Shown here: positions 1 through 64,000 of the stretch, one piece after another
How positions within the stretch are numbered: the stretch's first letter is position 1
Layout of the letters: each line of letters starts with the position of its first letter
NCBI RefSeq assembly: GCF_963681195.1
Contig: NZ_OY808997.1
Coordinates: 992,001 to 1,056,000 of the forward strand
Reading direction: 5' to 3'
DNA length: 64,000 nt
Source of the DNA: Vibrio sp. 16
GTDB taxonomy: Bacteria > Pseudomonadota > Gammaproteobacteria > Enterobacterales > Vibrionaceae
Notes under the pieces: generated by a model
The model's input: only the letters and a program-made list of their open reading frames with translations
What the model was told of the DNA's origin: nothing
The model's database searches: none
Translations under genes and position numbers: made by a program

Positions 1-858
1 CGCACGAGACGTCGCTTGCTTTGCTTTTGATGCGTTTGCCGAGAAACGCGCTACGAAGGTTTGTAGTTCTGCAATTTGCGCTTTCTTCTTCGCGTTGTCA
101 GACAGTAGACGTTCACGAGCTTGTGTTGCTGCCGTCATGTACTCATCGTAGTTACCGTGGTAAACACGCAGTTCACCGTAATCCAAATCGGCCATGTGTG
201 TACACACAGAGTTTAGGAAGTGACGGTCGTGCGAGATGATGATCATTGTACAGTTACGCTGGTTAAGGGTTTCTTCTAGCCAGCGAATAGTGTCCATATC
301 CAAGTTGTTGGTTGGTTCGTCAAGCAGCATGATGTGCGGGTCAGCGAAAAGAACCTGTGCAAGAAGAACACGAAGTTTCCAACCTGGCGCAACCTCGCTC
401 ATCAGACCGTAATGTTGCTCTTCTGGGATACCCACCGCTAGCAAAAGCTCGCCGGCTTTCGCGTCCGCCATGTAGCCATCCATCTCAGCGAACTGAACTT
501 CAAGATCCGCAACCAGCATGCCTTCTTCTTCTGTCATTTCTGGCAGAGAGTAAATGCGGTCACGCTCTTTCTTCACTTCCCAAAGCTCTTTGTAGCCCAT
601 AATCACCGTATCGATGACAGTGAATTCTTCGTATGCGAACTGATCCTGATTCAGCTTGGCAACGCGCTCATTTGGGTCATAGCTTACGTTACCGCCTGTT
701 GGCTCAAGCTCACCGCTTAGGATCTTCATAAAGGTTGATTTACCACAACCATTTGCACCAATAAGACCGTAGCGGTTACCTTCACCGAATTTTACCGAAA
801 TATTCTCAAACAGCGGCTTAGCACCAAATTGCTGCGTAATGTTATTAGTGGAAATCAA
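1..858 (-). CDS. ybiT: ABC-F ATPase, YbiT type (partial, 3' end outside window)
   Basis: ABC-F proteins are soluble tandem-ATPase factors that act on the ribosome and do not transport. The 286 codons in the window read without a stop. They hold the whole first ATPase domain: Walker [10 protein letters not shown] at residues 34-42, the YbiT-type signature MSEVAPGWK in place of LSGGQ, Walker [13 protein letters not shown], the switch ISHDRHF, and the start of the charged inter-domain linker. By recall the sequence aligns almost colinearly with E. coli YbiT. The start is TTG at 858, with AAAGG about 8 nt upstream; no ATG fits. The second ATPase domain lies beyond position 1. Confidence 0.93.
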
Positions 859-989
859 TGTGTTTACCTTTAAATGATGAAAAACCGCGCCACACTACTG
901 TTTACCGAGAATAACTTCAAGTGTTGTTTTAACTTTGTTTCCTGACAGGCAAAGTGTGATTTAGATTCACTTTCCCCAAAGCAAGATGT

Positions 990-1021
990 CAGATAGAAGA
1001 AGCGGAGCACTTTGGCTCCGC
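990..1021 (-). terminator. Probable Rho-independent terminator of the kinase/regulator operon
   Basis: Read on the minus strand, GCGGAGC pairs with GCTCCGC (1002-1021) around a 6-nt loop. A pyrimidine-rich TTCTTCT tract follows. It starts 9 nt after the stop of the histidine kinase gene. Confidence 0.65.
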
Positions 1022-1029
1022 GTTAGATG

Positions 1030-3057
1030 TCATAGGTTGGTGATTTTAAAGTCGGTTTCCGCTCGTTGAGGGAGATAGATACTAAAGGTTGTCCCCTTGC
1101 CCCATTGTGACTCCACCTTAAGCTCCCCACCCGTTTGGCTAAGAATACTTTGGGAGACAGACAGCCCAAGCCCAGTACCTTCACGTTTGGTGGTATAGAA
1201 AGGTGAGAAAATGCGTTTCAGATTTTCAGGCTTAATTCCGCATCCTTGATCCGTTACGTGGATGATGGCGCCAACACAACGATCGCCTTCCAACCAATCC
1301 TCGGTGGTTATCGTCAGTTTGCCCTTTCCATCCATTGCATGGATGCCGTTCATCTGCAAATTGACCAAAATCTGCAACAGCTGGTGACGATTGACCTCGA
1401 CAGAGCTTTTGGCATTGAGCTTAGTAACAAACTCGACATCGCGTTTCTTGGTGCCCGTTTTCACCAACGTAATGCTCTCATCGACAACGGGATTGACATG
1501 CTGCCAAGTGATCTCGTCTTGCACGCCACCTTGACGGCTGTATTGAAGCAAACTGCGTGTGATATTACGAATGCGGTCAATTTGCGCGTGGATTGCGTCT
1601 ATCTCTTCTTTTACTCTCTCGGCATCATCACCAAGTTCAAATTGAATCAACTCCACGTTGCCCAGTATTACCGCGCTTGGGTTATTGATCTCATGCGCGA
1701 TCCCAGCAGTTAGCTCACCAAGTGCGGCAAGTTTTTCGTTCACAACCAACTTATCGCGAGTTTGATTCAAGAGTTGAATATGAAGCTCAAGATCTTCGGT
1801 TTTTTCCATCAAGCTGGCGGTACGTTCTTCTACCTTGGCTTCAAGTTCAATGGCCGCAGCTTTCAACTCGTTTTTCCGCTGTTTGAGCAAATCAAGCATG
1901 TTGTCAAATTGGCGAGCAAGTTGGGCGAGTTCATGGTTTTCGTCTAAACCCAAGGTGCCAATTCGGGTCTCTTTACCCATCTGAATCATTTTGACTACGC
2001 GATGAATATGCTCAATCGGGTTAAACAAATCTCGTGAACCACGATAAACAATCAGACCAGATACCAACAGCAACAGCAGTGTCGTTACCGAGATTTCAGC
2101 GATGTTGGTCATGTACGCTTTGACAAACGGCCACAGCAAATAACCGGTGTAGAGCATTCCGATAACATTGTCATATTGGTCGCGTATCGGTTGGTATGCG
2201 GTGATGTACCAAGCGTCATACACAAATGCACGGTTGACCCACTCTCTCCCTTCGTGCAATACGGCGCGATTGACCTCTGAAGAAACGCGCGTACCAATGG
2301 CGCGTCCGACTCGATCGTTGCTATCAAGGGGCACATTGGTACTGACACGGAGATCATCAAGAAAGACGGTTAACGTCCCCACAGGTCTCAAGCTGTCATG
2401 TTTAGACGGATAGATAAGATCGCGGATTTGATCGACCAACACCGTGCTGTTGTTGAGCAGTAATCCCCCATCTAAAAAACCAATGATATTGTTTTTTTGA
2501 TCGTAGATAGGGACGACAGTGCGGCTCACCAGCCCGCGCCTTTCAAGTTTTTGGCTGTTTAAAATCGGGATTTGCGCCCGCGTAACGAGTTCTTTATCAA
2601 GCTCATCCAGCTCATGCTCGTCTAACACATCAAAAAAAGACTCTTTAAGCGTTAAATCTAGGAAGCGAAACTTGTCTTCTGGTCTCTCTACTCGGTGAAA
2701 ACGGAGGAAGTCGAGATTGTAGCGATGCTTTTGCTCTGAAACCCAGCCGCTAAAGTCATCAAACTCGCTTTGATTGTTGATCGCGTAAACAAAATCGAAT
2801 GATTCAGAAAACGCCTTAACGTGATTGGCTTGCTTCTCTTGAATTAACTCGATGCTGTTATCGGCAACGCCCAAACGTTCAGAAACATCAAGCAGCGCGC
2901 TTTGCCATGTGTAATGAATCGACCAATAGATGGTGATCCCTATTAAGGCAACCAAGGTCAAAAATATCGGTGCAGACGTCAGAATCATCAGACGATAGCG
3001 CACCATGGTTTTGAAGCGATAGCGCCACTTTGTCCACAAGTTGCCGTTATTCGGCAT
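1030..3057 (-). CDS. Membrane sensor histidine kinase with double Cache sensor domain
   Basis: This 675-residue kinase is probably the partner of the sigma-54 response regulator just upstream. A membrane segment lies at about residues 26-48. A periplasmic region (50-310) has a second lobe typical of Cache_3/Cache_2 sensors (GRAIGTRV, then WYITAYQPIRD). A second membrane segment (320-338) and HAMP follow. HisKA carries the phosphoacceptor H455 (GIAHEINNP). The HATPase has N, G1 (DQGCGIKP) and G2 (GTGLGLS) motifs. The ATG at 3057 is chosen over one at 3075 because GGAGGAG lies 8 nt upstream; it overlaps the regulator stop by 11 nt, implying translational coupling. The ligand is unknown. The divergent tungstate operon suggests an oxyanion or anaerobic-respiration signal, which is inference. 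Confidence 0.92.
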   Translation of the reverse strand: MPNNGNLWTKWRYRFKTMVRYRLMILTSAPIFLTLVALIGITIYWSIHYTWQSALLDVSERLGVADNSIELIQEKQANHVKAFSESFDFVYAINNQSEFDDFSGWVSEQKHRYNLDFLRFHRVERPEDKFRFLDLTLKESFFDVLDEHELDELDKELVTRAQIPILNSQKLERRGLVSRTVVPIYDQKNNIIGFLDGGLLLNNSTVLVDQIRDLIYPSKHDSLRPVGTLTVFLDDLRVSTNVPLDSNDRVGRAIGTRVSSEVNRAVLHEGREWVNRAFVYDAWYITAYQPIRDQYDNVIGMLYTGYLLWPFVKAYMTNIAEISVTTLLLLLVSGLIVYRGSRDLFNPIEHIHRVVKMIQMGKETRIGTLGLDENHELAQLARQFDNMLDLLKQRKNELKAAAIELEAKVEERTASLMEKTEDLELHIQLLNQTRDKLVVNEKLAALGELTAGIAHEINNPSAVILGNVELIQFELGDDAERVKEEIDAIHAQIDRIRNITRSLLQYSRQGGVQDEITWQHVNPVVDESITLVKTGTKKRDVEFVTKLNAKSSVEVNRHQLLQILVNLQMNGIHAMDGKGKLTITTEDWLEGDRCVGAIIHVTDQGCGIKPENLKRIFSPFYTTKREGTGLGLSVSQSILSQTGGELKVESQWGKGTTFSIYLPQRAETDFKITNL

Positions 3058-4492
3058 AATTAGACTCCTCCGCATCCCACTCTTTGTATTTGCGCTCTAG
3101 TGTCTTGCGCGCTACGCCGAGTTCTCTTGCAGCGGCCGATTTGTTGCCGTCATGCAGGTCAACTAATTGCTGGATATGTGCTTTCTCCACTTCTTTCAGT
3201 GTCCAACTGCTCGGATAACCTTGAACATCATTGGCTTGAGGTAGGTCAATCATTTCGCAGCCACTAGATACCGTCACAGAGACATTTTGCTGCGGTGGTA
3301 CGCCATTCACTTCACGCCAGTAATGAGCAGGAGGCTTACCAAGCAAGATACATCGTTCAATCAAGTTCTTTAGCTCACGGATGTTACCAGGCCAGTCATA
3401 GTCATTCATGGCGATAATGTCTTCATGAGCCCACTTAGGATCCGTCACACCTAACTCGGCAGACAGCATACGAGTGAAGAATGGTACCAACTCGATTAAG
3501 TCCGCTTTTCGGTCTCTCAGTGGAGCAACGTCAATTTTCAATACGTTGAGTCGGTAGAATAAGTCGCGGCGAAAGTTCCCTTTGTCGACTTCTTCTTGTA
3601 GGTTTCGGTTCGTCGCAGCAACGACGCGAACATCAATAGTGATCTCTTTCTCGCTACCTACCGGACGAATAGTGCGTTGCTCTAATACGCGTAACAATGC
3701 CGACTGCATAGAGAGTGGCATTTCCCCGATCTCGTCCAAAAATAGTGTGCCACCGCTGGCAACGCGGAACATGCCTTCACGGTTTTTCTTTGCTCCCGTA
3801 AACGCGCCGGAGGTATGGCCGAACAGTTCACTTTCGAGAAGCTCAGGGGCGATTGCCCCACAGTTGATGGGCACAAAGGGGCCTTTACGTTGGCTTGCTT
3901 CATGCACACCTCGCGCCACCAGCTCTTTGCCCGTTCCTGACTCTCCTTCGATTAGTACAGAAGCTCGAGACGGAGCAAATTGACTGATCAATTGTTTAAG
4001 TTGTTTGGTGCGCTCTGACCCACCAACGATTTCCGTTTTAATATGGCGCTTAAAGTCGTGGCTTAGCGCGTACTGGTGTCGCTCAGCCAAGCGTTTATCC
4101 ATACAGCGCTGAACGGCTTGCAGCATTTGTTCCAGGTTAAACGGCTTCAAAATAAAGTCTGAAGCCCCCAATTTAAGCGCTGAAATCGCGGTTTCTAGAT
4201 CGGCGTAGCCTGTCATAAAAATAACGTCAGCCTTGCGATCTTCATCCGTGAACGCCTCTTTCCATTCTATCCCCGAGCGCCCCGGCAAATTGATGTCCAA
4301 TATGATCAAATCATAATGATTGGCGACCCGCATTGTCTCAGCTTGTTCAATAGAGCCAGCGGTATCGACACGAGAAAACCATTTGCTGAGCGCCTTATTC
4401 AATATGGCCTGCATACCGGTTTCATCATCCACCACTAATACGGAAAAGGCCTGATATTGGGAAGTTTTATTGGGATCAAACGTTGGGGACAT
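3047..4492 (-). CDS. Sigma-54-dependent NtrC-family response regulator
   Basis: The protein has 481 residues. The receiver domain (15-130) carries acidic residues VDDE and phosphoacceptor D66 (LIILDINLPG). The AAA+ domain has Walker A GESGTGKE, the sigma-54 contact loop GAFTGA, Walker B GGTLFLDEIGE and the R-finger region. The C-terminal Fis-type helix-turn-helix is NKSAAARELGVARKTLERK. It is the first gene of a two-gene operon with the kinase and is divergent from tupA. A perfect sigma-54 promoter faces tupA across the 260-bp gap, and two matching inverted repeats lie between, one 27-43 bp upstream of this start codon. Control of the tungstate/molybdenum-cofactor operon and of itself is therefore likely but inferred. 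Confidence 0.93.
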   Translation of the reverse strand: MSPTFDPNKTSQYQAFSVLVVDDETGMQAILNKALSKWFSRVDTAGSIEQAETMRVANHYDLIILDINLPGRSGIEWKEAFTDEDRKADVIFMTGYADLETAISALKLGASDFILKPFNLEQMLQAVQRCMDKRLAERHQYALSHDFKRHIKTEIVGGSERTKQLKQLISQFAPSRASVLIEGESGTGKELVARGVHEASQRKGPFVPINCGAIAPELLESELFGHTSGAFTGAKKNREGMFRVASGGTLFLDEIGEMPLSMQSALLRVLEQRTIRPVGSEKEITIDVRVVAATNRNLQEEVDKGNFRRDLFYRLNVLKIDVAPLRDRKADLIELVPFFTRMLSAELGVTDPKWAHEDIIAMNDYDWPGNIRELKNLIERCILLGKPPAHYWREVNGVPPQQNVSVTVSSGCEMIDLPQANDVQGYPSSWTLKEVEKAHIQQLVDLHDGNKSAAARELGVARKTLERKYKEWDAEESNYAE

Positions 4493-4518
4493 AATGACTC
4501 GTTCAATTAAATAGAGGT

Positions 4519-4535
4519 TGGGACAGAGTGTACCA
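4519..4535. promoter_or_regulatory. Candidate activator site 2 (inverted repeat TGGGACA-N3-TGTACCA)
   Basis: This 17-bp near-palindrome is centred at 4527, 138 bp upstream of the predicted tupA start. It matches the site at 4564-4580 under the shared pattern TGSGACA-N3-TGTNYCA. The centres are 45 bp apart. It lies just upstream of the regulator gene, so it could also mediate autoregulation. Confidence 0.55.
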
Positions 4536-4563
4536 AGGTTTAGGCCAAGGGAATAAACTAATC

Positions 4564-4580
4564 TGCGACATTTTGTCTCA
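4564..4580. promoter_or_regulatory. Candidate activator site 1 (inverted repeat TGCGACA-N3-TGTCTCA)
   Basis: This 17-bp near-palindrome has one mismatched pair. It is centred at 4572, 93 bp upstream of the predicted sigma-54 transcription start. That is a usual distance for an enhancer bound by an NtrC-type activator. The likely binder is the divergently encoded regulator. Confidence 0.58.
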
Positions 4581-4638
4581 CATCAAATTTTACATTGATA
4601 AATCATTGATATTTCGTGATTTATATCATCCCAATTAT

Positions 4639-4654
4639 TGGCATTAAGATTGCT
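4639..4654 (+). promoter_or_regulatory. Sigma-54 promoter of the tup-mob operon
   Basis: TGGCAT-N5-TTGCT matches the -24/-12 consensus TGGCAC-N5-TTGCW at all invariant positions (GG and GC). The predicted start is near 4665, giving an 87-nt leader before tupA. Confidence 0.8.
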
Positions 4655-4671
4655 TTAAATGCGTGTCTATC

Positions 4672-4697
4672 GATAAAGTAGAGACCGCTACGTTATC
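4672..4697 (+). other. Leader hairpin upstream of tupA
   Basis: GATAA-A-GTAG pairs with CTAC-G-TTATC around a 6-nt loop: nine pairs and one A/G mismatch. It lies in the predicted tupA leader with no T-tract after it, so it does not look like a terminator. It does not match the molybdenum-cofactor riboswitch as I know it. Function unknown. Confidence 0.3.
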
Positions 4698-4752
4698 TCA
4701 ACTTAGAAGATTATTTTGGCAAGTCAATACCATCACATGGAATGATAATATA

Positions 4753-5571
4753 ATGAAAACAATGACTTTAACTCTTGCAACAGCGTCCTTGGCCCTCGTT
4801 AGCTATTCAGCGTCATCGGCAGATGAACAGCCTCACGTCCGTTTAGCGACTACCACAAGCACCTACCACTCAGGCTTACTCGACTACCTACTTCCTGAAT
4901 TCGAAAAAGATACAGGCTACAAAGTTGATGTGATTGCCGCGGGCACCGGTAAATCCCTAAAAATGGGCGAGAACGGCGATGTGGATTTGGTGATGACTCA
5001 CGCACCAAAAGCAGAAGCGAATTTTGTTAAAAAAGGTTACGGTGTCCTACCACGTAAACTGATGTATAACGACTTCGTTATCGTTGGCCCAGAAAAAGAT
5101 CCTGCGAAGATCGCGGAATCTGCAGACGTTGCTCAAGCATTCAAAAAGATCGCCAACATGAATATGACGTTTGTCTCACGCGGCGACGATTCTGGTACTC
5201 ACAAAAAAGAGAAAGGCATTTGGCAGCAAAGTAAGATTGAACCAAACTTTGGCGGCTACCGCAGCGTGGGCCAAGGCATGGGGCCAACACTCAACATGGC
5301 CAATGAAATGCAAGGCTACACCATGACTGACCGCGGTACTTGGCTTGCGTACAACAATAAGCTCGATCTTAAAATTCTGTTCCAAGGTGACAAAAACCTA
5401 TTTAACCCTTACCAAGTGATTTTGGTAAACCCTGAGCGCTACCCAACCATCAACTACCAAGGCGCGAAAGTATTCAGTGACTGGCTTGTAAATCCTAAAG
5501 GCCAGCAATTGATCAACGAGTTCAAGTTGAGCGGTAAGCAGTTGTTTGTCGCGAACGCGAACGAGAAATAA
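4753..5571 (+). CDS. tupA: Tungstate ABC transporter, periplasmic binding protein
   Basis: TupA (272 aa) captures tungstate in the periplasm for import. A Sec signal peptide covers about residues 1-24 (cleavage after SASSA). The TTTSTYHSGLLDYLLP segment and the later GDDSGTHKKEK are the oxyanion-binding signatures of TupA rather than ModA or phosphate PstS. The ATG at 4753 is chosen because the longer in-frame start at 4663 coincides with the predicted transcription start and would put an extra tail before the signal peptide. The gene is first in a tight operon; tupB begins 5 nt after its stop. Tungstate versus molybdate preference cannot be proved from sequence, but the family is usually tungstate-specific. 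Confidence 0.9.
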   Translation: MKTMTLTLATASLALVSYSASSADEQPHVRLATTTSTYHSGLLDYLLPEFEKDTGYKVDVIAAGTGKSLKMGENGDVDLVMTHAPKAEANFVKKGYGVLPRKLMYNDFVIVGPEKDPAKIAESADVAQAFKKIANMNMTFVSRGDDSGTHKKEKGIWQQSKIEPNFGGYRSVGQGMGPTLNMANEMQGYTMTDRGTWLAYNNKLDLKILFQGDKNLFNPYQVILVNPERYPTINYQGAKVFSDWLVNPKGQQLINEFKLSGKQLFVANANEK

Positions 5572-5576
5572 CCTCT

Positions 5577-6275
5577 ATGAGCCTTTGGCAAACTACCCTT
5601 GATGCCCTTGCCTTGTTGGTGAGTTTGGATCGAGAACTATGGGAGATCGTTGCGGTCTCCTTTAGTGTTTCTCTGACCGCGATTTCTTTGGTGCTTTTAC
5701 CTGCTATCCTGTTCTCCTTTATTCTGGCGTATACAGAGTTTCGCGGGAAATGGTTGTTCTTATCGCTGGTTAACACGTTGCAAGCCATACCGACCGTGGT
5801 GATTGGTCTGCTGCTTTATATCCTATTCTCCCGCTCAGGCCCTATGGGAGATTGGCAAATGCTCTTCACTCAAAAGGCGATGATCGTTGGTCAAATGCTG
5901 ATTGGCTTTCCGGTTTTAGTCTCAATGATGCACGGCGCACTGCAATCGAGTGATCGCCGCGCCATTGAAACTGCGATTACCCTCGGCGCTTCACCAACCC
6001 GCATCGCCGCCACCATGATTTGGGAAACTAGATTTCCATTGATGGCGGCAACCATTGCAGCTTTTTCGAGAATTGTGACCGAAGTGGGCTGCTCAACCAT
6101 GGTCGGAGGCAATATCATGGGACTCACCCGTAACATTCCGACCGCCATCGCGATGGAAAGCCATAAAGGCGCATTTGCTCAAGGTGTTGCGCTAGGTATG
6201 GTGTTACTGGCACTGGCGCTCGCGTTAAACTTCGCTCTTACCTCGATGCGTGGTAAAGGGTATCTAAGAACATAA
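5577..6275 (+). CDS. tupB: Tungstate ABC transporter permease
   Basis: This 232-residue inner-membrane permease has about five to six hydrophobic segments. The cytoplasmic EAA-type coupling loop is TAITLGASPTRIAATMIWE near residues 137-155, followed by an SRIVTEVGCSTMVGGNI segment typical of TupB. It forms the channel fed by TupA and powered by TupC. It starts 5 nt after tupA and ends 9 nt before tupC. The ribosome-binding site is weak, as expected for coupled translation. Confidence 0.9.
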   Translation: MSLWQTTLDALALLVSLDRELWEIVAVSFSVSLTAISLVLLPAILFSFILAYTEFRGKWLFLSLVNTLQAIPTVVIGLLLYILFSRSGPMGDWQMLFTQKAMIVGQMLIGFPVLVSMMHGALQSSDRRAIETAITLGASPTRIAATMIWETRFPLMAATIAAFSRIVTEVGCSTMVGGNIMGLTRNIPTAIAMESHKGAFAQGVALGMVLLALALALNFALTSMRGKGYLRT

Positions 6276-6284
6276 GGACGCTGT

Positions 6285-7001
6285 ATGACAATAAAAATCA
6301 ATGCGCAGCAACTGTCCATGCGATACAAAGAGCGTGTGCTTTTTCATATCCCTCACCTTTCTATCGGCCCCAATGACGCGATCTACTTAAAAGGTGACAA
6401 TGGCGTAGGCAAGACCACCCTACTAAAGATTTTGTCTGGTTTGATCAAGCCAACCACAGGCTCGGTCAATGCACCCAATGATCATTGGATTCACCGATTG
6501 TTTAGTCGCACCGGTCGTAAAGATGTTATCTATCTCCATCAATCTCCCTACCTTTTTGATGGCACTGTTTACCAAAACGTCGCTTACGGCATTCGATTTC
6601 ACAAAGAGTCGCAGAAAGATAAGCGAGCTCAAGTCATCACTGCATTAAGAATGGTAGGCTTGGAAACACTCGCTGATGAACACATCTCGGTGTTGTCTGG
6701 CGGTGAAAAACAGCGTGTGGCAATGGCGCGAGCTTGGATCCTCAAACCCTCAATCCTTTTAATGGATGAGCCCAGTGCGTCATTAGATCAAGAGTCGATC
6801 GAACGCTTGGTTGTGATGGCGAAAGATTTACTTCAACGAGGTTCAAGTATCGTGATCACCAGCCACCAAAAGAACGCATTAACGGATTTATGTCGCAAGC
6901 AATGGTGGATAAAAGACACAACTTTGATAGAGTCTCCGCTGTTACAAGTGATTACTGATGCAAAACAAGAGAACAGCTATGCTTCTTCCAACGCAAACTA
7001 G
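6285..7001 (+). CDS. tupC: Tungstate ABC transporter ATP-binding protein
   Basis: This 238-residue ABC ATPase has Walker [10 protein letters not shown] near residue 36, Q-loop YLHQSPYLF, signature [13 protein letters not shown], Walker [13 protein letters not shown] and switch histidine TSHQ. It follows tupB by 9 nt and overlaps mobA by 23 nt, so uptake and cofactor synthesis are probably translated together. The signature and short length fit a single-domain importer ATPase. There is no C-terminal TOBE regulatory domain of the kind found in ModC. Confidence 0.92.
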
Positions 7002-7566
7002 TTGGGTTATTTTGGCTGGTGGTCAAGCCAGCCGTATGGGCGGAAAAGACAAAGGTTTAATAGAGTTAAACCATAAACCGCTGATACAACATGTTATTGA
7101 GCGACTCTCTCCTCAAACTCCAAATATATTGATCAACGCCAATCGTAACCATGATGCTTACGCTCAGTTTGGACAGGTGTTTAGTGACCGATTTGCCCAC
7201 TTTCCTGGCCCAATGGGTGGGATTCACGCTGGGTTGGTTCACGCAACAACCGACTGGGTTGGATTTGTGCCTTGTGACAGCCCTCAAATCAACCACGATT
7301 TGGTCGAACGATTCTGCCGAGCGGCGAACAAAGATACCGACATCCTGGTCGCCCATGATGGTGAGTTTAAGCAACCTGTCTTCACGCTCTATCACAAACG
7401 TGTGCTTCCTAAGCTCACCGCATTTCTAGAACGCGGCGACAGAAAAATCATCTTGCTTTACAAAGAATGTAAAACCGCTTACGTCGATTTTAGTGATTCT
7501 CCCGATTGCTTCGTTAACTTAAACACACCGGAAGAACTGGCTCAATTTGGAACACTATCCGCATGA
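6979..7566 (+). CDS. mobA: Molybdenum cofactor guanylyltransferase
   Basis: MobA joins GMP from GTP to molybdopterin to make the guanine-dinucleotide cofactor used by DMSO-reductase-family enzymes (nitrate, TMAO and formate oxidoreductases). The nucleotidyltransferase motif [15 protein letters not shown] lies at residues 13-27. PGPMGGI and the metal-binding VPCDSP follow. The start at 6979 gives 195 aa, close to E. coli MobA (194), and has AAGAGAA 8 nt upstream; a longer start at 6958 is possible. The gene overlaps tupC by 23 nt and the next gene by 4 nt (ATGA). It sits in an uptake operon rather than next to a separate mobB. Confidence 0.93.
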
Positions 7567-9341
7567 TTAAATCTCTCCCAATTCCGATTCTTGGCTTTGC
7601 TGCCTACTCTGGCACGGGCAAGACAACGTTACTTGAAGCACTACTGCCTAAATTGACTGATGCAGGTTTACGCATCGGTATGTTGAAGCATGCGCACCAC
7701 AACTTTGACGTCGATAAGGAAGGCAAAGACAGCTACCGCTTACGAAAAGCTGGTGCATCGCAAATGTTGATTTCCTCCCGAAACCGTTTCGCTCTCATGA
7801 CCGAAACACCGGAGTCAGAGTCAGAGTTTGATTACCTTCTCAGCCGATTTGATACCGAAAAACTCGACATCATCCTTGTCGAGGGGTGCAAGAACATCGC
7901 CTTCCCTAAGATAGAGCTTCATCGTGAAGAAGTGGGAAAACCTTGGCTTTACCCGAACGATAACAACATTATCGCCATTGCTGCCGATGAAGTGGTACCA
8001 GATACATCACTGCCACAAATGTCGATCAACAACCTTGAAGCGATTGCCAAATTTGTCGTCGATTATGCTCGTGCTTCAAAGCAGCCTTCGTCAGCGAAAA
8101 CCGAATCCGCATGTTGTGACACTCTATCTCCTGCGTTTCTTTCGGTAACACAAGGGCAAGAGAAGATCCTGTCACTGGTCGATGCCGTTACCGAGACTCA
8201 AACTTGCCCTGTTGAACAAAGTTACGGCCGAGTATTGGCAAACGATGTTCAATCACCGGTCAGCGTACCTCAATACACTAACTCTGCGATGGATGGTTAT
8301 GCGATTCGCGGAGACGACTTAGACCGAGACCAATATCACGTGGTGGCGGAAGTCCTTGCAGGTCACGCTTATCCTCATGCTTTGGAAAAAGGCCAAGCGG
8401 TAAAAATCATGACGGGCGCACCAACGCCTGAGTTCTCGGACACGGTAGTGATGCGTGAGCAAGCGACCGAAATCGGTGACAATGTCACATTCAATGGTGC
8501 ATCCATTAAGCGTGGGCAGAATGTTCGTCAAGCAGGCGAAGATTTACCACTTGGCGCCAATGTGTTTAATCAAGGCCAGCGCATCGCGTCAGCAGAGATG
8601 GGCATGATCGCCTCTCTCGGATTCGGTGAGTGCTCGGTCTTTCGTAAACTGAAAGTCGCCGTTTTCTCAACGGGTGATGAAGTGCAAGCGCCGGGAAGCA
8701 AGCAGCAAGAAAACACCATCTATGACTCAAACCGCTTCACGATTATGGGTCTATTAGAGAACTTGGGCTGTTACATCATTGACTTTGGTATATTGGAAGA
8801 CAATGAAGCGTTAATGATCGAGGCATTGGAAAAGGCAGCCGAGCAGGCAGACGTCGTGATTACTTCAGGCGGCGTCTCTGTTGGTGATGCAGATTACATC
8901 AAGCTAGCGCTCGATAAGCTTGGACAAATTGACTTTTGGCGAATCAACATGCGACCAGGACGCCCTCTCGCTTTTGGCCACATCAACCAAAAACCATTCT
9001 TTGGTCTGCCAGGAAACCCTGTTGCCGTAATGGTCTCATTCATCAACTTTGTTGAACCCGCACTTCGCAAAATGCAAGGCGAACACAATTGGACGCCGCT
9101 CAAGGTGAATGCGATGGCTTCTGAAAACCTTCGCTCTCGTCAAGGTCGCACAGAGTTTAGCCGAGGTATTTACCAACTTGACCACTCAGGCCAACTAACC
9201 GTAAGAACCACTGGCAAGCAAGGCTCAGGAATACTGCGTTCTATGAGTGAAGCCAACTGCTTGATTGAGATTTCTCCCTCTGTCGATACAGTGAAAGTCG
9301 GTGAAAGCGTGACAATCATCCCGCTTCAAGGCAGAATCTAG
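7563..9341 (+). CDS. Fused MobB / MoeA molybdenum cofactor protein
   Basis: This 592-residue protein joins two molybdenum-cofactor functions. Residues 1-170 are a MobB-type GTP-binding domain with P-loop AYSGTGKTT and HAHHNFD, which assists guanylyl transfer by MobA. After a linker (about 170-185), residues 185-592 are MoeA, which inserts the metal into adenylated molybdopterin. Its motifs are [26 protein letters not shown] and [13 protein letters not shown]. The reading frame is continuous. The start overlaps mobA by 4 nt. This two-domain form is, as far as I recall, annotated in other vibrios. With TupABC it implies supply of a tungsten- or molybdenum-pterin cofactor. Confidence 0.93.
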
Positions 9342-9351
9342 CCCCATGAAC

Positions 9352-9382
9352 TTAAGGCCGCTTTGTCGGCCTTAAACTTTTT
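9352..9382 (+). terminator. Rho-independent terminator of the tup-mob operon
   Basis: TTAAGGCCG (9352-9360) pairs perfectly with CGGCCTTAA (9367-9375) around a 6-nt loop. ACTTTTTG follows. It closes the operon 10 nt after the mobB-moeA stop. Confidence 0.88.
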
Positions 9383-9401
9383 GACTATTTGAGAGATCTT
9401 T

Positions 9402-9668
9402 ATGGCTCGTACCATCCTTTACACCTACAAAGGTGAAGACAAGACCCTGACCTTTTCTTATGAAAAGCACCGCAACATTCATGAAGCCGTCGCTGAAGCA
9501 GAAGGGATCGATATTTCTCAGTACCTAAAAATGGAGCAGCAAATCGAGGCGGTTTCCGATACAAAAGCAGTACGAAACTACCGCGACAATCACTTCAGAA
9601 AACTCGGTTTTGAAAAGCTAACGCTGCAACAAAAAGAAAACCTTGGGGTCGGCAAGAAAACCAAGTAA
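9402..9668 (+). CDS. Small conserved protein, DUF2960-like
   Basis: This is an 88-residue, basic, soluble protein without signal peptide or membrane segment. By recall it resembles the DUF2960 family of vibrios and relatives, whose function is unknown. It is separated from the molybdenum-cofactor operon by a strong terminator, so it is probably its own unit. GAGATC lies shortly before the ATG. It is followed by a strong bidirectional terminator. Confidence 0.75.
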   Translation: MARTILYTYKGEDKTLTFSYEKHRNIHEAVAEAEGIDISQYLKMEQQIEAVSDTKAVRNYRDNHFRKLGFEKLTLQQKENLGVGKKTK

Positions 9669-9683
9669 GCGTTACCCTGTTTG

Positions 9684-9709
9684 AAAGCAGAGCCGTGAGC
9701 TCTGCTTTT
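9684..9709. terminator. Bidirectional terminator between convergent genes
   Basis: AAAGCAGAGC (9684-9693) pairs with GCTCTGCTTT (9699-9708) around CGTGA. T-runs occur on both strands. It serves the 9402 gene and the convergent acetyltransferase, whose stop codon lies in the stem. Confidence 0.85.
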
Positions 9710-10166
9710 ATAACGATTTTTCCATACGATAATTGATTAAGACCTGCCCCTCTTTTTCGTTGTGTTGTTCTTTCACCGCGACAAATCCAAAGCGCTCATA
9801 AAAGGGCCTCGCCGTGATACTTACGTTTGAATAGAGCTGACGAATCCCCTTTTCTTTCGCCGTCTGATGAATCTTCTCCATTAATTCCGTGCCAACACCC
9901 ACACCTTGATATTCGTAATGGCAAAAAAAGTGGTCGATCAGTCCATCGGTTTGAAGGTCGGAGTAACCAAGGATCACGCCATCTCTGACACAAACAAAAG
10001 GTGACAGCGAGTTCATCTTCTCAGCCCATAATTGCTGAGAGAGATCTTCTTTTGCCCAGACGCGGACTTGATCGTCAGTGTAATCTCGAATGTTCACTTT
10101 TCGAATCGTATTGAAGTAGATTTGCCAAAGCTCGTAGGCATCATCGGGGTGGTAGTTTCGTATCAT
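9708..10166 (-). CDS. GNAT-family N-acetyltransferase
   Basis: The protein has 152 residues. The acetyl-CoA site shows as YEYQGVGVGTELMEKI (Q/R-x-x-G-x-G/A pattern) near residues 88-103, followed by the beta-strand LYSNVSITARPFYERFGF with the usual Tyr acid position. The sequence is closest in style to YafP-type GNATs. The acceptor cannot be predicted. AAGGA lies about 10 nt before the ATG. It lies 32 nt after a second GNAT gene on the same strand, so the pair may be one transcript. Confidence 0.85.
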   Translation of the reverse strand: MIRNYHPDDAYELWQIYFNTIRKVNIRDYTDDQVRVWAKEDLSQQLWAEKMNSLSPFVCVRDGVILGYSDLQTDGLIDHFFCHYEYQGVGVGTELMEKIHQTAKEKGIRQLYSNVSITARPFYERFGFVAVKEQHNEKEGQVLINYRMEKSL

Positions 10167-10198
10167 TTCTCGTTGATCCTTCTACTGTTTCGTTGGAG

Positions 10199-10672
10199 TT
10201 AAAGGGGTTTGCTCATATAGATCAGTTCCCAAGATTCCCCTTCAAACTCACGGACTCCCTGTTCCCGTTTCACTTCACGAAACCCTAGCGTCTGATAGCA
10301 ATTGATAGCTTTTGTGTTGCTAACAAACACGCACAAATCTAATTGGAGATAACTTCGCCCTTTGGCTATTTCAAACAGATCCTGCATCATTTTCTGCGCA
10401 GTTCCTTTTCCCCGATAGGGCTCAGCCACAAACACTCGACTTACGCGGGCGCATACTGAGCTTTGTTCAACAAGCTCAATGTAGCCCGCAGGCACAGCCT
10501 GGTCATTAAGCAGAAACGCACTCACTTCAGGTTTGGCGGTATGAGTCAGGATCGCATCTCGAGTGAGGGGATATTCAAAAGCGGGGCCACCCCACAAATA
10601 GTTGAGTTTGGCAGAATCAATCCAATCAATAAGATATCGGACGTGGGAGGGTGAAAACGGTTCTAGCGTCAT
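10199..10672 (-). CDS. GNAT-family N-acetyltransferase
   Basis: The product is 157 residues from the ATG at 10672, which has AAGGA 8 nt upstream. A longer frame opens at 10732, but it would run through the terminator hairpin at 10694-10720, so the shorter start is preferred. Motif A is VFVAEPYRGKGTAQKMM, and a later NTKAINCYQTLGFREV segment is typical of the family. The substrate is unknown. It lies between nagK and another GNAT gene. Confidence 0.85.
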   Translation of the reverse strand: MTLEPFSPSHVRYLIDWIDSAKLNYLWGGPAFEYPLTRDAILTHTAKPEVSAFLLNDQAVPAGYIELVEQSSVCARVSRVFVAEPYRGKGTAQKMMQDLFEIAKGRSYLQLDLCVFVSNTKAINCYQTLGFREVKREQGVREFEGESWELIYMSKPL

Positions 10673-10693
10673 TGCGGTTTCCTTACTGCAATA

Positions 10694-10720
10694 AAAAAGA
10701 GCTTGCCAACGCAAGCTCTC
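10694..10720 (-). terminator. Rho-independent terminator of nagK
   Basis: On the minus strand, GAGCTTGC pairs with GCAAGCTC (10701-10720) with a 4-nt loop. TTTTTTATT follows, 24 nt after the nagK stop. Confidence 0.88.
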
Positions 10721-10743
10721 AAATTTAGTCATTTAAATCAAGA

Positions 10744-11652
10744 CTATTTGATGTTTAGGAACGCCGCTCCGCGTACACCGCCTGAATCGCCGTGCTTCGC
10801 TTTAACGATCTTAGGGCACTTAGCGACAGAGAGTAGATATTTAGGAATACGCTTAGGCATTTCTTCGTAAATCAGTTCGAAGTTGGATAGCCCGCCACCC
10901 AAAGCAACAACATGAGGATCATTCCCTGTGAAGATATTTGCAAAACAGATAGCCAATAGCTCCATGAAGCGTTCTACGTGCTCTACGGCTTTTTCTTCGC
11001 CTTCCGCATGCGCTTTAATGATCTCAACAGCCTTCTTCTTCTCACCAAAGTAATGCTCGTAGATCAACTCAAAGCCGCGTCCAGAAAGATAGCTGTCCAG
11101 ACAGCCTTTTTTGCCACAACCACAACCAAGCAGCGGCGCGTTGTCGCCCAAATGGAACCATGCATCAATAGGTAAACGCATATGACCCAGTTCGCCGGCT
11201 ACGTTATTGCGACCTGAGAACACCTTACCTTCATAGATCAAACCGCCACCAAAACCGGTGCCTAAGATAAGACCCATAACGGATGGTGCGTCTTGAAGCT
11301 CTTCATCCCAAGCTTCGGATAACGCAAAACAGTTTGCGTCGTTTTCAATTTTAACGGTGCGACCGATTTTCGCTTCAAGATCAGCGCGCAGTGGCTTGCC
11401 TTTCGCAGCTGGCACGTTGACGGTAAGTACTGTTGCGTCGTCCGCATCTTCCATACCCGGTAAACCCAAGCCAATTTTGCCTTCGCAGCCAAATTCTTGG
11501 TCATACTTTTCAACCAAACCTGCAATGGTGTCAATCAGTAGTGCATAATCATCCGTCGGCGTTGGTACACGCTCTGTCGCTACACGCTCTAGTTTGTCAT
11601 TAAATGCACCAAATTCAATTTTAGTGCCACCAACGTCAAAGCCGTAATACAT
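10744..11652 (-). CDS. nagK: N-acetylglucosamine kinase (ROK family)
   Basis: NagK phosphorylates N-acetylglucosamine, here probably from wall recycling or chitin breakdown, to GlcNAc-6-phosphate. The 302-residue product has the ATP-phosphate loop FDVGGTKIE at the N-terminus. The catalytic segment is [13 protein letters not shown]. The ROK zinc site is GHMRLPIDA followed by [17 protein letters not shown]. The C-terminal GGGLSN and [12 protein letters not shown] motifs are present. It matches E. coli NagK along its length by recall. The ATG at 11652 is chosen over 11688 because GGGAGAGAG lies directly upstream and the family starts at MYYGFD. Confidence 0.93.
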
Positions 11653-11796
11653 TGGCTCTCTCCCATAAATACCAAAATATAAAATCAAAAACTGATTTAT
11701 TATCCATATAGCTAAGCCTACAATCCGTGACCTATGACCGATTTAATTGCCAGCTCGTATTAAATGCGCAGACTATCGCCAACTAGGCCTCAACTT

Positions 11797-12537
11797 TTAG
11801 ACAGGTTTCTCGTTTTCCCGCTCCTGCATGTAATGTTTCAACGCAAGACGGCGTTCATCGGTCTTCATTCGAGTCTTACTTAACAGGTAGCTTTCTCTAA
11901 AGGCGTCAAACCACTCAGCTAGAACTTTAGATGCATGCACTTCGCCTAGCTGCTTGAGTACGATGGTTGCAACTTCTGCTGTTGCCAAATGTTGTTCGTT
12001 GTCTGAGCGACGCATCAAATACTGCGACAGTGACTCTGGCTGAATCGACAAAACGGGCAATGAGTTGAGATAAGGCGATTTACGGAAAATACGCCGCGCT
12101 TCACGCCAACTGCCATCTAGAAAGATCAATAGCGGTTTTTTCTCACCACAGTACTCTCGGGGGTTAATCTCAATTAACCGAGAGCGCTCCTCAACATACT
12201 CGTCTGGGAAAATGATGATTGGCTGATACGCTTCGTTTGCCAGCAGCGCCAACATCTCTGCATCTGGTTCTGTTCGACTCCATTGATACGCATAGCCCTC
12301 TTCCACCGTATCTAAGATCAGTCGCCCTGTATTGCTTGGTTTAAAAACTTCGTTTTCAGACAGCAACAGCATCACTGCCACATCGGACTTTATCTTGGGT
12401 TGATGTTTGCAAATACAGTATTGCTCTGACACCTGACAATATTGGCAGCGCTTAACCTTGCAGCCACGAGCATTGAACGGCTTGGTCGATTGCGCCAATC
12501 TGCGTTGATATAGATGGTGAAAAGCGTGGACTCTCAT
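11797..12537 (-). CDS. tapT: tRNA-uridine aminocarboxypropyltransferase (DTW domain)
   Basis: TapT adds the 3-amino-3-carboxypropyl group from S-adenosylmethionine to uridine 47 of tRNAs. The 246-residue protein has a four-cysteine N-terminal cluster, RCQYCQVSEQYCICK (a metal site in the family). The DTW core motif is present as LDGSWREARRIFRKSPYL, with G-S replacing the usual A-T. No clear ribosome-binding site precedes the ATG at 12537, so the start is less certain than the identity. It is divergent from the fatty acid hydroxylase gene. Confidence 0.88.
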   Translation of the reverse strand: MRVHAFHHLYQRRLAQSTKPFNARGCKVKRCQYCQVSEQYCICKHQPKIKSDVAVMLLLSENEVFKPSNTGRLILDTVEEGYAYQWSRTEPDAEMLALLANEAYQPIIIFPDEYVEERSRLIEINPREYCGEKKPLLIFLDGSWREARRIFRKSPYLNSLPVLSIQPESLSQYLMRRSDNEQHLATAEVATIVLKQLGEVHASKVLAEWFDAFRESYLLSKTRMKTDERRLALKHYMQERENEKPV

Positions 12538-12618
12538 AGGTTTTTGGTAATAATGGCAAAGGGTGCAAAGTGTACCCGTCAGGCTTCAAGTTGCAAGATA
12601 AAGTGTGGAACTCATCCT

Positions 12619-13407
12619 ATGCAAAACCCGGAAATGATTCGTTTGACTGTATTTCTCTCCGTACTAGCGGCCTGCGCTTTATGGGAGTGGTTGACGCCAA
12701 GAAAGGCACTGACTCAGAACAAACTCTACCGTTGGGCGAACAATCTTGGGCTAATCGCATTTAACTCGATTTGTCTTAGCTTATTTATGCCTATTTTGGC
12801 CTTTGAAGCCGCAACGCAAGCAGCGCAGCACCACTACGGTTTGTTCAACGCGCTGGAATTGCCTTGGTGCGTCGAACTTTTAGTGAGTGTAATCCTGCTC
12901 GATCTGGTGATATACCTTCAGCACTTGGTGTTTCACCGCGTTCCTTGGCTATGGCGCTTACACAGAATGCACCACGCCGATCAAGATATTGATGTCACCA
13001 CTGGCACTCGGTTCCACCCTATCGAAATTTTGATGTCGATGTGGATTAAAGTCGCGTTTATCTTCATTCTGGGCGTTTCGCCAATCGCGATTGTGGTGTT
13101 TGAAATCGTGCTTAATGCCAGTGCGATGTTTAATCACAGTAATGCAAAGTTACCCCTCAATGTCGACCGATGGTTGCGCCGTGTGATTGTGACGCCAGAT
13201 ATGCATCGAGTGCACCATTCAGTCATTGTCAAAGAGACCCACTCTAATTTCGGCTTTTTCTTGTCTGTTTGGGATCAATGGTTTGGCACCTATCGCGCCC
13301 AGCCTGAGCTCGGTCATGACAAGGTTAAAATCGGTATTCCGCAATTTCAACGCCGTGAAGAGCAGCGGCTGGACAAGATGCTCACCCAGCCTTTTCGCCA
13401 ACATTAA
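12619..13407 (+). CDS. Fatty acid hydroxylase / sterol desaturase family membrane protein
   Basis: This 262-residue integral membrane protein has about four hydrophobic segments. Its histidine clusters coordinate a di-iron centre in this superfamily: HLVFHRVPWLWRLHRMHH, then RFHPIE, NHSN and MHRVHHS. Members hydroxylate or desaturate lipids; the substrate here is unknown. The ATG at 12619 is used because longer starts overlap the divergent tapT promoter and add a polar tail before the first membrane helix. It ends 6 nt from the convergent chemoreceptor gene. Confidence 0.87.
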   Translation: MQNPEMIRLTVFLSVLAACALWEWLTPRKALTQNKLYRWANNLGLIAFNSICLSLFMPILAFEAATQAAQHHYGLFNALELPWCVELLVSVILLDLVIYLQHLVFHRVPWLWRLHRMHHADQDIDVTTGTRFHPIEILMSMWIKVAFIFILGVSPIAIVVFEIVLNASAMFNHSNAKLPLNVDRWLRRVIVTPDMHRVHHSVIVKETHSNFGFFLSVWDQWFGTYRAQPELGHDKVKIGIPQFQRREEQRLDKMLTQPFRQH

Positions 13408-13413
13408 TCTAGC

Positions 13414-15444
13414 CTAATTGAGTCGGTATTTGTGCAATTGCGTTTGCTGCTGACCAGCAATGTTAGAGACTTGCTGAGCGCTCTCAACCATGGATTCCAA
13501 TTGAAGTTTGGTCTTCACACCCTGGTCCGAAACAAGGGCCACCGCTTCGCTAACTTCAGCGGTCGCTCTTTTTTGCTCTTCGGTGGCGATGGTCACTTTC
13601 TCTACTCTAGAACGAATTTGGTTCACCGCGGTCTCAATATCTTCAAAAGCGACTTTGACTAAATCACTCGACTCTAGGGCTTGCGACATCTCTTGGCGAG
13701 AATGATTCACTGCCGTTCTTGAGTGTTCTGCCGCTGCGACCAATTCATTCATTCGCTCACGAATGTTCGACGTTTGCTGCGAGGTATCGCTGGCGAGCTT
13801 TCTGACTTCGTCGGCAACCACAGCAAACCCTCGCCCTTGCTCACCTGCTCTTGCTGCTTCAATCGCTGCATTCAACGCCAGCAAGTTGGTATTCTCTGCT
13901 ATCCCTGAAATCATATCGACCATCTCTCGAATCTGCTTAACGCGGCTATCGAGCTCCTCCATAGAGGCATCATTTAGGTTCAACGATGCTTCTAGCGATT
14001 TAAGTCGTTGCTGATTCTGTTCAATGGCCTGAACACCGTGGCTAGAATGCTGAGCCGCAACCTTTGACTCTGAATAGGACTCATTGGTTACTGTTGTGAT
14101 TTCAGATATCGACTGTTCAAGCTCTACTAGTGTTTCTACCATACTGGCCAAAGATTGGTTCTGGATAGTTAAACTCTGATTGGATGACTCTGCGGCGTCG
14201 TGACTGATCTCGGCCGTTTGGTATAAGGTTTCACAATTTCTTGTCACGCTAGCGATGGATGATCTGGTTGACTCCACAACGTCGTTAAGCTGAAGCGCGA
14301 TTTCTTGCATCTCATACGGACCGACCCGTTCTGCTTGTTGGGTAAGATCATGTTGAGTAAGGCGTGATAGGCTTTTAAGAATATTGCGTAATCCAAGGTT
14401 AACCCAGCCTCTTAGCACCAGCCAAGAGACAACGATTAACACCACCAGCCCAACGCCGCTCACCAACACGATAAACGCGATGTAATCAATTGTAGTAGAA
14501 ACGTCTTGCTGGCTTTTGTGGACTAACTGCTCAGCTTGATTGGAGATAGCGTTGAGCAACAAAATTGTTTCGTTTGCCGATGTCACAACGTCACTATTGA
14601 GCGCTCTTTGTGTCTGCATCAGCTCGAGTTTTGCTAAGATTTGCTGCAGTACACCATCATCTTTGAAGCCCGAATTCACCATCTCATAAGGGGCGGTTAA
14701 GCTCGCAAACTCTTCCACTTCTGGATGCCACTGCGCAAAGTCGTCGAACGCCAACTGGATGCCTGCGATGCGATTACGCATTTCTTTATATTCTGGCAAT
14801 GCCTTAGCTAAATCCGTTTGCATCATCAATACCAAAAACGTGCTTTCCATAGAGCTGGCACTGGCGATAAAGCGGTTCGCTGCATCGGCTGATTCTGGGT
14901 TGTCTCCCGTTAAAAAAGAGCTAATGCGATTCATTTCAGGACCAATTGAGCTAAGTCCGTAACGAAACCCTGATACCTGTGAATCGATCATTTCTTGCAT
15001 CTGCAGCAGCCTACGCTGGGTATCAAGAATGCTATTTGTGTTGCTCCGCAGCAAATCAAGGTTTACTTCAAGCTGCTCAAGTTGCTCCGTTTTTATTGAC
15101 TGAGAAAAGTCTCTTGAGGTGGCGACAACATCTTGGACATACCCCTGGCTTTCCTGCCCCAAATTAGTGATGGTTGACTCAATGTCACTAAGATCACCAA
15201 GCGTCTCGGCTTGCCGACTGTAGCTCAGTTGTTTGACTTGCTCTAGAATAGACTGCGTAAGCTTGGCGTTAGTCATAGAGAGCGGTAATGCGTTATCCGA
15301 AAGAACAGTAAACTGGTCGCTGACTCGGTTTATCCCCTTGACGGTAGTGACAGAGAGGGTCACGACGAGTAGAGTGATGGTAATAAAAATTGCGCTAAGT
15401 GACTGAATAAGTGACAAGGATCGCTTGCCAGGTGTCTGAGCCAT
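13414..15444 (-). CDS. Methyl-accepting chemotaxis protein
   Basis: This 676-residue chemoreceptor has a membrane segment at about 14-34, a long mainly helical periplasmic region (35-315), a second membrane segment (about 318-342), HAMP, and the cytoplasmic signalling hairpin. The conserved tip is [20 protein letters not shown] followed by [13 protein letters not shown]. It ends in HKYRLN and lacks a CheR-binding pentapeptide. The ligand is unknown; the all-helical periplasmic region suggests a four-helix-bundle type sensor. It is monocistronic. Confidence 0.93.
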
Positions 15445-15539
15445 GTAAGCCTAACCTAAAGTAATACGTAAGTTTATATGGCGAAATACTATTTAGCGGT
15501 CATTACAGAAAGATTTCACTAATAAGTCATTAATGTTGC

Positions 15540-16049
15540 ATGAAAAAAGTTTCGAGTTGCTTAACACTGATAGTCCTTACTTCTCTCTTTGGATGCACGT
15601 CATCACCAGAGCATGGAAGTATTGACGAACTGGTAGCAAACCAAAGTAGTAGCCCTTTCCATACGGAGATGAAGGAAGCGTTTTTGGACGTGTATCAGCT
15701 TTGGCAAGGAGCTCCCTACCGACTGGGCGGCAGCTCATTGAATGGTGTTGACTGCTCTGCTTTTGTACAAGTTGCGTTTCATGATGCGCTCAATATGTCG
15801 CTACCAAGAACAACAAAGCAACAAGTAAAGATCGGCGCTAAGCTCGCATACGAAGAAGCACAAATCGGAGATTTAGCGTTTTTTAAAACGTCGCCCAACG
15901 TCAGGCATGTGGGTGTTTATGTGGGAAATAAGCAGTTTATGCACGCCTCGACATCAAAAGGGGTGATTATTTCGAGGCTAGATAACCCATATTGGGCTTC
16001 AAAATTTTGGCATTTCAGACGAGTGATTTCCTCGCCTGAAATGAATTGA
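15540..16049 (+). CDS. NlpC/P60 cell-wall hydrolase lipoprotein
   Basis: This 169-residue secreted protein has lipobox LFGC, with the lipidated cysteine at residue 19. The NlpC/P60 domain has catalytic Cys in GVDCSAFVQ, His in NVRHVGVYVG and a third polar residue in FMHAST. Such enzymes cleave peptide stems in peptidoglycan (Spr/MepS-like). The ribosome-binding site is weak. The gene is divergent from the chemoreceptor gene and convergent with the 16056 gene. Confidence 0.9.
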   Translation: MKKVSSCLTLIVLTSLFGCTSSPEHGSIDELVANQSSSPFHTEMKEAFLDVYQLWQGAPYRLGGSSLNGVDCSAFVQVAFHDALNMSLPRTTKQQVKIGAKLAYEEAQIGDLAFFKTSPNVRHVGVYVGNKQFMHASTSKGVIISRLDNPYWASKFWHFRRVISSPEMN

Positions 16050-16055
16050 CTTGGT

Positions 16056-16400
16056 TTAATCGTATTTCGCGACAGCAGAATCAAACAGGTTCTTTACGAG
16101 GGCGATGTATTCGTCTAAAAACTCGATCTGACCGTTAGTCGCGGGCTTGGCCCAGACACCAGCCAATACTTCACCCAAATCTTCGACAACAGAGTCAGCT
16201 TCTTTCAACAGTTGGAAACGAACACTTGAGTGCAGCTCAGGGTTTTGTTCAAAAATAGCCATGATGTTACTAGCAACCATGTCGGTTACCACATCTTCTA
16301 CGCTTTCTGAACCCGTATCTCCATCATCAGATGCAAACACGTCTAAATTAAACGCTAAGTGCTCGATCAAAGCCAAGTAACCATCGGTTTCAACAACCAC
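16056..16400 (-). CDS. Conserved acidic protein, DUF3802-like
   Basis: This is a 114-residue, strongly acidic, helical soluble protein with no motif I can tie to an activity. By recall it resembles the DUF3802 family of vibrios. The GTG at 16400 is preferred because GGAGA lies 6 nt upstream and the family begins near VVETDGYLALIEHL. An ATG at 16433 would add 11 residues rich in Cys and His with no Shine-Dalgarno sequence. Confidence 0.72.
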   Translation of the reverse strand: MVVETDGYLALIEHLAFNLDVFASDDGDTGSESVEDVVTDMVASNIMAIFEQNPELHSSVRFQLLKEADSVVEDLGEVLAGVWAKPATNGQIEFLDEYIALVKNLFDSAVAKYD

Positions 16401-16762
16401 AGCACATCTCCATTTATCATTATGACGACACAATACCTTTTAATACTATGCCATATCAATAAGTTTACACAACTCATGGGGATTCGGTTGCCGATAATTT
16501 CCCCAACAATCGTTAATATTGTGTATTTAAACCCAATATCTGCACTAATTCTTTGCTTTTGAACACGATAAGACTAAATAGACCAATTTTGCTTAGTTCG
16601 AAATACTGTTCTAATCCATAGCAGATAGAAGCGATTCAGGTCACAGTTTGCCTAATCAAGCATGAAAATTTGCTAAATGATTGAATTTTTTGCACTCCTG
16701 TCCAGTTTACTGCGGAACCATCTTCTACAATGAGTATGTTGCGTATTCAATGGAGAACAAGT
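16401..16762. other. Intergenic region without a recognised gene
   Basis: This is an AT-rich divergent spacer of 362 bp. A short open frame inside it has no ribosome-binding site or recognisable product. I see no clear terminator, repeat or operator. A TACAAT at about 16724-16729 could be a -10 box for the fructosamine-kinase-like gene, but no good -35 accompanies it. Confidence 0.5.
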
Positions 16763-17629
16763 ATGTGGCAAGCCATCGCTCAGCAGCTGTCTGAAACTCT
16801 GATGTTTTCATTTAATATTGAAGAAAAGGTCCGTGTCTCGGGAGGTGATATTAACGAGTGCTACATGGTCTCAGACGGAGAGCAACGTTATTTCGTCAAA
16901 GTAAATACGCGTCAATTCTTATCCAAGTTTGAAATCGAAGCGGAGAATATCCGCATCATGCGTGAGAGCAACACCGTTTTTGTGCCGGAAGTCATTCTAA
17001 CGGGCAAATCAAAGCAAAACGCTTTTATCGTGCTTAACTACCTCCCGACTAAGCAGTTAGATGATGACAAGAACAGCTTTTTGTTCGGTCAGCAACTTGC
17101 GCGCCTCCACAAATGGGGAGAGCAAAAAGAGTACGGGTTTGATCACGATAATTACATTGGCGCGACGCTACAACCCAATAAATGGGACCGCAAATGGGCA
17201 CGTTTTTTTGCTGAGCAACGAATCGGATGGCAACTGCAGTTGGTCAGAGAAAAGGGCGTGAATCTAGTCGATATCAACGAGTTTATTGAAGTCGTACACG
17301 ATCAATTAGCCACTCATCAACCCACCCCGTCACTCCTACATGGTGACTTGTGGCACGGTAACGTCGCCAATTCCGTTTTTGGCCCGATTTGCTACGACCC
17401 AGCCTGCTACTGGGGAGATAGAGAGTGCGATATTGCAATGACCGAGTTGTTCGAGGGGTTCCAACCAGAATTCTATCAAGGCTACGAGAGTATCTTACCT
17501 CTTGATTTTAAATACTCTGAACGAAAAGATATTTACAGCTTGTATCACCTATTGAATCACTACAATCAATTTGGTGGACACTATTTAGAACAATCACAGA
17601 AGTTGATTAATCGGATATTATCTTACTAG
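16763..17629 (+). CDS. Fructosamine kinase family protein (YniA-like)
   Basis: This 288-residue protein belongs to the protein-kinase-like (APH/choline kinase) fold. The catalytic loop is LLHGDLWHGN and the metal-binding segment is CYDPACYWGDRECDIAM. Family members phosphorylate ketosamines or ribulosamines on glycated proteins; E. coli YniA has a similar length (286). The ATG at 16763 has GGAGA 6 nt upstream and is preferred over 16730. It stands alone between two spacers. Confidence 0.87.
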   Translation: MWQAIAQQLSETLMFSFNIEEKVRVSGGDINECYMVSDGEQRYFVKVNTRQFLSKFEIEAENIRIMRESNTVFVPEVILTGKSKQNAFIVLNYLPTKQLDDDKNSFLFGQQLARLHKWGEQKEYGFDHDNYIGATLQPNKWDRKWARFFAEQRIGWQLQLVREKGVNLVDINEFIEVVHDQLATHQPTPSLLHGDLWHGNVANSVFGPICYDPACYWGDRECDIAMTELFEGFQPEFYQGYESILPLDFKYSERKDIYSLYHLLNHYNQFGGHYLEQSQKLINRILSY

Positions 17630-17865
17630 TAATTTTAGCAAAACCTATATTTAACAATTGGTTACAAGTATTGATGGTAAGTTTTGTCAAACAGAAAAGA
17701 GGCAATAATAGACGCTGGTTATACCCAGTTTTGAAATTTATTAGCCAAATCAAAGTTTGTACTTAATTCACATCTAATACTAACTTCTCGACTTAAGATT
17801 GAAGTGTCACATGGACGTTTCACCTTGAAAGCCATTTATCTCATCGAGAAGTAAGGAAGAGAGTT

Positions 17866-18069
17866 ATGCGAAATTACACCGAGAAAGTCGTTTCTTGTCC
17901 CCATTGCGGACATTCCATTTCAATCACATTGGATGCGTCTAACGGCAGTCAAAACTTTTACGATGACTGCCCTGCATGTTGCCATGCTATCCATCTCAAT
18001 ATGATGGTCAATGAGCAAATGGACTCTATTGAGTTGTTTGTTGATGCAGACGATGAGCAAATTTTTTAA
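17866..18069 (+). CDS. Small CPXCG-type cysteine-rich protein
   Basis: This 67-residue protein has two cysteine pairs, CPHCG near residue 11 and CPACC near residue 36, spaced as in a zinc ribbon. It has an acidic C-terminus. By recall it matches the Cys_rich_CPXG family, whose role is unknown. GGAAGAGAG precedes the ATG. A 236-bp AT-rich spacer upstream holds nothing I recognise. Two short hairpins (18081-18100 and 18108-18130) follow but lack T-runs. Confidence 0.8.
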   Translation: MRNYTEKVVSCPHCGHSISITLDASNGSQNFYDDCPACCHAIHLNMMVNEQMDSIELFVDADDEQIF

Positions 18070-18140
18070 CGTTCTACCTTCATCAACACGGACGTTGATG
18101 GGTGATAATTCCGGCTAGTAACGCCGGAATCTAACACTCT

Positions 18141-18755
18141 TTATCCCAGCTGTTTACTCGCTAACACCCGTTCAACCGTATCAACGATAGCTTGTGTTTG
18201 TGGGTCAAATTCAACGTTGATTTTTTCTCCCACTTTACGCTGACCAAACCGTGTGCGTTGCAGCGTCTCAGGAATTAAATGAACAGAAAAGCGGTTCTGC
18301 TCTACTTCCCCGATAGTGAGAGAGCAACCATCCAAACCAATGTACCCTTTCGCCAATACGTATTTCATTGACGCTTGAGGTAATTCAAACCAAATTGTTC
18401 GGTTATTGGGAGTATCGATGATATCGACGATTTCCCCGACCAACGTGATGTGACCAGACATACTGTGGCCACCAATCTCAACACCAAACTTAGCAGCTCG
18501 TTCGATGTTTACGGAGTCTCCCACTTGAAGCTCACCTAAGTTTGTCAGCTTCAACGTCGCTTGCATTAAATCGAACGAAACAATCTCGCCTTCGATTTCG
18601 GTAACGGTAAGGCAGCAACCATTGTGCGCAACTGAAGCACCAATGGACAAGCCCTGATTCATTTCCCCAGTCAATCGAAGTTTGTGGGTTTGGAACGCTT
18701 CTTTCTTTTCTATGGCAACGACTTCCGCCATGCCTTGCACAATTCCCGTAAACAT
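18141..18755 (-). CDS. ribE: Riboflavin synthase, alpha chain
   Basis: The enzyme dismutates two molecules of 6,7-dimethyl-8-ribityllumazine to riboflavin. The 204-residue product shows the duplicated lumazine-binding barrel: MFTGIVQGM with [11 protein letters not shown] in the first half, and GGHSMSGHI with [13 protein letters not shown] in the second. It matches E. coli RibE (ribC) along its length by recall. The ATG at 18755 is chosen (AAGGA 7 nt upstream); longer starts add non-family residues. It is divergent from norM, as in E. coli (ribC/ydhE). Confidence 0.95.
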
Positions 18756-18900
18756 ATACAGATCCTTCAGTTTTTGATGGTGCTTAGTGTGACATTTCTT
18801 TATCATTCGGCACAATAGCGCAAAGCTAAATTTCCTTTTCTCTTTTCAATCGCATTCACTCCGCATTGTGTTGAAAAGATTGCTTCCTTTGGAGTTCTAC

Positions 18901-20271
18901 GTGCATCGTTATAAAACAGAAGCCAACACCCTAGTTAAGTTGGCGACCCCCGTATTAATTGCTTCCGTGGCACAAACTGGTATGGGTTTTGTTGACACCG
19001 TGATGGCGGGTGGCGTAAGTGCTACAGACATGGCGGCGGTATCCATTGCGGCCAGCATTTGGCTACCATCGATACTATTTGGGGTCGGATTGCTCATGGC
19101 GTTAGTGCCCGTTGTCGCTCAGCTAAATGGTTCTGGCCGACAAGTAAAAATTCCCTATGAGATCCAACAGGGTCTGGCCATGGCGCTAATCATCTCAGTG
19201 CCGATCATCGCCGTTTTATTTCAAACCAAAACGATTTTAGGCTTAATGGATGTCGAAACGCTGATGGCAGAAAAAACCAATGGCTATATGTCTGCGGTGA
19301 TGTTTGCTGTTCCGGCATTTTTGCTTTTCCAAGCACTGCGCAGTTTTACTGATGGTATGTCTCTGACTCAACCTGCGATGGTGATTGGCTTTATTGGTCT
19401 GATGCTCAATATTCCGTTGAACTGGATTTTTGTTTACGGAAAATTTGGTGCTCCAGCACTTGGTGGTGTGGGCTGTGGTGTGGCGACAGCGATTGTTTAC
19501 TGGATCATGTTTGCAATGCTGCTGTTTTATGTACTGACATCAAACCGAGTCGCACACGTGAACGTGTTTGGTCAGTTTCATCGCCCAGAGCTCAAACCCC
19601 TGATTCGCTTGCTCAAACTTGGCTTCCCTGTTGCCGCTGCGATGTTTTTTGAAGTGACACTCTTTGCGGTTGTTGCTCTTCTCGTCGCGCCCCTCGGGCC
19701 TTTAGTTGTCGCCGCACACCAAGTTGCTATTAACTTCTCATCACTGGTATTTATGTTGCCAATGAGTATTGGCGCTGCAACCAGTATCCGCGTAGGTCAT
19801 AGACTGGGTGAGAATAATGTCGACGGTGCAAAAGTCGCCTCTCGTGTGGGTCTGATTGTGGCCGTTGCACTGTCCCTCATTACCGCTGCATTGACGGTTC
19901 TATTTCGTGAACAAGTTGCGTTGCTATACACAGACAACCGAGCCGTTATCGAAATCGCGCTACAACTTTTATTGTTGGCGGCGGTTTATCAAGTCACCGA
20001 TGCCATACAAGTCGTTGCCGCCGGCGCATTGCGTGGCTACAAAGATATGGCGGCGATTTTCAATCGTACCTTTATCGCCTATTGGATGCTGGGATTACCT
20101 GCGGGTTATATCTTGGGCATGACAGACTGGATTGTTGAGCCAATGGGCGCGCATGGTTTCTGGTATGGTTTTATTATTGGTCTGTCTTCTGCGGCAATTA
20201 TGCTCGGAGTCCGACTCCACTGGATGCATAAACAGCCTGAGACGATTCAATTGGAGTTGTCCGCTAAATAA
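18901..20271 (+). CDS. norM: Multidrug/Na+ antiporter NorM (MATE family)
   Basis: This is a 12-helix inner-membrane exporter of cationic drugs driven by sodium or protons. The 456-residue product has the same length as the V. parahaemolyticus NorM I recall, and key segments agree: PVLIASVAQTGMGFVDTVMA, AAHQVAINFSSLVFMLPMS and AGALRGYKDM. The start is GTG at 18901, with GGAG 6 nt upstream. Sequence differences from V. parahaemolyticus NorM suggest another Vibrio species. Confidence 0.94.
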   Translation: MHRYKTEANTLVKLATPVLIASVAQTGMGFVDTVMAGGVSATDMAAVSIAASIWLPSILFGVGLLMALVPVVAQLNGSGRQVKIPYEIQQGLAMALIISVPIIAVLFQTKTILGLMDVETLMAEKTNGYMSAVMFAVPAFLLFQALRSFTDGMSLTQPAMVIGFIGLMLNIPLNWIFVYGKFGAPALGGVGCGVATAIVYWIMFAMLLFYVLTSNRVAHVNVFGQFHRPELKPLIRLLKLGFPVAAAMFFEVTLFAVVALLVAPLGPLVVAAHQVAINFSSLVFMLPMSIGAATSIRVGHRLGENNVDGAKVASRVGLIVAVALSLITAALTVLFREQVALLYTDNRAVIEIALQLLLLAAVYQVTDAIQVVAAGALRGYKDMAAIFNRTFIAYWMLGLPAGYILGMTDWIVEPMGAHGFWYGFIIGLSSAAIMLGVRLHWMHKQPETIQLELSAK

Positions 20272-20290
20272 ACCCTAATTTGCTTTTAAA

Positions 20291-20316
20291 GGTCAGTTTA
20301 AACTGGCCTTTTTTTT
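20291..20316 (+). terminator. Rho-independent terminator of norM
   Basis: GGTCAGTTT pairs with AAACTGGCC (one G-T wobble), followed by eight T residues, 19 nt after the norM stop. Confidence 0.9.
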
Positions 20317-20365
20317 ATCTGTGCGCGTATGATTTCGAGAAGGTGAATTGTATCGAGGTTTTTTT

Positions 20366-21364
20366 ATGCGTTGGGTTGTGACTGTTTTAGGCACCGTCTT
20401 TATTTCTGGATGTTGGTGGAATCAACACCCTGTTGACGCGAGTTTCTCAACCTATACCAGTCGTATCTCAAACGTGCAGCAATCGCCTGACATCACACTT
20501 CCTGACAATGCTCTCGTTGCCTTACCCGAGAAGCGACAATTGATGCTCGAGGCCCCAGACATTCCATTTGGATTTTTAGACAGCTATGAGTTGAGGAAAT
20601 GCGATCTCTTCAACTTGATCGCGGAGAAAAACTCCATATTGGGGAAAGTACAAGACGCTTTTCGTAATCTCGACTACCAAACTCAGCTCGTCGCTGGCCT
20701 CTCGCGCTGTCTGGCTTCGTCTGAGATTTCTGAAGAAATGAAAGCAGAGCTAAAAGTGGTTCTTGATGCAAAACGGCGTCAACTGCCAGCTCATTTCAAT
20801 AATCTTGTTTTTGTCAGCCAAGAAATGCGTGTGCAACTTAATGGCAGCAACTGGGTAGCGACAGACATGTCGTCACTTTCTGCTGAGTTAAAACAAGGGC
20901 TACAAGCGGTTTCAAAAACACACCAAGCGATCTCACGTTCCGAAGTCGAAAGCAGCGACACTGTACTAACTGACTATCAAGAAGTGATAGAAAAACAACC
21001 GCTGGTCGGCTCTTTGAGTTACTCGATGCAAAATGCCTCGTCCAAGCTAGCAGCGATTACGCAACAACTCGAACAGTATGACGCTGTCATAGTGTGTGGC
21101 GTCGGAAGAAATGACACAAAGTTCAAAACACTGCGAAATGTCTTTCAGCTTTACTATGTTGAACAGTTGCAGCCCTACTTCGCCAAACTCGATCGTCTAT
21201 ACCTTCAAGTTTCACCGCAGCTCGATTTTGTTCGAAGTTCCAACGCTGATTACATCTACCCTATTGATACACTGCATACAAAATTTAGGCAGGCCATCGC
21301 CGATCACGTCAATTACTGGAAAACGCTTTTTAAACGCTGTCGCGCATCACCAACGCGCAACTAG
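20366..21364 (+). CDS. Lipoprotein of the DUF3080 type
   Basis: This 332-residue protein has a lipoprotein signal: hydrophobic VVTVLGTVFISGC with lipidated Cys at residue 16. The mature part is helical and polar, without enzymatic motifs I know. By recall it fits the DUF3080 family. The ATG at 20366 is used because it puts the signal peptide at the N-terminus; an in-frame start 18 nt upstream is possible. It lies between the norM terminator and the convergent ligE gene (3 nt apart). Confidence 0.78.
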   Translation: MRWVVTVLGTVFISGCWWNQHPVDASFSTYTSRISNVQQSPDITLPDNALVALPEKRQLMLEAPDIPFGFLDSYELRKCDLFNLIAEKNSILGKVQDAFRNLDYQTQLVAGLSRCLASSEISEEMKAELKVVLDAKRRQLPAHFNNLVFVSQEMRVQLNGSNWVATDMSSLSAELKQGLQAVSKTHQAISRSEVESSDTVLTDYQEVIEKQPLVGSLSYSMQNASSKLAAITQQLEQYDAVIVCGVGRNDTKFKTLRNVFQLYYVEQLQPYFAKLDRLYLQVSPQLDFVRSSNADYIYPIDTLHTKFRQAIADHVNYWKTLFKRCRASPTRN

Positions 21365-21367
21365 AGG

Positions 21368-22219
21368 TTATTCGACACGCTCTCGCACAAACCGAGCAAA
21401 CTTGGGGACACCATTTTGCGTATAGCCGTTGTAGCGAAAGGTAATCACCGAACCCAACTCAGGGGGATCTTTTCGTTGAATGTCACTAAACCCGCTGCCA
21501 ATGTAGAATTTGATCCCCGAGTCCAGTTGAACGAGCAAAGCGCCCATCAGCCCATGGTACTTGCCTCGGCCCACTTTGTATCCAACCACTCGAGCTTCTG
21601 CATCTTGGTGCTTCTTTAACTTCAAAAGATCGTTGCTTCGGCCAGCTTGATAGCGACTGGTGATTTTCCGCAGCATCACCCCCTCTCCCTTTGCACTATC
21701 TATGCTATCTAAATAGCCGAACAACTCGGTTTCACTTTTGATCGGAGTGTGCTCAATGTACTTAATGTGGTCTCGCTTGCTGGCTCGGGTAAAGTAGATC
21801 ACGTTGTGGTATCGCTTCTGGTAATCTCCGGCGGCCTCCGGCATATCAAACAACATGTAATCGATTTTACGCCACGCCGCGTCCGTTGGTTTGGTGTCTA
21901 ACACGGTTTGTTGAACCAGGTGAAAGTTACCTCGTCCAGCCCAGAGTTCTCCCTCAAGAGGATATGGAGGAAGCGGTTCTACAAACCAGTCGGGCGCATG
22001 TATTGGGTTCCCGTTGCGTGTAACGAGGCGTTTACCCGTCCAAATCGCTCTTATGCCATCAAGCTTCTCACTTTTCCAATATTCTGACACCTCGATTTTT
22101 TGATCGTAACTGTGTGCTAACGGCACCGCGACAAGAAAGTCATCGACATTCGCAGCATTCGCTGACATAGACAAGGCGATAAGGACTGAAGCAGCAAGGC
22201 TCGTGAGTTGATAGTTCAT
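21368..22219 (-). CDS. ligE: ATP-dependent DNA ligase, periplasmic LigE type
   Basis: This is a minimal 283-residue ATP-dependent ligase with an N-terminal Sec signal (cleavage after SANA near residue 22). The nucleotidyltransferase motifs are in order: motif I SEKLDGIRA with the adenylated Lys, motif III EGELWAGRG, IIIa YMLFDMP, motif IV KGEGVMLRK and motif V LLKLKKH. An OB domain follows. The signal peptide places it in the periplasm, where LigE is proposed to seal incoming DNA in competent bacteria. It is divergent from the polysaccharide cluster and unlikely to belong to it. Confidence 0.9.
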   Translation of the reverse strand: MNYQLTSLAASVLIALSMSANAANVDDFLVAVPLAHSYDQKIEVSEYWKSEKLDGIRAIWTGKRLVTRNGNPIHAPDWFVEPLPPYPLEGELWAGRGNFHLVQQTVLDTKPTDAAWRKIDYMLFDMPEAAGDYQKRYHNVIYFTRASKRDHIKYIEHTPIKSETELFGYLDSIDSAKGEGVMLRKITSRYQAGRSNDLLKLKKHQDAEARVVGYKVGRGKYHGLMGALLVQLDSGIKFYIGSGFSDIQRKDPPELGSVITFRYNGYTQNGVPKFARFVRERVE

Positions 22220-22367
22220 GAGTAACGCTCGTTGATTGTGACCGGGCCATTTTGCGTTGCCTGTTTACTGCGCTTCAATCTGTCCCTTTCATCATTACGA
22301 GCTAGATCTAGTTAGTTAAATAAAACGTTCTCTATCAATTACACATTTTCCTATTCACAAAAACTGG

Positions 22368-22405
22368 CTATCAAATTGAGAAAAACGCCGTTCTCAATTT
22401 GAGAA
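22368..22405. promoter_or_regulatory. Two candidate SypG-binding sites upstream of sypA
   Basis: TTCTCAATTTGAGAA (22391-22405) is a perfect 7-1-7 palindrome centred at 22398 (-82 from the predicted start). A second copy in opposite sense, ending TTGAGAA, lies at 22368-22382 (centre 22375, -105). Both share the core TCA-N3-TGA found before sypI, sypM and sypP. They resemble the V. fischeri SypG enhancer as I remember it (TTCTCA-N3-TG). Confidence 0.75.
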
Positions 22406-22453
22406 CCCACCAATAAACAGCATTAAGCCATTGAATTTTAATGTTTTAATTTT

Positions 22454-22469
22454 TGGCACACATTCTGCT
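22454..22469 (+). promoter_or_regulatory. Sigma-54 promoter of sypA
   Basis: TGGCAC-N5-CTGCT keeps the invariant GG and GC at correct spacing. The predicted start is about 22480, 23 nt before the sypA ATG. sypA has a sigma-54 promoter in V. fischeri. Confidence 0.82.
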
Positions 22470-22502
22470 TTTTAGATATCAACCCAACAAGGAGATAGCA
22501 TC

Positions 22503-22823
22503 ATGGAACTACGTAAAATTGAAGCAAGCGACACTGTTCTTACTCTTGTCATCAACGGTAATTTAGATGCTGCCGGTAGCCGCAGTGCCCAGCCCCATAT
22601 CGATGAAATCATTGCAGACAAAAGTGATCGCGAGATCGAAATCGACTTTAGCCAAGTGCAATTTCTGGACTCTTCGGGAGTCGGTGCCATTGTTTACTTA
22701 TACAAACGATTGATCGAACGCCAACGTGGCATGCGTTTAGAGAACGTTTCCGGTCAACCACTTGAAATTATGAACTTACTGAGAATCGATCAAGCGATTC
22801 CGGTGAACTCAAGCAAACACTAA
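22503..22823 (+). CDS. sypA: STAS-domain regulator SypA
   Basis: This 106-residue anti-sigma-factor-antagonist-like protein has the phosphorylatable DSSGVGAI motif at residues 56-63 (Ser57/58). In V. fischeri, SypA promotes biofilm when the equivalent serine is unphosphorylated, and the kinase/phosphatase is SypE. No sypE gene occurs in this cluster. A strong AAGGAG precedes the ATG. It is the first gene of the sigma-54-driven sypA-H segment, 24 nt before sypB. Confidence 0.9.
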   Translation: MELRKIEASDTVLTLVINGNLDAAGSRSAQPHIDEIIADKSDREIEIDFSQVQFLDSSGVGAIVYLYKRLIERQRGMRLENVSGQPLEIMNLLRIDQAIPVNSSKH

Positions 22824-22847
22824 AATAATAAAACAAAGGAAGTTGGC

Positions 22848-23684
22848 ATGGTTTCTTACATCAAGTACATAGCCCTAGCTGTATCTATTGCGAGCGTTGT
22901 CGGGTGTACCAGTTACCCGCAACAAAGCCAGGGCGGTCTCGCAGAAAATTACATTCAATCGAAGTTCACTCCTGTGATGCCAGACGAGCCGCTAGGCCCT
23001 GAACACGGTCTACGCTTTGACTGGCAACTCACTAAACTTCATCTTGACTCTCTGATCCGAGAAGGTGCGCGCTGGTGCTTCCCTGCCGCGGTCGTGCAAG
23101 CAATCGAAAAGCAAAACCGCATCGCTCGCGAGCTTGAGGGCGGGCTTCTTCTTGATGCTGCCAACGATATCGTAATTCAAAGAAAGCGCCTCAACGAGCT
23201 CGAACTGCAGCTTGACTACGTCACATCACAAACCAAGTGTGTCCCTCCGATGGACGAAGGTGCGTTCCATCAACGTTTAGCGGTAATTGATGAGCTGTTT
23301 AATCTACTCAACGTGGACAATCAGTTCGCCTTTAACTCCTCTGAAGTGAACCCGAAATACATGGGGCATTTGGCTAAAGCGGCGAACATGCTCGCAGAGC
23401 ACCCAAGCTTGAATTTAAAAGTGACCGGCCATGCTGACTCTGTAGGCGACGTGGCGTACAACGAAAAGCTGGCGTTGGAGAGAGCTCAACAAGTTAAGCG
23501 CTACCTCTCTATATTTGGCCTAGCGCCAACCCGAATCGCGACTCACTCTGTTGGAGATACGCTGCCGTTGCACGAAGGCAATTCAGAGGGCGTTAAACTG
23601 ACCAACCGCAGAGTAAGCATCGAAGTTATAGATACCCAAGAAAAAGACCTGCCGCTTCAAGGAGGTTACCATGCCATGGACTAA
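22848..23684 (+). CDS. sypB: OmpA-domain lipoprotein SypB
   Basis: This 278-residue protein has a lipobox (SVVGC, Cys20) and a C-terminal OmpA-like peptidoglycan-binding domain (about 165-265: KVTGHADSVGDVAYNEKLALERA, here split by its GHAD and ER-A-Q contacts, ending TNRRVSIEV). It probably tethers the export machine to the wall. Its stop lies inside sypC (14-nt overlap). AAAGGAAG precedes the start. The order sypA-B-C supports the name. Confidence 0.87.
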   Translation: MVSYIKYIALAVSIASVVGCTSYPQQSQGGLAENYIQSKFTPVMPDEPLGPEHGLRFDWQLTKLHLDSLIREGARWCFPAAVVQAIEKQNRIARELEGGLLLDAANDIVIQRKRLNELELQLDYVTSQTKCVPPMDEGAFHQRLAVIDELFNLLNVDNQFAFNSSEVNPKYMGHLAKAANMLAEHPSLNLKVTGHADSVGDVAYNEKLALERAQQVKRYLSIFGLAPTRIATHSVGDTLPLHEGNSEGVKLTNRRVSIEVIDTQEKDLPLQGGYHAMD

Positions 23685-25770
23685 GCTCATTCTCATCGCG
23701 CTGTTAGTGGTCATCGGGTTACCGAACTCGCACGCAGAAGAAACAGTGCGCGTTCAAGTGGGTGACCTCATCCAAGTTGATTTACCAGGAGAAGCGTCGC
23801 TCAACAAAGGATTTCAAGTCGACAAACGCGGGCGCATTACCTTACCTGAAGTGGGCACCTTGTTTGTCGCTGGATATACCGAAGCACAACTCGAGCGAAC
23901 CGTGTTAGATGCGTTGGAAAAAGTCTATCGAGATCTTTCTTCCGCGTCTGTTTTCGTTGCTGAACAGCAAATTCTCATTTCTGTGCAAGGCTATGTCAAT
24001 TCTCCGGGTGAATATACCTTAACGAAAAGCGCCGATGTGCAAATGGCCTTGCATGCCGCAGGCGGGATCCGTCCGGGCGCGCAGTTAAACAATCTGCTAA
24101 TCAAACGCGGCAAAGAAAAGATCACCTTCAATTACAAATCTTTTCTTGATTCGGGTGATGAAACCATCCTTCCTCAACTCAACTCGCTTGATACCATTTT
24201 CGTCCCGACCTCTCCTTTGGTGGGCAACATCGAGCAAGAATTTGACTCGAGTAAACTGGCCGATGCAGGCGATAGCGCAGATGGACGCACAGCCATTAAA
24301 GTTTTTGGCGAAGTGAATGCGCCAGGCTCATACAGTTATAAAGCCAATACTGACTTGGTCGATATTCTCATGCGCGCCGGAGGCGTGACCCGCTACGCTT
24401 CCGTCGAGCAAATTCGCGTCATCACCAACAATGCGCCACAGCTTTTTAACCTTAAAACCTACCTTGACAGCGGTGACGTGTCATTGCTTCCGACTTTGAA
24501 GCCCGGTGCGACCATCTTTGTGCCGAAACAAGAAGACGAAATCAAAGCTGGGGCAAATGTCATTTACATCATGGGTGAAGTTGCCCGCCCCGGAGCTTAT
24601 GAAGGTAAACGCAATGCGTCATTCATGGATATTTTAGCGAATGCGGGCGGCCCTACTCGATTTGCAGAATCTCGCCAGATTCGTTTGATCAAGGCTAACG
24701 GCCAAGTTGTGAAGTTTGATTTGACGGCCTTTACCGAAGGGCTCTCACGTCGTAGTCCGCCGAAAATTGAAGCGGGTGATGCGATTTTTGTTCCTGAGAA
24801 AACGGACATGAACGAGAAGTCATGGCTAAAAATCGCACCAGACCGCGCCGTTAGTGTGATGGGGGAAGTGGTTCGTCCGGGGCGCATTGAATGGTCTGAT
24901 GAAATGAACCTGATTGACCTGCTCTCTCACGTTGGCGGCCCAACGCTGCGAGCTGATACATCAAAGATCGAGGTCGTAACACAAGCCGGACGCATGGAAG
25001 TGTTCAATTTAGATGAGTTTATCCTCAACGGCGCTCGCCCTGCCGAGCTTCCTCAAATTTCAGCGGGCTCTATTGTGCGTATTCACGACCTTCCGCAAGA
25101 CCCGTCGGACAACAAATCCCAGTGGGTGCGCCAAAGCTCTGATGCGTCGATCTATGTGTTTGGTCAAGTTAACGCGCCAGGCCGCTACCGTTTTACTAAA
25201 GACATGCACTTTTTAGATATTTTGTCTGCCGCTGATGGCCCAACCAAAGACGCCGACATCCACAACATTCGCATCACTCATCGCGATAAGAGTTACTCGA
25301 AAGTGAGCCGATTGAATCTGTCGCTCTATTTTGAAACTGGCGACGAAAGCCTGCTACCCAACGTGACGATGGGCGACACCATCTACATTCCTGAGAAAGA
25401 CAAGATCTGGCTCGACCGCTCGAAAGAGTCCACCGTAAGAGTGCTTGGCGCCGTCAACAAACCGGGCCGTTACGTATTCGATGACAACATGACCATCTTG
25501 GACTTGCTAGCAGAAGCGGGAGGCCCTGCTGAGCGCGCTTACCTAGAGAAGATATCGATCGTCAATATGTCTTGCTGCCAAGGTCAAGCTCGTACCTTTG
25601 ATCTTATCGAGTTCAGCAAAACAGCCAATATCTACCAACTGCCTGTCCTTCGCTCTGGTGACACCATTTATGTCCCTGACCGTGGAGAGAGTTTCTTGGA
25701 GAAGGCACGTGTTGGGCTTGAGGACATACTAAGACTGACGACCACGATTGTACTGATAGGAGCATTATAA
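23671..25770 (+). CDS. sypC: Polysaccharide export protein SypC (Wza-like, six SLBB domains)
   Basis: This 699-residue exporter has a signal peptide (about 1-22) and the Poly_export domain (24-105: VGDLIQVDLPGE, VDKRGRITLPEVG). Six SLBB repeats follow, each beginning with a G-x-V-x-x-PG-x-Y/I pattern: GYVNSPGEY, GEVNAPGSY, GEVARPGAY, GEVVRPGRI, GQVNAPGRY and GAVNKPGRY. A C-terminal hydrophobic segment near 685-699 may act as a membrane anchor. It should form the outer-membrane export channel or its periplasmic stalk. The ribosome-binding site AAGGAGG is perfect. Confidence 0.9.
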   Translation: MPWTKLILIALLVVIGLPNSHAEETVRVQVGDLIQVDLPGEASLNKGFQVDKRGRITLPEVGTLFVAGYTEAQLERTVLDALEKVYRDLSSASVFVAEQQILISVQGYVNSPGEYTLTKSADVQMALHAAGGIRPGAQLNNLLIKRGKEKITFNYKSFLDSGDETILPQLNSLDTIFVPTSPLVGNIEQEFDSSKLADAGDSADGRTAIKVFGEVNAPGSYSYKANTDLVDILMRAGGVTRYASVEQIRVITNNAPQLFNLKTYLDSGDVSLLPTLKPGATIFVPKQEDEIKAGANVIYIMGEVARPGAYEGKRNASFMDILANAGGPTRFAESRQIRLIKANGQVVKFDLTAFTEGLSRRSPPKIEAGDAIFVPEKTDMNEKSWLKIAPDRAVSVMGEVVRPGRIEWSDEMNLIDLLSHVGGPTLRADTSKIEVVTQAGRMEVFNLDEFILNGARPAELPQISAGSIVRIHDLPQDPSDNKSQWVRQSSDASIYVFGQVNAPGRYRFTKDMHFLDILSAADGPTKDADIHNIRITHRDKSYSKVSRLNLSLYFETGDESLLPNVTMGDTIYIPEKDKIWLDRSKESTVRVLGAVNKPGRYVFDDNMTILDLLAEAGGPAERAYLEKISIVNMSCCQGQARTFDLIEFSKTANIYQLPVLRSGDTIYVPDRGESFLEKARVGLEDILRLTTTIVLIGAL

Positions 25771-26465
25771 TGATTCCTGCAACGCACAGCGAAATTGAAC
25801 AAATCTACTTGGCGGCAGAAATGAGCCAAAGCCGTTCTCTCTGTATTACGGCTTGTCAATCAGGTGACGGCGTCACGTCTGTAGCAACAGCACTGGCGGA
25901 ACGTTACCTACTCGCAGGATTGAAAACCTTGATAGTGGATTTGAACACCTTCCATCCGGCGTTTGAATCTGCCGGGTTGGTTTCAAACACACTCCATGCA
26001 CAATGTGGCGTACTACTCGAGCACAAAGAGTCTCACCAACTCTTTACAGGGCTTCCGGTTCCTAGCCAGCAAGCGGAGTTATTAAGCTATCGAGACCCTG
26101 CTCAACTTTCTGTCAATGTTGAAAGTTGGCTCAATGATTTTGATCGAGTCATCTGCGATACCTCGCCACTGCTGCAGATCAATCGAAGCAATATTCCAGC
26201 GCAAGTCGTGGCAAATGCCTGCGACCATACCATCTTGGTGGTCATGGGAGGGAAAACCACCTCGGGGCAACTCTCCAAAGCAACGGAGCTACTTTCTCAC
26301 TCATCGATTCAATTGCTTGGTTCCGTCCTTAATCTCCAACATCAAGCGACGTTAGGTCAAGAAATGGTTAGAGAACTCAACCGCCTGACATTTTTGCCCA
26401 AGCGCTGGAGAGAAAAGTTATGCAATCGAATTTTGGCCAACGATTTACTCGCACACTCGGCTTAG
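25770..26465 (+). CDS. sypD: Tyrosine-kinase-like ATPase SypD with altered P-loop
   Basis: This 231-residue protein has the fold of the cytoplasmic half of bacterial tyrosine kinases (CpsD/CapB type): A-prime motif TLIVDLN (Asp58) and Walker B VICDTSPL (Asp130). At the P-loop it reads SGDGVTS (31-37), without the usual GK-S/T lysine, and the last 90 residues have no tyrosine cluster. It may be a non-catalytic partner of the Wzz-like SypO, but some family members with T or V at this position may still bind nucleotide. It overlaps sypC by one base. Confidence 0.83.
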   Translation: MIPATHSEIEQIYLAAEMSQSRSLCITACQSGDGVTSVATALAERYLLAGLKTLIVDLNTFHPAFESAGLVSNTLHAQCGVLLEHKESHQLFTGLPVPSQQAELLSYRDPAQLSVNVESWLNDFDRVICDTSPLLQINRSNIPAQVVANACDHTILVVMGGKTTSGQLSKATELLSHSSIQLLGSVLNLQHQATLGQEMVRELNRLTFLPKRWREKLCNRILANDLLAHSA

Positions 26466-26473
26466 GAGCGACG

Positions 26474-27277
26474 ATGAAAAGGATAATTCTAGTCATACTG
26501 GCAGGCTTAATCAGCGTGCATAGCTACGCCAAAGTGTACACTTTTGGCATTGTGCCACAACAATCGGCCAGTCGATTGGCGCAGCAATGGGGGCCAATTT
26601 TAGACCACATCAGCGCCCAAACAGGCCACAAAATCGTCTTTAGTACCGCCTCTGATATTCCAACCTTCGAGCAGCGACTGGAGCAAGGCGACTACGACTT
26701 CGCCTACATGAATCCCTATCATTACAGTGTCTACAGTGAGCAAAGTGGGTATCTTGCCGTCGCTAAAGCCAAAGACAAACTCATTAAAGGGATCATCGTT
26801 GTAAGAAAAGACAGCGGGATCACGTCAATCGAACAACTGGCTAACACCACTCTTGCGTTTCCTTCCCCTGCAGCGTTTGCAGCTTCCATCCTCACCCGTG
26901 GCGCTCTTGTTCAATCTGAGATTCCGTTTGAGCCCGAGTACGTGTCTTCGCATGATTCTGTTTATCTGTCGGTCGCTAAAGGGTTCTACCCAGCCGGCGG
27001 CGGTATTTTCCGCACATTCAACTCCTTGCCTGCAGAGACACGCGATCAACTGACACCTATTTATGTCACTGAGGGTTACACGCCTCATGCTATCGCTGTA
27101 CACCCTAGGGTCGCAGAGAAAACACGCCAAGAAGTGAGCCAAGCACTCTACATGCTCGAGAATGCCCCAGTAACCCTTGAACAACTCTCTGCGCTCAACA
27201 TTAAGGGCTTCGTCCCGGCTCGAGACCAAGACTGGGATGACGTTCGACGCTTAAACATCAATCTGTTATCTCAATAG
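26474..27277 (+). CDS. PhnD-like periplasmic binding protein at the sypE position
   Basis: This 267-residue protein has a Sec signal (cleavage after SYA near residue 19) and a PhnD/SsuA-type substrate-binding fold, with FGIVPQQSASRLAQQWGP, YDFAYMNPYHY and FPSPAAFAAS. Such proteins normally feed an ABC transporter, but no permease or ATPase is nearby. It starts with AGGAG 6 nt upstream and ends 9 nt before sypF, whose kinase has a periplasmic domain. In V. fischeri the gene here is sypE (PP2C/kinase regulator). I infer that it senses a small anion, perhaps a phosphonate or similar, for SypF. This is untested. Confidence 0.85.
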   Translation: MKRIILVILAGLISVHSYAKVYTFGIVPQQSASRLAQQWGPILDHISAQTGHKIVFSTASDIPTFEQRLEQGDYDFAYMNPYHYSVYSEQSGYLAVAKAKDKLIKGIIVVRKDSGITSIEQLANTTLAFPSPAAFAASILTRGALVQSEIPFEPEYVSSHDSVYLSVAKGFYPAGGGIFRTFNSLPAETRDQLTPIYVTEGYTPHAIAVHPRVAEKTRQEVSQALYMLENAPVTLEQLSALNIKGFVPARDQDWDDVRRLNINLLSQ

Positions 27278-27286
27278 GTGGTCGTT

Positions 27287-29611
27287 ATGTCTATACGCAC
27301 CAAAACCATCCTCGGCATCGCAGTGATCGAAATTGCGCTTCTTATGGTCCTGACCTTCTACGCCATGAGTTTCTTGTCGCAATCAAACGAAAAACAGTTG
27401 ATACAGCGCGCAAATGGAGCCGCGACCATGTTCAGCCATGCCGCGAAAAATGCAGTATTGTCCACAGATCTCGCGACGCTTAATGATCTCATTGACGAGT
27501 TTATTCAACTTGAAGATGTGGCTTACGTCAGAGTACTGCGAAATGGCAGGGAAATGGCGCACGCTGGCGATAAAGATCTGCTGGCGCGCCAGATGATTGA
27601 AGACCGCTCACTAGATGACGTATCGGATGGTATTTTTGATGTTCGAGTCCCTATCAGTGTTGGAACAACGGAGTTCGCGACGGTCGATATCGGCTTTGAA
27701 ACTGCGCCCATTAGTGCCATGTTGAGCGAGGCCAAACAAGCCATCATCGCCATTGCATCGATAGAAGTGGTGCTGGTGGCGCTATTTTCATTTGTTTTAG
27801 GTACCTACTTAACACGCAGTTTGACCCGCTTGGCAACGGCGGCACATACGCTTGGCCAAAGTGGACCGGGTTTCCAATTAAACGATCAACGCCCCGACGA
27901 ACTGGGTGATGTGGCACGCGCTTTTGATAGCATGTCCGCCAAACTCGAGAAAGACTACATCGACCTAAACACCGCAAGAGCAGACGCGGAACAAGCGAGC
28001 AGCTCAAAAAGTCGTTTTCTCGCTTCAATGTCCCATGAAATTCGTACGCCCATGAATGGCGTGCTTGGTATTCTCAATATCCTAGAAGAGACAAACCTGA
28101 CCAAAGAACAGCAGAAGCTCGTCAACACGGCCACCGAGTCTGGCCACTTTTTGCTCTCTGTCATTAACGATATTCTCGATTTCACCCGCATGGAGTCTAA
28201 TACGCTGATCCTCGAAAACCGCCCTTTTGATTTACATCGCTGCATTACCAGTGTTACAGACAGTTTCTACCCGACAGCGCGAGCTCAAGGATTGGTGCTG
28301 CACTGCTACATTGAACCGGCCGTCCCCGTGATGGTGCTCGGAGACAAAAACCGAGTAAAACAGATCTTACTCAACCTAATTGGAAACGCCGTCAAATTTA
28401 CCCATGAAGGCAGTATTCGCATCCATGTAAGCAGCATCGCTAGCGAAAGCAGTCATGCCACCATCAAGTGTAAGATTTCTGATACCGGAATCGGCATCAG
28501 CAAAAACGCCATCGATTATCTCTTCGATGAGTTCACCATGGTTGACCAGAGCTACTCTCGAAGCAAAGAAGGGTCAGGGCTTGGCTTAGCGATATGTAAA
28601 AGACTCTGTAATCTGATGGATGGGGACGTCAACGTACAGAGCGAACCCGATGTCGGCAGTACCTTCGCTTTCACCATCCAGCTAGAGCTCGCCGATGAAG
28701 AGTCCAGCACCAGCGAAAGCAACGAGAACACTAAAACGGCGGTACGAGATGATCTAGCCATCTTGGTTGCAGAAGACAACAAGGCCAACCAACTGGTAAT
28801 TAAAGAGATGTTCAAACGGTTGAACCTAAAGATAGACATTGCCGAAAATGGGCACCAAGCCGTCAATCAAGTGAAACAATACAACTATGATTTGATTTTC
28901 ATGGACATTTCCATGCCCAAAATGGATGGTATACAAGCTTGCCAAGCCATTCGAGCTATGCCAGATGCTCGCAGTGCCAGTACACCGATCATCGCTCTGA
29001 CAGCGCACTCCCTCGCGGGCGACAAAGAAAAATTTTTGGCATGCGGCATGGACGATTACATTTCCAAACCCCTTCGCTTGTCACAACTTGTTGAAAAAAT
29101 TGACCTATTTACCAATAAATCGATCACAAAGGCTACGCAAGCTAGCGAAGATACGTCTATAGTAAATATGCAACAGGACGTAACACTAACGGATGAAACA
29201 TCAATGCCAAACATAGATACTCATCCTATCGAGAAGGACACTATTAATTTGGAACTCGTCGACGAAGCAATACTCCAGCAGATGATCGAAGATACCAGTG
29301 CGGATGTCATTCCTCTTCTGATCGACCACTATTTGGAAGAGTCCCACCAGCGTCTCGAAAAAATCTACCTTGCGATGGACAACAAAGACAAGGAAACGCT
29401 CGAGTTTGAAGCGCACACACTAGGCAGTTCTTCGCTTGCGCTCGGTAATAGAACGCTGTCGAATCTCGCACGGAAAATTGAGCACCAATGCTTAGATGGG
29501 CAGTGCCAACTTGCTTTCGAGCTAAAAGAAGAACTGCAGCAAGTGGCCAATGACTCACTCGAAGCCCTAGAACAACGAAAAAAGAAAGGATTCACTGAAT
29601 CCACGAAATAA
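27287..29611 (+). CDS. sypF: Hybrid sensor histidine kinase SypF
   Basis: This 774-residue inner-membrane hybrid kinase has membrane segments near 8-30 and 150-174, and a periplasmic domain between. HAMP follows, then HisKA with H250 (SMSHEIRTP), an ATPase (GLGLAICK), a receiver with D540 (IFMDISMP) and an HPt domain with H710 (EAHTLGSSS). These match the H250, D549 and H705 sites I recall in V. fischeri SypF. The ATG at 27287 is used (AGGTGG 6 nt upstream) over a GTG at 27278. It phosphorylates SypG by relay. Confidence 0.92.
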   Translation: MSIRTKTILGIAVIEIALLMVLTFYAMSFLSQSNEKQLIQRANGAATMFSHAAKNAVLSTDLATLNDLIDEFIQLEDVAYVRVLRNGREMAHAGDKDLLARQMIEDRSLDDVSDGIFDVRVPISVGTTEFATVDIGFETAPISAMLSEAKQAIIAIASIEVVLVALFSFVLGTYLTRSLTRLATAAHTLGQSGPGFQLNDQRPDELGDVARAFDSMSAKLEKDYIDLNTARADAEQASSSKSRFLASMSHEIRTPMNGVLGILNILEETNLTKEQQKLVNTATESGHFLLSVINDILDFTRMESNTLILENRPFDLHRCITSVTDSFYPTARAQGLVLHCYIEPAVPVMVLGDKNRVKQILLNLIGNAVKFTHEGSIRIHVSSIASESSHATIKCKISDTGIGISKNAIDYLFDEFTMVDQSYSRSKEGSGLGLAICKRLCNLMDGDVNVQSEPDVGSTFAFTIQLELADEESSTSESNENTKTAVRDDLAILVAEDNKANQLVIKEMFKRLNLKIDIAENGHQAVNQVKQYNYDLIFMDISMPKMDGIQACQAIRAMPDARSASTPIIALTAHSLAGDKEKFLACGMDDYISKPLRLSQLVEKIDLFTNKSITKATQASEDTSIVNMQQDVTLTDETSMPNIDTHPIEKDTINLELVDEAILQQMIEDTSADVIPLLIDHYLEESHQRLEKIYLAMDNKDKETLEFEAHTLGSSSLALGNRTLSNLARKIEHQCLDGQCQLAFELKEELQQVANDSLEALEQRKKKGFTESTK

Positions 29612-29630
29612 GGTGGCGAAGGATTTAACC

Positions 29631-31100
29631 ATGAAACCAAAAGTATTACTTATTGAAGACTCAACGTCGCTCGCTATTTTGTACAAGCAGTACATCAAAG
29701 ATGAACCCTATGACCTGTTCCATGTTGAAACGGGTCGCGAAGCCATCGCCTTTATTGAACGAAATGTTCCTCAGCTCGTTATTCTCGATCTTAAGCTGCC
29801 AGACATGGATGGCGAAGACATCTTGGATTGGATCAACGAACAGCAAATCCCAACTTCCGTGATTGTCGCTACCGCACATGGTTCAGTAAATGTCGCCGTT
29901 AGCCTAGTGCAAAAAGGGGCGAAAGACTTCCTTGAAAAACCCATCAATGCAGACCGCCTGAAGACTTCCATCAACCTTCATTTGCAACAAGTGAAACTCG
30001 AGCACTTGGTGGAAGATATAGAAACGAAATTTGACCGAAACCGTTTCCACGGCTTTATCGGTTCCAGTTTGCCGATGCAAGGTGTTTACAAAATTATCGA
30101 CTCGGTCGCACCGACCACCGCGAGTGTTTTCATCGTTGGTGAAAGTGGCACAGGTAAAGAGGTGTGCGCGGAAGCCATTCACAAAGAGAGCAAACGATCA
30201 GACAAACCGTTCGTTGCAATTAACTGCGGGGCGATCCCGAAAGATCTGATGGAAAGTGAAATTTTCGGCCATGTAAAAGGCGCATTCACGGGCGCAACGA
30301 CAGACCGAAAAGGCGCAGCATCACAAGCCCACGGCGGTACGTTATTTTTAGACGAGCTTTGCGAAATGGATTTGGAGATGCAGAAGAAGTTACTGCGTTT
30401 TCTTCAAACTGGGACGTTTACGCCACTGGGTGGTAGTCGAGAGGTCAAAGTGGATGTCCGCATCATTTGCGCCACCAACCGAGAGCCCTTAGTTGAAGTT
30501 GAAGAAGGACGCTTTCGTGAAGACCTCTATTACCGAGTCCATGTCGTCCCTGTCGACATGCCACCACTGCGCGAACGCGGTAACGACATTGTCACGCTCG
30601 CTAACCATTTCTTGAAGCTGTACGCTAAAGAAGATGGCAAACAATTTAGAGCAATCAATCGCGATGCGGAAACCTTGCTCAAACGTTACCGTTGGCCAGG
30701 CAATGTTAGGCAACTGCAGAACATCATCCGCAATATTGTGGTATTAAATGATGATACCAAGCTCACGGTTGATCATTTGCCAGAGCAGGTTCGCCAATCC
30801 ACAGCCGCTAAAAATAACAGAACTGCGCCACCACCGACGCCATTGTCTGTTGAAGCGTCCCCTGCTGAACCGATCATCGATGAAATAGAGAGCACGTATA
30901 CCCCATCGCAAGCTGCAGACAATCCGCCAACGCATATTCGTCCAATGTGGCAGATTGAACGAGAAGCCATTCAACAAGCCATTGATTATTGCGATGGCAA
31001 TGTTCTCAATGCAGCAGTTCTTTTGGAGTTAAGCCCATCGACGGTTTACCGCAAGAAGCAAGCATGGGAAGCAGAAGATGAGCAACAATACACCGACTAG
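29631..31100 (+). CDS. sypG: Sigma-54-dependent response regulator SypG
   Basis: This 489-residue NtrC-type activator has a receiver with D53 (LVILDLKLPD; D53 is the SypG phosphosite I recall), an AAA+ domain with Walker A GESGTGKE, GAFTGA and GGTLFLDE, and a C-terminal Fis-type HTH (NVLNAAVLLELSPSTVYRKK). The ATG at 29631 has AAGGA 7 nt upstream; an earlier GTG at 29613 is less likely. It is the probable activator of the four sigma-54 promoters in this cluster. Confidence 0.93.
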   Translation: MKPKVLLIEDSTSLAILYKQYIKDEPYDLFHVETGREAIAFIERNVPQLVILDLKLPDMDGEDILDWINEQQIPTSVIVATAHGSVNVAVSLVQKGAKDFLEKPINADRLKTSINLHLQQVKLEHLVEDIETKFDRNRFHGFIGSSLPMQGVYKIIDSVAPTTASVFIVGESGTGKEVCAEAIHKESKRSDKPFVAINCGAIPKDLMESEIFGHVKGAFTGATTDRKGAASQAHGGTLFLDELCEMDLEMQKKLLRFLQTGTFTPLGGSREVKVDVRIICATNREPLVEVEEGRFREDLYYRVHVVPVDMPPLRERGNDIVTLANHFLKLYAKEDGKQFRAINRDAETLLKRYRWPGNVRQLQNIIRNIVVLNDDTKLTVDHLPEQVRQSTAAKNNRTAPPPTPLSVEASPAEPIIDEIESTYTPSQAADNPPTHIRPMWQIEREAIQQAIDYCDGNVLNAAVLLELSPSTVYRKKQAWEAEDEQQYTD

Positions 31101-32097
31101 TGTTTGGTTGATTATCGACAGCTTAACCTTTGGCGGGATCGAGAGTCACGTTATCGAGCTCGCCAAAGGGTTGAAACATTTCGGTGTCGATGTCAAAGTT
31201 TGGTTAGTCCGCGCATATCAACAACCCTCACCTTTGTATGACAAACTAGCAGCACTCGATATTCCATGTGACTATTTAACCAATCAAAAGGGGAAAGCGT
31301 TCGCGAACCTGTTGAAGTTGGTTAAACGTCATCGCCCTAACGTTCTCCACGCTCACGGCTATAAAGCGAGCTTGCTGTGTAAACTCACTAAACTGTTCAC
31401 TGGAATCCGCCAAATCTCTACTTATCATGCAGGGGAAACGCCAACCGGTTGGGTAAAACTCTATGACCTTCTCGATCGATACTCCGCAATGATTTCATCG
31501 ACCTCCATTGCCGTCAGTGCGCCTATCAGCGATAAGCTTCCTGTTACCGCAAAGCGATTTAACAACTTCATTGATACTGGTACCGTTACTCCCTCATCAG
31601 GAAAGCAAACCGCGTTTGTTGGTCGACTAAGTCATGAAAAAGCCGCCGATCGCTTTGTCAGGCTTGCTCAGTCTCTACCTCAACGCCAATTTGATATTTA
31701 TGGCACTGGACCAGACGAAAGCAAGCTGCAACAAATCGCCCCACCTAACGTCACGTTCAATGGGCACCAAACCAACATGAACGCCGTTTGGGAGCAGATT
31801 GATGTCCTCATTATCTGTTCTCGATTTGAAGGGCTACCAATGACGGCACTAGAAGCAATGGCGCGAGGAATCATTGTAATGGCAGTGAACGTTGGCAGTT
31901 TGGACACTCTGCTCAATCATCAGCAAAACGGCTACCTGTTTGATGACTTTGACCAATTGTCCGAGTTTTATCACCACTGGATTGAACTCCCCTCTCCAGA
32001 TAGCGAATCTATTCGACAAAATGCCAAACAAACCGTTCAAGACGCTTTCTCTCAACAAGCGGTAATCCCGCAACTTTTAGACGCCTACCAAAGCTGA
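31078..32097 (+). CDS. sypH: Glycosyltransferase family 4, SypH
   Basis: This 339-residue GT-B fold glycosyltransferase has an N-terminal IIDSLTFGGIESHVIEL acceptor-side motif and a C-terminal donor-nucleotide site RFEGLPMTALEAMARG. It adds a sugar to the lipid-linked repeat unit on the inner face of the membrane. The sugar is unknown. It overlaps sypG by 23 nt and is the last gene before the sypI promoter. Confidence 0.85.
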   Translation: MSNNTPTSVWLIIDSLTFGGIESHVIELAKGLKHFGVDVKVWLVRAYQQPSPLYDKLAALDIPCDYLTNQKGKAFANLLKLVKRHRPNVLHAHGYKASLLCKLTKLFTGIRQISTYHAGETPTGWVKLYDLLDRYSAMISSTSIAVSAPISDKLPVTAKRFNNFIDTGTVTPSSGKQTAFVGRLSHEKAADRFVRLAQSLPQRQFDIYGTGPDESKLQQIAPPNVTFNGHQTNMNAVWEQIDVLIICSRFEGLPMTALEAMARGIIVMAVNVGSLDTLLNHQQNGYLFDDFDQLSEFYHHWIELPSPDSESIRQNAKQTVQDAFSQQAVIPQLLDAYQS

Positions 32098-32112
32098 GTG
32101 CTATCAATCTGA

Positions 32113-32127
32113 TTTTCATTTTGAAAA
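32113..32127. promoter_or_regulatory. Candidate SypG-binding site upstream of sypI
   Basis: TTTTCA-TTT-TGAAAA is a 6-3-6 inverted repeat centred at 32120, 93 bp upstream of the predicted sypI start. It shares the TCA-N3-TGA core. Confidence 0.7.
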
Positions 32128-32186
32128 TGGGTCATCAAAGAAATAATAATCCATTATTAATCAACAATTTAACGAAAATCACAACT

Positions 32187-32202
32187 TGGCACCTAACTTG
32201 CT
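32187..32202 (+). promoter_or_regulatory. Sigma-54 promoter of sypI
   Basis: TGGCAC-N5-TTGCT is a perfect consensus match. The start is predicted near 32213, 32 nt before sypI. Confidence 0.88.
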
Positions 32203-32244
32203 CTTTCCTTATAACGTTCAAATTTGGAACAGGAAGGACACGTT

Positions 32245-33453
32245 ATGGCGAAGAAAATACTGTTTGTGCATTATGGTGATAATTGGATTCGTGGTAGCGA
32301 ACGTTGCTTGCTAGATCTGGTGAAATATCTCGACGACCGCCAGTACCACCCATTTATTTGGACCAATAATCAAACCCTGTCTCGACAACTCGACATAATG
32401 AACATCGACAACGAGGTTAATCAGTTTCCGTTACTGCTTGGCTGGAAAGCCCCTCGTTTTGATGCTGCAAATTGGCTTAATCTAATCGAATACGGCTGCA
32501 AGATCATTGAGCGAGAGTCCATCGACCTTGTTCATGTCAACAGCGCCGCTCCCTGCCAATGGATGATAGCCGCCGCCAAAATCAAGCACATACCGCTTGT
32601 GACGCAACTGCATTGCAGCTACATCGCGCGAGACAGATTGACGCTTGGCATCAACGCCAGCCCACATATTATCGCGGTGAGTAAACATGCCGCGCAATCG
32701 TTACTCGATGATGGCTATCCGAAATCCAACCTATCCGTTGTGCATAACGGTATCGACACCCAAGCGCTCATTGACCAACCCAAGGTCGATATCCGTCAAC
32801 AACTCAATATCTCTGACGATGACTTTGTGTTCGCCACCGTTGGCTCTTTGATTCACCGAAAAGGCGTTGACCGAATCATGACCGCGCTGAGGCATCTAAC
32901 GTTGGAACATCCAAATGCCCACCTAGTTGTCATCGGTGATGGTCCACTGCGCAGTAACCTAGAGAGCCAAGCTGAGCTACTAAGACTCGCTCATTGCATT
33001 CACTTTGTCGGGGAAAAGAGCAATGTGGTCGGTTGGCTAAAAGATTGTGATGCATTCATAAGCGGAGCCCGCAATGAAGCGTTTGGCTTGGTGATCGCAG
33101 AAGCATCACTTGCCAACATTCCTGTGATAGCCCCGTACGAAGGAGGGATTCCCGAATTTGTACGCCATGGTGAAACAGGACTTCTGTATAAGAATGTCGG
33201 CATCCGAAGTATGACCAAAGCGATGCGCCTCGTGATAGCAAATCCGAAACTGAGCGCCTACTTGGCGACCAAAGGCTATGAACACATTATCGCTCATCAT
33301 GACCTTGAAGTGACTTGTCGTGCGATCGAGAAAGTCTACCTAAACCTATGGCAAAACAAACCTGTTCGCTCGATCGGTGTTTTGAGTACCTTTCAGCCAC
33401 TGAAAGCAGTGATGGCAAGACGTTTTAGTCTATTAGGAGGTCAACATGGATAA
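32245..33453 (+). CDS. sypI: Glycosyltransferase family 4, SypI
   Basis: This 402-residue GT4 enzyme has an N-terminal FVHYGDNWIRGSERCLLDL and a donor-binding segment NEAFGLVIAEASLANIPVIA. The ATG at 32245 is chosen over 32224 because GGAAGGA lies 7 nt upstream. It is first in the sypI-L transcript, overlaps sypJ by 8 nt and uses an inner-membrane lipid-linked acceptor by inference. Confidence 0.85.
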   Translation: MAKKILFVHYGDNWIRGSERCLLDLVKYLDDRQYHPFIWTNNQTLSRQLDIMNIDNEVNQFPLLLGWKAPRFDAANWLNLIEYGCKIIERESIDLVHVNSAAPCQWMIAAAKIKHIPLVTQLHCSYIARDRLTLGINASPHIIAVSKHAAQSLLDDGYPKSNLSVVHNGIDTQALIDQPKVDIRQQLNISDDDFVFATVGSLIHRKGVDRIMTALRHLTLEHPNAHLVVIGDGPLRSNLESQAELLRLAHCIHFVGEKSNVVGWLKDCDAFISGARNEAFGLVIAEASLANIPVIAPYEGGIPEFVRHGETGLLYKNVGIRSMTKAMRLVIANPKLSAYLATKGYEHIIAHHDLEVTCRAIEKVYLNLWQNKPVRSIGVLSTFQPLKAVMARRFSLLGGQHG

Positions 33454-34618
33454 GCGCCCAGTAACTCTCATTTATGATCCCATCATGTTCAAAGGCGGCT
33501 CTAAAGTCGCCACCAGTGACGCGCTTGCGCAATGTAACCCTCAAACGCAGCGGTTTATCGTGTTAACCGCAGATAAGCAATACTGGCAAAAAAGTGAATT
33601 TCACCAGCTGCATGATGCAAAAATCTGCTCGCTGCCTCTTTGCAAATGGACCTCTCAACATCACAACGGGTTGCTTTACTGGTTTGAGCAACTGATCGCG
33701 ACCGTTGTTGTTCTTTTTTTTATGGTGCGGTTTTACCAAACCTCGCAACTGCTTGGCGCGTCTGGTCCGGGGATCGACATGCCCCTTTATCTCGTCAAGA
33801 AGCTGACTGGCAAACGCGTGATTCAATGGGTTCACGGTAATGTCGGGCTTTCTCGCTCAATCGGTTATTGCCTCGTCAACGCTGATGCGGTCTTTTTCTT
33901 GCCGTCAACAAAGAGAAGCATTCAAAACGCCATCGAACAATACTTCTGGTCTAGCTTGAATACCGGTGACGTAGGTGCATTGTCTGAGCTTTTCATCCAA
34001 TCTGAGAACTATTTTGAGACGGTTAACGGCATCACTGAATCACGCTGGCCCACTCCATGCCAGCGTGACATTCCTGTTGGGTTCTGGGCTGCGTCGCTAT
34101 TGAAATGGAAAGGCATCGATACCTTAATCGACGCGGTAAAATTGGCTCACACTCTGCATCCGCTGCCGTTCAATATTTGCTACATTCAGCCACAAAGCAC
34201 CAATATGCCTGTCTCAAACGCGCCTATTGAACTGCCCCACACCCAATGGCATCAAGACCCGATTGATCTAGATGAGATTCGTCGCCAGTCCAACATTTTT
34301 GTCTCGACCAGCCACAATGAGCCGTTTGGTTTATCGATTCTTGAAGCACTTGCGGCTGGGATGTGCGTGCTTATCCCCAGTGACAATGCTTATTGGGATC
34401 AAGTTCTGACTCATAACGAAAATTGCGTCAAATACCAGCCTAACGATGTTGACTCACTGTGCGATGCTCTGCTGTACGTGTTCAATGATAAGCAAGCAAT
34501 GCAGCGTTGTTGTCAAAATGGTCTCGATATTGCGCAGCAATACAAGGCGTCGGTACGTTATGACACCTTCGCGCGTTACCTATGCCGTCATTCGGCAACT
34601 GTCGAACAGCACGCTTAA
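33446..34618 (+). CDS. sypJ: Glycosyltransferase family 4, SypJ
   Basis: This 390-residue GT-B glycosyltransferase has N-terminal YDPIMFKGGSKVATSDAL and donor motif HNEPFGLSILEALAAGMCVLI. AGGAGG lies 5 nt before the ATG. It overlaps sypI by 8 nt. The sugar and acceptor are unknown. Confidence 0.84.
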   Translation: MDKRPVTLIYDPIMFKGGSKVATSDALAQCNPQTQRFIVLTADKQYWQKSEFHQLHDAKICSLPLCKWTSQHHNGLLYWFEQLIATVVVLFFMVRFYQTSQLLGASGPGIDMPLYLVKKLTGKRVIQWVHGNVGLSRSIGYCLVNADAVFFLPSTKRSIQNAIEQYFWSSLNTGDVGALSELFIQSENYFETVNGITESRWPTPCQRDIPVGFWAASLLKWKGIDTLIDAVKLAHTLHPLPFNICYIQPQSTNMPVSNAPIELPHTQWHQDPIDLDEIRRQSNIFVSTSHNEPFGLSILEALAAGMCVLIPSDNAYWDQVLTHNENCVKYQPNDVDSLCDALLYVFNDKQAMQRCCQNGLDIAQQYKASVRYDTFARYLCRHSATVEQHA

Positions 34619-34628
34619 GGAGGCGGAC

Positions 34629-36050
34629 ATGGCGAGTAATCCTCTTAAAAACATGAGCCTATATGCGGTTAGCCTCTTTTTGATGAAAGGTATCTCGCTG
34701 TTTACCCTTCCATTGATGGCGCATTACCTCTCTCCTGTTCAACTCGGTCAGCTTGAGTTTATCGGCATCACAGCGGTCTTTTTTTCGATGGTCATTGGCT
34801 TAGCCATGCACGAGAATCTCTACCGTTTCATTGGAACCATTGATTGCCATGACGCACAAAAGCGCAAAGCGAGTGAGCTCTATACCGCAACGCTGCTGAT
34901 CTCATCTGGCCTAGGGATAGCGTGTTTCACCCTTTACAACCTTATCGGTGCGCCTATTGAGAGCATCAGTGAAAGCCAGTCATTTTTAATCGGTATTGTG
35001 CTTTGCTATGAAGCGCCGCTCGCGATTGGGCTTGCTTGGTTGCGCCTTCACAATCAAGCCATGCTGTTTTTCAAACTGTGCGTCACCACCGTTATTGTGC
35101 AAGTGGCGTTACTGGTTATGATTTTGTTTTATCGCCCAGACGTGACACTGATTTTCGCTGCAAACGTCATTTGCACACTGGGGCAGTTTTTGTTTTTGCA
35201 TGTCTACTTGCCATTTAGCATTCGCCTACCAAGCCGAGAACAATTACAAAGCTATCTGCGCTATTCCTCTCCTTTAATGCTGTCTGCAATGGTCGCGTTT
35301 GCACTAAGCGGCGCAGAACGTTGGTTTATTGCCGGCTATACAGATCTAGAAACACTTGGCATTTACGCCATCGCAGCAAAGTTTGCCCTAGGTGTGGGCA
35401 TCATGATTCAACCCTTTCACATGTGGTGGATGCCAAGACGATTTCAGGTACAACAAACACAAGGCAACTTGGCGGTCGCAAAAACCATTCAACAGGGCGC
35501 GTTGTTGCTTTGTGTGATTGCTGTGGCTTTATCTTGGGCAAGCCAGTTGTTTATCACGCTAGCGCTGCCAGCAAACTATCATCAAGCAGCGCAATTGGTC
35601 GCGATTACTATTTTGATTATGGTGTTCAAAGAGCTCACTGAAATGATCAATATTGGTATTCTCCATGCCAAGCAGACCACCAAATTATTGTCGATTAATC
35701 TCGTTGCTATCGTCATCGCGTTTATCATCGGCGCGCTTACCATTGAACATGGGGTCTACGCCATTTTGGTTGCGCTATTGTGCGGCCAAGTCAGCCGATT
35801 CCTGTTTGCGCTCATCATGAGTCAGCGGTTGTTGCCACTTCCTTATCATACTGGTGCCACGCTAGGGCTGATCGCTTTGAGCTCGCTATTGGTCATCAGT
35901 GGCAGTTTCGAACAGCCGCAATCAGTGACCCTTTTGATGTTCGTCCTTCAACCGTTAGCACTGATCGCCTACGCGCAGCGCGTCAACTTGATTGACATCA
36001 AGCAGGTCCGTAAACAGTTCTCGACCACCGCTGCGGCGGGTGAAAAGTAG
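34629..36050 (+). CDS. sypK: Polysaccharide flippase SypK (Wzx-like)
   Basis: This 473-residue polytopic membrane protein has about 12-14 hydrophobic segments. The N-terminal segment LMKGISLFTLPLMAHYLSP is typical of the oligosaccharide-flippase (MOP) superfamily. It should move lipid-linked repeat units to the periplasm. The ATG at 34629 follows AAGGAGG; longer in-frame starts overlap sypJ heavily and add a non-membrane tail. Confidence 0.88.
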   Translation: MASNPLKNMSLYAVSLFLMKGISLFTLPLMAHYLSPVQLGQLEFIGITAVFFSMVIGLAMHENLYRFIGTIDCHDAQKRKASELYTATLLISSGLGIACFTLYNLIGAPIESISESQSFLIGIVLCYEAPLAIGLAWLRLHNQAMLFFKLCVTTVIVQVALLVMILFYRPDVTLIFAANVICTLGQFLFLHVYLPFSIRLPSREQLQSYLRYSSPLMLSAMVAFALSGAERWFIAGYTDLETLGIYAIAAKFALGVGIMIQPFHMWWMPRRFQVQQTQGNLAVAKTIQQGALLLCVIAVALSWASQLFITLALPANYHQAAQLVAITILIMVFKELTEMINIGILHAKQTTKLLSINLVAIVIAFIIGALTIEHGVYAILVALLCGQVSRFLFALIMSQRLLPLPYHTGATLGLIALSSLLVISGSFEQPQSVTLLMFVLQPLALIAYAQRVNLIDIKQVRKQFSTTAAAGEK

Positions 36051-36063
36051 GGGGAACATTGCG

Positions 36064-37449
36064 ATGGTGACTGCACATAAGCAAAGAACCGCAATCATTG
36101 GCATGACAGTGCTGTGCTTTCTCCTTATTGGCATTTGGAGTTTAGCACCTCACCCTGCTCTCATTGCCGTTCTATGCTTAGTGCCCTTTGGAATCTTGTT
36201 CGTGCTCAACCAAACTTTTTGGTTGGTCAGCCTGTTTGTTCTGTTCTCTTTTTTCAGAATTCACGAAGCCTTCCCCGCGCTGTACTCTTTGAAAATCCCG
36301 TTGCTACTCTCACTCGGGGCGTTGTCTGCGCTCATGTGGCATACCATTATCAGTCGTCAGGTAAAAACCTACTGGCATCCAAACTTAACCCAACTTGCTG
36401 CTTTTTGCTTGCTTGTCATTATTGGAATTGTTTTTGCGTCCAACCCGGGTATTTCGATTGCATTTTTTAAAAATATCTACTGGAAGATCATCGTGATGAC
36501 TCTGGCGATCGCTTGGTTGGTTGACACGGAAGACGCGGTGAAAAAAATCGCTACACTCATCATCATTTCGGGCATTCTCATCTCTGGGGTCGCGATTTTT
36601 AACTCCCTTAACGGGATTGGATTGGTCGAAGGAACGCGTGTCACGATAGGCCGCCATTTAGGCTCGATGCTCGGCGATCCAAATGATCTCTCATTGGTGC
36701 TGATGTTCCCGCTAGCGTTTGCCATTTCGTTTGCTACCACCAAGAACATCGGCATGGCTAGGCTATTAGGGATTGTTGGGGTGCTTCTCGCCATTTGGGC
36801 AGTACTGGCTACTCAAAGTCGTGGCGGGTTGCTCGGTTCATTGGCGGTCTTTGGCATGTTCGGGCTCCGATTGATAAAGTCGAAAACGTTGCTCATAACA
36901 CTAGGGGTTGTCGCGGCATCAGCGCTATTCTTGGCGGCAGGTATTTCTGACAGACAATCAGGCGGCGCTGCCGAAGAAGGGATTGATGCGTCAGCGATGG
37001 GGCGTTTATACGCGTGGGAAGCAGCTTTCAAAATGGCGGTCAGCAATCCGCTGACTGGCGTTGGCCTAGATAACTTTTACGTCAACTACTTCTTCTACAG
37101 CCCACATTGGGACGGGTTGAATCACGCTGTACACAGCACTTGGTTTGGTGTCTTAGCGGAAACAGGTTTTTTGGGACTGCTCGTGTTCATCTGGTTAATC
37201 ATTGGCTTACTCAAAACCAGCCGGCAAACCATGAAAAGTCTGGACGCAAACCCTGCACTTTTCTCACCACTTTTCGTTGCGACTTCTATGGCGGTTTATG
37301 CTGGCATTGTCGGAACCATTGTCTCTGGCACTTTCCTCACCCAAGGCTTCACTTGGCCGATTTATATCTTGGCCGCGCTGTGCATTGCTATCTCTCGCAT
37401 CACTCAAAATTCAACTCAAAATGAGAAAACCGCTCAAAGCGACAGTTAA
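36064..37449 (+). CDS. sypL: O-antigen ligase/polymerase-like protein SypL (Wzy_C)
   Basis: This 461-residue membrane protein has about 11 helices and a large periplasmic loop ending in HAVHSTWFGVLAETGF. The H-x-x-x-x-W/L...E-x-G pattern is characteristic of the Wzy_C/O-antigen ligase family. It should join repeat units into polymer. The ATG at 36064 has AGGGGGA 8 nt upstream. A candidate SypG site for sypM lies inside its last 40 bp. Confidence 0.87.
   Translation: MVTAHKQRTAIIGMTVLCFLLIGIWSLAPHPALIAVLCLVPFGILFVLNQTFWLVSLFVLFSFFRIHEAFPALYSLKIPLLLSLGALSALMWHTIISRQVKTYWHPNLTQLAAFCLLVIIGIVFASNPGISIAFFKNIYWKIIVMTLAIAWLVDTEDAVKKIATLIIISGILISGVAIFNSLNGIGLVEGTRVTIGRHLGSMLGDPNDLSLVLMFPLAFAISFATTKNIGMARLLGIVGVLLAIWAVLATQSRGGLLGSLAVFGMFGLRLIKSKTLLITLGVVAASALFLAAGISDRQSGGAAEEGIDASAMGRLYAWEAAFKMAVSNPLTGVGLDNFYVNYFFYSPHWDGLNHAVHSTWFGVLAETGFLGLLVFIWLIIGLLKTSRQTMKSLDANPALFSPLFVATSMAVYAGIVGTIVSGTFLTQGFTWPIYILAALCIAISRITQNSTQNEKTAQSDS
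37413..37427. promoter_or_regulatory. Candidate SypG-binding site upstream of sypM
   Basis: The minus strand reads TTCTCA-TTT-TGAGTT (TCA-N3-TGA core), centred at 37420, 93 bp upstream of the predicted sypM start. It lies within the end of sypL. Confidence 0.62.
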
Positions 37450-37486
37450 GACAGTTTAACTATTTGTAATTGTTCAGGTTATTTTC

Positions 37487-37502
37487 TGGCACGCTCTGTG
37501 TA
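37487..37502 (+). promoter_or_regulatory. Sigma-54-like promoter of sypM (degenerate -12)
   Basis: TGGCAC-N5-GTGTA has a perfect -24 element, but the -12 GC is GT. The predicted start is near 37513. sypM has its own sigma-54 promoter in V. fischeri. The conserved -93 site supports function, but the altered -12 may weaken it. Confidence 0.6.
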
Positions 37503-37539
37503 ATAGCTAACTCATAACTCGTAAATTGAGGATGGGCTT

Positions 37540-38262
37540 ATGCTAACGCAACAACTCAACGGATTAAAAATTTGGCTTAAAGAGAGTGACAACCCAACCT
37601 CTCGCAAAGTGTTTCTCATTTTGAAAGCGGTCAGAGCGTGCGATCTACCCACCCCAAAGTGGTTCAACACTCTGATAGCTGCGCTGTATAACCTGTTTAA
37701 CAGCGTCATAGCCAGCGTCTTGCGAGTATTGATCCATACGCCAGCATTTAAAGGGCGCCTAAGTCAGTATGGTCGAGGTTTGTATCTATTTGGGGGCGTT
37801 CCATTTGTGTCTGGTCCTCTCGAAATTTCGATCGGTGATGATTGCCGCATTTCCGGACAAACCACCTTCAGCGGTCGCCCACAAACTCACCGTCCTCAAT
37901 TGATCGTTGGCAGCAATGTGGATATCGGCTGGCAAAGCACGTTCGCCGTTGGCCGGAAAATTGAAATTCAAGACAACGTTCGCATTGCGGGTCGCGCTTT
38001 TTTCTTTGGCTATTCCGGTCACTCAATGGATGCTGCATTGCGAGCGAAAGGCGATGGCGATTTGGAACAAGACATTGGCGACATCGTACTGGAGAAAGAC
38101 GTGTGGATCGGCACCAACGTCACCATCTGCCCCGACGTCACCATTGGTCAAGGTTCCATCATCGGCACGGGAAGCGTTGTGACAAAGGATATACCGCCCT
38201 ATGTGGTTGCAGTTGGCAACCCTGCAAAAGTCGTTCGTTCACTGGATAAGTCGGAGGTTTAA
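37540..38262 (+). CDS. sypM: Hexapeptide-repeat acyltransferase SypM
   Basis: This 240-residue protein has a left-handed beta-helix made of imperfect hexapeptides, ending VWIGTNVTICPDVTIGQGS and the classic VAVGNPAKVV. It should acetylate or otherwise acylate the polysaccharide repeat unit or a precursor. The N-terminal 90 residues (helical, with a short hydrophobic stretch) are outside the core. It follows its own sigma-54-like promoter. Confidence 0.86.
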   Translation: MLTQQLNGLKIWLKESDNPTSRKVFLILKAVRACDLPTPKWFNTLIAALYNLFNSVIASVLRVLIHTPAFKGRLSQYGRGLYLFGGVPFVSGPLEISIGDDCRISGQTTFSGRPQTHRPQLIVGSNVDIGWQSTFAVGRKIEIQDNVRIAGRAFFFGYSGHSMDAALRAKGDGDLEQDIGDIVLEKDVWIGTNVTICPDVTIGQGSIIGTGSVVTKDIPPYVVAVGNPAKVVRSLDKSEV

Positions 38263-38263
38263 G

Positions 38264-39379
38264 ATGCGTGATCTTATTGTTTTTGGTGAAGACTTTGGCG
38301 GACTGCCTTCTAGCACCCAACACCTCATCACACGTTTGGCCGATGACCGCCGCGTACTCTGGGTCAACTCGATTGGTTTGCGTCAGCCACGATTGAGCAA
38401 AAATGACATCGGGCGAGCTTGGAATAAATTGCTCGGTAAAGCGAAGCAAGGCTACCAAACCTCCTCGCAGCAGCATCCCAACATCCATGTTGCCAATATT
38501 AAAACCATACCAGCGCCTTCATCGGCCTTTGCGAGAGCCATAGCGAAACAGCTGATGGTCAGCCAGCTTAAACCCATCATCAAAATGCTGCAGCTTAGAG
38601 AGCCGATCCTTTGGACCTCACTACCGACAGCCGCCGATGTGTGTGGCCACCTCAACGAGTCAGCGGTGGTCTACTACTGCGGCGATGATTTTACTTCTTT
38701 AGCGGGTGTTGATCATGATGTCGTTCGCGTACATGAACTGGACTTAGTTTCTCACGCCAATCTGGTACTCGCGGCAAGTGACAAGCTATGCCTCAAGTTT
38801 CCACGTGCCAAAACCCACTTTCTGCCCCATGGCGTTGATGTCTCTTTGTTTACCCAGCCGCACCCTCGCGCCCTAGATCTGCCCAGCAACGGAAAACCTA
38901 TCGCGGGGTTTTATGGCAGCTTATCGAACTGGCTCGACTACAAGATGCTCGATCAACTATGTAAGCAACGCACTGATTGGGAGTTTGTTTTTATCGGCCC
39001 ATTAGAGCTATCGCATAACCCACTACCAAGATTACCCAATGTGCATTATCTTGGCGCGAAAGCGCATCACGAGCTTCCACAATATAGCCAGCATTGGACA
39101 GTCGGTTTGCTGCCATTTCTACTTAACGATCAAATTCGCGCTTGCAGCCCGTTAAAACTCAAAGAGTATCTCGCAGCAGGCTCGGCGGTCATTTCATCGC
39201 CTTTTCCAGCTGCATATCCGTACCAAAACCAGTTGCAGTTTGCTCAAACCGTCAACGAGTTCAGCGCTGCACTCGACCGTGTCCAGCAACAACCCAGTAA
39301 GCAAACCCACATGCATTTCATTGACGAAAGTTGGGACAGCCGAAGTATCGAGTTATCTCGCTTGTTGGAGGCCATATGA
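38264..39379 (+). CDS. sypN: Glycosyltransferase SypN
   Basis: This 371-residue GT-B glycosyltransferase (GT4-like) has N-terminal MRDLIVFGEDFGGLPSS and C-terminal CSPLKLKEYLAAGSAVISSP. The ATG at 38264 is 1 nt after the sypM stop, with GGAGG upstream; an earlier start at 38201 would overlap sypM. It overlaps sypO by 4 nt. The sugar is unknown. Confidence 0.84.
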   Translation: MRDLIVFGEDFGGLPSSTQHLITRLADDRRVLWVNSIGLRQPRLSKNDIGRAWNKLLGKAKQGYQTSSQQHPNIHVANIKTIPAPSSAFARAIAKQLMVSQLKPIIKMLQLREPILWTSLPTAADVCGHLNESAVVYYCGDDFTSLAGVDHDVVRVHELDLVSHANLVLAASDKLCLKFPRAKTHFLPHGVDVSLFTQPHPRALDLPSNGKPIAGFYGSLSNWLDYKMLDQLCKQRTDWEFVFIGPLELSHNPLPRLPNVHYLGAKAHHELPQYSQHWTVGLLPFLLNDQIRACSPLKLKEYLAAGSAVISSPFPAAYPYQNQLQFAQTVNEFSAALDRVQQQPSKQTHMHFIDESWDSRSIELSRLLEAI

Positions 39380-40800
39380 CCGAGCTTAAATTACGACTGA
39401 TCGTGTTACTGAATGCGGCGTGGAGACAGCGATACATCATTGTGTTGCCCATCTTGATCTTTCCGTTTGCGGGCTACTTTATTGGCAAAATGGCACCCGC
39501 CAATTATGTCTCACACACCAGTATGTTGATTCAAGAAACCGCAAAAATGAACCCGTTTCTGGAAGATATTGCCGTCTCAACCATGCTTAAAGAGAGACTC
39601 AACGCCTTGAGTACCCTGCTGAAAAGTCGCCATGTGTTAACCGCGGTGGCCATTGAGCACCAACTCATCAATGACGGCATGTCGCCGCTTGAAAAAGATC
39701 GCGTGATCAACCGCCTTGCCGAAAGTCTGAACGTGACTCAGCCAGGCAAAGACTTTTTGAAAATCACGCTAACCGCGCCACGACCGGACGGTATGAAAGG
39801 ATTGTTGGAGTCAATCAGCGATCACTTTATAGAGCAGCTTCTGGCTCCGGAACGTTCATCGATTAAAGACTCGGCTGAATTTCTTGCCATCCACATTGAA
39901 GAACGTAAAACCGCGTTGGAAAACGCTGAAGTCAAACTGGCAAATTTCAAAAATGAGTTTTCCTCCGTCACGCCTGAAATGCAAAGTCAGAGCCTTTCTC
40001 GCCTTGCCTCATTGAAACAGAGCTTGGCAGAGAAAGAGGCTGAGCTCGCGGGGGTGAAACGCAGTTTGGGCTCCTTGGATCAACAGCTTTCCCGCACAAA
40101 CCCCGTCGTCGGTAAAATCGAGGAGCAGATCATCGAAACGCGCAGCGCACTCACCTTGCTGAAAGCAAAGTACACCAATAGCCACAGTGCGGTTCAAGGT
40201 AAAGAGCGCGAACTTCGCCGCCTCGAAAGCGAGAGAAGCCAACTGATTAATCTCGAGCAACCCAGCGTTGACAGCAACCAATTGTGGGATATCGCAAGTA
40301 GCGGACGTTTATCCGAACTTGGCGAAGTCCAACCCTTACTGGTGACACAGTTGCACAATTTACAACTCGTACGTAGCCGCTATGAATCGCTTACTGAAGA
40401 AACCAAAAGCCTAAGATCCATGATTGAAGAGCTAGAAACGTCAGCCAATCAATTTGGTGACCGCGCAAGAACGCTTTATCAACTTGAGCGAGAAGTTAAC
40501 CTCAAGAGACAGCTGTATGATGAACTGGTTCAACGCTATGAAATGGCGCAGCTTACTGGCTCACTCGGCGTATTCGAGCAAAGTAAGCGAGTTAAGATCA
40601 TCGACTTACCTTACACACCTAGCCACCCGTCTAATTTACCTGTGATTGTCTTCATCCTTGCTGGTTTAGTCGCAGGGATTGGTTTAGGGGGCGGTGTTGC
40701 GACCTTTATTGAGCTTTTCAACTCCTCCATTCGACGAATCGAAGAGATCGAAACCATCACCAAGGCACCGGTACTCACCTATCTACCCAAAATGAAATAG
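39376..40800 (+). CDS. sypO: Chain-length determinant SypO (Wzz/GNVR domain)
   Basis: This 474-residue inner-membrane protein has Wzz-type membrane segments near 20-40 and 425-447, a long coiled-coil periplasmic part (about 180-300 and 340-400), and the Pro-rich segment before the second helix (DLPYTPSHPSN). It lacks the cytoplasmic kinase domain, which is encoded separately as SypD. It sets chain length together with SypD by inference. It starts in the sypN stop (ATGA). Confidence 0.88.
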   Translation: MTELKLRLIVLLNAAWRQRYIIVLPILIFPFAGYFIGKMAPANYVSHTSMLIQETAKMNPFLEDIAVSTMLKERLNALSTLLKSRHVLTAVAIEHQLINDGMSPLEKDRVINRLAESLNVTQPGKDFLKITLTAPRPDGMKGLLESISDHFIEQLLAPERSSIKDSAEFLAIHIEERKTALENAEVKLANFKNEFSSVTPEMQSQSLSRLASLKQSLAEKEAELAGVKRSLGSLDQQLSRTNPVVGKIEEQIIETRSALTLLKAKYTNSHSAVQGKERELRRLESERSQLINLEQPSVDSNQLWDIASSGRLSELGEVQPLLVTQLHNLQLVRSRYESLTEETKSLRSMIEELETSANQFGDRARTLYQLEREVNLKRQLYDELVQRYEMAQLTGSLGVFEQSKRVKIIDLPYTPSHPSNLPVIVFILAGLVAGIGLGGGVATFIELFNSSIRRIEEIETITKAPVLTYLPKMK

Positions 40801-40815
40801 TCCCAATCATTTCGC

Positions 40816-40830
40816 ATTTCATTTTGACCA
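40816..40830. promoter_or_regulatory. Candidate SypG-binding site upstream of sypP
   Basis: ATTTCA-TTT-TGACCA is centred at 40823, 93 bp upstream of the predicted sypP start, with the TCA-N3-TGA core. A weaker inverted copy (CAAATTGAAAA) overlaps at 40829-40839. Confidence 0.62.
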
Positions 40831-40889
40831 AATTGAAAAAGAAAGATGAAAAACAATCACAAACCATTGTTTATATGAGAGTTTTTATT

Positions 40890-40905
40890 TGGCACGACCT
40901 ATGCA
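40890..40905 (+). promoter_or_regulatory. Sigma-54 promoter of sypP
   Basis: TGGCAC-N5-ATGCA keeps GG and GC at the right spacing. The predicted start is near 40916. Confidence 0.82.
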
Positions 40906-40973
40906 AACTACCCATATAGAAAGACATAAGTGAAATTAGGGTATTGACTACCCGCTTTAAGAGAGGTCACACA

Positions 40974-42065
40974 ATGGCAATCCAACAAAAACTCATTATC
41001 CATGTCGTGCAACACCTCGCCCCAGGGGGCTTAGAAGCGCTTGCGCTAAATATGCTGGCATTTTCGAACCCTAGTCAGCGCGTTATGATTGTGAGCCTAG
41101 AAGGAAACAAAGCAGACGCCATCGCCCACTGGCCAAAATTGGCACGCTACCAAAACCAGCTCATGTTTCTAGACAAGCCCGCAGGCCGCAGTGGGCAGGT
41201 TTTTAATCAGCTCCATACCTTGTTTCGCTTGCTCAAACCACACTGCGTTCATACCCACCATATTGGTCCATTACTTTATGGAGCGGTAGCAGCAAGACTG
41301 GCTGGTGTTCATACTCGAATTCATACCGAGCACGACGCGTGGCACTTGCAGGCGTTCAAACACCGTTTCCTGCAAAGTCTAGCGTTGAAAGTTGCCAAGC
41401 CTAGAGTAGTGGCAGACGCGAAACGCGTGCGCGATCAAATTCAGCAATATTTCGCTTACAACGACCTCTCGGTCATCAAAAACGGCGTTGACTGCGAACG
41501 CTTCAAACCGGGTGCGAAGCTGCTCGCTCGCCAATCGCTAGGATTACCAGAATATACCAACATCATTGGCTCTGCAGGAAGACTAGAACCAGTCAAAGGT
41601 CATGACGTACTGATTGAGGCGTTTTCTCACATGCCAAGTTCTGCCCATTTAGTTATCGCTGGGCACGGCAGCCAGCGGGAAACGCTAGAGGAACAAGCTC
41701 GCGCGCTAGGAGTGGCAAATCGAGTCACCTTCCTCGGCTTAGTCGATGATATGCCCCGCTTTTATCAAGCTCTAGATGTGTTTTGCTTACCCTCGCGCTC
41801 TGAAGGCTTTCCACTCTCAACACTAGAAGCACAGTCTTGCGGCATTATCACAGTGGCCACCGATGTGGGTGCGACAGACGAAACCCTAGACCCTGAATCG
41901 GGCATTTTGGTGGATAGCGAAGACCCGCGCGCTCTCGCGAATGCTATCGAATCGGCACTAAAAACCTCCATAATCGCCCGCCCTAGAGCATTTGTGCATT
42001 CAAACAATGATATCCGCCAAATGGTTCACGCCTACAACGCATTAACTGAGGAGAAACGCGCATGA
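40974..42065 (+). CDS. sypP: Glycosyltransferase family 4, SypP
   Basis: This 363-residue GT4 has an acceptor-side motif HLAPGGLEALALNM and a donor-side motif RSEGFPLSTLEAQSCG. The ATG at 40974 has GAGAGG 7 nt upstream and is preferred over 40944. It overlaps sypQ by 4 nt. The sugar is unknown. Confidence 0.86.
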   Translation: MAIQQKLIIHVVQHLAPGGLEALALNMLAFSNPSQRVMIVSLEGNKADAIAHWPKLARYQNQLMFLDKPAGRSGQVFNQLHTLFRLLKPHCVHTHHIGPLLYGAVAARLAGVHTRIHTEHDAWHLQAFKHRFLQSLALKVAKPRVVADAKRVRDQIQQYFAYNDLSVIKNGVDCERFKPGAKLLARQSLGLPEYTNIIGSAGRLEPVKGHDVLIEAFSHMPSSAHLVIAGHGSQRETLEEQARALGVANRVTFLGLVDDMPRFYQALDVFCLPSRSEGFPLSTLEAQSCGIITVATDVGATDETLDPESGILVDSEDPRALANAIESALKTSIIARPRAFVHSNNDIRQMVHAYNALTEEKRA

Positions 42066-43249
42066 GCGATACAATTTTAATGCTTATTTTTTCTGTTGGT
42101 GCGTTGTTGATCGTCTACCACCACGTGGGCTACCCCGTGATTCTTGCTTGGTATTCGAAAAGTCACCCACTGAAGGCACTACGCCATCAAGCACGTGGTT
42201 TCAAAACGCAGAATGCGGATCAAGAATGCGCAACCGTGACCATTTTGATTCCCGCGTACAACGAAGAACAGTGGATCGCCGACAAGATCCGTAATCTCGC
42301 ATCTTTAGATTATCCAAAGAAAAAGTTCAAAGTGATCATTGCCTGTGATGGTTGCACCGATAACACTGTATTGGTGGCCGAAGAGACAATTCAAGAAGCT
42401 ATCTGTTGCGATACCCATTTTGAAATTCACGCCCACGAGACCAACCGCGGCAAGGTGGCGGTAGTCAATGATGAAATGAAGCACATCACCAGTGATATTA
42501 CTGCACTGAGCGATGTTTCTGCCATCATCTCTCTCGATGCACTCTGGAGAGCCAATAAGCATTTTAGCAACCCAGAAGTGGGCGTAGTCAATGGCGCTTA
42601 CACCTTGTTTGATACGCAAAACAAAGGTGAGCAAAAGTACTGGCAATACCAGTGCCAAGTCAAAATGAATGAAGCCACGTTCGGCTCAACACTTGGTGCG
42701 CACGGAGCCTTTTATCTATTCAGAACGCGTTTGTTTGACCAATTGCAAGCCAACACCATCAATGATGATTTCATCTTGCCGATGAACATCGTTAAAAAAG
42801 GTTACCTTGCCGAATACGACGCAAACATGACAGCCCTTGAACTGGAAGCCTCATCAGAGAGCATGGATTTCAAGCGCCGCTTGCGTATTTCCGCTGGCAA
42901 CATGCAGCAAGCCATCCTGCTTGCTGAAATGTTCCTCCCAAGACACGGCGGAGTCGCGTTTGCTTTTCTGTCTGGTAAAGGATTAAGACTGGTTACCCCA
43001 TACCTGATGATTGCATGCTTGCTAAGCTCTGCCTTGCTTTTACATTCACCGCTATTTGCAGTTTTGTGTGCAGGCCAACTCGCTGTTTACTGCCTTGCAT
43101 ATCTTAGCTATCAGTTCCCGTTTATCTTCAAGCACAAAGTGTGCAAATTAGTTCTATATGTTGTTGCCGGGCACCTTGCCAACTTCGTCGGTGGCGTCCG
43201 TTACTTACTTGGTATTGAAACCGGCAAGTGGTCAAAAGTGAACCACTAA
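42062..43249 (+). CDS. sypQ: Family 2 glycosyltransferase SypQ
   Basis: This 395-residue GT-A glycosyltransferase has one N-terminal membrane segment (5-25) and three to four C-terminal ones. The catalytic domain has ILIPAYNEEQWI, ACDGCTDNT, DVSAI/SLDAL and a final NDDF motif. It may act processively or on a lipid-linked acceptor. It starts in the sypP stop (ATGA) and is 10 nt before sypR. Confidence 0.86.
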   Translation: MSDTILMLIFSVGALLIVYHHVGYPVILAWYSKSHPLKALRHQARGFKTQNADQECATVTILIPAYNEEQWIADKIRNLASLDYPKKKFKVIIACDGCTDNTVLVAEETIQEAICCDTHFEIHAHETNRGKVAVVNDEMKHITSDITALSDVSAIISLDALWRANKHFSNPEVGVVNGAYTLFDTQNKGEQKYWQYQCQVKMNEATFGSTLGAHGAFYLFRTRLFDQLQANTINDDFILPMNIVKKGYLAEYDANMTALELEASSESMDFKRRLRISAGNMQQAILLAEMFLPRHGGVAFAFLSGKGLRLVTPYLMIACLLSSALLLHSPLFAVLCAGQLAVYCLAYLSYQFPFIFKHKVCKLVLYVVAGHLANFVGGVRYLLGIETGKWSKVNH

Positions 43250-43259
43250 GGAGTTTATG

Positions 43260-43898
43260 ATGAGTATTTTAACTACCCCAATGAGCATCTACTTTGCAAA
43301 GCGTCTGTTTGATCTTACTGGCTCGGTTGTGGCTTTGATCTTGCTTTTACCAATCTTGCCGTTTATTGCTATCGCGATTAAGCTCTCGTCACCCGGGCCT
43401 GTGTTTTATAAACAGCTGCGCGTTGGTAAATCGACGCCAGAAAAAATGGTGTTCTTCGAAATCATTAAGTTTCGCACTATGTACCAAGATGCGGAACAGC
43501 GCACCGGTGCGGTTTGGGCGACAGAAAACGATCCCCGTATTACGCCTGTGGGTCGTTTCTTAAGAAAGACACGACTTGATGAGATTCCACAATTGTTCAA
43601 CGTGATTCGTGGGGAGATGTCGTTGATTGGACCAAGACCAGAGCGCCCAAGTTTCTACAGCAAATTGGAAAACGCGATCCCCTTCTTTGCTGATCGAACC
43701 TATGGCGTAATGCCAGGCATTACTGGACTTGCTCAAGTAAACCAAGGCTATGATACCTGTATTGACGATGTGCGCAGAAAAGTAGGCTTTGACCACAGCT
43801 ACGCCCTTTCGCTTCGCTCGCTGCGCTCATGGTTGGCGATGGATATTGATATTATTACTCGCACGATTATCGTTATGTTTGATGGACGAGGTAGATAA
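43260..43898 (+). CDS. sypR: Undecaprenyl-phosphate sugar phosphotransferase SypR
   Basis: This 212-residue initiating phosphoglycosyltransferase of the small PglC/WbaP type has membrane segment SVVALILLLPILPFIAIAI, then KFRTMYQDAE, the DE pair in RKTRLDEIPQLFNVIRGE, and MSLIGPRPERP. It loads the first sugar on undecaprenyl phosphate. ATG codons at 43257 and 43260 are adjacent; the second has better spacing (6 nt) from AAGGAG. It is the last gene of the cluster. Confidence 0.9.
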   Translation: MSILTTPMSIYFAKRLFDLTGSVVALILLLPILPFIAIAIKLSSPGPVFYKQLRVGKSTPEKMVFFEIIKFRTMYQDAEQRTGAVWATENDPRITPVGRFLRKTRLDEIPQLFNVIRGEMSLIGPRPERPSFYSKLENAIPFFADRTYGVMPGITGLAQVNQGYDTCIDDVRRKVGFDHSYALSLRSLRSWLAMDIDIITRTIIVMFDGRGR

Positions 43899-44017
43899 GC
43901 GCACCTCAAACGAAAATTAAAACATGATTTAGTGCACATTTATTCGGCCATGGCGTATAAAAAACAGGCTTTTTGATTAGATGTAAAGCAAACGGTAGAA
44001 AAACCAATAATTTGCTC

Positions 44018-44046
44018 TTGCACGCGAGAATAACTCTCGGTAATAT
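44018..44046 (+). promoter_or_regulatory. Sigma-70 promoter of the tRNA-Val pair
   Basis: TTGCAC and TAATAT are separated by 17 bp. The predicted start is about 14 nt before the first tRNA. Confidence 0.6.
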
Positions 44047-44066
44047 CCATCTCGTTCTTAAGGAAT

Positions 44067-44143
44067 GGGTCCGTAGCTCAGTTGGTTAGAGTACTACCTT
44101 GACATGGTAGGGGTCGGCGATTCGAGTTCGCCCGGACCCACCA
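44067..44143 (+). tRNA. tRNA-Val (anticodon GAC)
   Basis: This 77-nt gene has encoded CCA. The acceptor stem GGGTCCG pairs with CGGACCC, and the anticodon loop CTTGACATG centres on GAC. The cloverleaf is complete and closely similar to E. coli tRNA-Val(GAC). It is identical to the next copy 46 nt downstream. Confidence 0.97.
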
Positions 44144-44189
44144 CTCCTTAAAGCCATACTAAAACCAAAGTATGCCGAACATTAAATTT

Positions 44190-44266
44190 GGGTCCGTAGC
44201 TCAGTTGGTTAGAGTACTACCTTGACATGGTAGGGGTCGGCGATTCGAGTTCGCCCGGACCCACCA
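44190..44266 (+). tRNA. tRNA-Val (anticodon GAC), second identical copy
   Basis: All 77 bases are identical to the upstream copy, CCA included. It is probably processed from one transcript and is followed by a strong terminator. Confidence 0.97.
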
Positions 44267-44292
44267 AATTTAGTTCCCAGTGAACGAAACGC

Positions 44293-44324
44293 AAAGCCCG
44301 CTTTTTTAGCGGGCTTTGTTGTAT
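44293..44324 (+). terminator. Terminator after the tRNA pair
   Basis: AAAGCCCGC pairs with GCGGGCTTT around a 7-nt loop, followed by GTTGTATTTG. Confidence 0.85.
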
Positions 44325-44428
44325 TTGTAAGTTGTGTATCACTTACACAGGCTTACGAAACTTTCATCGATCTTACATAGATATGAGCATAAAGTTGGGC
44401 GGTTCCGAATCGACATAAAACGTTTATT

Positions 44429-45049
44429 ATGCTCAAAAAATCACTCTTTTTACTGCCCCTTCTTTCGCTGACTTCATTTGCAACAATCGCTGATAGCAAC
44501 ATAGTTGCTCAAATGTCCCACATTGGATTTGGCTATAAACATGCCCACCTTAGAAAAGGGGCCTTTGAACCCTACTCAGATAATAAATACGTCAATGACG
44601 AGAGCAAAACTTATGGTGGCTTATACCTTGACCTTGGATTGAGTGTCACCGACACGGTTTTCTTGGAAGGTAACGCAGACTTCATTACCCGCTTCAGTTC
44701 TTCTATCGATTCTTGGAAAGTTGGTGCTGGATTTAACACCCCGATCTCGCCTGTTGCTAGAATGCCTTTATCTTGCGGTGTTATTAACTACTATGCCGAT
44801 ACAGATAAAACGTCATCACATTCTGAGCAAGCAGCCTACTGCAAGGGCGGTCTAAGAGCCCAAGTCGCACAACATTGGCTGGTTGACGCCACATACCAGC
44901 ACGACTTCTTTGACATCGCGAAGGATACCTATCGAATCAACAACGTCTTTCAATTTGGCTCAGTTTTTGGATTCACGATCGGCATGGAATACGCAAAACG
45001 CCTAAAGCCAGAGACAGCAGTGACGGTTGGATTACAGTTTACACTGTGA
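44429..45049 (+). CDS. Predicted outer-membrane beta-barrel protein
   Basis: This 206-residue protein has a signal peptide (cleavage near SFATIAD) and alternating hydrophobic beta-strands with aromatic ends. The last residue pattern (GLQFTL) fits outer-membrane insertion. I do not recognise a specific family. The ribosome-binding site is weak. It may be an uncharacterised porin-like protein of vibrios. Confidence 0.7.
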   Translation: MLKKSLFLLPLLSLTSFATIADSNIVAQMSHIGFGYKHAHLRKGAFEPYSDNKYVNDESKTYGGLYLDLGLSVTDTVFLEGNADFITRFSSSIDSWKVGAGFNTPISPVARMPLSCGVINYYADTDKTSSHSEQAAYCKGGLRAQVAQHWLVDATYQHDFFDIAKDTYRINNVFQFGSVFGFTIGMEYAKRLKPETAVTVGLQFTL

Positions 45050-45104
45050 TAAACCTTCTCAAGTCCACGACTTTAAGCAGTCACTAACTTTTTGTTATTG
45101 TCTT

Positions 45105-45130
45105 AAGCCATACCAAGGTGTGGCTTTTTT
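45105..45130 (+). terminator. Terminator after the beta-barrel gene
   Basis: AAGCCATAC pairs with GTGTGGCTT (one wobble), followed by TTTTTT. Confidence 0.85.
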
Positions 45131-45228
45131 GCATTCCGACATCTTCCCTCTTTATTTCAAGCAGTTAACCTCTCCTCTGTTTTAGTAAATTTCTCCTATA
45201 CTTATAAAAAACAATAATAAGTATCGCT

Positions 45229-46980
45229 ATGCAGACTACCCTTCTATTCTTGATCTTACTCGCTTCACCATGCGCACTGGCGGAGACTTCAGAGAGCCAA
45301 CTCGACTACTTTTCCATGTCAATGGGCCTATTTGGCGGTTTGGCTATGTTTCTCTATGGGATGGAGAAGATGTCAGATGCTTTAAAACGCACCGCTGGCA
45401 GCAAGATGAAGCAAGTACTTGGGACGTTAACCAAAACGCGGCTCAGCTCTGTCGCCACCGGAGCCGGTTTGACTGCGGTAATCCAATCCTCATCCGTTAC
45501 AACGGTACTGGTTGTGGGATTTGTAAGTGCCGGTCTCATGTCATTGAATCAAGCGGTTGGCGTCATTATGGGCGCTAACATCGGTACCACTGTCACGGCT
45601 CAGATCATCGCGTTCAAAGTGACAAAAGCAGCCATGGCGATGATAGCGATCGGTTTTGCTATTGAGATGGCGTCTAAACAGCAACAAAACAAAAACTATG
45701 GCAACATCCTGTTTGGTCTTGGCCTACTGTTTTTAGGCATGAACCTGATGAGCGAAGCGATGTCACCACTTCGCGTGTTTCAGCCCTTTATTGATTTTAT
45801 GGCAAAAATGGATAACCCCATCTTTGCCATTCTTCTCGCCGCTTCCTTTACTGCTCTGGTTCAATCTTCCTCTGCCACAACAGGGATTGTCATCGTACTT
45901 GCAAGCCAAGGATTTATCTCGCTAGAGTCCGGTATTGCTATGGCCATGGGAGCGAACATTGGTACTTGTGTGACCGCATTATTGGCCGCAATTGGCAAAA
46001 GTACCGAAGCAAAACAGACCTCTGCAATTCACCTTATCTTTAATCTCGCGGGGGTATTGATATGGCTACCCGCAATCAGCATTATCGCCTTTGCGTCCAC
46101 TTCTATCTCGCCAAGTTACGTCGACTTAACCGGTATGGAGCGCTTGGCAGCAGAAACGCCGCGCCAAATCGCCAACGCCAATACCTTATTTAATGTGGCT
46201 AACACCTTAATCATGCTGCCGTTAAGCGCTTTCTTTGTCACCGCCGTTAAAAAGCTCGTGCCGCATACTGCGACTAACAAAGAGCAGCAGAAAGTCGAAC
46301 TCAAATACATCAAACCTGAATATTTGGCGACCCCCGATATCGCTCTTGAACAAACTCACCTTGAAATTGGCCGATTAGGGCGACGTGTTGCTAACATGGT
46401 GAATCAACTCCCCCCATTAGCCACCCCTGTCCATAATGAACAAAACAAAGAATCCATTCGACAAGCTTTAAGAGAGATCGAAAAAGTTGAAGATGAAGTC
46501 GATATACTCCACGCCAAAATCCTCGCGTACTTAGGAAAGTTGCGCCAGTCCCCTCTGACCAAAGAGGAAAGTCGCTTGCAAATCAAACTGGTGAGTATTA
46601 CCGACCAACTAGAGAGCGTGGCAGACTTAGTCGTTAACTCCATGCTCCCGTTAAGCTATAAGACCCTCGACGCTAATCTCACGGCAAGCCCTGAAATGAG
46701 AAAAACGCTGGATCGAACTCATGCTAGAGTGAACCAAGCGTTATTGGATAGTGTGAATGCCACCCGACGTGGTGATCGTCAATTAGCCGAGAGTGTGCTG
46801 AGCGCAAAACGGGAGATCAACGTATTATTGGAGTCAATATTGGAGCTTCAAGCTGAGCGACTCTCACAAGCGACTGAGCAACGTTTGGATATTTTCCGTA
46901 TTCAAATGGAATGGGTTGAAGCACTCAAACGCATCTACACATTGAGTAAACGTGTTGCAAAACTGCAGCTACGAAAATAG
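45229..46980 (+). CDS. Na/Pi cotransporter family protein with PhoU-like domain
   Basis: This 583-residue protein has two inverted Na_Pi_cotrans repeats, each with a QSSS-T-T motif (QSSSVTTVLVVGF and QSSSATTGIVIVL), giving about 9-10 membrane helices (15-350). A cytoplasmic PhoU-like helical domain follows (about 370-575). It resembles E. coli YjbB, a phosphate exporter, and NptA-type importers; direction of flow is not predictable. There is an N-terminal signal-like segment, MQTTLLFLILLASPCALA. Confidence 0.88.
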   Translation: MQTTLLFLILLASPCALAETSESQLDYFSMSMGLFGGLAMFLYGMEKMSDALKRTAGSKMKQVLGTLTKTRLSSVATGAGLTAVIQSSSVTTVLVVGFVSAGLMSLNQAVGVIMGANIGTTVTAQIIAFKVTKAAMAMIAIGFAIEMASKQQQNKNYGNILFGLGLLFLGMNLMSEAMSPLRVFQPFIDFMAKMDNPIFAILLAASFTALVQSSSATTGIVIVLASQGFISLESGIAMAMGANIGTCVTALLAAIGKSTEAKQTSAIHLIFNLAGVLIWLPAISIIAFASTSISPSYVDLTGMERLAAETPRQIANANTLFNVANTLIMLPLSAFFVTAVKKLVPHTATNKEQQKVELKYIKPEYLATPDIALEQTHLEIGRLGRRVANMVNQLPPLATPVHNEQNKESIRQALREIEKVEDEVDILHAKILAYLGKLRQSPLTKEESRLQIKLVSITDQLESVADLVVNSMLPLSYKTLDANLTASPEMRKTLDRTHARVNQALLDSVNATRRGDRQLAESVLSAKREINVLLESILELQAERLSQATEQRLDIFRIQMEWVEALKRIYTLSKRVAKLQLRK

Positions 46981-47212
46981 ACCCATTATTCATTTAACGC
47001 CATTTTAAACACTTGTGTATTGAGTGAAACTTACGTCCCGTTATTGAGAAACGAGTTGATTATTATCAAACTTATTGCCAGATAATCGTGTTGCTTGCCG
47101 CATAATTAGCAAATTATAGTTTTTGTCTTTGTTAATAGCTGACCTATAAACTTCCAATTGACCTCGCGTCATGATAAAAAGTATAGCGTACCATGAAAGA
47201 GGTAAAACGTAG

Positions 47213-48157
47213 ATGGCCATCAGTTCAAAAGCAGTCGCTCTGATACTAGTATGCACTTGCGTGGGATTCTCCCATCCAATACATGCGGAACAAAACACAT
47301 CGGTACGCACTCTCAATTATGGTGTCATCTCCTCGAAGCCAAACAAGCGCATCAAAGACAGCTACCCGCTATTCTCGTATGTTGCAAAACAGTTGGCTGA
47401 TTCTGGATTTGAGGGCGCACAAGTTCACGTCTACTCTTCTATCGATGAACTTGCCTCAGACTTACAATCTGGTCGCATCGATCTGATTAGTTCAACCATT
47501 TATCCCGCGCTGTTGCTGAAGAATAAAGCGCAAGCTCAGCCCTTTTTGGTGAGATGGAAGAAAGGCGAAGCGAGCTATAGCTCTGTTTTTGTCGCCAACA
47601 ACCGTCAGCGTTATAACGACTTATCCGAACTTCAAGGCAAAGTCATTGGTTTTGAAGACCGCAATTCCACCAGCGGGTATTTTCTTCCTATGGTGACCTT
47701 GCTCAATCAAGGGCTTGAAGTACAGCACATAACCTCAGCGCAACAACAACCTGACAGTGATAAAATCGGCTATTTCTTTTTTGATGACCGGCTTAGGGAA
47801 ACCAATGAGGTCAACATGAGTATGTGGGCGGCTAAGGGTAAAGTCGATGCCATTGCTTACAGCTCATCAAACTGGACAAACCCCAAAGACACCCCGGCAG
47901 CACTCAAACAGCGCTTACACATGTTCGCTCAAACAGGTCATTACCCTCGCTCTATCATCAGTGTCTCTTCGAAACTGGACCCAGCGGTAGCGGAAAAGCT
48001 CAGATCCGTTTTACTCAATTTAGATCAATCTGACATGGGAAAAAAAGTGCTGCATAGCTATCAAGAAACCAAGAGGTTTTCCGTTATAGATAATAATGCA
48101 GAAAAACTACTCGACGAAGCGGAACAGCTTTTAAGCCAGTTTGAGGAACAAAAGTAA
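47213..48157 (+). CDS. PhnD-like periplasmic binding protein paired with a GGDEF-EAL gene
   Basis: This 314-residue protein has a Sec signal (cleavage after HA near residue 25) and a phosphate/phosphite/phosphonate-type binding fold (LNYGVISSKP, GRIDLISSTIYPALLL, FEDRNSTSGYFLPMV). It is 3 nt before the GGDEF-EAL gene, with no transporter genes nearby. I infer it is a periplasmic sensor for that enzyme, comparable in logic to the NspS/MbaA pair of V. cholerae but from another binding-protein family. The ligand is unknown. Confidence 0.85.
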   Translation: MAISSKAVALILVCTCVGFSHPIHAEQNTSVRTLNYGVISSKPNKRIKDSYPLFSYVAKQLADSGFEGAQVHVYSSIDELASDLQSGRIDLISSTIYPALLLKNKAQAQPFLVRWKKGEASYSSVFVANNRQRYNDLSELQGKVIGFEDRNSTSGYFLPMVTLLNQGLEVQHITSAQQQPDSDKIGYFFFDDRLRETNEVNMSMWAAKGKVDAIAYSSSNWTNPKDTPAALKQRLHMFAQTGHYPRSIISVSSKLDPAVAEKLRSVLLNLDQSDMGKKVLHSYQETKRFSVIDNNAEKLLDEAEQLLSQFEEQK

Positions 48158-48160
48158 GTA

Positions 48161-50293
48161 ATGAAGAACATCGGATTCAAAGGACACCTGATGTTCTCAT
48201 CAGCTTGCGTTGTCGCTCTAGTTTGTGCGCTTAATTTTATCCTTTACACGGTTGCTTATGAGCAACAATCGCAGCAGAACCTAGACAAGATTACCCAAAG
48301 CGTCGAACAGACGTTACAGAAAAAAGTTGAGCAACAAGCGATCTCGCTGGCTCAGACCCTTAGCCAGCAAACCTTCAACCCTCTTTATCACTACAATGTT
48401 TCGGAAGCGTTGCACCTGTTGCAAACCAACCTAAGCCAACCCAATGTGGAAACGATCCAGATCGTCGACAAAGAAGGTTTAATTTTCCACGATGGTACGC
48501 CAGACATTGTTCGATATGGTTTGCCTAACGCTCATCCAGATATGATCAAACAGGTACTCGCCACTCAAAGTACCGTTACAAGACATGACGAGGGGCGTTT
48601 TTTGGTCGCTTCCCCTATTTCCGAGCCGGGGAATTCTATTGGCGTTCTCTATTTGGAGCTAAATAAACACAGCTTGATTGCTGAACTCAAAAACAGCGCT
48701 GAGCACATCGATACGCTTGGCGAGCAAGACAGCCAGCGAATGCGTCATTGGCAAATTGTGTTTTCGGCCATTGGGCTTGTGTGCGGTGTCGCAATGGCCT
48801 ATAGCGTCGCAAGCTCATTTGCTAACCCAATCACTCAGATCATCAAGCAGCTCCAGCAAACCAAGTCAGGTCGTTTCAAACCCATAGAGAATTCCGCCCC
48901 GTACAAAGAACTCAATCGCCTAGTCGACGCCTTCAACGAGATGCAGCACTCCGTCACTCGGCACACAGATCATATCCAGCACCTCGCGTTTCATGACCAA
49001 CTTACTGGGTTACCCAATCGACTGCGTTTCACTCAATTGCTTGACGAAGCTATCGCAACGGAGCGACACGAATTACTCGCGGTGTTGTTTATTGACCTCG
49101 ACGATTTCAAATTTATTAACGACAATTACGGCCACCATATCGGTGATGATGTAATTCAGCATGTCTCTACTCGCTTGCATCGACTTGCCGAAACGACACT
49201 TAGCGATTCTGTGATCCTCTCACGAGTCGGCGGTGACGAGTTTATGCTGATGGTACCTTACTCTCGTGATACTCGAATCACTTCTATAGCCAACGCCGTA
49301 TTAACCACAGTCACAGAGCCGATTGAACATGAGCGCTACAAGCTCGCATGCAGTGCCAGCATTGGGGTGGCGTGCTATCCCGACTTTGGCAACGCCGCGG
49401 ATCTACTGTGTCGACATGCTGAGTTAGCCATGTTTGAGCAAAAGCAAAAAGGTAAGAACGCTTACAGCATTTACACGCGCGAAATGGACAAATCGATTGA
49501 AGAGCGCTTGTATATTGAACGAGAGCTGCGCAAAGCAATGGATGACTTATCCCAGTTCGAGCTCTGGTATCAGCCCAAGTTTCATACCGAGACAAGACGC
49601 ATTGTGGGTGCCGAAGCGCTTGTCCGATGGAATCACCCGACACAAGGTTACATTGGCCCAGATAAGTTCATACCCGTCGCAGAGTCTACAGACTTTATTC
49701 TTCAGCTCGGCGAGTACCTGATTCGACTGGCCGCTAAGCAAGCGGCAGAATGGAGAAGCCAATATGGTCGGGGGTTTTACATCGCATTAAACCTATCGCC
49801 AAGGCAGTTACATCGACAAGATTTGGTGGGAATTTTTCAGCAAGTGCTCAGCGAATTTCATCTCCCTGCTTGCGCATTTCACGTCGAGGTCACCGAAACA
49901 CTACTGCTTTCTGACAGTGAGCGCATCAAAAAAGTGTTGGCGGGAATCCGCGACTTGGGGATCAAAATTTGGCTCGACGATTTTGGTACTGGTTATTCAT
50001 CGCTAAGTTATTTGCAAGAGTACCAGTTTGATGGCGTTAAAATAGATCGCTCTTTCATCTTTTGTTTATCGCCAGAGAACAACAATACATCTCTGATTGA
50101 AGCGATTCTATCTATCGCGAAAAGTATGAAAATGCAAAGCGTCGCTGAGGGAATCGAGACCGAACACCAATGTTTGTTACTTGAACAATTGGGCTGCGAA
50201 TACGGGCAAGGGTATCTGATCAGTCGCCCGTTACCGGTAAATGAATTTAATCGAGCATTTGCCACACCACACGTTTTGCAACCCGCTCTGTAA
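48161..50293 (+). CDS. Membrane GGDEF-EAL c-di-GMP signalling protein
   Basis: This 710-residue protein has membrane segments near 10-31 and 198-218, a periplasmic sensor domain between, HAMP (about 215-265), a GGDEF domain with intact RVGGDEF (357-361), and an EAL domain with GAEALVRW (EAL 485-487) and DDFGTGYSSLSYLQE. Both catalytic signatures are intact, so synthesis and hydrolysis of c-di-GMP are possible. No RxxD inhibitory site precedes GGDEF. It probably receives signal from the binding protein encoded just upstream. Confidence 0.93.
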   Translation: MKNIGFKGHLMFSSACVVALVCALNFILYTVAYEQQSQQNLDKITQSVEQTLQKKVEQQAISLAQTLSQQTFNPLYHYNVSEALHLLQTNLSQPNVETIQIVDKEGLIFHDGTPDIVRYGLPNAHPDMIKQVLATQSTVTRHDEGRFLVASPISEPGNSIGVLYLELNKHSLIAELKNSAEHIDTLGEQDSQRMRHWQIVFSAIGLVCGVAMAYSVASSFANPITQIIKQLQQTKSGRFKPIENSAPYKELNRLVDAFNEMQHSVTRHTDHIQHLAFHDQLTGLPNRLRFTQLLDEAIATERHELLAVLFIDLDDFKFINDNYGHHIGDDVIQHVSTRLHRLAETTLSDSVILSRVGGDEFMLMVPYSRDTRITSIANAVLTTVTEPIEHERYKLACSASIGVACYPDFGNAADLLCRHAELAMFEQKQKGKNAYSIYTREMDKSIEERLYIERELRKAMDDLSQFELWYQPKFHTETRRIVGAEALVRWNHPTQGYIGPDKFIPVAESTDFILQLGEYLIRLAAKQAAEWRSQYGRGFYIALNLSPRQLHRQDLVGIFQQVLSEFHLPACAFHVEVTETLLLSDSERIKKVLAGIRDLGIKIWLDDFGTGYSSLSYLQEYQFDGVKIDRSFIFCLSPENNNTSLIEAILSIAKSMKMQSVAEGIETEHQCLLLEQLGCEYGQGYLISRPLPVNEFNRAFATPHVLQPAL

Positions 50294-50363
50294 CGTTATT
50301 TTTTGTGGTTTGGTGGTAAGTTCGGTATGATGCGCGCCACATTTAGACAGCAGACCAGAAGCC

Positions 50364-50561
50364 ATGAATCGTAAAAAGAAGATCAATAGTATCTTGAAGG
50401 CGAAACTTAAGAAGAAAAACGCGAAGCTACATAAAAGCAATAAGCCTCGCTATATCTCCAAAGCTGAGCGTGCAAAACTTGAATCAGAAGACAACACTGA
50501 ACAAACTTCAACCGAGCTCAGCGAGCAAGAGCCAACCTCAGCCGACTCTTCTGAACAATAA
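50364..50561 (+). CDS. Small basic protein, DUF2986-like
   Basis: This 65-residue protein has a very Lys-rich N-terminus (NRKKKINSILKAKLKKK) and an acidic, Ser/Glu-rich tail. By recall it matches DUF2986 of vibrios and shewanellas. It has no known function. Its end overlaps the convergent NYN gene by 24 bp. Confidence 0.75.
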   Translation: MNRKKKINSILKAKLKKKNAKLHKSNKPRYISKAERAKLESEDNTEQTSTELSEQEPTSADSSEQ

Positions 50562-51023
50562 GTTCTCTTCAATCGGAATATGTTTATCGCACACGTCTAT
50601 CAAGGCTTGTGCGGTAAGACCAGGGACAGAGTAAACATCCACCTTGGTTCCAAATCGTTGCTGAATGCGCTCAACCAAGATTTCAAAATCGCCATCTCCT
50701 GACAACAGAATCACGCGGTCGACCTTGTTTGCGGCCTCATACACATCCAACGCGATGCCAACATCCCAGTCCCCTTTGGTACTGCCATCGGCGCGCTGGA
50801 TATAAGGCTTCAACTTCACATCAAAACCAATTCCTCTCAAGATGTGGTGAAACTGCCTTTGCTTTGGGTCCGTTGAAGCAATGGCATAGGCTTTCGCCTC
50901 CACGACCTCTTTCCCTTCAGTTGCAAGGTACCAAAACTCGTTGTAGTCAAAGTTTGCGCGATATTTATCTCTGGTGGTGTAGTAGATGTTTTGCACATCG
51001 ACGAAAATAGCGATTTTTTCCAT
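50538..51023 (-). CDS. NYN-domain (PIN-like) protein
   Basis: This 161-residue protein has the LabA/DUF88-type NYN fold: AIFVDVQNIYY at the N-terminus, then KGDWDVGIALD and LLSGDGDF, which supply the conserved acidic residues of a metal-dependent nuclease site. The RNA target is unknown. Confidence 0.87.
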   Translation of the reverse strand: MEKIAIFVDVQNIYYTTRDKYRANFDYNEFWYLATEGKEVVEAKAYAIASTDPKQRQFHHILRGIGFDVKLKPYIQRADGSTKGDWDVGIALDVYEAANKVDRVILLSGDGDFEILVERIQQRFGTKVDVYSVPGLTAQALIDVCDKHIPIEENLLFRRVG

Positions 51024-51137
51024 GATTAGATTACCCTTACTGCAACGCCGAGACTGTAACAGAACCGCTTGATGTTTTCAGTAAGCTACCCCTTTTGGTC
51101 ATCGATTTTTTAGCCCGATATGCCGCCAAGCTCATGG

Positions 51138-51896
51138 TTAGTTAAACCAATTCAGCTTGTCGTGTAGCGAGGTGACACTGCCGACAACAATAAGCGCGGG
51201 GCTCACTGCCTCTTTCGCCATATTTGGCAGATCTTTTAGTGGGCCGGTAAATACACGTTGCTCTCGACGAGTGCCATTTTCAATGATGGCGCAAGAGATC
51301 TCAGCGTCTAAACCTGTTTCGAGTAACTTCTCAGTAATATAGCCACTTTGCTTAAGCCCCATATAGAACACGAGCGTATTGTTCGATTGCGCTAATGAGT
51401 GCCACTCAATCTCGCGACCGTCTTTTTGTACATGGCCGGTAATAAACTGAACGCTTTGCGCATGATCTCGGTGAGTGAGTGGGATCCCCGCGTACGCCGT
51501 AGCGCCAGCGGCAGCTGTAATACCCGGCACCACCTCAAACGATATTCCATGCTGTGCAAGTTCTTCCAACTCTTCCCCGCCTCGCCCAAATATAAACGAG
51601 TCTCCACCTTTTAAACGTACGACTCGCTTACCTTGTTGTGCTTTCTCTACTAACAGTTGGTTAATCTGATCTTGCGGGACGCAGTGAAAATCTAACTTTT
51701 TACCCACATAAATCATTTCCGCAGTGCAGTTTGCTAGCGCGAGGATTTCCGCAGACACCAGTCGGTCATACACAACAACGTCAGCCTGTTGAATAACTCG
51801 ATAGCCTTTCACTGTTAGTAGGTCTGGATCGCCAGGCCCTGCTCCAACAAGTGATACGAAGCCTTGGTTGATTTGAGAATTTGTAGTCACGCTCAT
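51138..51896 (-). CDS. cobA: Uroporphyrinogen-III C-methyltransferase
   Basis: This 252-residue enzyme methylates uroporphyrinogen III twice to precorrin-2, the precursor of siroheme needed by NirB. Motifs are [64 protein letters not shown] (shown in parts) and VFYMG. The ATG at 51896 gives the family start; longer frames add a tail. It lies behind a terminator that follows nirC, so it may have its own promoter. Confidence 0.92.
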
Positions 51897-51990
51897 GTCG
51901 ATGCCTATTAATAAATTTGGATATAAAGAGTCATACTCGTGCGAAGCGGCGGAATAAAGACTGTTTATATTCAAATAGAGTGATACTCGA

Positions 51991-52027
51991 GAAAGAAACA
52001 AGACCCCACGTTTTAGCGTGAGGTCTT
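51991..52027 (-). terminator. Terminator after nirC
   Basis: On the minus strand AAGACCTCACG pairs with CGTGGGGTCTT (one wobble), followed by GTTTCTTTC. Confidence 0.75.
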
Positions 52028-52034
52028 TACATCA

Positions 52035-52883
52035 CTATTTTGCTAGCACAGGTTTTGCGTTCACATTCTCTTCATCGCTTAGAGAAGGCGCTGTTTTTGC
52101 GTGAGTTAAGTAAAGCGGGATACAAGTCATGATCAAGCCACCCACAATGTTACCTAGGATTGTTGGGATTAGGTTAAAGTTCAACCAAGTCGCAATACCA
52201 AAGTCCGCGCCTAGAATCATGCCTAGTGGGAATAGAAACATGTTTACCACTGTGTGCTCGAACACGAGTGCAAAGAAGATGAAGATTGGGAACCACATCA
52301 TTGCGACGCGGCCAGCGACAGTGCGTGCTGTCATGTTGCCGATAACGCCTAGACACACCATCAGGTTACAGAAGATGCCACGCACGAAACAGGTAATCCA
52401 TCCGTCCATACCCATGTTTTCAAAACCAAGGCTACGTGCAGTAGAAACAGCGATGAATTTCTTCGCTACTGCGTTTAGTTCTAGAGAGAAATTACCTGTT
52501 AGAGAGATTGCCACTAGGTAGGCTACGATTAGAGAGCCGATAAGGTTACCTAGACCAACAAGGCCCCAACAACGGAAGATACGATTCCAAGTAATACCCG
52601 GACGACCTTCAAACTTAGCCAGTGGCGCGAGACCAAAGACACCAGTTACCAAGTCATAGCCCATCACCGAAAGAATAACGAATCCAACTGGGAAGACCAA
52701 CGCACCAACGACGCCCACACCAGTTTGTACGATTGTTGTAATCGCAACAACAACCGCAAGCGATAAGATGATACCCGCCATTGTGCCGCGAAGAAGCAGA
52801 TCACGAGCGCTCGTTTTCGTCTTTGCTTCGCCAATGTTAATCATAGTTTGCACGAATTCAGCAGGTTTAAAGTCTGTAGACAT
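52035..52883 (-). CDS. nirC: Formate/nitrite channel, NirC-like
   Basis: This 282-residue FNT-family protein has six hydrophobic segments and the FNT signatures (PVGFVILSVMGYDLVTG and NLMVCLGVIGNMTART). It probably moves nitrite into the cell for NirBD. The ATG at 52883 has AAGGA 8 nt upstream; an earlier one is less good. It lies 118 bp after nirD. Confidence 0.88.
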   Translation of the reverse strand: MSTDFKPAEFVQTMINIGEAKTKTSARDLLLRGTMAGIILSLAVVVAITTIVQTGVGVVGALVFPVGFVILSVMGYDLVTGVFGLAPLAKFEGRPGITWNRIFRCWGLVGLGNLIGSLIVAYLVAISLTGNFSLELNAVAKKFIAVSTARSLGFENMGMDGWITCFVRGIFCNLMVCLGVIGNMTARTVAGRVAMMWFPIFIFFALVFEHTVVNMFLFPLGMILGADFGIATWLNFNLIPTILGNIVGGLIMTCIPLYLTHAKTAPSLSDEENVNAKPVLAK

Positions 52884-53001
52884 GAATGTGTCCTTATCCA
52901 AAATTGAAAGTTAAAAGTTGAAATTGAATAGTGAAAGACTCGCTGTTCCCCAACTGAGAAGCAGCGAACCTTTAAGCTATTAAATCTCGTTTAACACTTG
53001 A

Positions 53002-53325
53002 TTAAGCCGCTATCTCCACTTTGCCCTTTGCGACACGTGCTTTGTACGATTTCACGCTCATACGCTCATCTTCCATACATGCGCCTGTTGCTAGATTAAA
53101 GCGTTGCTTCTTAAGCGGGCTTGCTACCCATAATTGCTCATCGTGCTCAACAATCAGGCCACGTGACAGTACATTTGACTGAAAGAATGGGTCCATATTG
53201 TTGATTGCAAAGACTTCTTCCGTTGCTCGTGGGCGGAAGATAGCCACTTGCTCACCCTCAAACAGTGCGACTACGCCAGTGCCTGGGATGATGTCTTCGA
53301 TGTTGCAAACTTTTGTAAATGCCAT
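53002..53325 (-). CDS. nirD: Nitrite reductase (NADH) small subunit
   Basis: This 107-residue Rieske-like subunit lacks the iron-sulfur cysteines, as is usual for NirD. It begins 14 nt after nirB. A weak hairpin (52940-52967) follows its end. It completes the cytoplasmic NADH-nitrite reductase. Confidence 0.92.
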   Translation of the reverse strand: MAFTKVCNIEDIIPGTGVVALFEGEQVAIFRPRATEEVFAINNMDPFFQSNVLSRGLIVEHDEQLWVASPLKKQRFNLATGACMEDERMSVKSYKARVAKGKVEIAA

Positions 53326-53339
53326 GATCTCTTCTCCCC

Positions 53340-55898
53340 TTAAACCACTTCTACGTGAAGGATGTCACCTTTCGCTTCAGGATGTTTTTCAGTGAATGTT
53401 GCTGGGCGATGCTGACTACGACCATCCGTGACAAACTTAACGTTGTCATCGCGCTCATCAGAGTTAACAAAGTGTGCAAAGCGCTTAAGCTGAGTTTCAT
53501 CGTTAATCGTGTCAGCCCACTCACAGCGATACTCTTCAACCAATTTCGCTACGTCTGTTTCAAGTTGGTCATTAATGCCTAGCTTGTCTTCGATGATCAC
53601 TTCACGAAGGTAATCAATGCCGCCTTCTAGGTTTTCGAACCATACCGATGTGCGCTGTAGTGGTGCTGCTGTACGGATGTAGAACATCATGAATCGGTCG
53701 ATGTACTTGATCAGCGTTTCTTTGTCTAGGTCACCGGCTAGTAACGTTGCATGACGAGGCTTCATACCACCGTTACCACACACGTACATGTTCCAACCGG
53801 CGTCAGTTGCGATGATGCCCAAGTCTTTGCCTTGTGCTTCTGCACACTCACGAGTACAACCAGACACACCAAACTTCATCTTATGAGGTGTACGGATGCC
53901 TTTGTAACGGTTCTCGATCATTACGCCAAGGCCAACTGAATCTTGAACGCCGTAACGACACCACGTAGAGCCGACACACGTCTTAGCCATACGCAGTGCT
54001 TTCGCATAAGCTTGGCCTGTTTCGTAACCTGCTTCGATTAGCTTTTTCCAGATTGCAGGAAGGTCATCTTTCTGCGCACCAAATAGACCGATACGTTGAG
54101 CGCCTGTGATCTTGGTGTACAGGTTGTATTCAGCGGCAACATCTGCGAGTGCAGCAAGCGCTTGTGGCGTGACTTCACCACCAGCCATACGTGGAATAAC
54201 AGAGTACGTACCATCTTTTTGCATGTTACCTAGGAAGTTATCGTTGGTATCGTGCAGCTTAACTAGAGATGGCTTCAGGATGTGGTCACCCCAGCATGAA
54301 GCAAGGATAGAGCCTGCTAGTGGTTTACACACTTCACAGCCGTAGCCTTTACCGTGTTTCTCTAGCAACTCTTCGAACGATTTAATTTCACCGATACGCA
54401 CTAGATGGAAAAGCTCTTGGCGAGAGTAAGCAAAGTGCTCACAAACGTCTGCTTTTACTTCAACGCCCGCTTTTTCAAGCTCAGCATTTAGCACAGAGGT
54501 AACAAGTGGAATACAGCCGCCACAACCCGTACCTGCACCTGTTACCGCTTTGATGTCGCCAATCGTGTGGTGACCTTGTGCAACTGCCTCTGCGATTTTG
54601 CCTTTAGTCACGTCAAAACAAGAACAAATAACCGCAGAATCAGGCAGAGCATCTGCACCTAGTGTTGGTTTTTCTGCGCCTGCGTGAGCTGGCAGAATAA
54701 GTGCGTCTGGGTGTTCTGGTAGGTCGATTTCGTTAAGCATTAGCTGCAGAAGATCGCCGTAATCAGAGGTATCACCGACCATTACCGCGCCAAGAAGCTT
54801 CTTGTTGTCTTCAGATACGATTAAGCGTTTGTATACTTCCTGCTCTTCGTTCTGGTAAACGTAGCTCTTACAACCAGGAGTGCGACCATTAGCATCACCA
54901 ATTGAGCCAACTTTTACGCCAAGAAGCTTAAGTTTTGCCGACATGTCGGCACCTTCGAACTTGCTGTCGTTACCCACAATGTGGTCAACAGCCACAGTTG
55001 CCATCTTGTAACCAGGTGCGACAAGACCGTAGAAGGTTTCATTCCAAGACGCACACTCGCCAATCGCATAAATGTTCTCATCAGATGTCTGACAGAAATC
55101 GTTAATGGCGATACCACCACGTGGGGCAACATCCAACTGCATGTCACGAGCCAGCTTATCTTGTGGACGGATACCTGCAGAGAACACGATGAAATCTGTC
55201 TCTAGTTCAGTACCGTCAGCAAAACGCATAACATTGCGCGCATCTTTGCCCTCAGGAGCGATTTCTAGTGTGTTTTTGCTTGTGTGAACCTTAACACCCA
55301 TGCTCTCGATTTTTTGGCGAAGTTGATTGCCACCCGCTTGGTCTAGCTGTTCAGCCATCAGCTTCGGTGCGAACTCCACCACGTGCGTTTCAACGCCCAG
55401 CGCTTTCAATGCACCCGCTGCTTCAAGACCAAGTAGGCCGCCACCGATAACCACGCCTACCTTGCTCTTCTTCGCGCACGCTTCGATCGCTTTGAGATCT
55501 TCGATAGTACGGTAAACAAAACAGTCTTTGCTTTCACGTCCCTTGATAGGTGGAACAAATGGGAAGGAGCCAGTTGCCATAATCAGCTTGTCGTATTGAA
55601 CTTCACGACCTGTGCTCGAATGAACGATACGTTTCTCACGGTTTACGTTAATGGCACGCTCGCCAATCAACATATTCACACCATGCTTCTCGTAGAAACC
55701 TTCTTTAACTAGAGATAACTCGTCCGCAGTGTGGTGAGAAAAGTAAGAAGAAAGGTGGACACGGTCATAAGCGACACGTGGTTCTTCACAAAAAACAGTG
55801 ATCTCATACTGAGATGCGTCCGCTTTCTCGACTAAGTCTTCAATGTAACGGTGCCCTACCATACCGTTACCAATAACGACCAGCTTCAACTTGCTCAT
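53340..55898 (-). CDS. nirB: Nitrite reductase (NADH) large subunit
   Basis: This 852-residue subunit reduces nitrite to ammonia with NADH. It has FAD/NAD domains (VIGNGMVGHRYIEDL; VVIGGGLLGLEAA), the BFD-like iron-sulfur cysteines (CSCFDVT, TGCGGCIP), and the siroheme/4Fe-4S cysteines (TCVGSTWCRYG and GCTRECAEA). A candidate FNR site lies about 70 bp upstream. It is first in the nir operon. Confidence 0.95.
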   Translation of the reverse strand: MSKLKLVVIGNGMVGHRYIEDLVEKADASQYEITVFCEEPRVAYDRVHLSSYFSHHTADELSLVKEGFYEKHGVNMLIGERAINVNREKRIVHSSTGREVQYDKLIMATGSFPFVPPIKGRESKDCFVYRTIEDLKAIEACAKKSKVGVVIGGGLLGLEAAGALKALGVETHVVEFAPKLMAEQLDQAGGNQLRQKIESMGVKVHTSKNTLEIAPEGKDARNVMRFADGTELETDFIVFSAGIRPQDKLARDMQLDVAPRGGIAINDFCQTSDENIYAIGECASWNETFYGLVAPGYKMATVAVDHIVGNDSKFEGADMSAKLKLLGVKVGSIGDANGRTPGCKSYVYQNEEQEVYKRLIVSEDNKKLLGAVMVGDTSDYGDLLQLMLNEIDLPEHPDALILPAHAGAEKPTLGADALPDSAVICSCFDVTKGKIAEAVAQGHHTIGDIKAVTGAGTGCGGCIPLVTSVLNAELEKAGVEVKADVCEHFAYSRQELFHLVRIGEIKSFEELLEKHGKGYGCEVCKPLAGSILASCWGDHILKPSLVKLHDTNDNFLGNMQKDGTYSVIPRMAGGEVTPQALAALADVAAEYNLYTKITGAQRIGLFGAQKDDLPAIWKKLIEAGYETGQAYAKALRMAKTCVGSTWCRYGVQDSVGLGVMIENRYKGIRTPHKMKFGVSGCTRECAEAQGKDLGIIATDAGWNMYVCGNGGMKPRHATLLAGDLDKETLIKYIDRFMMFYIRTAAPLQRTSVWFENLEGGIDYLREVIIEDKLGINDQLETDVAKLVEEYRCEWADTINDETQLKRFAHFVNSDERDDNVKFVTDGRSQHRPATFTEKHPEAKGDILHVEVV

Positions 55899-55961
55899 AT
55901 TACTTCCTAAGGGTTAGGTTCTTATCTGAGCGCATTGTTGATTATGAAAAAAAATTAATAC

Positions 55962-55975
55962 ATGATGTAAATCAA
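55962..55975 (-). promoter_or_regulatory. FNR-like box of nirB
   Basis: On the minus strand TTGAT-TTAC-ATCAT is one base from the FNR consensus TTGAT-N4-ATCAA. It is centred at 55968.5. A CATAAT at 55946-55941 could be the -10. Confidence 0.65.
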
Positions 55976-55988
55976 TTACAAAATTAAA

Positions 55989-56005
55989 CTACTCTAAAGG
56001 GGTAG
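55989..56005 (-). promoter_or_regulatory. NarP/NarL-like inverted repeat upstream of nirB
   Basis: CTACCCCT-T-TAGAGTAG (minus strand) has one perfect heptamer (TACCCCT) and a second close to the consensus with a 1-bp spacer (usual 2). It is centred 28.5 bp upstream of the FNR box, as between the -41.5 and -69.5 sites of E. coli nirB by recall. Confidence 0.42.
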
Positions 56006-56166
56006 GAACACAAAATAACCACTTATATTTTGTAATTACTTTTCATTTTAGGGCAGCCAATTCCATTTTGTGAAATATCTCGAACTCTATAACGATGTTT
56101 TCGACAAAACACGCCTTGCTAACTTCTTGTTTGCAACCACCCTAATTGATAACCAATATTTATTAA

Positions 56167-56185
56167 AATAATAATTATCAATAAT
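56167..56185. promoter_or_regulatory. Possible Fur-like box upstream of the VOC gene
   Basis: AATAATAATTATCAATAAT matches 13 of 19 positions of the Fur consensus. The region is AT-rich, so chance is a real alternative. Confidence 0.3.
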
Positions 56186-56258
56186 TTTTATTTCACCAAC
56201 GCTCACCCTACACTTCTCTCCATTGAAACGAAACACACAACGAATTTTGGAGCATATT

Positions 56259-56750
56259 ATGAAAATGAATCACGTAGGCATCATGGTTGGCGACATGGAC
56301 AAAGCGGTCGAGTTTTACACCAAAGCACTCGGTCTTCGTATTGTTATGAACAACACCAAAGTGATTGAAGAACGTGAAACTGCAATCGGCCGCATGTGTA
56401 TCGCTGTATTCGGAGAAGGCTTTAAAGGCTTTAACATCGCTCACCTTGTGACTTCAGACGGTATTGGTGTTGAACTATTCGAAATGGAAGAACGTCAAGA
56501 TCGTCACGACGTAGATTTCTCTCGCTTAGGTATCTTCCATTTCTGTCTACAAGTATCAAAAGAACAATTTGCAACGGCGATTAAACGCGTTGAAGAGTTT
56601 GGCGGTAAGGTTCGCATGGATATTATGCGTTACCATCCAGAAGATGAGCTAAAACAAGCGCAAATGGTGTATCTAGAAGACCCATTTGGCAACTTATTTG
56701 AGTTTTACTCGCACTCATATGAAGAAACTTACGCTTCAGACTACGAATAA
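56259..56750 (+). CDS. VOC-family (glyoxalase-like) metalloprotein
   Basis: This 163-residue protein has two beta-alpha-beta-beta-beta units. The N-terminal NHVGIMVGDMDKAVEFYTKALG and C-terminal FHFCLQV plus LEDPFGNLFEFY supply the His/Glu metal ligands of the vicinal-oxygen-chelate fold. The reaction (glyoxalase, dioxygenase or other) is not predictable. The ATG at 56259 has GGAG 6 nt upstream. Confidence 0.86.
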   Translation: MKMNHVGIMVGDMDKAVEFYTKALGLRIVMNNTKVIEERETAIGRMCIAVFGEGFKGFNIAHLVTSDGIGVELFEMEERQDRHDVDFSRLGIFHFCLQVSKEQFATAIKRVEEFGGKVRMDIMRYHPEDELKQAQMVYLEDPFGNLFEFYSHSYEETYASDYE

Positions 56751-56760
56751 CCCTCTGAGT

Positions 56761-56797
56761 AGCATGCTGGCGATTTGTTCAGCATGCTTTCCCCTTT
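56761..56797 (+). terminator. Terminator after the VOC gene
   Basis: AGCATGCTG pairs perfectly with CAGCATGCT around a 10-nt loop; a T/C-rich tract follows. Beyond it, about 250 bp to the next gene hold nothing I recognise. Confidence 0.7.
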
Positions 56798-57046
56798 GTT
56801 CTCCTACGCATTCATACGGTAAAGAACTAACCCGAAGGGAATTCTTTTATATTTCAAAATAAATTACCTTTGAGTTAAATGCATAGCTATTCAACAACAG
56901 TACTTTTGGACTAGTCTGCTCACAAAAGCAACGATTCTCGTTTTAATTATGTGATCTTGAGCCCGATACAATCTTGATTCCCGCAACTAAAAGCATACTA
57001 TGGTCTGATATTCGCTATAGAGCATATTAATGCAGGAAGTAAGGAC

Positions 57047-58084
57047 ATGGAGCTAGATATATTTCATCCTTCTCGACATTTACGTCGGGCTGTCCTTTTT
57101 TGGTTAAGCCTTATGCTTGCCTGTATGTCTGCAATTTTTAGCATTTTCAACTTTTTAGACGGTGCAGAACCGATTCAAATATGGCCTTTAGCGACGTTTA
57201 GCCTTATCTCGCTGTTTGTTAGTTACAACACCTACCAACACTCTTCAGGCGCACCGTTAACAGTGAGTTATGTGTTCACGCTGATATCTCTAGTCACCTA
57301 TGCGACCTTCGTCTACCCCTTATCCTATGGCTTGTTCACTTGGGCTTGCTTGTTCCCTGTCTTGTTCTATCTCATATTGGGGAGGCGCAAAGGAACGCTC
57401 GCGACCGGGGCGGGTTTTTTGACCGTTTTAATGACGGTTAGCTACAAAATCATTGAATGCAGTTTTGTTGATAGCGCTCATCTAGCGATCAATTTCGCCC
57501 TGACCTTTTGTTGTATTTGGCTTACTTCCCACATTCTGGAAGTGAAACGAAAAACCTCTGAAGCGTCATTAGGGCAGCTTGCTTCACGGGACTCGCTTAC
57601 AGGTGTCTACAATCGTCATGCACTGGTGCACAATTTCAACCGCTATCACAATGAAAGTGCAAAAGTTCCGTTATCTCTTTTGATATTAGATTTGGATTAT
57701 TTTAAGCAAGTGAATGACCAATATGGGCATGATGTCGGCGATAAAGTCTTAGTTGAAACCGCAGCGTTGCTGGATGCATTATGCGATGAACATTTAGTCT
57801 ATCGCATAGGTGGGGAGGAATTTTGTATCGCGCTGCACAACTCAAACCTACAGCACGCTAAGTATAAAGCTGAGCTTATTCGCCAAGCCATTGAGCAATA
57901 CTCTTTCAGTGGTGCGGAAGCCCCCATTAAACTCACCGTGAGTATTGGTGTCTATGAGTGCCACCACTTTGATAGCTTGGAGTCTGTGCTAAAAGAGGCC
58001 GACAAAGAGCTATACAAAGCGAAGAAAAATGGTCGAAATCAAGTGATGGTAAGTCAGGAGGTAGTGACCTCAGCCAGTTCTTAG
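57047..58084 (+). CDS. Membrane diguanylate cyclase
   Basis: This 345-residue protein has five to six membrane helices (about 15-160), a linker, and a GGDEF-family catalytic domain (about 175-340) with intact RIGGEEF (255-259). It makes c-di-GMP from GTP. No RxxD inhibitory site precedes the motif. AAGGAC precedes the ATG. It is the second predicted c-di-GMP synthase in the window, but it has no EAL domain. Confidence 0.93.
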   Translation: MELDIFHPSRHLRRAVLFWLSLMLACMSAIFSIFNFLDGAEPIQIWPLATFSLISLFVSYNTYQHSSGAPLTVSYVFTLISLVTYATFVYPLSYGLFTWACLFPVLFYLILGRRKGTLATGAGFLTVLMTVSYKIIECSFVDSAHLAINFALTFCCIWLTSHILEVKRKTSEASLGQLASRDSLTGVYNRHALVHNFNRYHNESAKVPLSLLILDLDYFKQVNDQYGHDVGDKVLVETAALLDALCDEHLVYRIGGEEFCIALHNSNLQHAKYKAELIRQAIEQYSFSGAEAPIKLTVSIGVYECHHFDSLESVLKEADKELYKAKKNGRNQVMVSQEVVTSASS

Positions 58085-58200
58085 TCACTAATCCTAACCA
58101 CTAGATCCTTAACCTTTGCTTGATGTGATAAGCGCTCGAGGAATTACTTTCTTAGGAGCTCGCGCTTAACGAGTGTCAGTTTCTTCTTATCTTGAAGGCT

Positions 58201-58860
58201 CTACGATGCCTCTTCATCAAAGACCACATTATAGTTTTCTGTGTAGGTACAATGAGGCTGACGGCTACACGTAAAGAAACGACGCCCTTTGTGTTCACCT
58301 TGGCTAGCAATTTTGATCACCATCGGGCTACCGCAGCGCTTGCAAAATCGAACTTCTTTTTCTGGCTCGATAAGATCAATATGCGCCGCCAGTAAGCGTC
58401 TTAGTCGTCCGACTTGATAGCTGTGCTTAATACTCGCCCCAATCAAAGGCACCCCAGCAGACTTACAAACGTGCATCAAGAGCTTTTGTCGTTCGACCTT
58501 CCCTTTATCCAGCTCTTTGCCGTTATCGAGTTCGATCACTACTCTCGGATGCAAGGTACGTGGGTCACACACGACGAAGTCAAAGTAGCTCTTTGCGATG
58601 CGATTGTTTGCAATAAACCATTCTTTCTTATTGGTTGCCAACGGTGCGATGGCATTGCTCATGTTGACTTTGGCTAACACGACGCCATGTTGACCGACCG
58701 CGGTAACCAAAGCGTTATAAAAGGCAGACTCTTGCATATTGAGCAAAGGTCCTTTCTTTTTGTAAGCACTGTCTTTTAACTCATCTTGCTTAAGGTATCG
58801 CTGCTGCACAACAAAGAAAAAGATCACCAAGATAGCAACAACAATAAAAACACTTTCCAT
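58201..58860 (-). CDS. Membrane-anchored DUF2726 protein with zinc ribbon
   Basis: This 219-residue protein has an N-terminal membrane segment (VFIVVAILVIFFFVV), a DUF2726 domain (about 45-165: DFVVCDPRTLHPRVVIELD, a restriction-endonuclease-like core with RQKLLMHVCKSAGVPLI), and a C-terminal topoisomerase-type zinc ribbon (CKRCGSPMVIK with CSRQPHC). A role in DNA handling at the membrane is plausible but not shown. Confidence 0.83.
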   Translation of the reverse strand: MESVFIVVAILVIFFFVVQQRYLKQDELKDSAYKKKGPLLNMQESAFYNALVTAVGQHGVVLAKVNMSNAIAPLATNKKEWFIANNRIAKSYFDFVVCDPRTLHPRVVIELDNGKELDKGKVERQKLLMHVCKSAGVPLIGASIKHSYQVGRLRRLLAAHIDLIEPEKEVRFCKRCGSPMVIKIASQGEHKGRRFFTCSRQPHCTYTENYNVVFDEEAS

Positions 58861-58930
58861 CGAAGACTCACCGGTTAAAACATGTCTAAAGGTTTATTAT
58901 TAGATTTTATACGCTTACAGCAAGATCCGG

Positions 58931-59737
58931 CTAGTTATTTTGCGATTTGGCGTTCGGGGTGGTGAGTCGAATAACGACACGCTTGGCTGGGTCTACGACT
59001 TGAAACGTTCGTCCCCAATGCTTAGTGATGATCTTATCGAGCAGCCCAGAACTTTTCGCTTTCCGAAGCGCACGCTCTATGATGGGCTGGTATTCTTTTG
59101 CTTGCGGTGACAAATAGAAATAAAAATCTCGATCATATTGCAGCATTAAACGCTGCTCAATCGCCAAATGAGGGTTAAGCTCCGCCTCAGACACGATCTC
59201 ATTAAGTCCCCTTGGAAAGTAGTTCACTTTTCCATCCGTAGAAATCAGCCTGTAAAGAGAGCGCCACTCACCATCGGCGAGATAAACTGGGAGTTGATTG
59301 GTTTTCCACACTGCGACATCAAACCAGTTAATACCGAGCCCCGCCACTAAACCCGAACGTTGCAGTTCATCGAGGCTATTTACTGCATCAAATTGTGATT
59401 GTAATTGAGGAGGGATGAGTAAGATCCGTTTGCCAATCATTCCGTTGGTTAACGGCACAGGTACCACAACGAACCTTTCGTCTCGCTCTGGTGTGGGTAG
59501 TAACCAAGTGAGCGTGAGCGCTCCACTCTCAACCATTTTAACCACGCGTTTCTGAGGAATATGCTCACTAGGGCTTGAGATCGACACTTTGTAACCGAGA
59601 TCGGTTAACGACTCAAACAATAACTCGTGATAAAAGGAGTGACCGCCATCCAATTGTGAGGACAAACTGAGTTTTATCTCTTGGTTCGCAGCGACCATTT
59701 GAGCAACGAACAAAAGGAAAAGAATTGAAACTCTCAT
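58931..59737 (-). CDS. Periplasmic solute-binding-like protein (SBP family 3)
   Basis: This 268-residue protein has a signal peptide (cleavage after VAA near residue 17) and the two-lobed amino-acid-type binding fold, ending ALRKAKSSGLLDKIITKHWG. No transport genes adjoin it. It lies on the same strand as the two-component system upstream (59974-62273), 236 bp away. It may be an orphan sensor. The ligand is unknown. Confidence 0.75.
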   Translation of the reverse strand: MRVSILFLLFVAQMVAANQEIKLSLSSQLDGGHSFYHELLFESLTDLGYKVSISSPSEHIPQKRVVKMVESGALTLTWLLPTPERDERFVVVPVPLTNGMIGKRILLIPPQLQSQFDAVNSLDELQRSGLVAGLGINWFDVAVWKTNQLPVYLADGEWRSLYRLISTDGKVNYFPRGLNEIVSEAELNPHLAIEQRLMLQYDRDFYFYLSPQAKEYQPIIERALRKAKSSGLLDKIITKHWGRTFQVVDPAKRVVIRLTTPNAKSQNN

Positions 59738-59973
59738 ACACCCTCCTAAGCGGCTGGAAATGTTTTAGTAAACTTATCTTGGCAAACTCCCAACCAAAAG
59801 TGACAACGTCATGTGACAGCTAATCAAAATAGCCTTCAATACGTGAAGCTGTTGCGTGCAACGCTCCATCTTATAGTGTCCGCCCTATTGAGCGAATAAA
59901 CTGACACGAGCCACTCTACAACTTTAGAGGTCGATACCTAAAACGTCTAGGTGAGAGTGAGGAATGGTTGTTC

Positions 59974-60657
59974 TTATTGAGATCTTCTGTAACTTCTCTC
60001 TGGACGTCCTACTGAGCCATAGTTCAGATCAGCTTCTAACTCTCCAGTGCTAATTAAATACTCCAGATAACGGCGCGCCGTTGTTCGACTGGCACCGATT
60101 CTCTCGCCAGCTTCATCGGCCGTTAAGCTTATCGGCTCTTGGAATAACGCTTTTATTTTATCCAAGGTGACGCCATCGATTCCTTTAGGCAGTCGATTGA
60201 CGGAAGGTTCGTGAATGCTGGTAGATTGCAGCATTTTATCAACGATTGTTTGGTCTAAATCAGAAGCACGCGTCAGTTGCTGTTTTTGCTCGACGTACTT
60301 AGCTAGGGCCGCCTCCAATCGCGGAAACATAACGGGCTTAAGTAAGTAATCAACGACGCCACCACGCATTGCCATTTGCAGCGTATCCACATCTCTTGCG
60401 GCGGTAATCAAAATTACATCACATTGAAGACTTTTGCTGCGCAGCTCATTGAGGATCTCTAAACCTGAACCATCAGGAAGATGAACATCGAGCATAATCA
60501 GATCAGGTTGCAATATCTCGAGTTGAATATTGGCTTCCATCTTAGTGGTACAAATACCGATCACTTCATAACCACCAATTTGCTCCAAGTACTTTTGATG
60601 CAATTGCGCTATGGCAATATCATCTTCGATGATCATCACCTTTGTTTGCTTGCTCAT
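59974..60657 (-). CDS. CitB/DcuR-type response regulator
   Basis: This 227-residue regulator has a receiver with D57 (LIMLDVHLPDGSG) and a C-terminal winged-helix-like domain (TADEAGERIGASRTTARRYLEYL) as in CitB/DcuR/DpiA. It overlaps the kinase gene by 4 nt. It probably controls use of a carboxylate; no matching transporter is in the window, so the target genes are elsewhere. Confidence 0.9.
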   Translation of the reverse strand: MSKQTKVMIIEDDIAIAQLHQKYLEQIGGYEVIGICTTKMEANIQLEILQPDLIMLDVHLPDGSGLEILNELRSKSLQCDVILITAARDVDTLQMAMRGGVVDYLLKPVMFPRLEAALAKYVEQKQQLTRASDLDQTIVDKMLQSTSIHEPSVNRLPKGIDGVTLDKIKALFQEPISLTADEAGERIGASRTTARRYLEYLISTGELEADLNYGSVGRPERSYRRSQ

Positions 60658-62273
60658 ACCACATCTTCCTTCGGTAAATACACCGTCATTCTTGCTCCAT
60701 TATCCTTGTTATTGACCATTTCCAGCTCGCCCCTATAGCGCATCGCCAACTCATTAACTAAATACAAGCCGACGCCTCGGGTTTCCTGATCTTTGGTAGA
60801 GACTCCTCTCTCAACCAGTGATTCTGGCGTTATGGTATCGGGTAAGCCGCATCCACGATCCAACACTTCCAAAATGATTTCATTGCCATAATCACTGATG
60901 GAAACTTCAACCTTACGCCTAATGGCGTTAAACGCGGAGTCTTTGGCCATCGCTTCTCTAGAGGCATCAAAAGCATTGTCGATTAAGTTACCTAAAATCG
61001 TTACCACATCTTCGGCGTTAATTCGATCCGGCAGAGGAAGTAGCCTTGATCCTTCTTCAACCATCAGCTCGAGGCCAAGTTCTCTCGCTCTCTCTGTCTT
61101 TCCGAGTAACATACCCGCAATGAGTGGTTCTTTAATGGTTTCACGCAAAAACTCGATAATCGCTTGGTAATGGGCGGTTTCTTGACCAATTAGATGTTGA
61201 ACAGCTTCGAGTTCTCCCATTTGAACCATGCCACTGATGGTGTTGAGTTTGTTGCGATGCTCATGTGTCTGAGAGCGCAATAGGTCTGCGTATTCTTTGG
61301 TTTTTGCGAGCTGCTCGGTCAATTCGGTCAAATCATCTTTGAGTCGGAAACTTGAAACCGCACCGACCACTTTTCCATCAACGATGATTGGACTGCGGTT
61401 CGCAATTAACCTTTTTTGGTTTAAATAGAGGTTGATATCGTGGTCGGTTCGCGCCGTTTGAAGAACCGATTGCAAGTCGCTATCAGGGAGTACTTCACTC
61501 AATGGCTTGTTGATAGAGTCCGCTTTATTAATATTCAGGATCTGACAAGCACTACGGTTTATCGATCGGAGTCGACCATCACCGTCAATACTCAGTATTC
61601 CTTCTTTTAATGTTTCCAACGTAACATCAAGCTCAACATACAAACGCCCTATCTCTTCTGGCTCAAAACCTAGAATGGCTTTTTGAAAACGTCGAGAGGC
61701 GTAGCTCGACAAAATCGCATTGGCGGCAACGACGGCAAGCGCCATCAAAATAAGATAAAGCAAGAAGGGTTCGATTCGATCTTGAAGTCTATCTAGCAAA
61801 TAGCCGACAGATACTACCCCAATAATATTTCCGTCAGAATCAAATACTGCCGCTTTTCCCCTCACAGAGTAGCCCAATGACCCTTTAGCAGTGGAAATGT
61901 ATGCCTCACCATCCACTAATGCACGCTTGTTGTCACCGCCTTTCATCGGTAAACCAATGCGCTCATCAACAGGGTGAACGAGCCGAACGCCATTTTCGTC
62001 ACCGATCACAATGAACGCCGCACCGACAAGCTGAGTCAGGTCCCTAAATCGCTGCTGTTGATCCGGTGTCACGCCCGTTTCGATTGCATCAATCACATAT
62101 TGGGATCTCGACAAAAAAGAGGCCAAACCTAACGCTTTCATTCCCATCTCTTCTTCCTGAGAATGCTTCACATAGATAAAGCCCGCTGCCACGAGCAATA
62201 GTAGCTCGATCAATCCAGACAGCGTCATGATAATCAACATTCGCTTACGAAAGCTGATACTGCTCCATTTCAT
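60654..62273 (-). CDS. CitA/DcuS-type sensor histidine kinase
   Basis: This 539-residue kinase has membrane segments near 12-34 and 170-192, a periplasmic PAS-like (sCache) domain between, a cytoplasmic PAS domain (about 215-320), and the CitA-type dimerisation motif THEHRNKLNTISGMVQ with the phosphoacceptor His. The ATPase has NLIDNAFDAS and GVGLYLVNEL. The family senses citrate, C4-dicarboxylates or similar in the periplasm. Its ligand here is unknown. Confidence 0.91.
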   Translation of the reverse strand: MKWSSISFRKRMLIIMTLSGLIELLLLVAAGFIYVKHSQEEEMGMKALGLASFLSRSQYVIDAIETGVTPDQQQRFRDLTQLVGAAFIVIGDENGVRLVHPVDERIGLPMKGGDNKRALVDGEAYISTAKGSLGYSVRGKAAVFDSDGNIIGVVSVGYLLDRLQDRIEPFLLYLILMALAVVAANAILSSYASRRFQKAILGFEPEEIGRLYVELDVTLETLKEGILSIDGDGRLRSINRSACQILNINKADSINKPLSEVLPDSDLQSVLQTARTDHDINLYLNQKRLIANRSPIIVDGKVVGAVSSFRLKDDLTELTEQLAKTKEYADLLRSQTHEHRNKLNTISGMVQMGELEAVQHLIGQETAHYQAIIEFLRETIKEPLIAGMLLGKTERARELGLELMVEEGSRLLPLPDRINAEDVVTILGNLIDNAFDASREAMAKDSAFNAIRRKVEVSISDYGNEIILEVLDRGCGLPDTITPESLVERGVSTKDQETRGVGLYLVNELAMRYRGELEMVNNKDNGARMTVYLPKEDVV

Positions 62274-62445
62274 AGCCTCTCCTTAACTCGACTATAGGCT
62301 ATCACTGTTGCCGAGTCTGTCCGAGTTTGTCGTAGCGAAATTGTGAATGAAGTGTGTGTATGATTTGTTGTTTTTAGCCATTTTTATAACTAAAACGAAT
62401 TAACCAGATGACACACCAAACCTACGAGCAGAAACTCATCGTTTA

Positions 62446-62459
62446 TTGATTACGATCAA
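62446..62459 (+). promoter_or_regulatory. Perfect FNR box upstream of the 74-aa gene
   Basis: TTGAT-TACG-ATCAA matches the FNR consensus exactly. It is centred at 62452.5, about 62-64 bp before the start predicted from the TATAAT at 62504-62509. This is the class I activation position (-61.5). Confidence 0.75.
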
Positions 62460-62503
62460 TCTTTTTTATGTTCATTTTTTGCGCTATTTACGCAATCCTC
62501 TTG

Positions 62504-62509
62504 TATAAT
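62504..62509 (+). promoter_or_regulatory. Sigma-70 -10 element of the 74-aa gene
   Basis: TATAAT is preceded by TTG. The -35 is poor (TTGCGC, 19-bp spacing), as expected for an activator-dependent promoter. The TTGCG-N7-CGCAA repeat overlaps the -35 zone. Confidence 0.55.
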
Positions 62510-62596
62510 TATTAAGCAGCGCAAACGCGCGCAACGTATTTGGCTACGCAGCAAAAAATAACACTCTATAATCGCTGCTTTTTTGAGGGAATCGAA

Positions 62597-62821
62597 ATGA
62601 AAAGGGACATATTTGGGATCTGCCTTTCACGCTCTATGCTGTCTAGTAATTTATCTGGCACTTTCACTCATGTTAGGGCTTATGCAAGATCAAATCGCGA
62701 AGACGATGCGAAGGTGATGCACGCTTTCCCCCAACTATCCGGGAAAGAGATCTTGGCTAACATGGAGTCATCTAACTCGTTACTGTGGCGTGCTGAATTT
62801 GCTTGTTTAGAACAAAAATAG
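62597..62821 (+). CDS. Small protein of unknown function (74 aa), possibly FNR-controlled
   Basis: I do not recognise a family. The 74-residue soluble product is basic in its first half, with two cysteines, an FPQLSGKEILANMESS segment and no signal peptide. The ATG at 62597 has GAGGGA about 6-7 nt upstream, and a strong terminator follows 38 nt after the stop. A sound promoter, a ribosome-binding site and a terminator together make it a credible gene. Confidence 0.65.
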   Translation: MKRDIFGICLSRSMLSSNLSGTFTHVRAYARSNREDDAKVMHAFPQLSGKEILANMESSNSLLWRAEFACLEQK

Positions 62822-62858
62822 TGCACTGTGAATCGCGCAAGATTCAACCTTTCGACGA

Positions 62859-62882
62859 AGAGAAGCTCAGCTTCTCTTTTTT
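62859..62882 (+). terminator. Terminator after the 74-aa gene
   Basis: AGAGAAGC pairs with GCTTCTCT around TCA, followed by TTTTTTATT. Confidence 0.9.
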
Positions 62883-62988
62883 ATTGCCTGCAAATCCTAG
62901 AAGCAAATGAGTCACGATAAGACTTTGCTAGATCTTCACACCCAACAGAGCTAAAGTTACTGATATCTATGTTAACTGGCTGATAAAT

Positions 62989-63507
62989 ATGAAAAGAATC
63001 ATTCTATTCATTGCACTTATATTTCTCCACGGCTGTACGGCAATTCCTGAGCGGGTAAAGCCCGTCTCTGATTTTGATGCCAATCGTTACCTCGGCACAT
63101 GGTATGAAATCGCTAGGCTTGACCACAGCTTTGAACGTGGGCTGACGAATGTCTCGGCAAACTATTCGTTTAACGACGATGGCACCATTAAAGTCATCAA
63201 CCGAGGTTGGAGCGAAAAAGATCAAATCTGGAATGAAGCCATCGGCAAAGCGAAGTTTGTTCAAGACGCTGATGTCGGTCATTTGAAAGTTTCCTTTTTT
63301 GGGCCGTTTTACAGCAGCTATGTCGTCTTTTATCTCGAACCGGATTACTCAACTGCGCTTGTTTCTGGCTATAACAATGAGTATTTCTGGATTCTATCTC
63401 GCAACACCACCATTCCAGATTACAAGCTGAATAAATATCTCCGCATTGCCGAACAAGCAGGGTTTAACACCGAGTCATTGATTTTTCCGTTTCGCTCGGC
63501 CGAGTGA
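62989..63507 (+). CDS. blc: Outer-membrane lipocalin
   Basis: This 172-residue lipocalin has a lipobox (LHGC, Cys16), the first conserved motif NRYLGTWYEIARLDHSFERG, and later YSTALVSGYNNEYFWILSR. Blc-type proteins bind lipids at the outer membrane. It shares its last 33 bp with the convergent gene at 63475. Confidence 0.92.
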   Translation: MKRIILFIALIFLHGCTAIPERVKPVSDFDANRYLGTWYEIARLDHSFERGLTNVSANYSFNDDGTIKVINRGWSEKDQIWNEAIGKAKFVQDADVGHLKVSFFGPFYSSYVVFYLEPDYSTALVSGYNNEYFWILSRNTTIPDYKLNKYLRIAEQAGFNTESLIFPFRSAE

Positions 63508-64000
63508 CCAAAGTGCGGTGAATAAACTTCTCAATTGAATTTTAGTGACGCGCCAATGCGTGGACGGCGTGCGAGGGGTGGTTTCGATCAGGTATCGATA
63601 GGTTTCCTTATCAAAAGTCACCTCCCCTCCATGCGCTGCCAGTAGACGCTTCGGAGCCATTTCAAATACCCTTTTTACTGAAGCTCGGTACTGATTCGGG
63701 TGGAATATCGGAAAGGGAGAGATCAAACGCTGCTTAACTTCAACAATTAGATCCGCCACATAAAGCAGGTCTTGTTCGCGGTGGTATAGTGACAAGTCTC
63801 TATCGGTGTGACCTGGTGTTTCAATTACCCGCCAATCTTCAAATCCGGGTATAACATCGCCCTCTCTAACCCTTACCTGAGGATGTAAATGGCGACTATA
63901 CCAAAGGTTTCTCTTCGGCTGATTCTTGCGCTTAGCCACCCACATGGCCAATGCAATATCCGTTAGGTGCATAATGAAACCATCTGGCCCCGAGTACCAC
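63475..64000 (-). CDS. Metallo-beta-lactamase-fold hydrolase (partial, 5' end outside window)
   Basis: The open frame continues past 64000; the visible 174 codons are the C-terminal part. Motifs are ETPGHTDRDLSLYH, LLYVADLIVEV and LLAAHGG, giving the later metal ligands (His, Asp and His). The first HxHxDH motif should lie outside. The substrate is unknown. Its 3' end overlaps blc by 33 bp. Confidence 0.85.
   Translation of the reverse strand, partial: WYSGPDGFIMHLTDIALAMWVAKRKNQPKRNLWYSRHLHPQVRVREGDVIPGFEDWRVIETPGHTDRDLSLYHREQDLLYVADLIVEVKQRLISPFPIFHPNQYRASVKRVFEMAPKRLLAAHGGEVTFDKETYRYLIETTPRTPSTHWRVTKIQLRSLFTALWSLGRAKRKNQ

Follow-up and report, generated by a model that had tools for sequence, protein, structure and literature searches.

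Organization of the locus

The window analysed here, the whole stretch of 64,000 nucleotides from Vibrio sp. 16, is part of the largest contig (3.08 Mb) of the genome. The equivalent locus of V. sinaloensis AD048 is very close to it, with TupA 99% and the regulator 100% identical. Two genes on the reverse strand encode a sensor histidine kinase (1030–3075) and a sigma-54-dependent response regulator (3047–4492). The kinase contains a periplasmic sCache_3_3 domain (Pfam, 4e-27), HisKA and HATPase_c (2e-23). The regulator consists of a receiver, an AAA+ and a Fis-type helix-turn-helix domain (Pfam Response_reg, 2e-25; Sigma54_activat, 4e-70; HTH_8, 4e-10), and GAFTGA, the sigma-54 contact motif of NtrC-type regulators, was read in its translation. 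The genes tupABC-mobA-mobB/moeA run divergently on the forward strand, and the gap between the two groups is 260 bp.

The first gene, tupA (4753–5571), encodes a tungstate/molybdate-binding protein with relatives in the PDB: 3muq, the best match, has no named function, 3lr1 is named as tungstate-binding, and the third is 5my5. It is followed by tupB (permease, 5577–6275), which exceeded the cut-off of the general ABC_perm1 model (185 bits), and tupC (ATPase, 6285–7001; ABC_tran, 6e-28). The NCBIfam tungstate models gave 252 bits for TupA (cut-off 400), 174 for TupB (cut-off 320) and 108 for TupC (cut-off 400). The importer appears to be of the Tup-like molybdenum/tungsten type; since all three proteins score under the tungstate cut-offs, the metal may be molybdate. 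TupC is a short form of 238 residues, compared with 319 in the family model, and thus seems to be without the C-terminal part. The next gene is mobA, for the molybdenum cofactor guanylyltransferase (6979–7566; TIGR02665, 243 bits, above cut-off). The operon was originally taken to end here, at 7566, but a mobB-moeA fusion for metal insertion into the cofactor (7563–9341, forward strand; NF011060, 1003 bits, above cut-off) overlaps mobA and continues the operon. A separate gene set that reads as modABC is present on the second contig (L129:3740–6284).

A sigma-54 promoter and two palindromes precede tupA

The sigma-54 (−24/−12) promoter predicted in the gap was confirmed: TGGCATTAAGATTGCT (4639–4654, forward strand) is a perfect match to TGGCAY-N5-TTGCW, and the window holds one other perfect match, TGGCACCTAACTTGCT (32187–32202). 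The two inverted repeats were likewise found as described, 45 bp apart and centred at about −93 and −138 with respect to an expected start near 4665. The proximal palindrome TGCGACATTTTGTCTCA (4564–4580) and the distal palindrome TGGGACAGAGTGTACCA (4519–4535) are proposed as upstream activator sites 1 and 2, respectively. They are the only matches to TGNGACA-N3-TGTNNCA with zero mismatches, both in the window and in the 4.66 Mb genome. When up to one mismatch was allowed, 49 strand-hits were obtained genome-wide and 68 with the reversed control pattern. Such palindromes are thus not above chance in the whole-genome search, and those remaining elsewhere were rejected as chance level.

Conservation before tup operons

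A scan with TupA yielded 80 named loci, the best 80 of 97. The regulator gene adjoins tupA in 79 of them, and the remaining one (L069) is cut by its contig end. All 79 regulator-linked loci have a sigma-54 promoter before tupA, with GG at −24 and GC at −12 correctly spaced (78 perfect, one with one mismatch), and at least one palindrome scored by a matrix that was trained on these same loci. Two or more sites are present in 62 loci and one in 17. The spread from the first to the last site is 45 bp in 59 loci and 61–62 bp in three; two of the latter (L008 and L009) hold the 45-bp pair plus a third site, and in L060 it is 61 bp. V. mimicus and V. metoecus show a degenerate second site at the 45-bp position, and the Cocleimonas site is weak, with three mismatches. 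The repeats are therefore conserved before the tup operons of other vibrios, the test that the original prediction had set. Across the loci, 70 to 220 bp separate the promoter from its nearest site, and the sites have been kept despite the changing spacer. Helical phasing of these distances was borderline (p about 0.05 at 10.5 bp and 0.004 at 11 bp); the values are non-independent and were left unused.

Matching sites precede a formate dehydrogenase operon

One more pair, spaced by 61 bp, emerged from the genome search for palindromes; it lies about 5 kb ahead of the window. Downstream of this pair is an operon that encodes a 4Fe-4S protein, a TorD-like chaperone and the alpha, beta (FDH3 type) and gamma subunits of a formate dehydrogenase (fdh); the beta and gamma subunits pass the NCBIfam cut-offs and the alpha subunit does not. 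The operon adjoins fdhD and the DUF3305/DUF3306 genes. Between the sites and the operon lies TGGTACAGCAATTGCT, a sigma-54 promoter with one mismatch.

A symmetric matrix trained on 24 distinct tup sites only, with the 99th percentile of shuffles as threshold, scored the fdh upstream region above threshold in 21 of 22 regulator-positive loci, and the tup region in 25/26 of these loci; five other upstream regions were at chance level. In L149, the one fdh locus missed by the matrix, a site was seen further upstream. Of a set of 16 loci, 15 were searchable; the proximal fdh site lies at −85 to −87 of the promoter in 14 of them, and Cocleimonas is the one among the 15 in which no fdh site was found. 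L158 has the regulator, but its contig breaks off in the fdhA region. Twelve further genomes carry fdh at 24–113 kb from the regulator (ten genomes) or on another contig (two genomes), and all twelve have the sites, at −85, −86 or −96. In L139, L145, L146 and L147 fdh falls outside the first stretch examined, and it has the sites. In other loci a few sites stand at different positions, such as −78, −88, −100 and −109. The fdh promoters show none to two mismatches to the sigma-54 consensus. Finally, a tight palindrome search (one mismatch allowed) in 21 relatives gave two places 7.6–22.6 kb apart on one contig in 11 of 13 same-genus genomes, the second of which may be fdh; G155 and G156 are without the pair. 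The control of the tup operon suggested at the outset was supported, and the regulon seems to go beyond it: matching sites also precede fdh, outside the window, and on the basis of these matches that operon seems to be included as well.

The DUF3305 gene beside fdh (L127:14154–14346) has a sigma-54-like match of its own in 23/23 regulator-positive loci and in none of the four regulator-less loci L152–L155 (raw counts of matches with up to two mismatches within 400 bp, taken without a chance baseline). The tup-trained matrix found no palindrome above chance upstream of this gene.

The regulator may in addition control its own gene through the distal palindrome, which is compatible with the above and which we regard as a tentative possibility. 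Of the 45 loci that align from residue 1, 40 have the first site 20–30 bp from the start of the regulator. On the other hand, no sigma-70-like promoter was found at 4400–4800, and the fdh operon has similar multiple sites where no regulator gene adjoins.

Presence and absence of the regulator

Of 150 genomes of the family, 112 gave a match for the regulator (E 1e-100), 118 for TupA and 116 for this FdhA. In these lists TupA accompanies the regulator in every case, and one regulator genome (G087) is without an FdhA match. TupA and FdhA occur without a regulator match in five genomes. In four of the five (G030, G122, G128 and G011) fdhD adjoins tupA, that place holds neither kinase nor regulator, and no sigma-54 match or palindrome was found before tup or fdh. 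Because two of the four look closely related, these cases perhaps represent three events, in which the system was lost or had never been present. Two loci were left out of this group: L156 (G013), which has a regulator fragment only and has kept the sites, and L157 (G022), with tup only, where decayed remains of the promoter and a site are seen.

In principle, the sites could be conserved through shared descent of a slowly changing gap and have no function, and the 79 loci do have the same gene order. We consider this highly improbable, and shared descent alone is already largely refuted as the explanation: the sites persist while the promoter distance ranges over the 70–220 bp given above, a separate operon (fdh) has matching sites, and the sites and promoters are both missing from the four relatives that are without the regulator.

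At the level of the class, relatives of the regulator were found in 20 of 321 genomes (E 1e-125), the source genome included. The other 19 genomes supplied 20 loci (L164–L183), examined with short flanks. Five of these have tupA nearby (L164, L168, L176, L177 and L183); four of the five show a sigma-54 match and all five a more or less altered palindrome. The gene mobA is present in five loci (L165, L172, L179, L180 and L181) and fdhD in two (L181 and L182); the remaining loci have no tupA, mobA or fdhD in the short stretch examined.

Published expression data

In RNA-seq of a V. parahaemolyticus rpoN deletion mutant, the fdh genes VP1510–VP1515 were down by log2 3.2 to 4.8, VP1508 by 1.84 and VP1501 by 1.45; the same report notes that VP1501, VP1508 and VP1510 were also detected by RpoN ChIP-seq in V. 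cholerae (PMC9817140). We compared the RpoN motifs printed there with the loci of relatives. The VP1501 motif is identical to the tup promoter of eight loci, and for this reason VP1501, called hypothetical in print, is evidently tupA. Against the fdh promoters of V. harveyi, V. owensii and V. diabolicus the VP1510 motif shows one mismatch, and V. diabolicus carries the VP1508 motif unchanged; VP1508 is likely the orthologue of the DUF3305 gene. The sigma-54 dependence of fdh and of what is evidently tupA is thus already published (PMC9817140). RpoN did not shift the VP1510 promoter in a gel assay, and the authors suggested that the control is indirect, noting also that core polymerase may be needed for such a shift (PMC9817140).

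In V. cholerae, VC1510–VC1518 and VC1523–VC1524 rise together in a ribD deletion mutant, and VC1510–VC1518 and VC1523 in a ribN deletion mutant (PMC5816637). VC1523 is marked as activated by quorum-sensing signals (PMC6855506). Our literature search, which did not cover the 2012 V. cholerae RpoN study, found no paper that names the activator of the tup and fdh genes or the palindromes, and no direct test of DNA binding by this regulator.

The palindromes might belong to another DNA-binding protein, such as a repressor or a global regulator, with the neighbouring regulator acting elsewhere. An AphA ChIP peak is reported by VC1522/VC1523 (PMC6855506), and in 39 of the 45 loci aligned from residue 1 the regulator begins 20–27 bp downstream of the first site, which would suit such a protein. 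However, the AphA motif printed in that report differs from the palindromes, the four relatives without the regulator have no sites, and matching sites stand at an almost constant distance from the fdh promoter, the second one of the sigma-54 type. We therefore regard this explanation as improbable. The initial suggestion was that the sigma-54 regulator facing the tup operon acts through the palindromes to turn on oxyanion import and cofactor synthesis together. The comparative data support this idea, because the sites are conserved before tup and absent from the four regulator-less relatives, and the published rpoN data fit. The control of the tungstate/molybdate uptake and cofactor genes is real and conserved, and it is very probably enhancer-dependent.

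The sensor domain of the kinase and its likely signal

The sensor of the kinase has the sCache_3_3 domain and fold. Among the chains listed, its structural model scores highest with formate-bound Cache domains; in the ranking of Foldseek itself 8py0 is seventh, behind integrative models and LuxQ. The sequence match to the formate-bound Cache is weak (E 0.0023, and 0.18 with a single sequence). The motif R-x2-T with a later T, which is tied to formate binding, is present as R243, T246 and T262, invariant in 23/23 sequences. Fifteen of the 20 class-level regulator loci aligned across this triad, and 14 of these distant kinases have kept it (L169 is without). A control comparison found the triad in 13 of 16 loci with the regulator, the other three having S in third position, and also in six of ten sCache_3_3-matching loci without an adjoining regulator, indicating that it marks a domain family and is not specific within that family. 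In this control no alignment of use was obtained for L214 and L239, and those of L232 and L236 were ambiguous. L214 (G000:C1:456394–456711) lies in an open frame of 682 residues that reads as a chemoreceptor with sCache_3_3 and in which the triad was seen by eye; the frame may encode a chemoreceptor for formate in this Vibrio.

The Cache_3-Cache_2 or sCache_3_3 receptors with a stated ligand in the published accounts consulted (PacF, McpF and one gut receptor) respond to formate. Taken with the sensor model, this makes formate the likely signal, rather than tungstate or molybdate. The same circuit and regulon could instead be governed by low tungstate or molybdate, by another small carboxylate or by a respiratory cue. 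The regulon does contain metal uptake and cofactor genes, the triad is common within its domain family, and the joint rise of fdh and tup in the V. cholerae riboflavin mutants occurred where formate was not the variable (PMC5816637). These points are set against the formate response of the receptors named above, the formate held by the top structural matches of the sensor, and the fact that half of the regulon oxidises formate; on balance we hold a signal other than formate to be rather unlikely.

Proposed circuit

We propose that the kinase and the regulator form a dedicated two-component system. A ligand, most likely formate, would bind the periplasmic Cache domain of the kinase, and the ligand-bound kinase would phosphorylate the regulator. 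The phosphorylated regulator would then bind the 17-bp palindromes as an enhancer and drive sigma-54 transcription of tupABC-mobA-mobB/moeA and of the fdh operon. One signal would in this way yield formate dehydrogenase along with its metal importer and the final steps of cofactor synthesis. Judged from sequence comparisons, this explanation as a whole, in which formate turns on fdh, tungstate/molybdate uptake and cofactor synthesis via the two-component system, is reasonably probable. The broader proposal, that a two-component system which senses formate in the periplasm, and which has relatives in other Gammaproteobacteria, uses the same enhancer sequence to couple fdh to molybdenum/tungsten import and cofactor assembly, we put at even chances. 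The suggested design is one in which the substrate of a metal enzyme, and not the metal, would call for metal uptake.

Comparison with known systems

The V. parahaemolyticus RpoN regulon lists the same fdh genes (VP1510–1515), VP1501 and VP1508 as RpoN-dependent, with their motifs; in the available text of that report, no activator or upstream sites are named, words in tungst- or molybd- are absent, and VP1501 is hypothetical (PMC9817140). The present analysis proposes an activator for these genes, whose regulator that text leaves unnamed, and gives tupA as the most likely identity of VP1501/VC1523.

With the formate-binding Cache chemoreceptors (PacF, McpF, 8py0 and 8py1) the kinase has the sensor fold and the R-T-T triad in common. 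Those proteins are chemoreceptors, whereas here the domain sits on a histidine kinase. Compared with the 8py0/8py1-type Cache, 136–151 aligned residues are spread over 270 of the sensor model, and the kinase sensor therefore contains additional sequence.

ModE, TunR and the Moco riboswitch are known controls of molybdenum and tungsten genes, the same kind of genes as those of the tup operon. No ModE over the cut-off was found in this genome, and ModE control of the operon was rejected on that ground. An Rfam search of 4300–9500 gave no match up to E 1, with no Moco riboswitch (RF01055) before the operon; the one found in the genome (G000:C1:1607412–1607549) precedes moaA, and riboswitch control of the tup operon was likewise rejected. 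The moaA riboswitch contains a one-mismatch palindrome match, probably by chance.

The NtrC-type activators (NtrBC, AtoSC, ZraSR) have the same receiver, AAA+ and Fis-type domains as the regulator described here and use palindromic sites upstream of −24/−12 promoters; the best NCBIfam matches of the regulator are AtoC and NtrC, both below cut-off. The sensor domain, the sites and the targets differ from those of NtrBC, AtoSC and ZraSR. FhlA of E. coli, a sigma-54 activator, responds to formate and switches on a system that depends on it. FhlA binds formate itself in the cytoplasm, has no receiver domain and no kinase, and controls formate hydrogenlyase, not tungstate uptake. The regulator in Vibrio sp. 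16 has a Response_reg domain and falls outside the FhlA group. Overall, the system belongs to none of the FhlA, ModE and riboswitch groups; it resembles FhlA in the sigma-54 control that is proposed to respond to formate, but is built as a two-component system.
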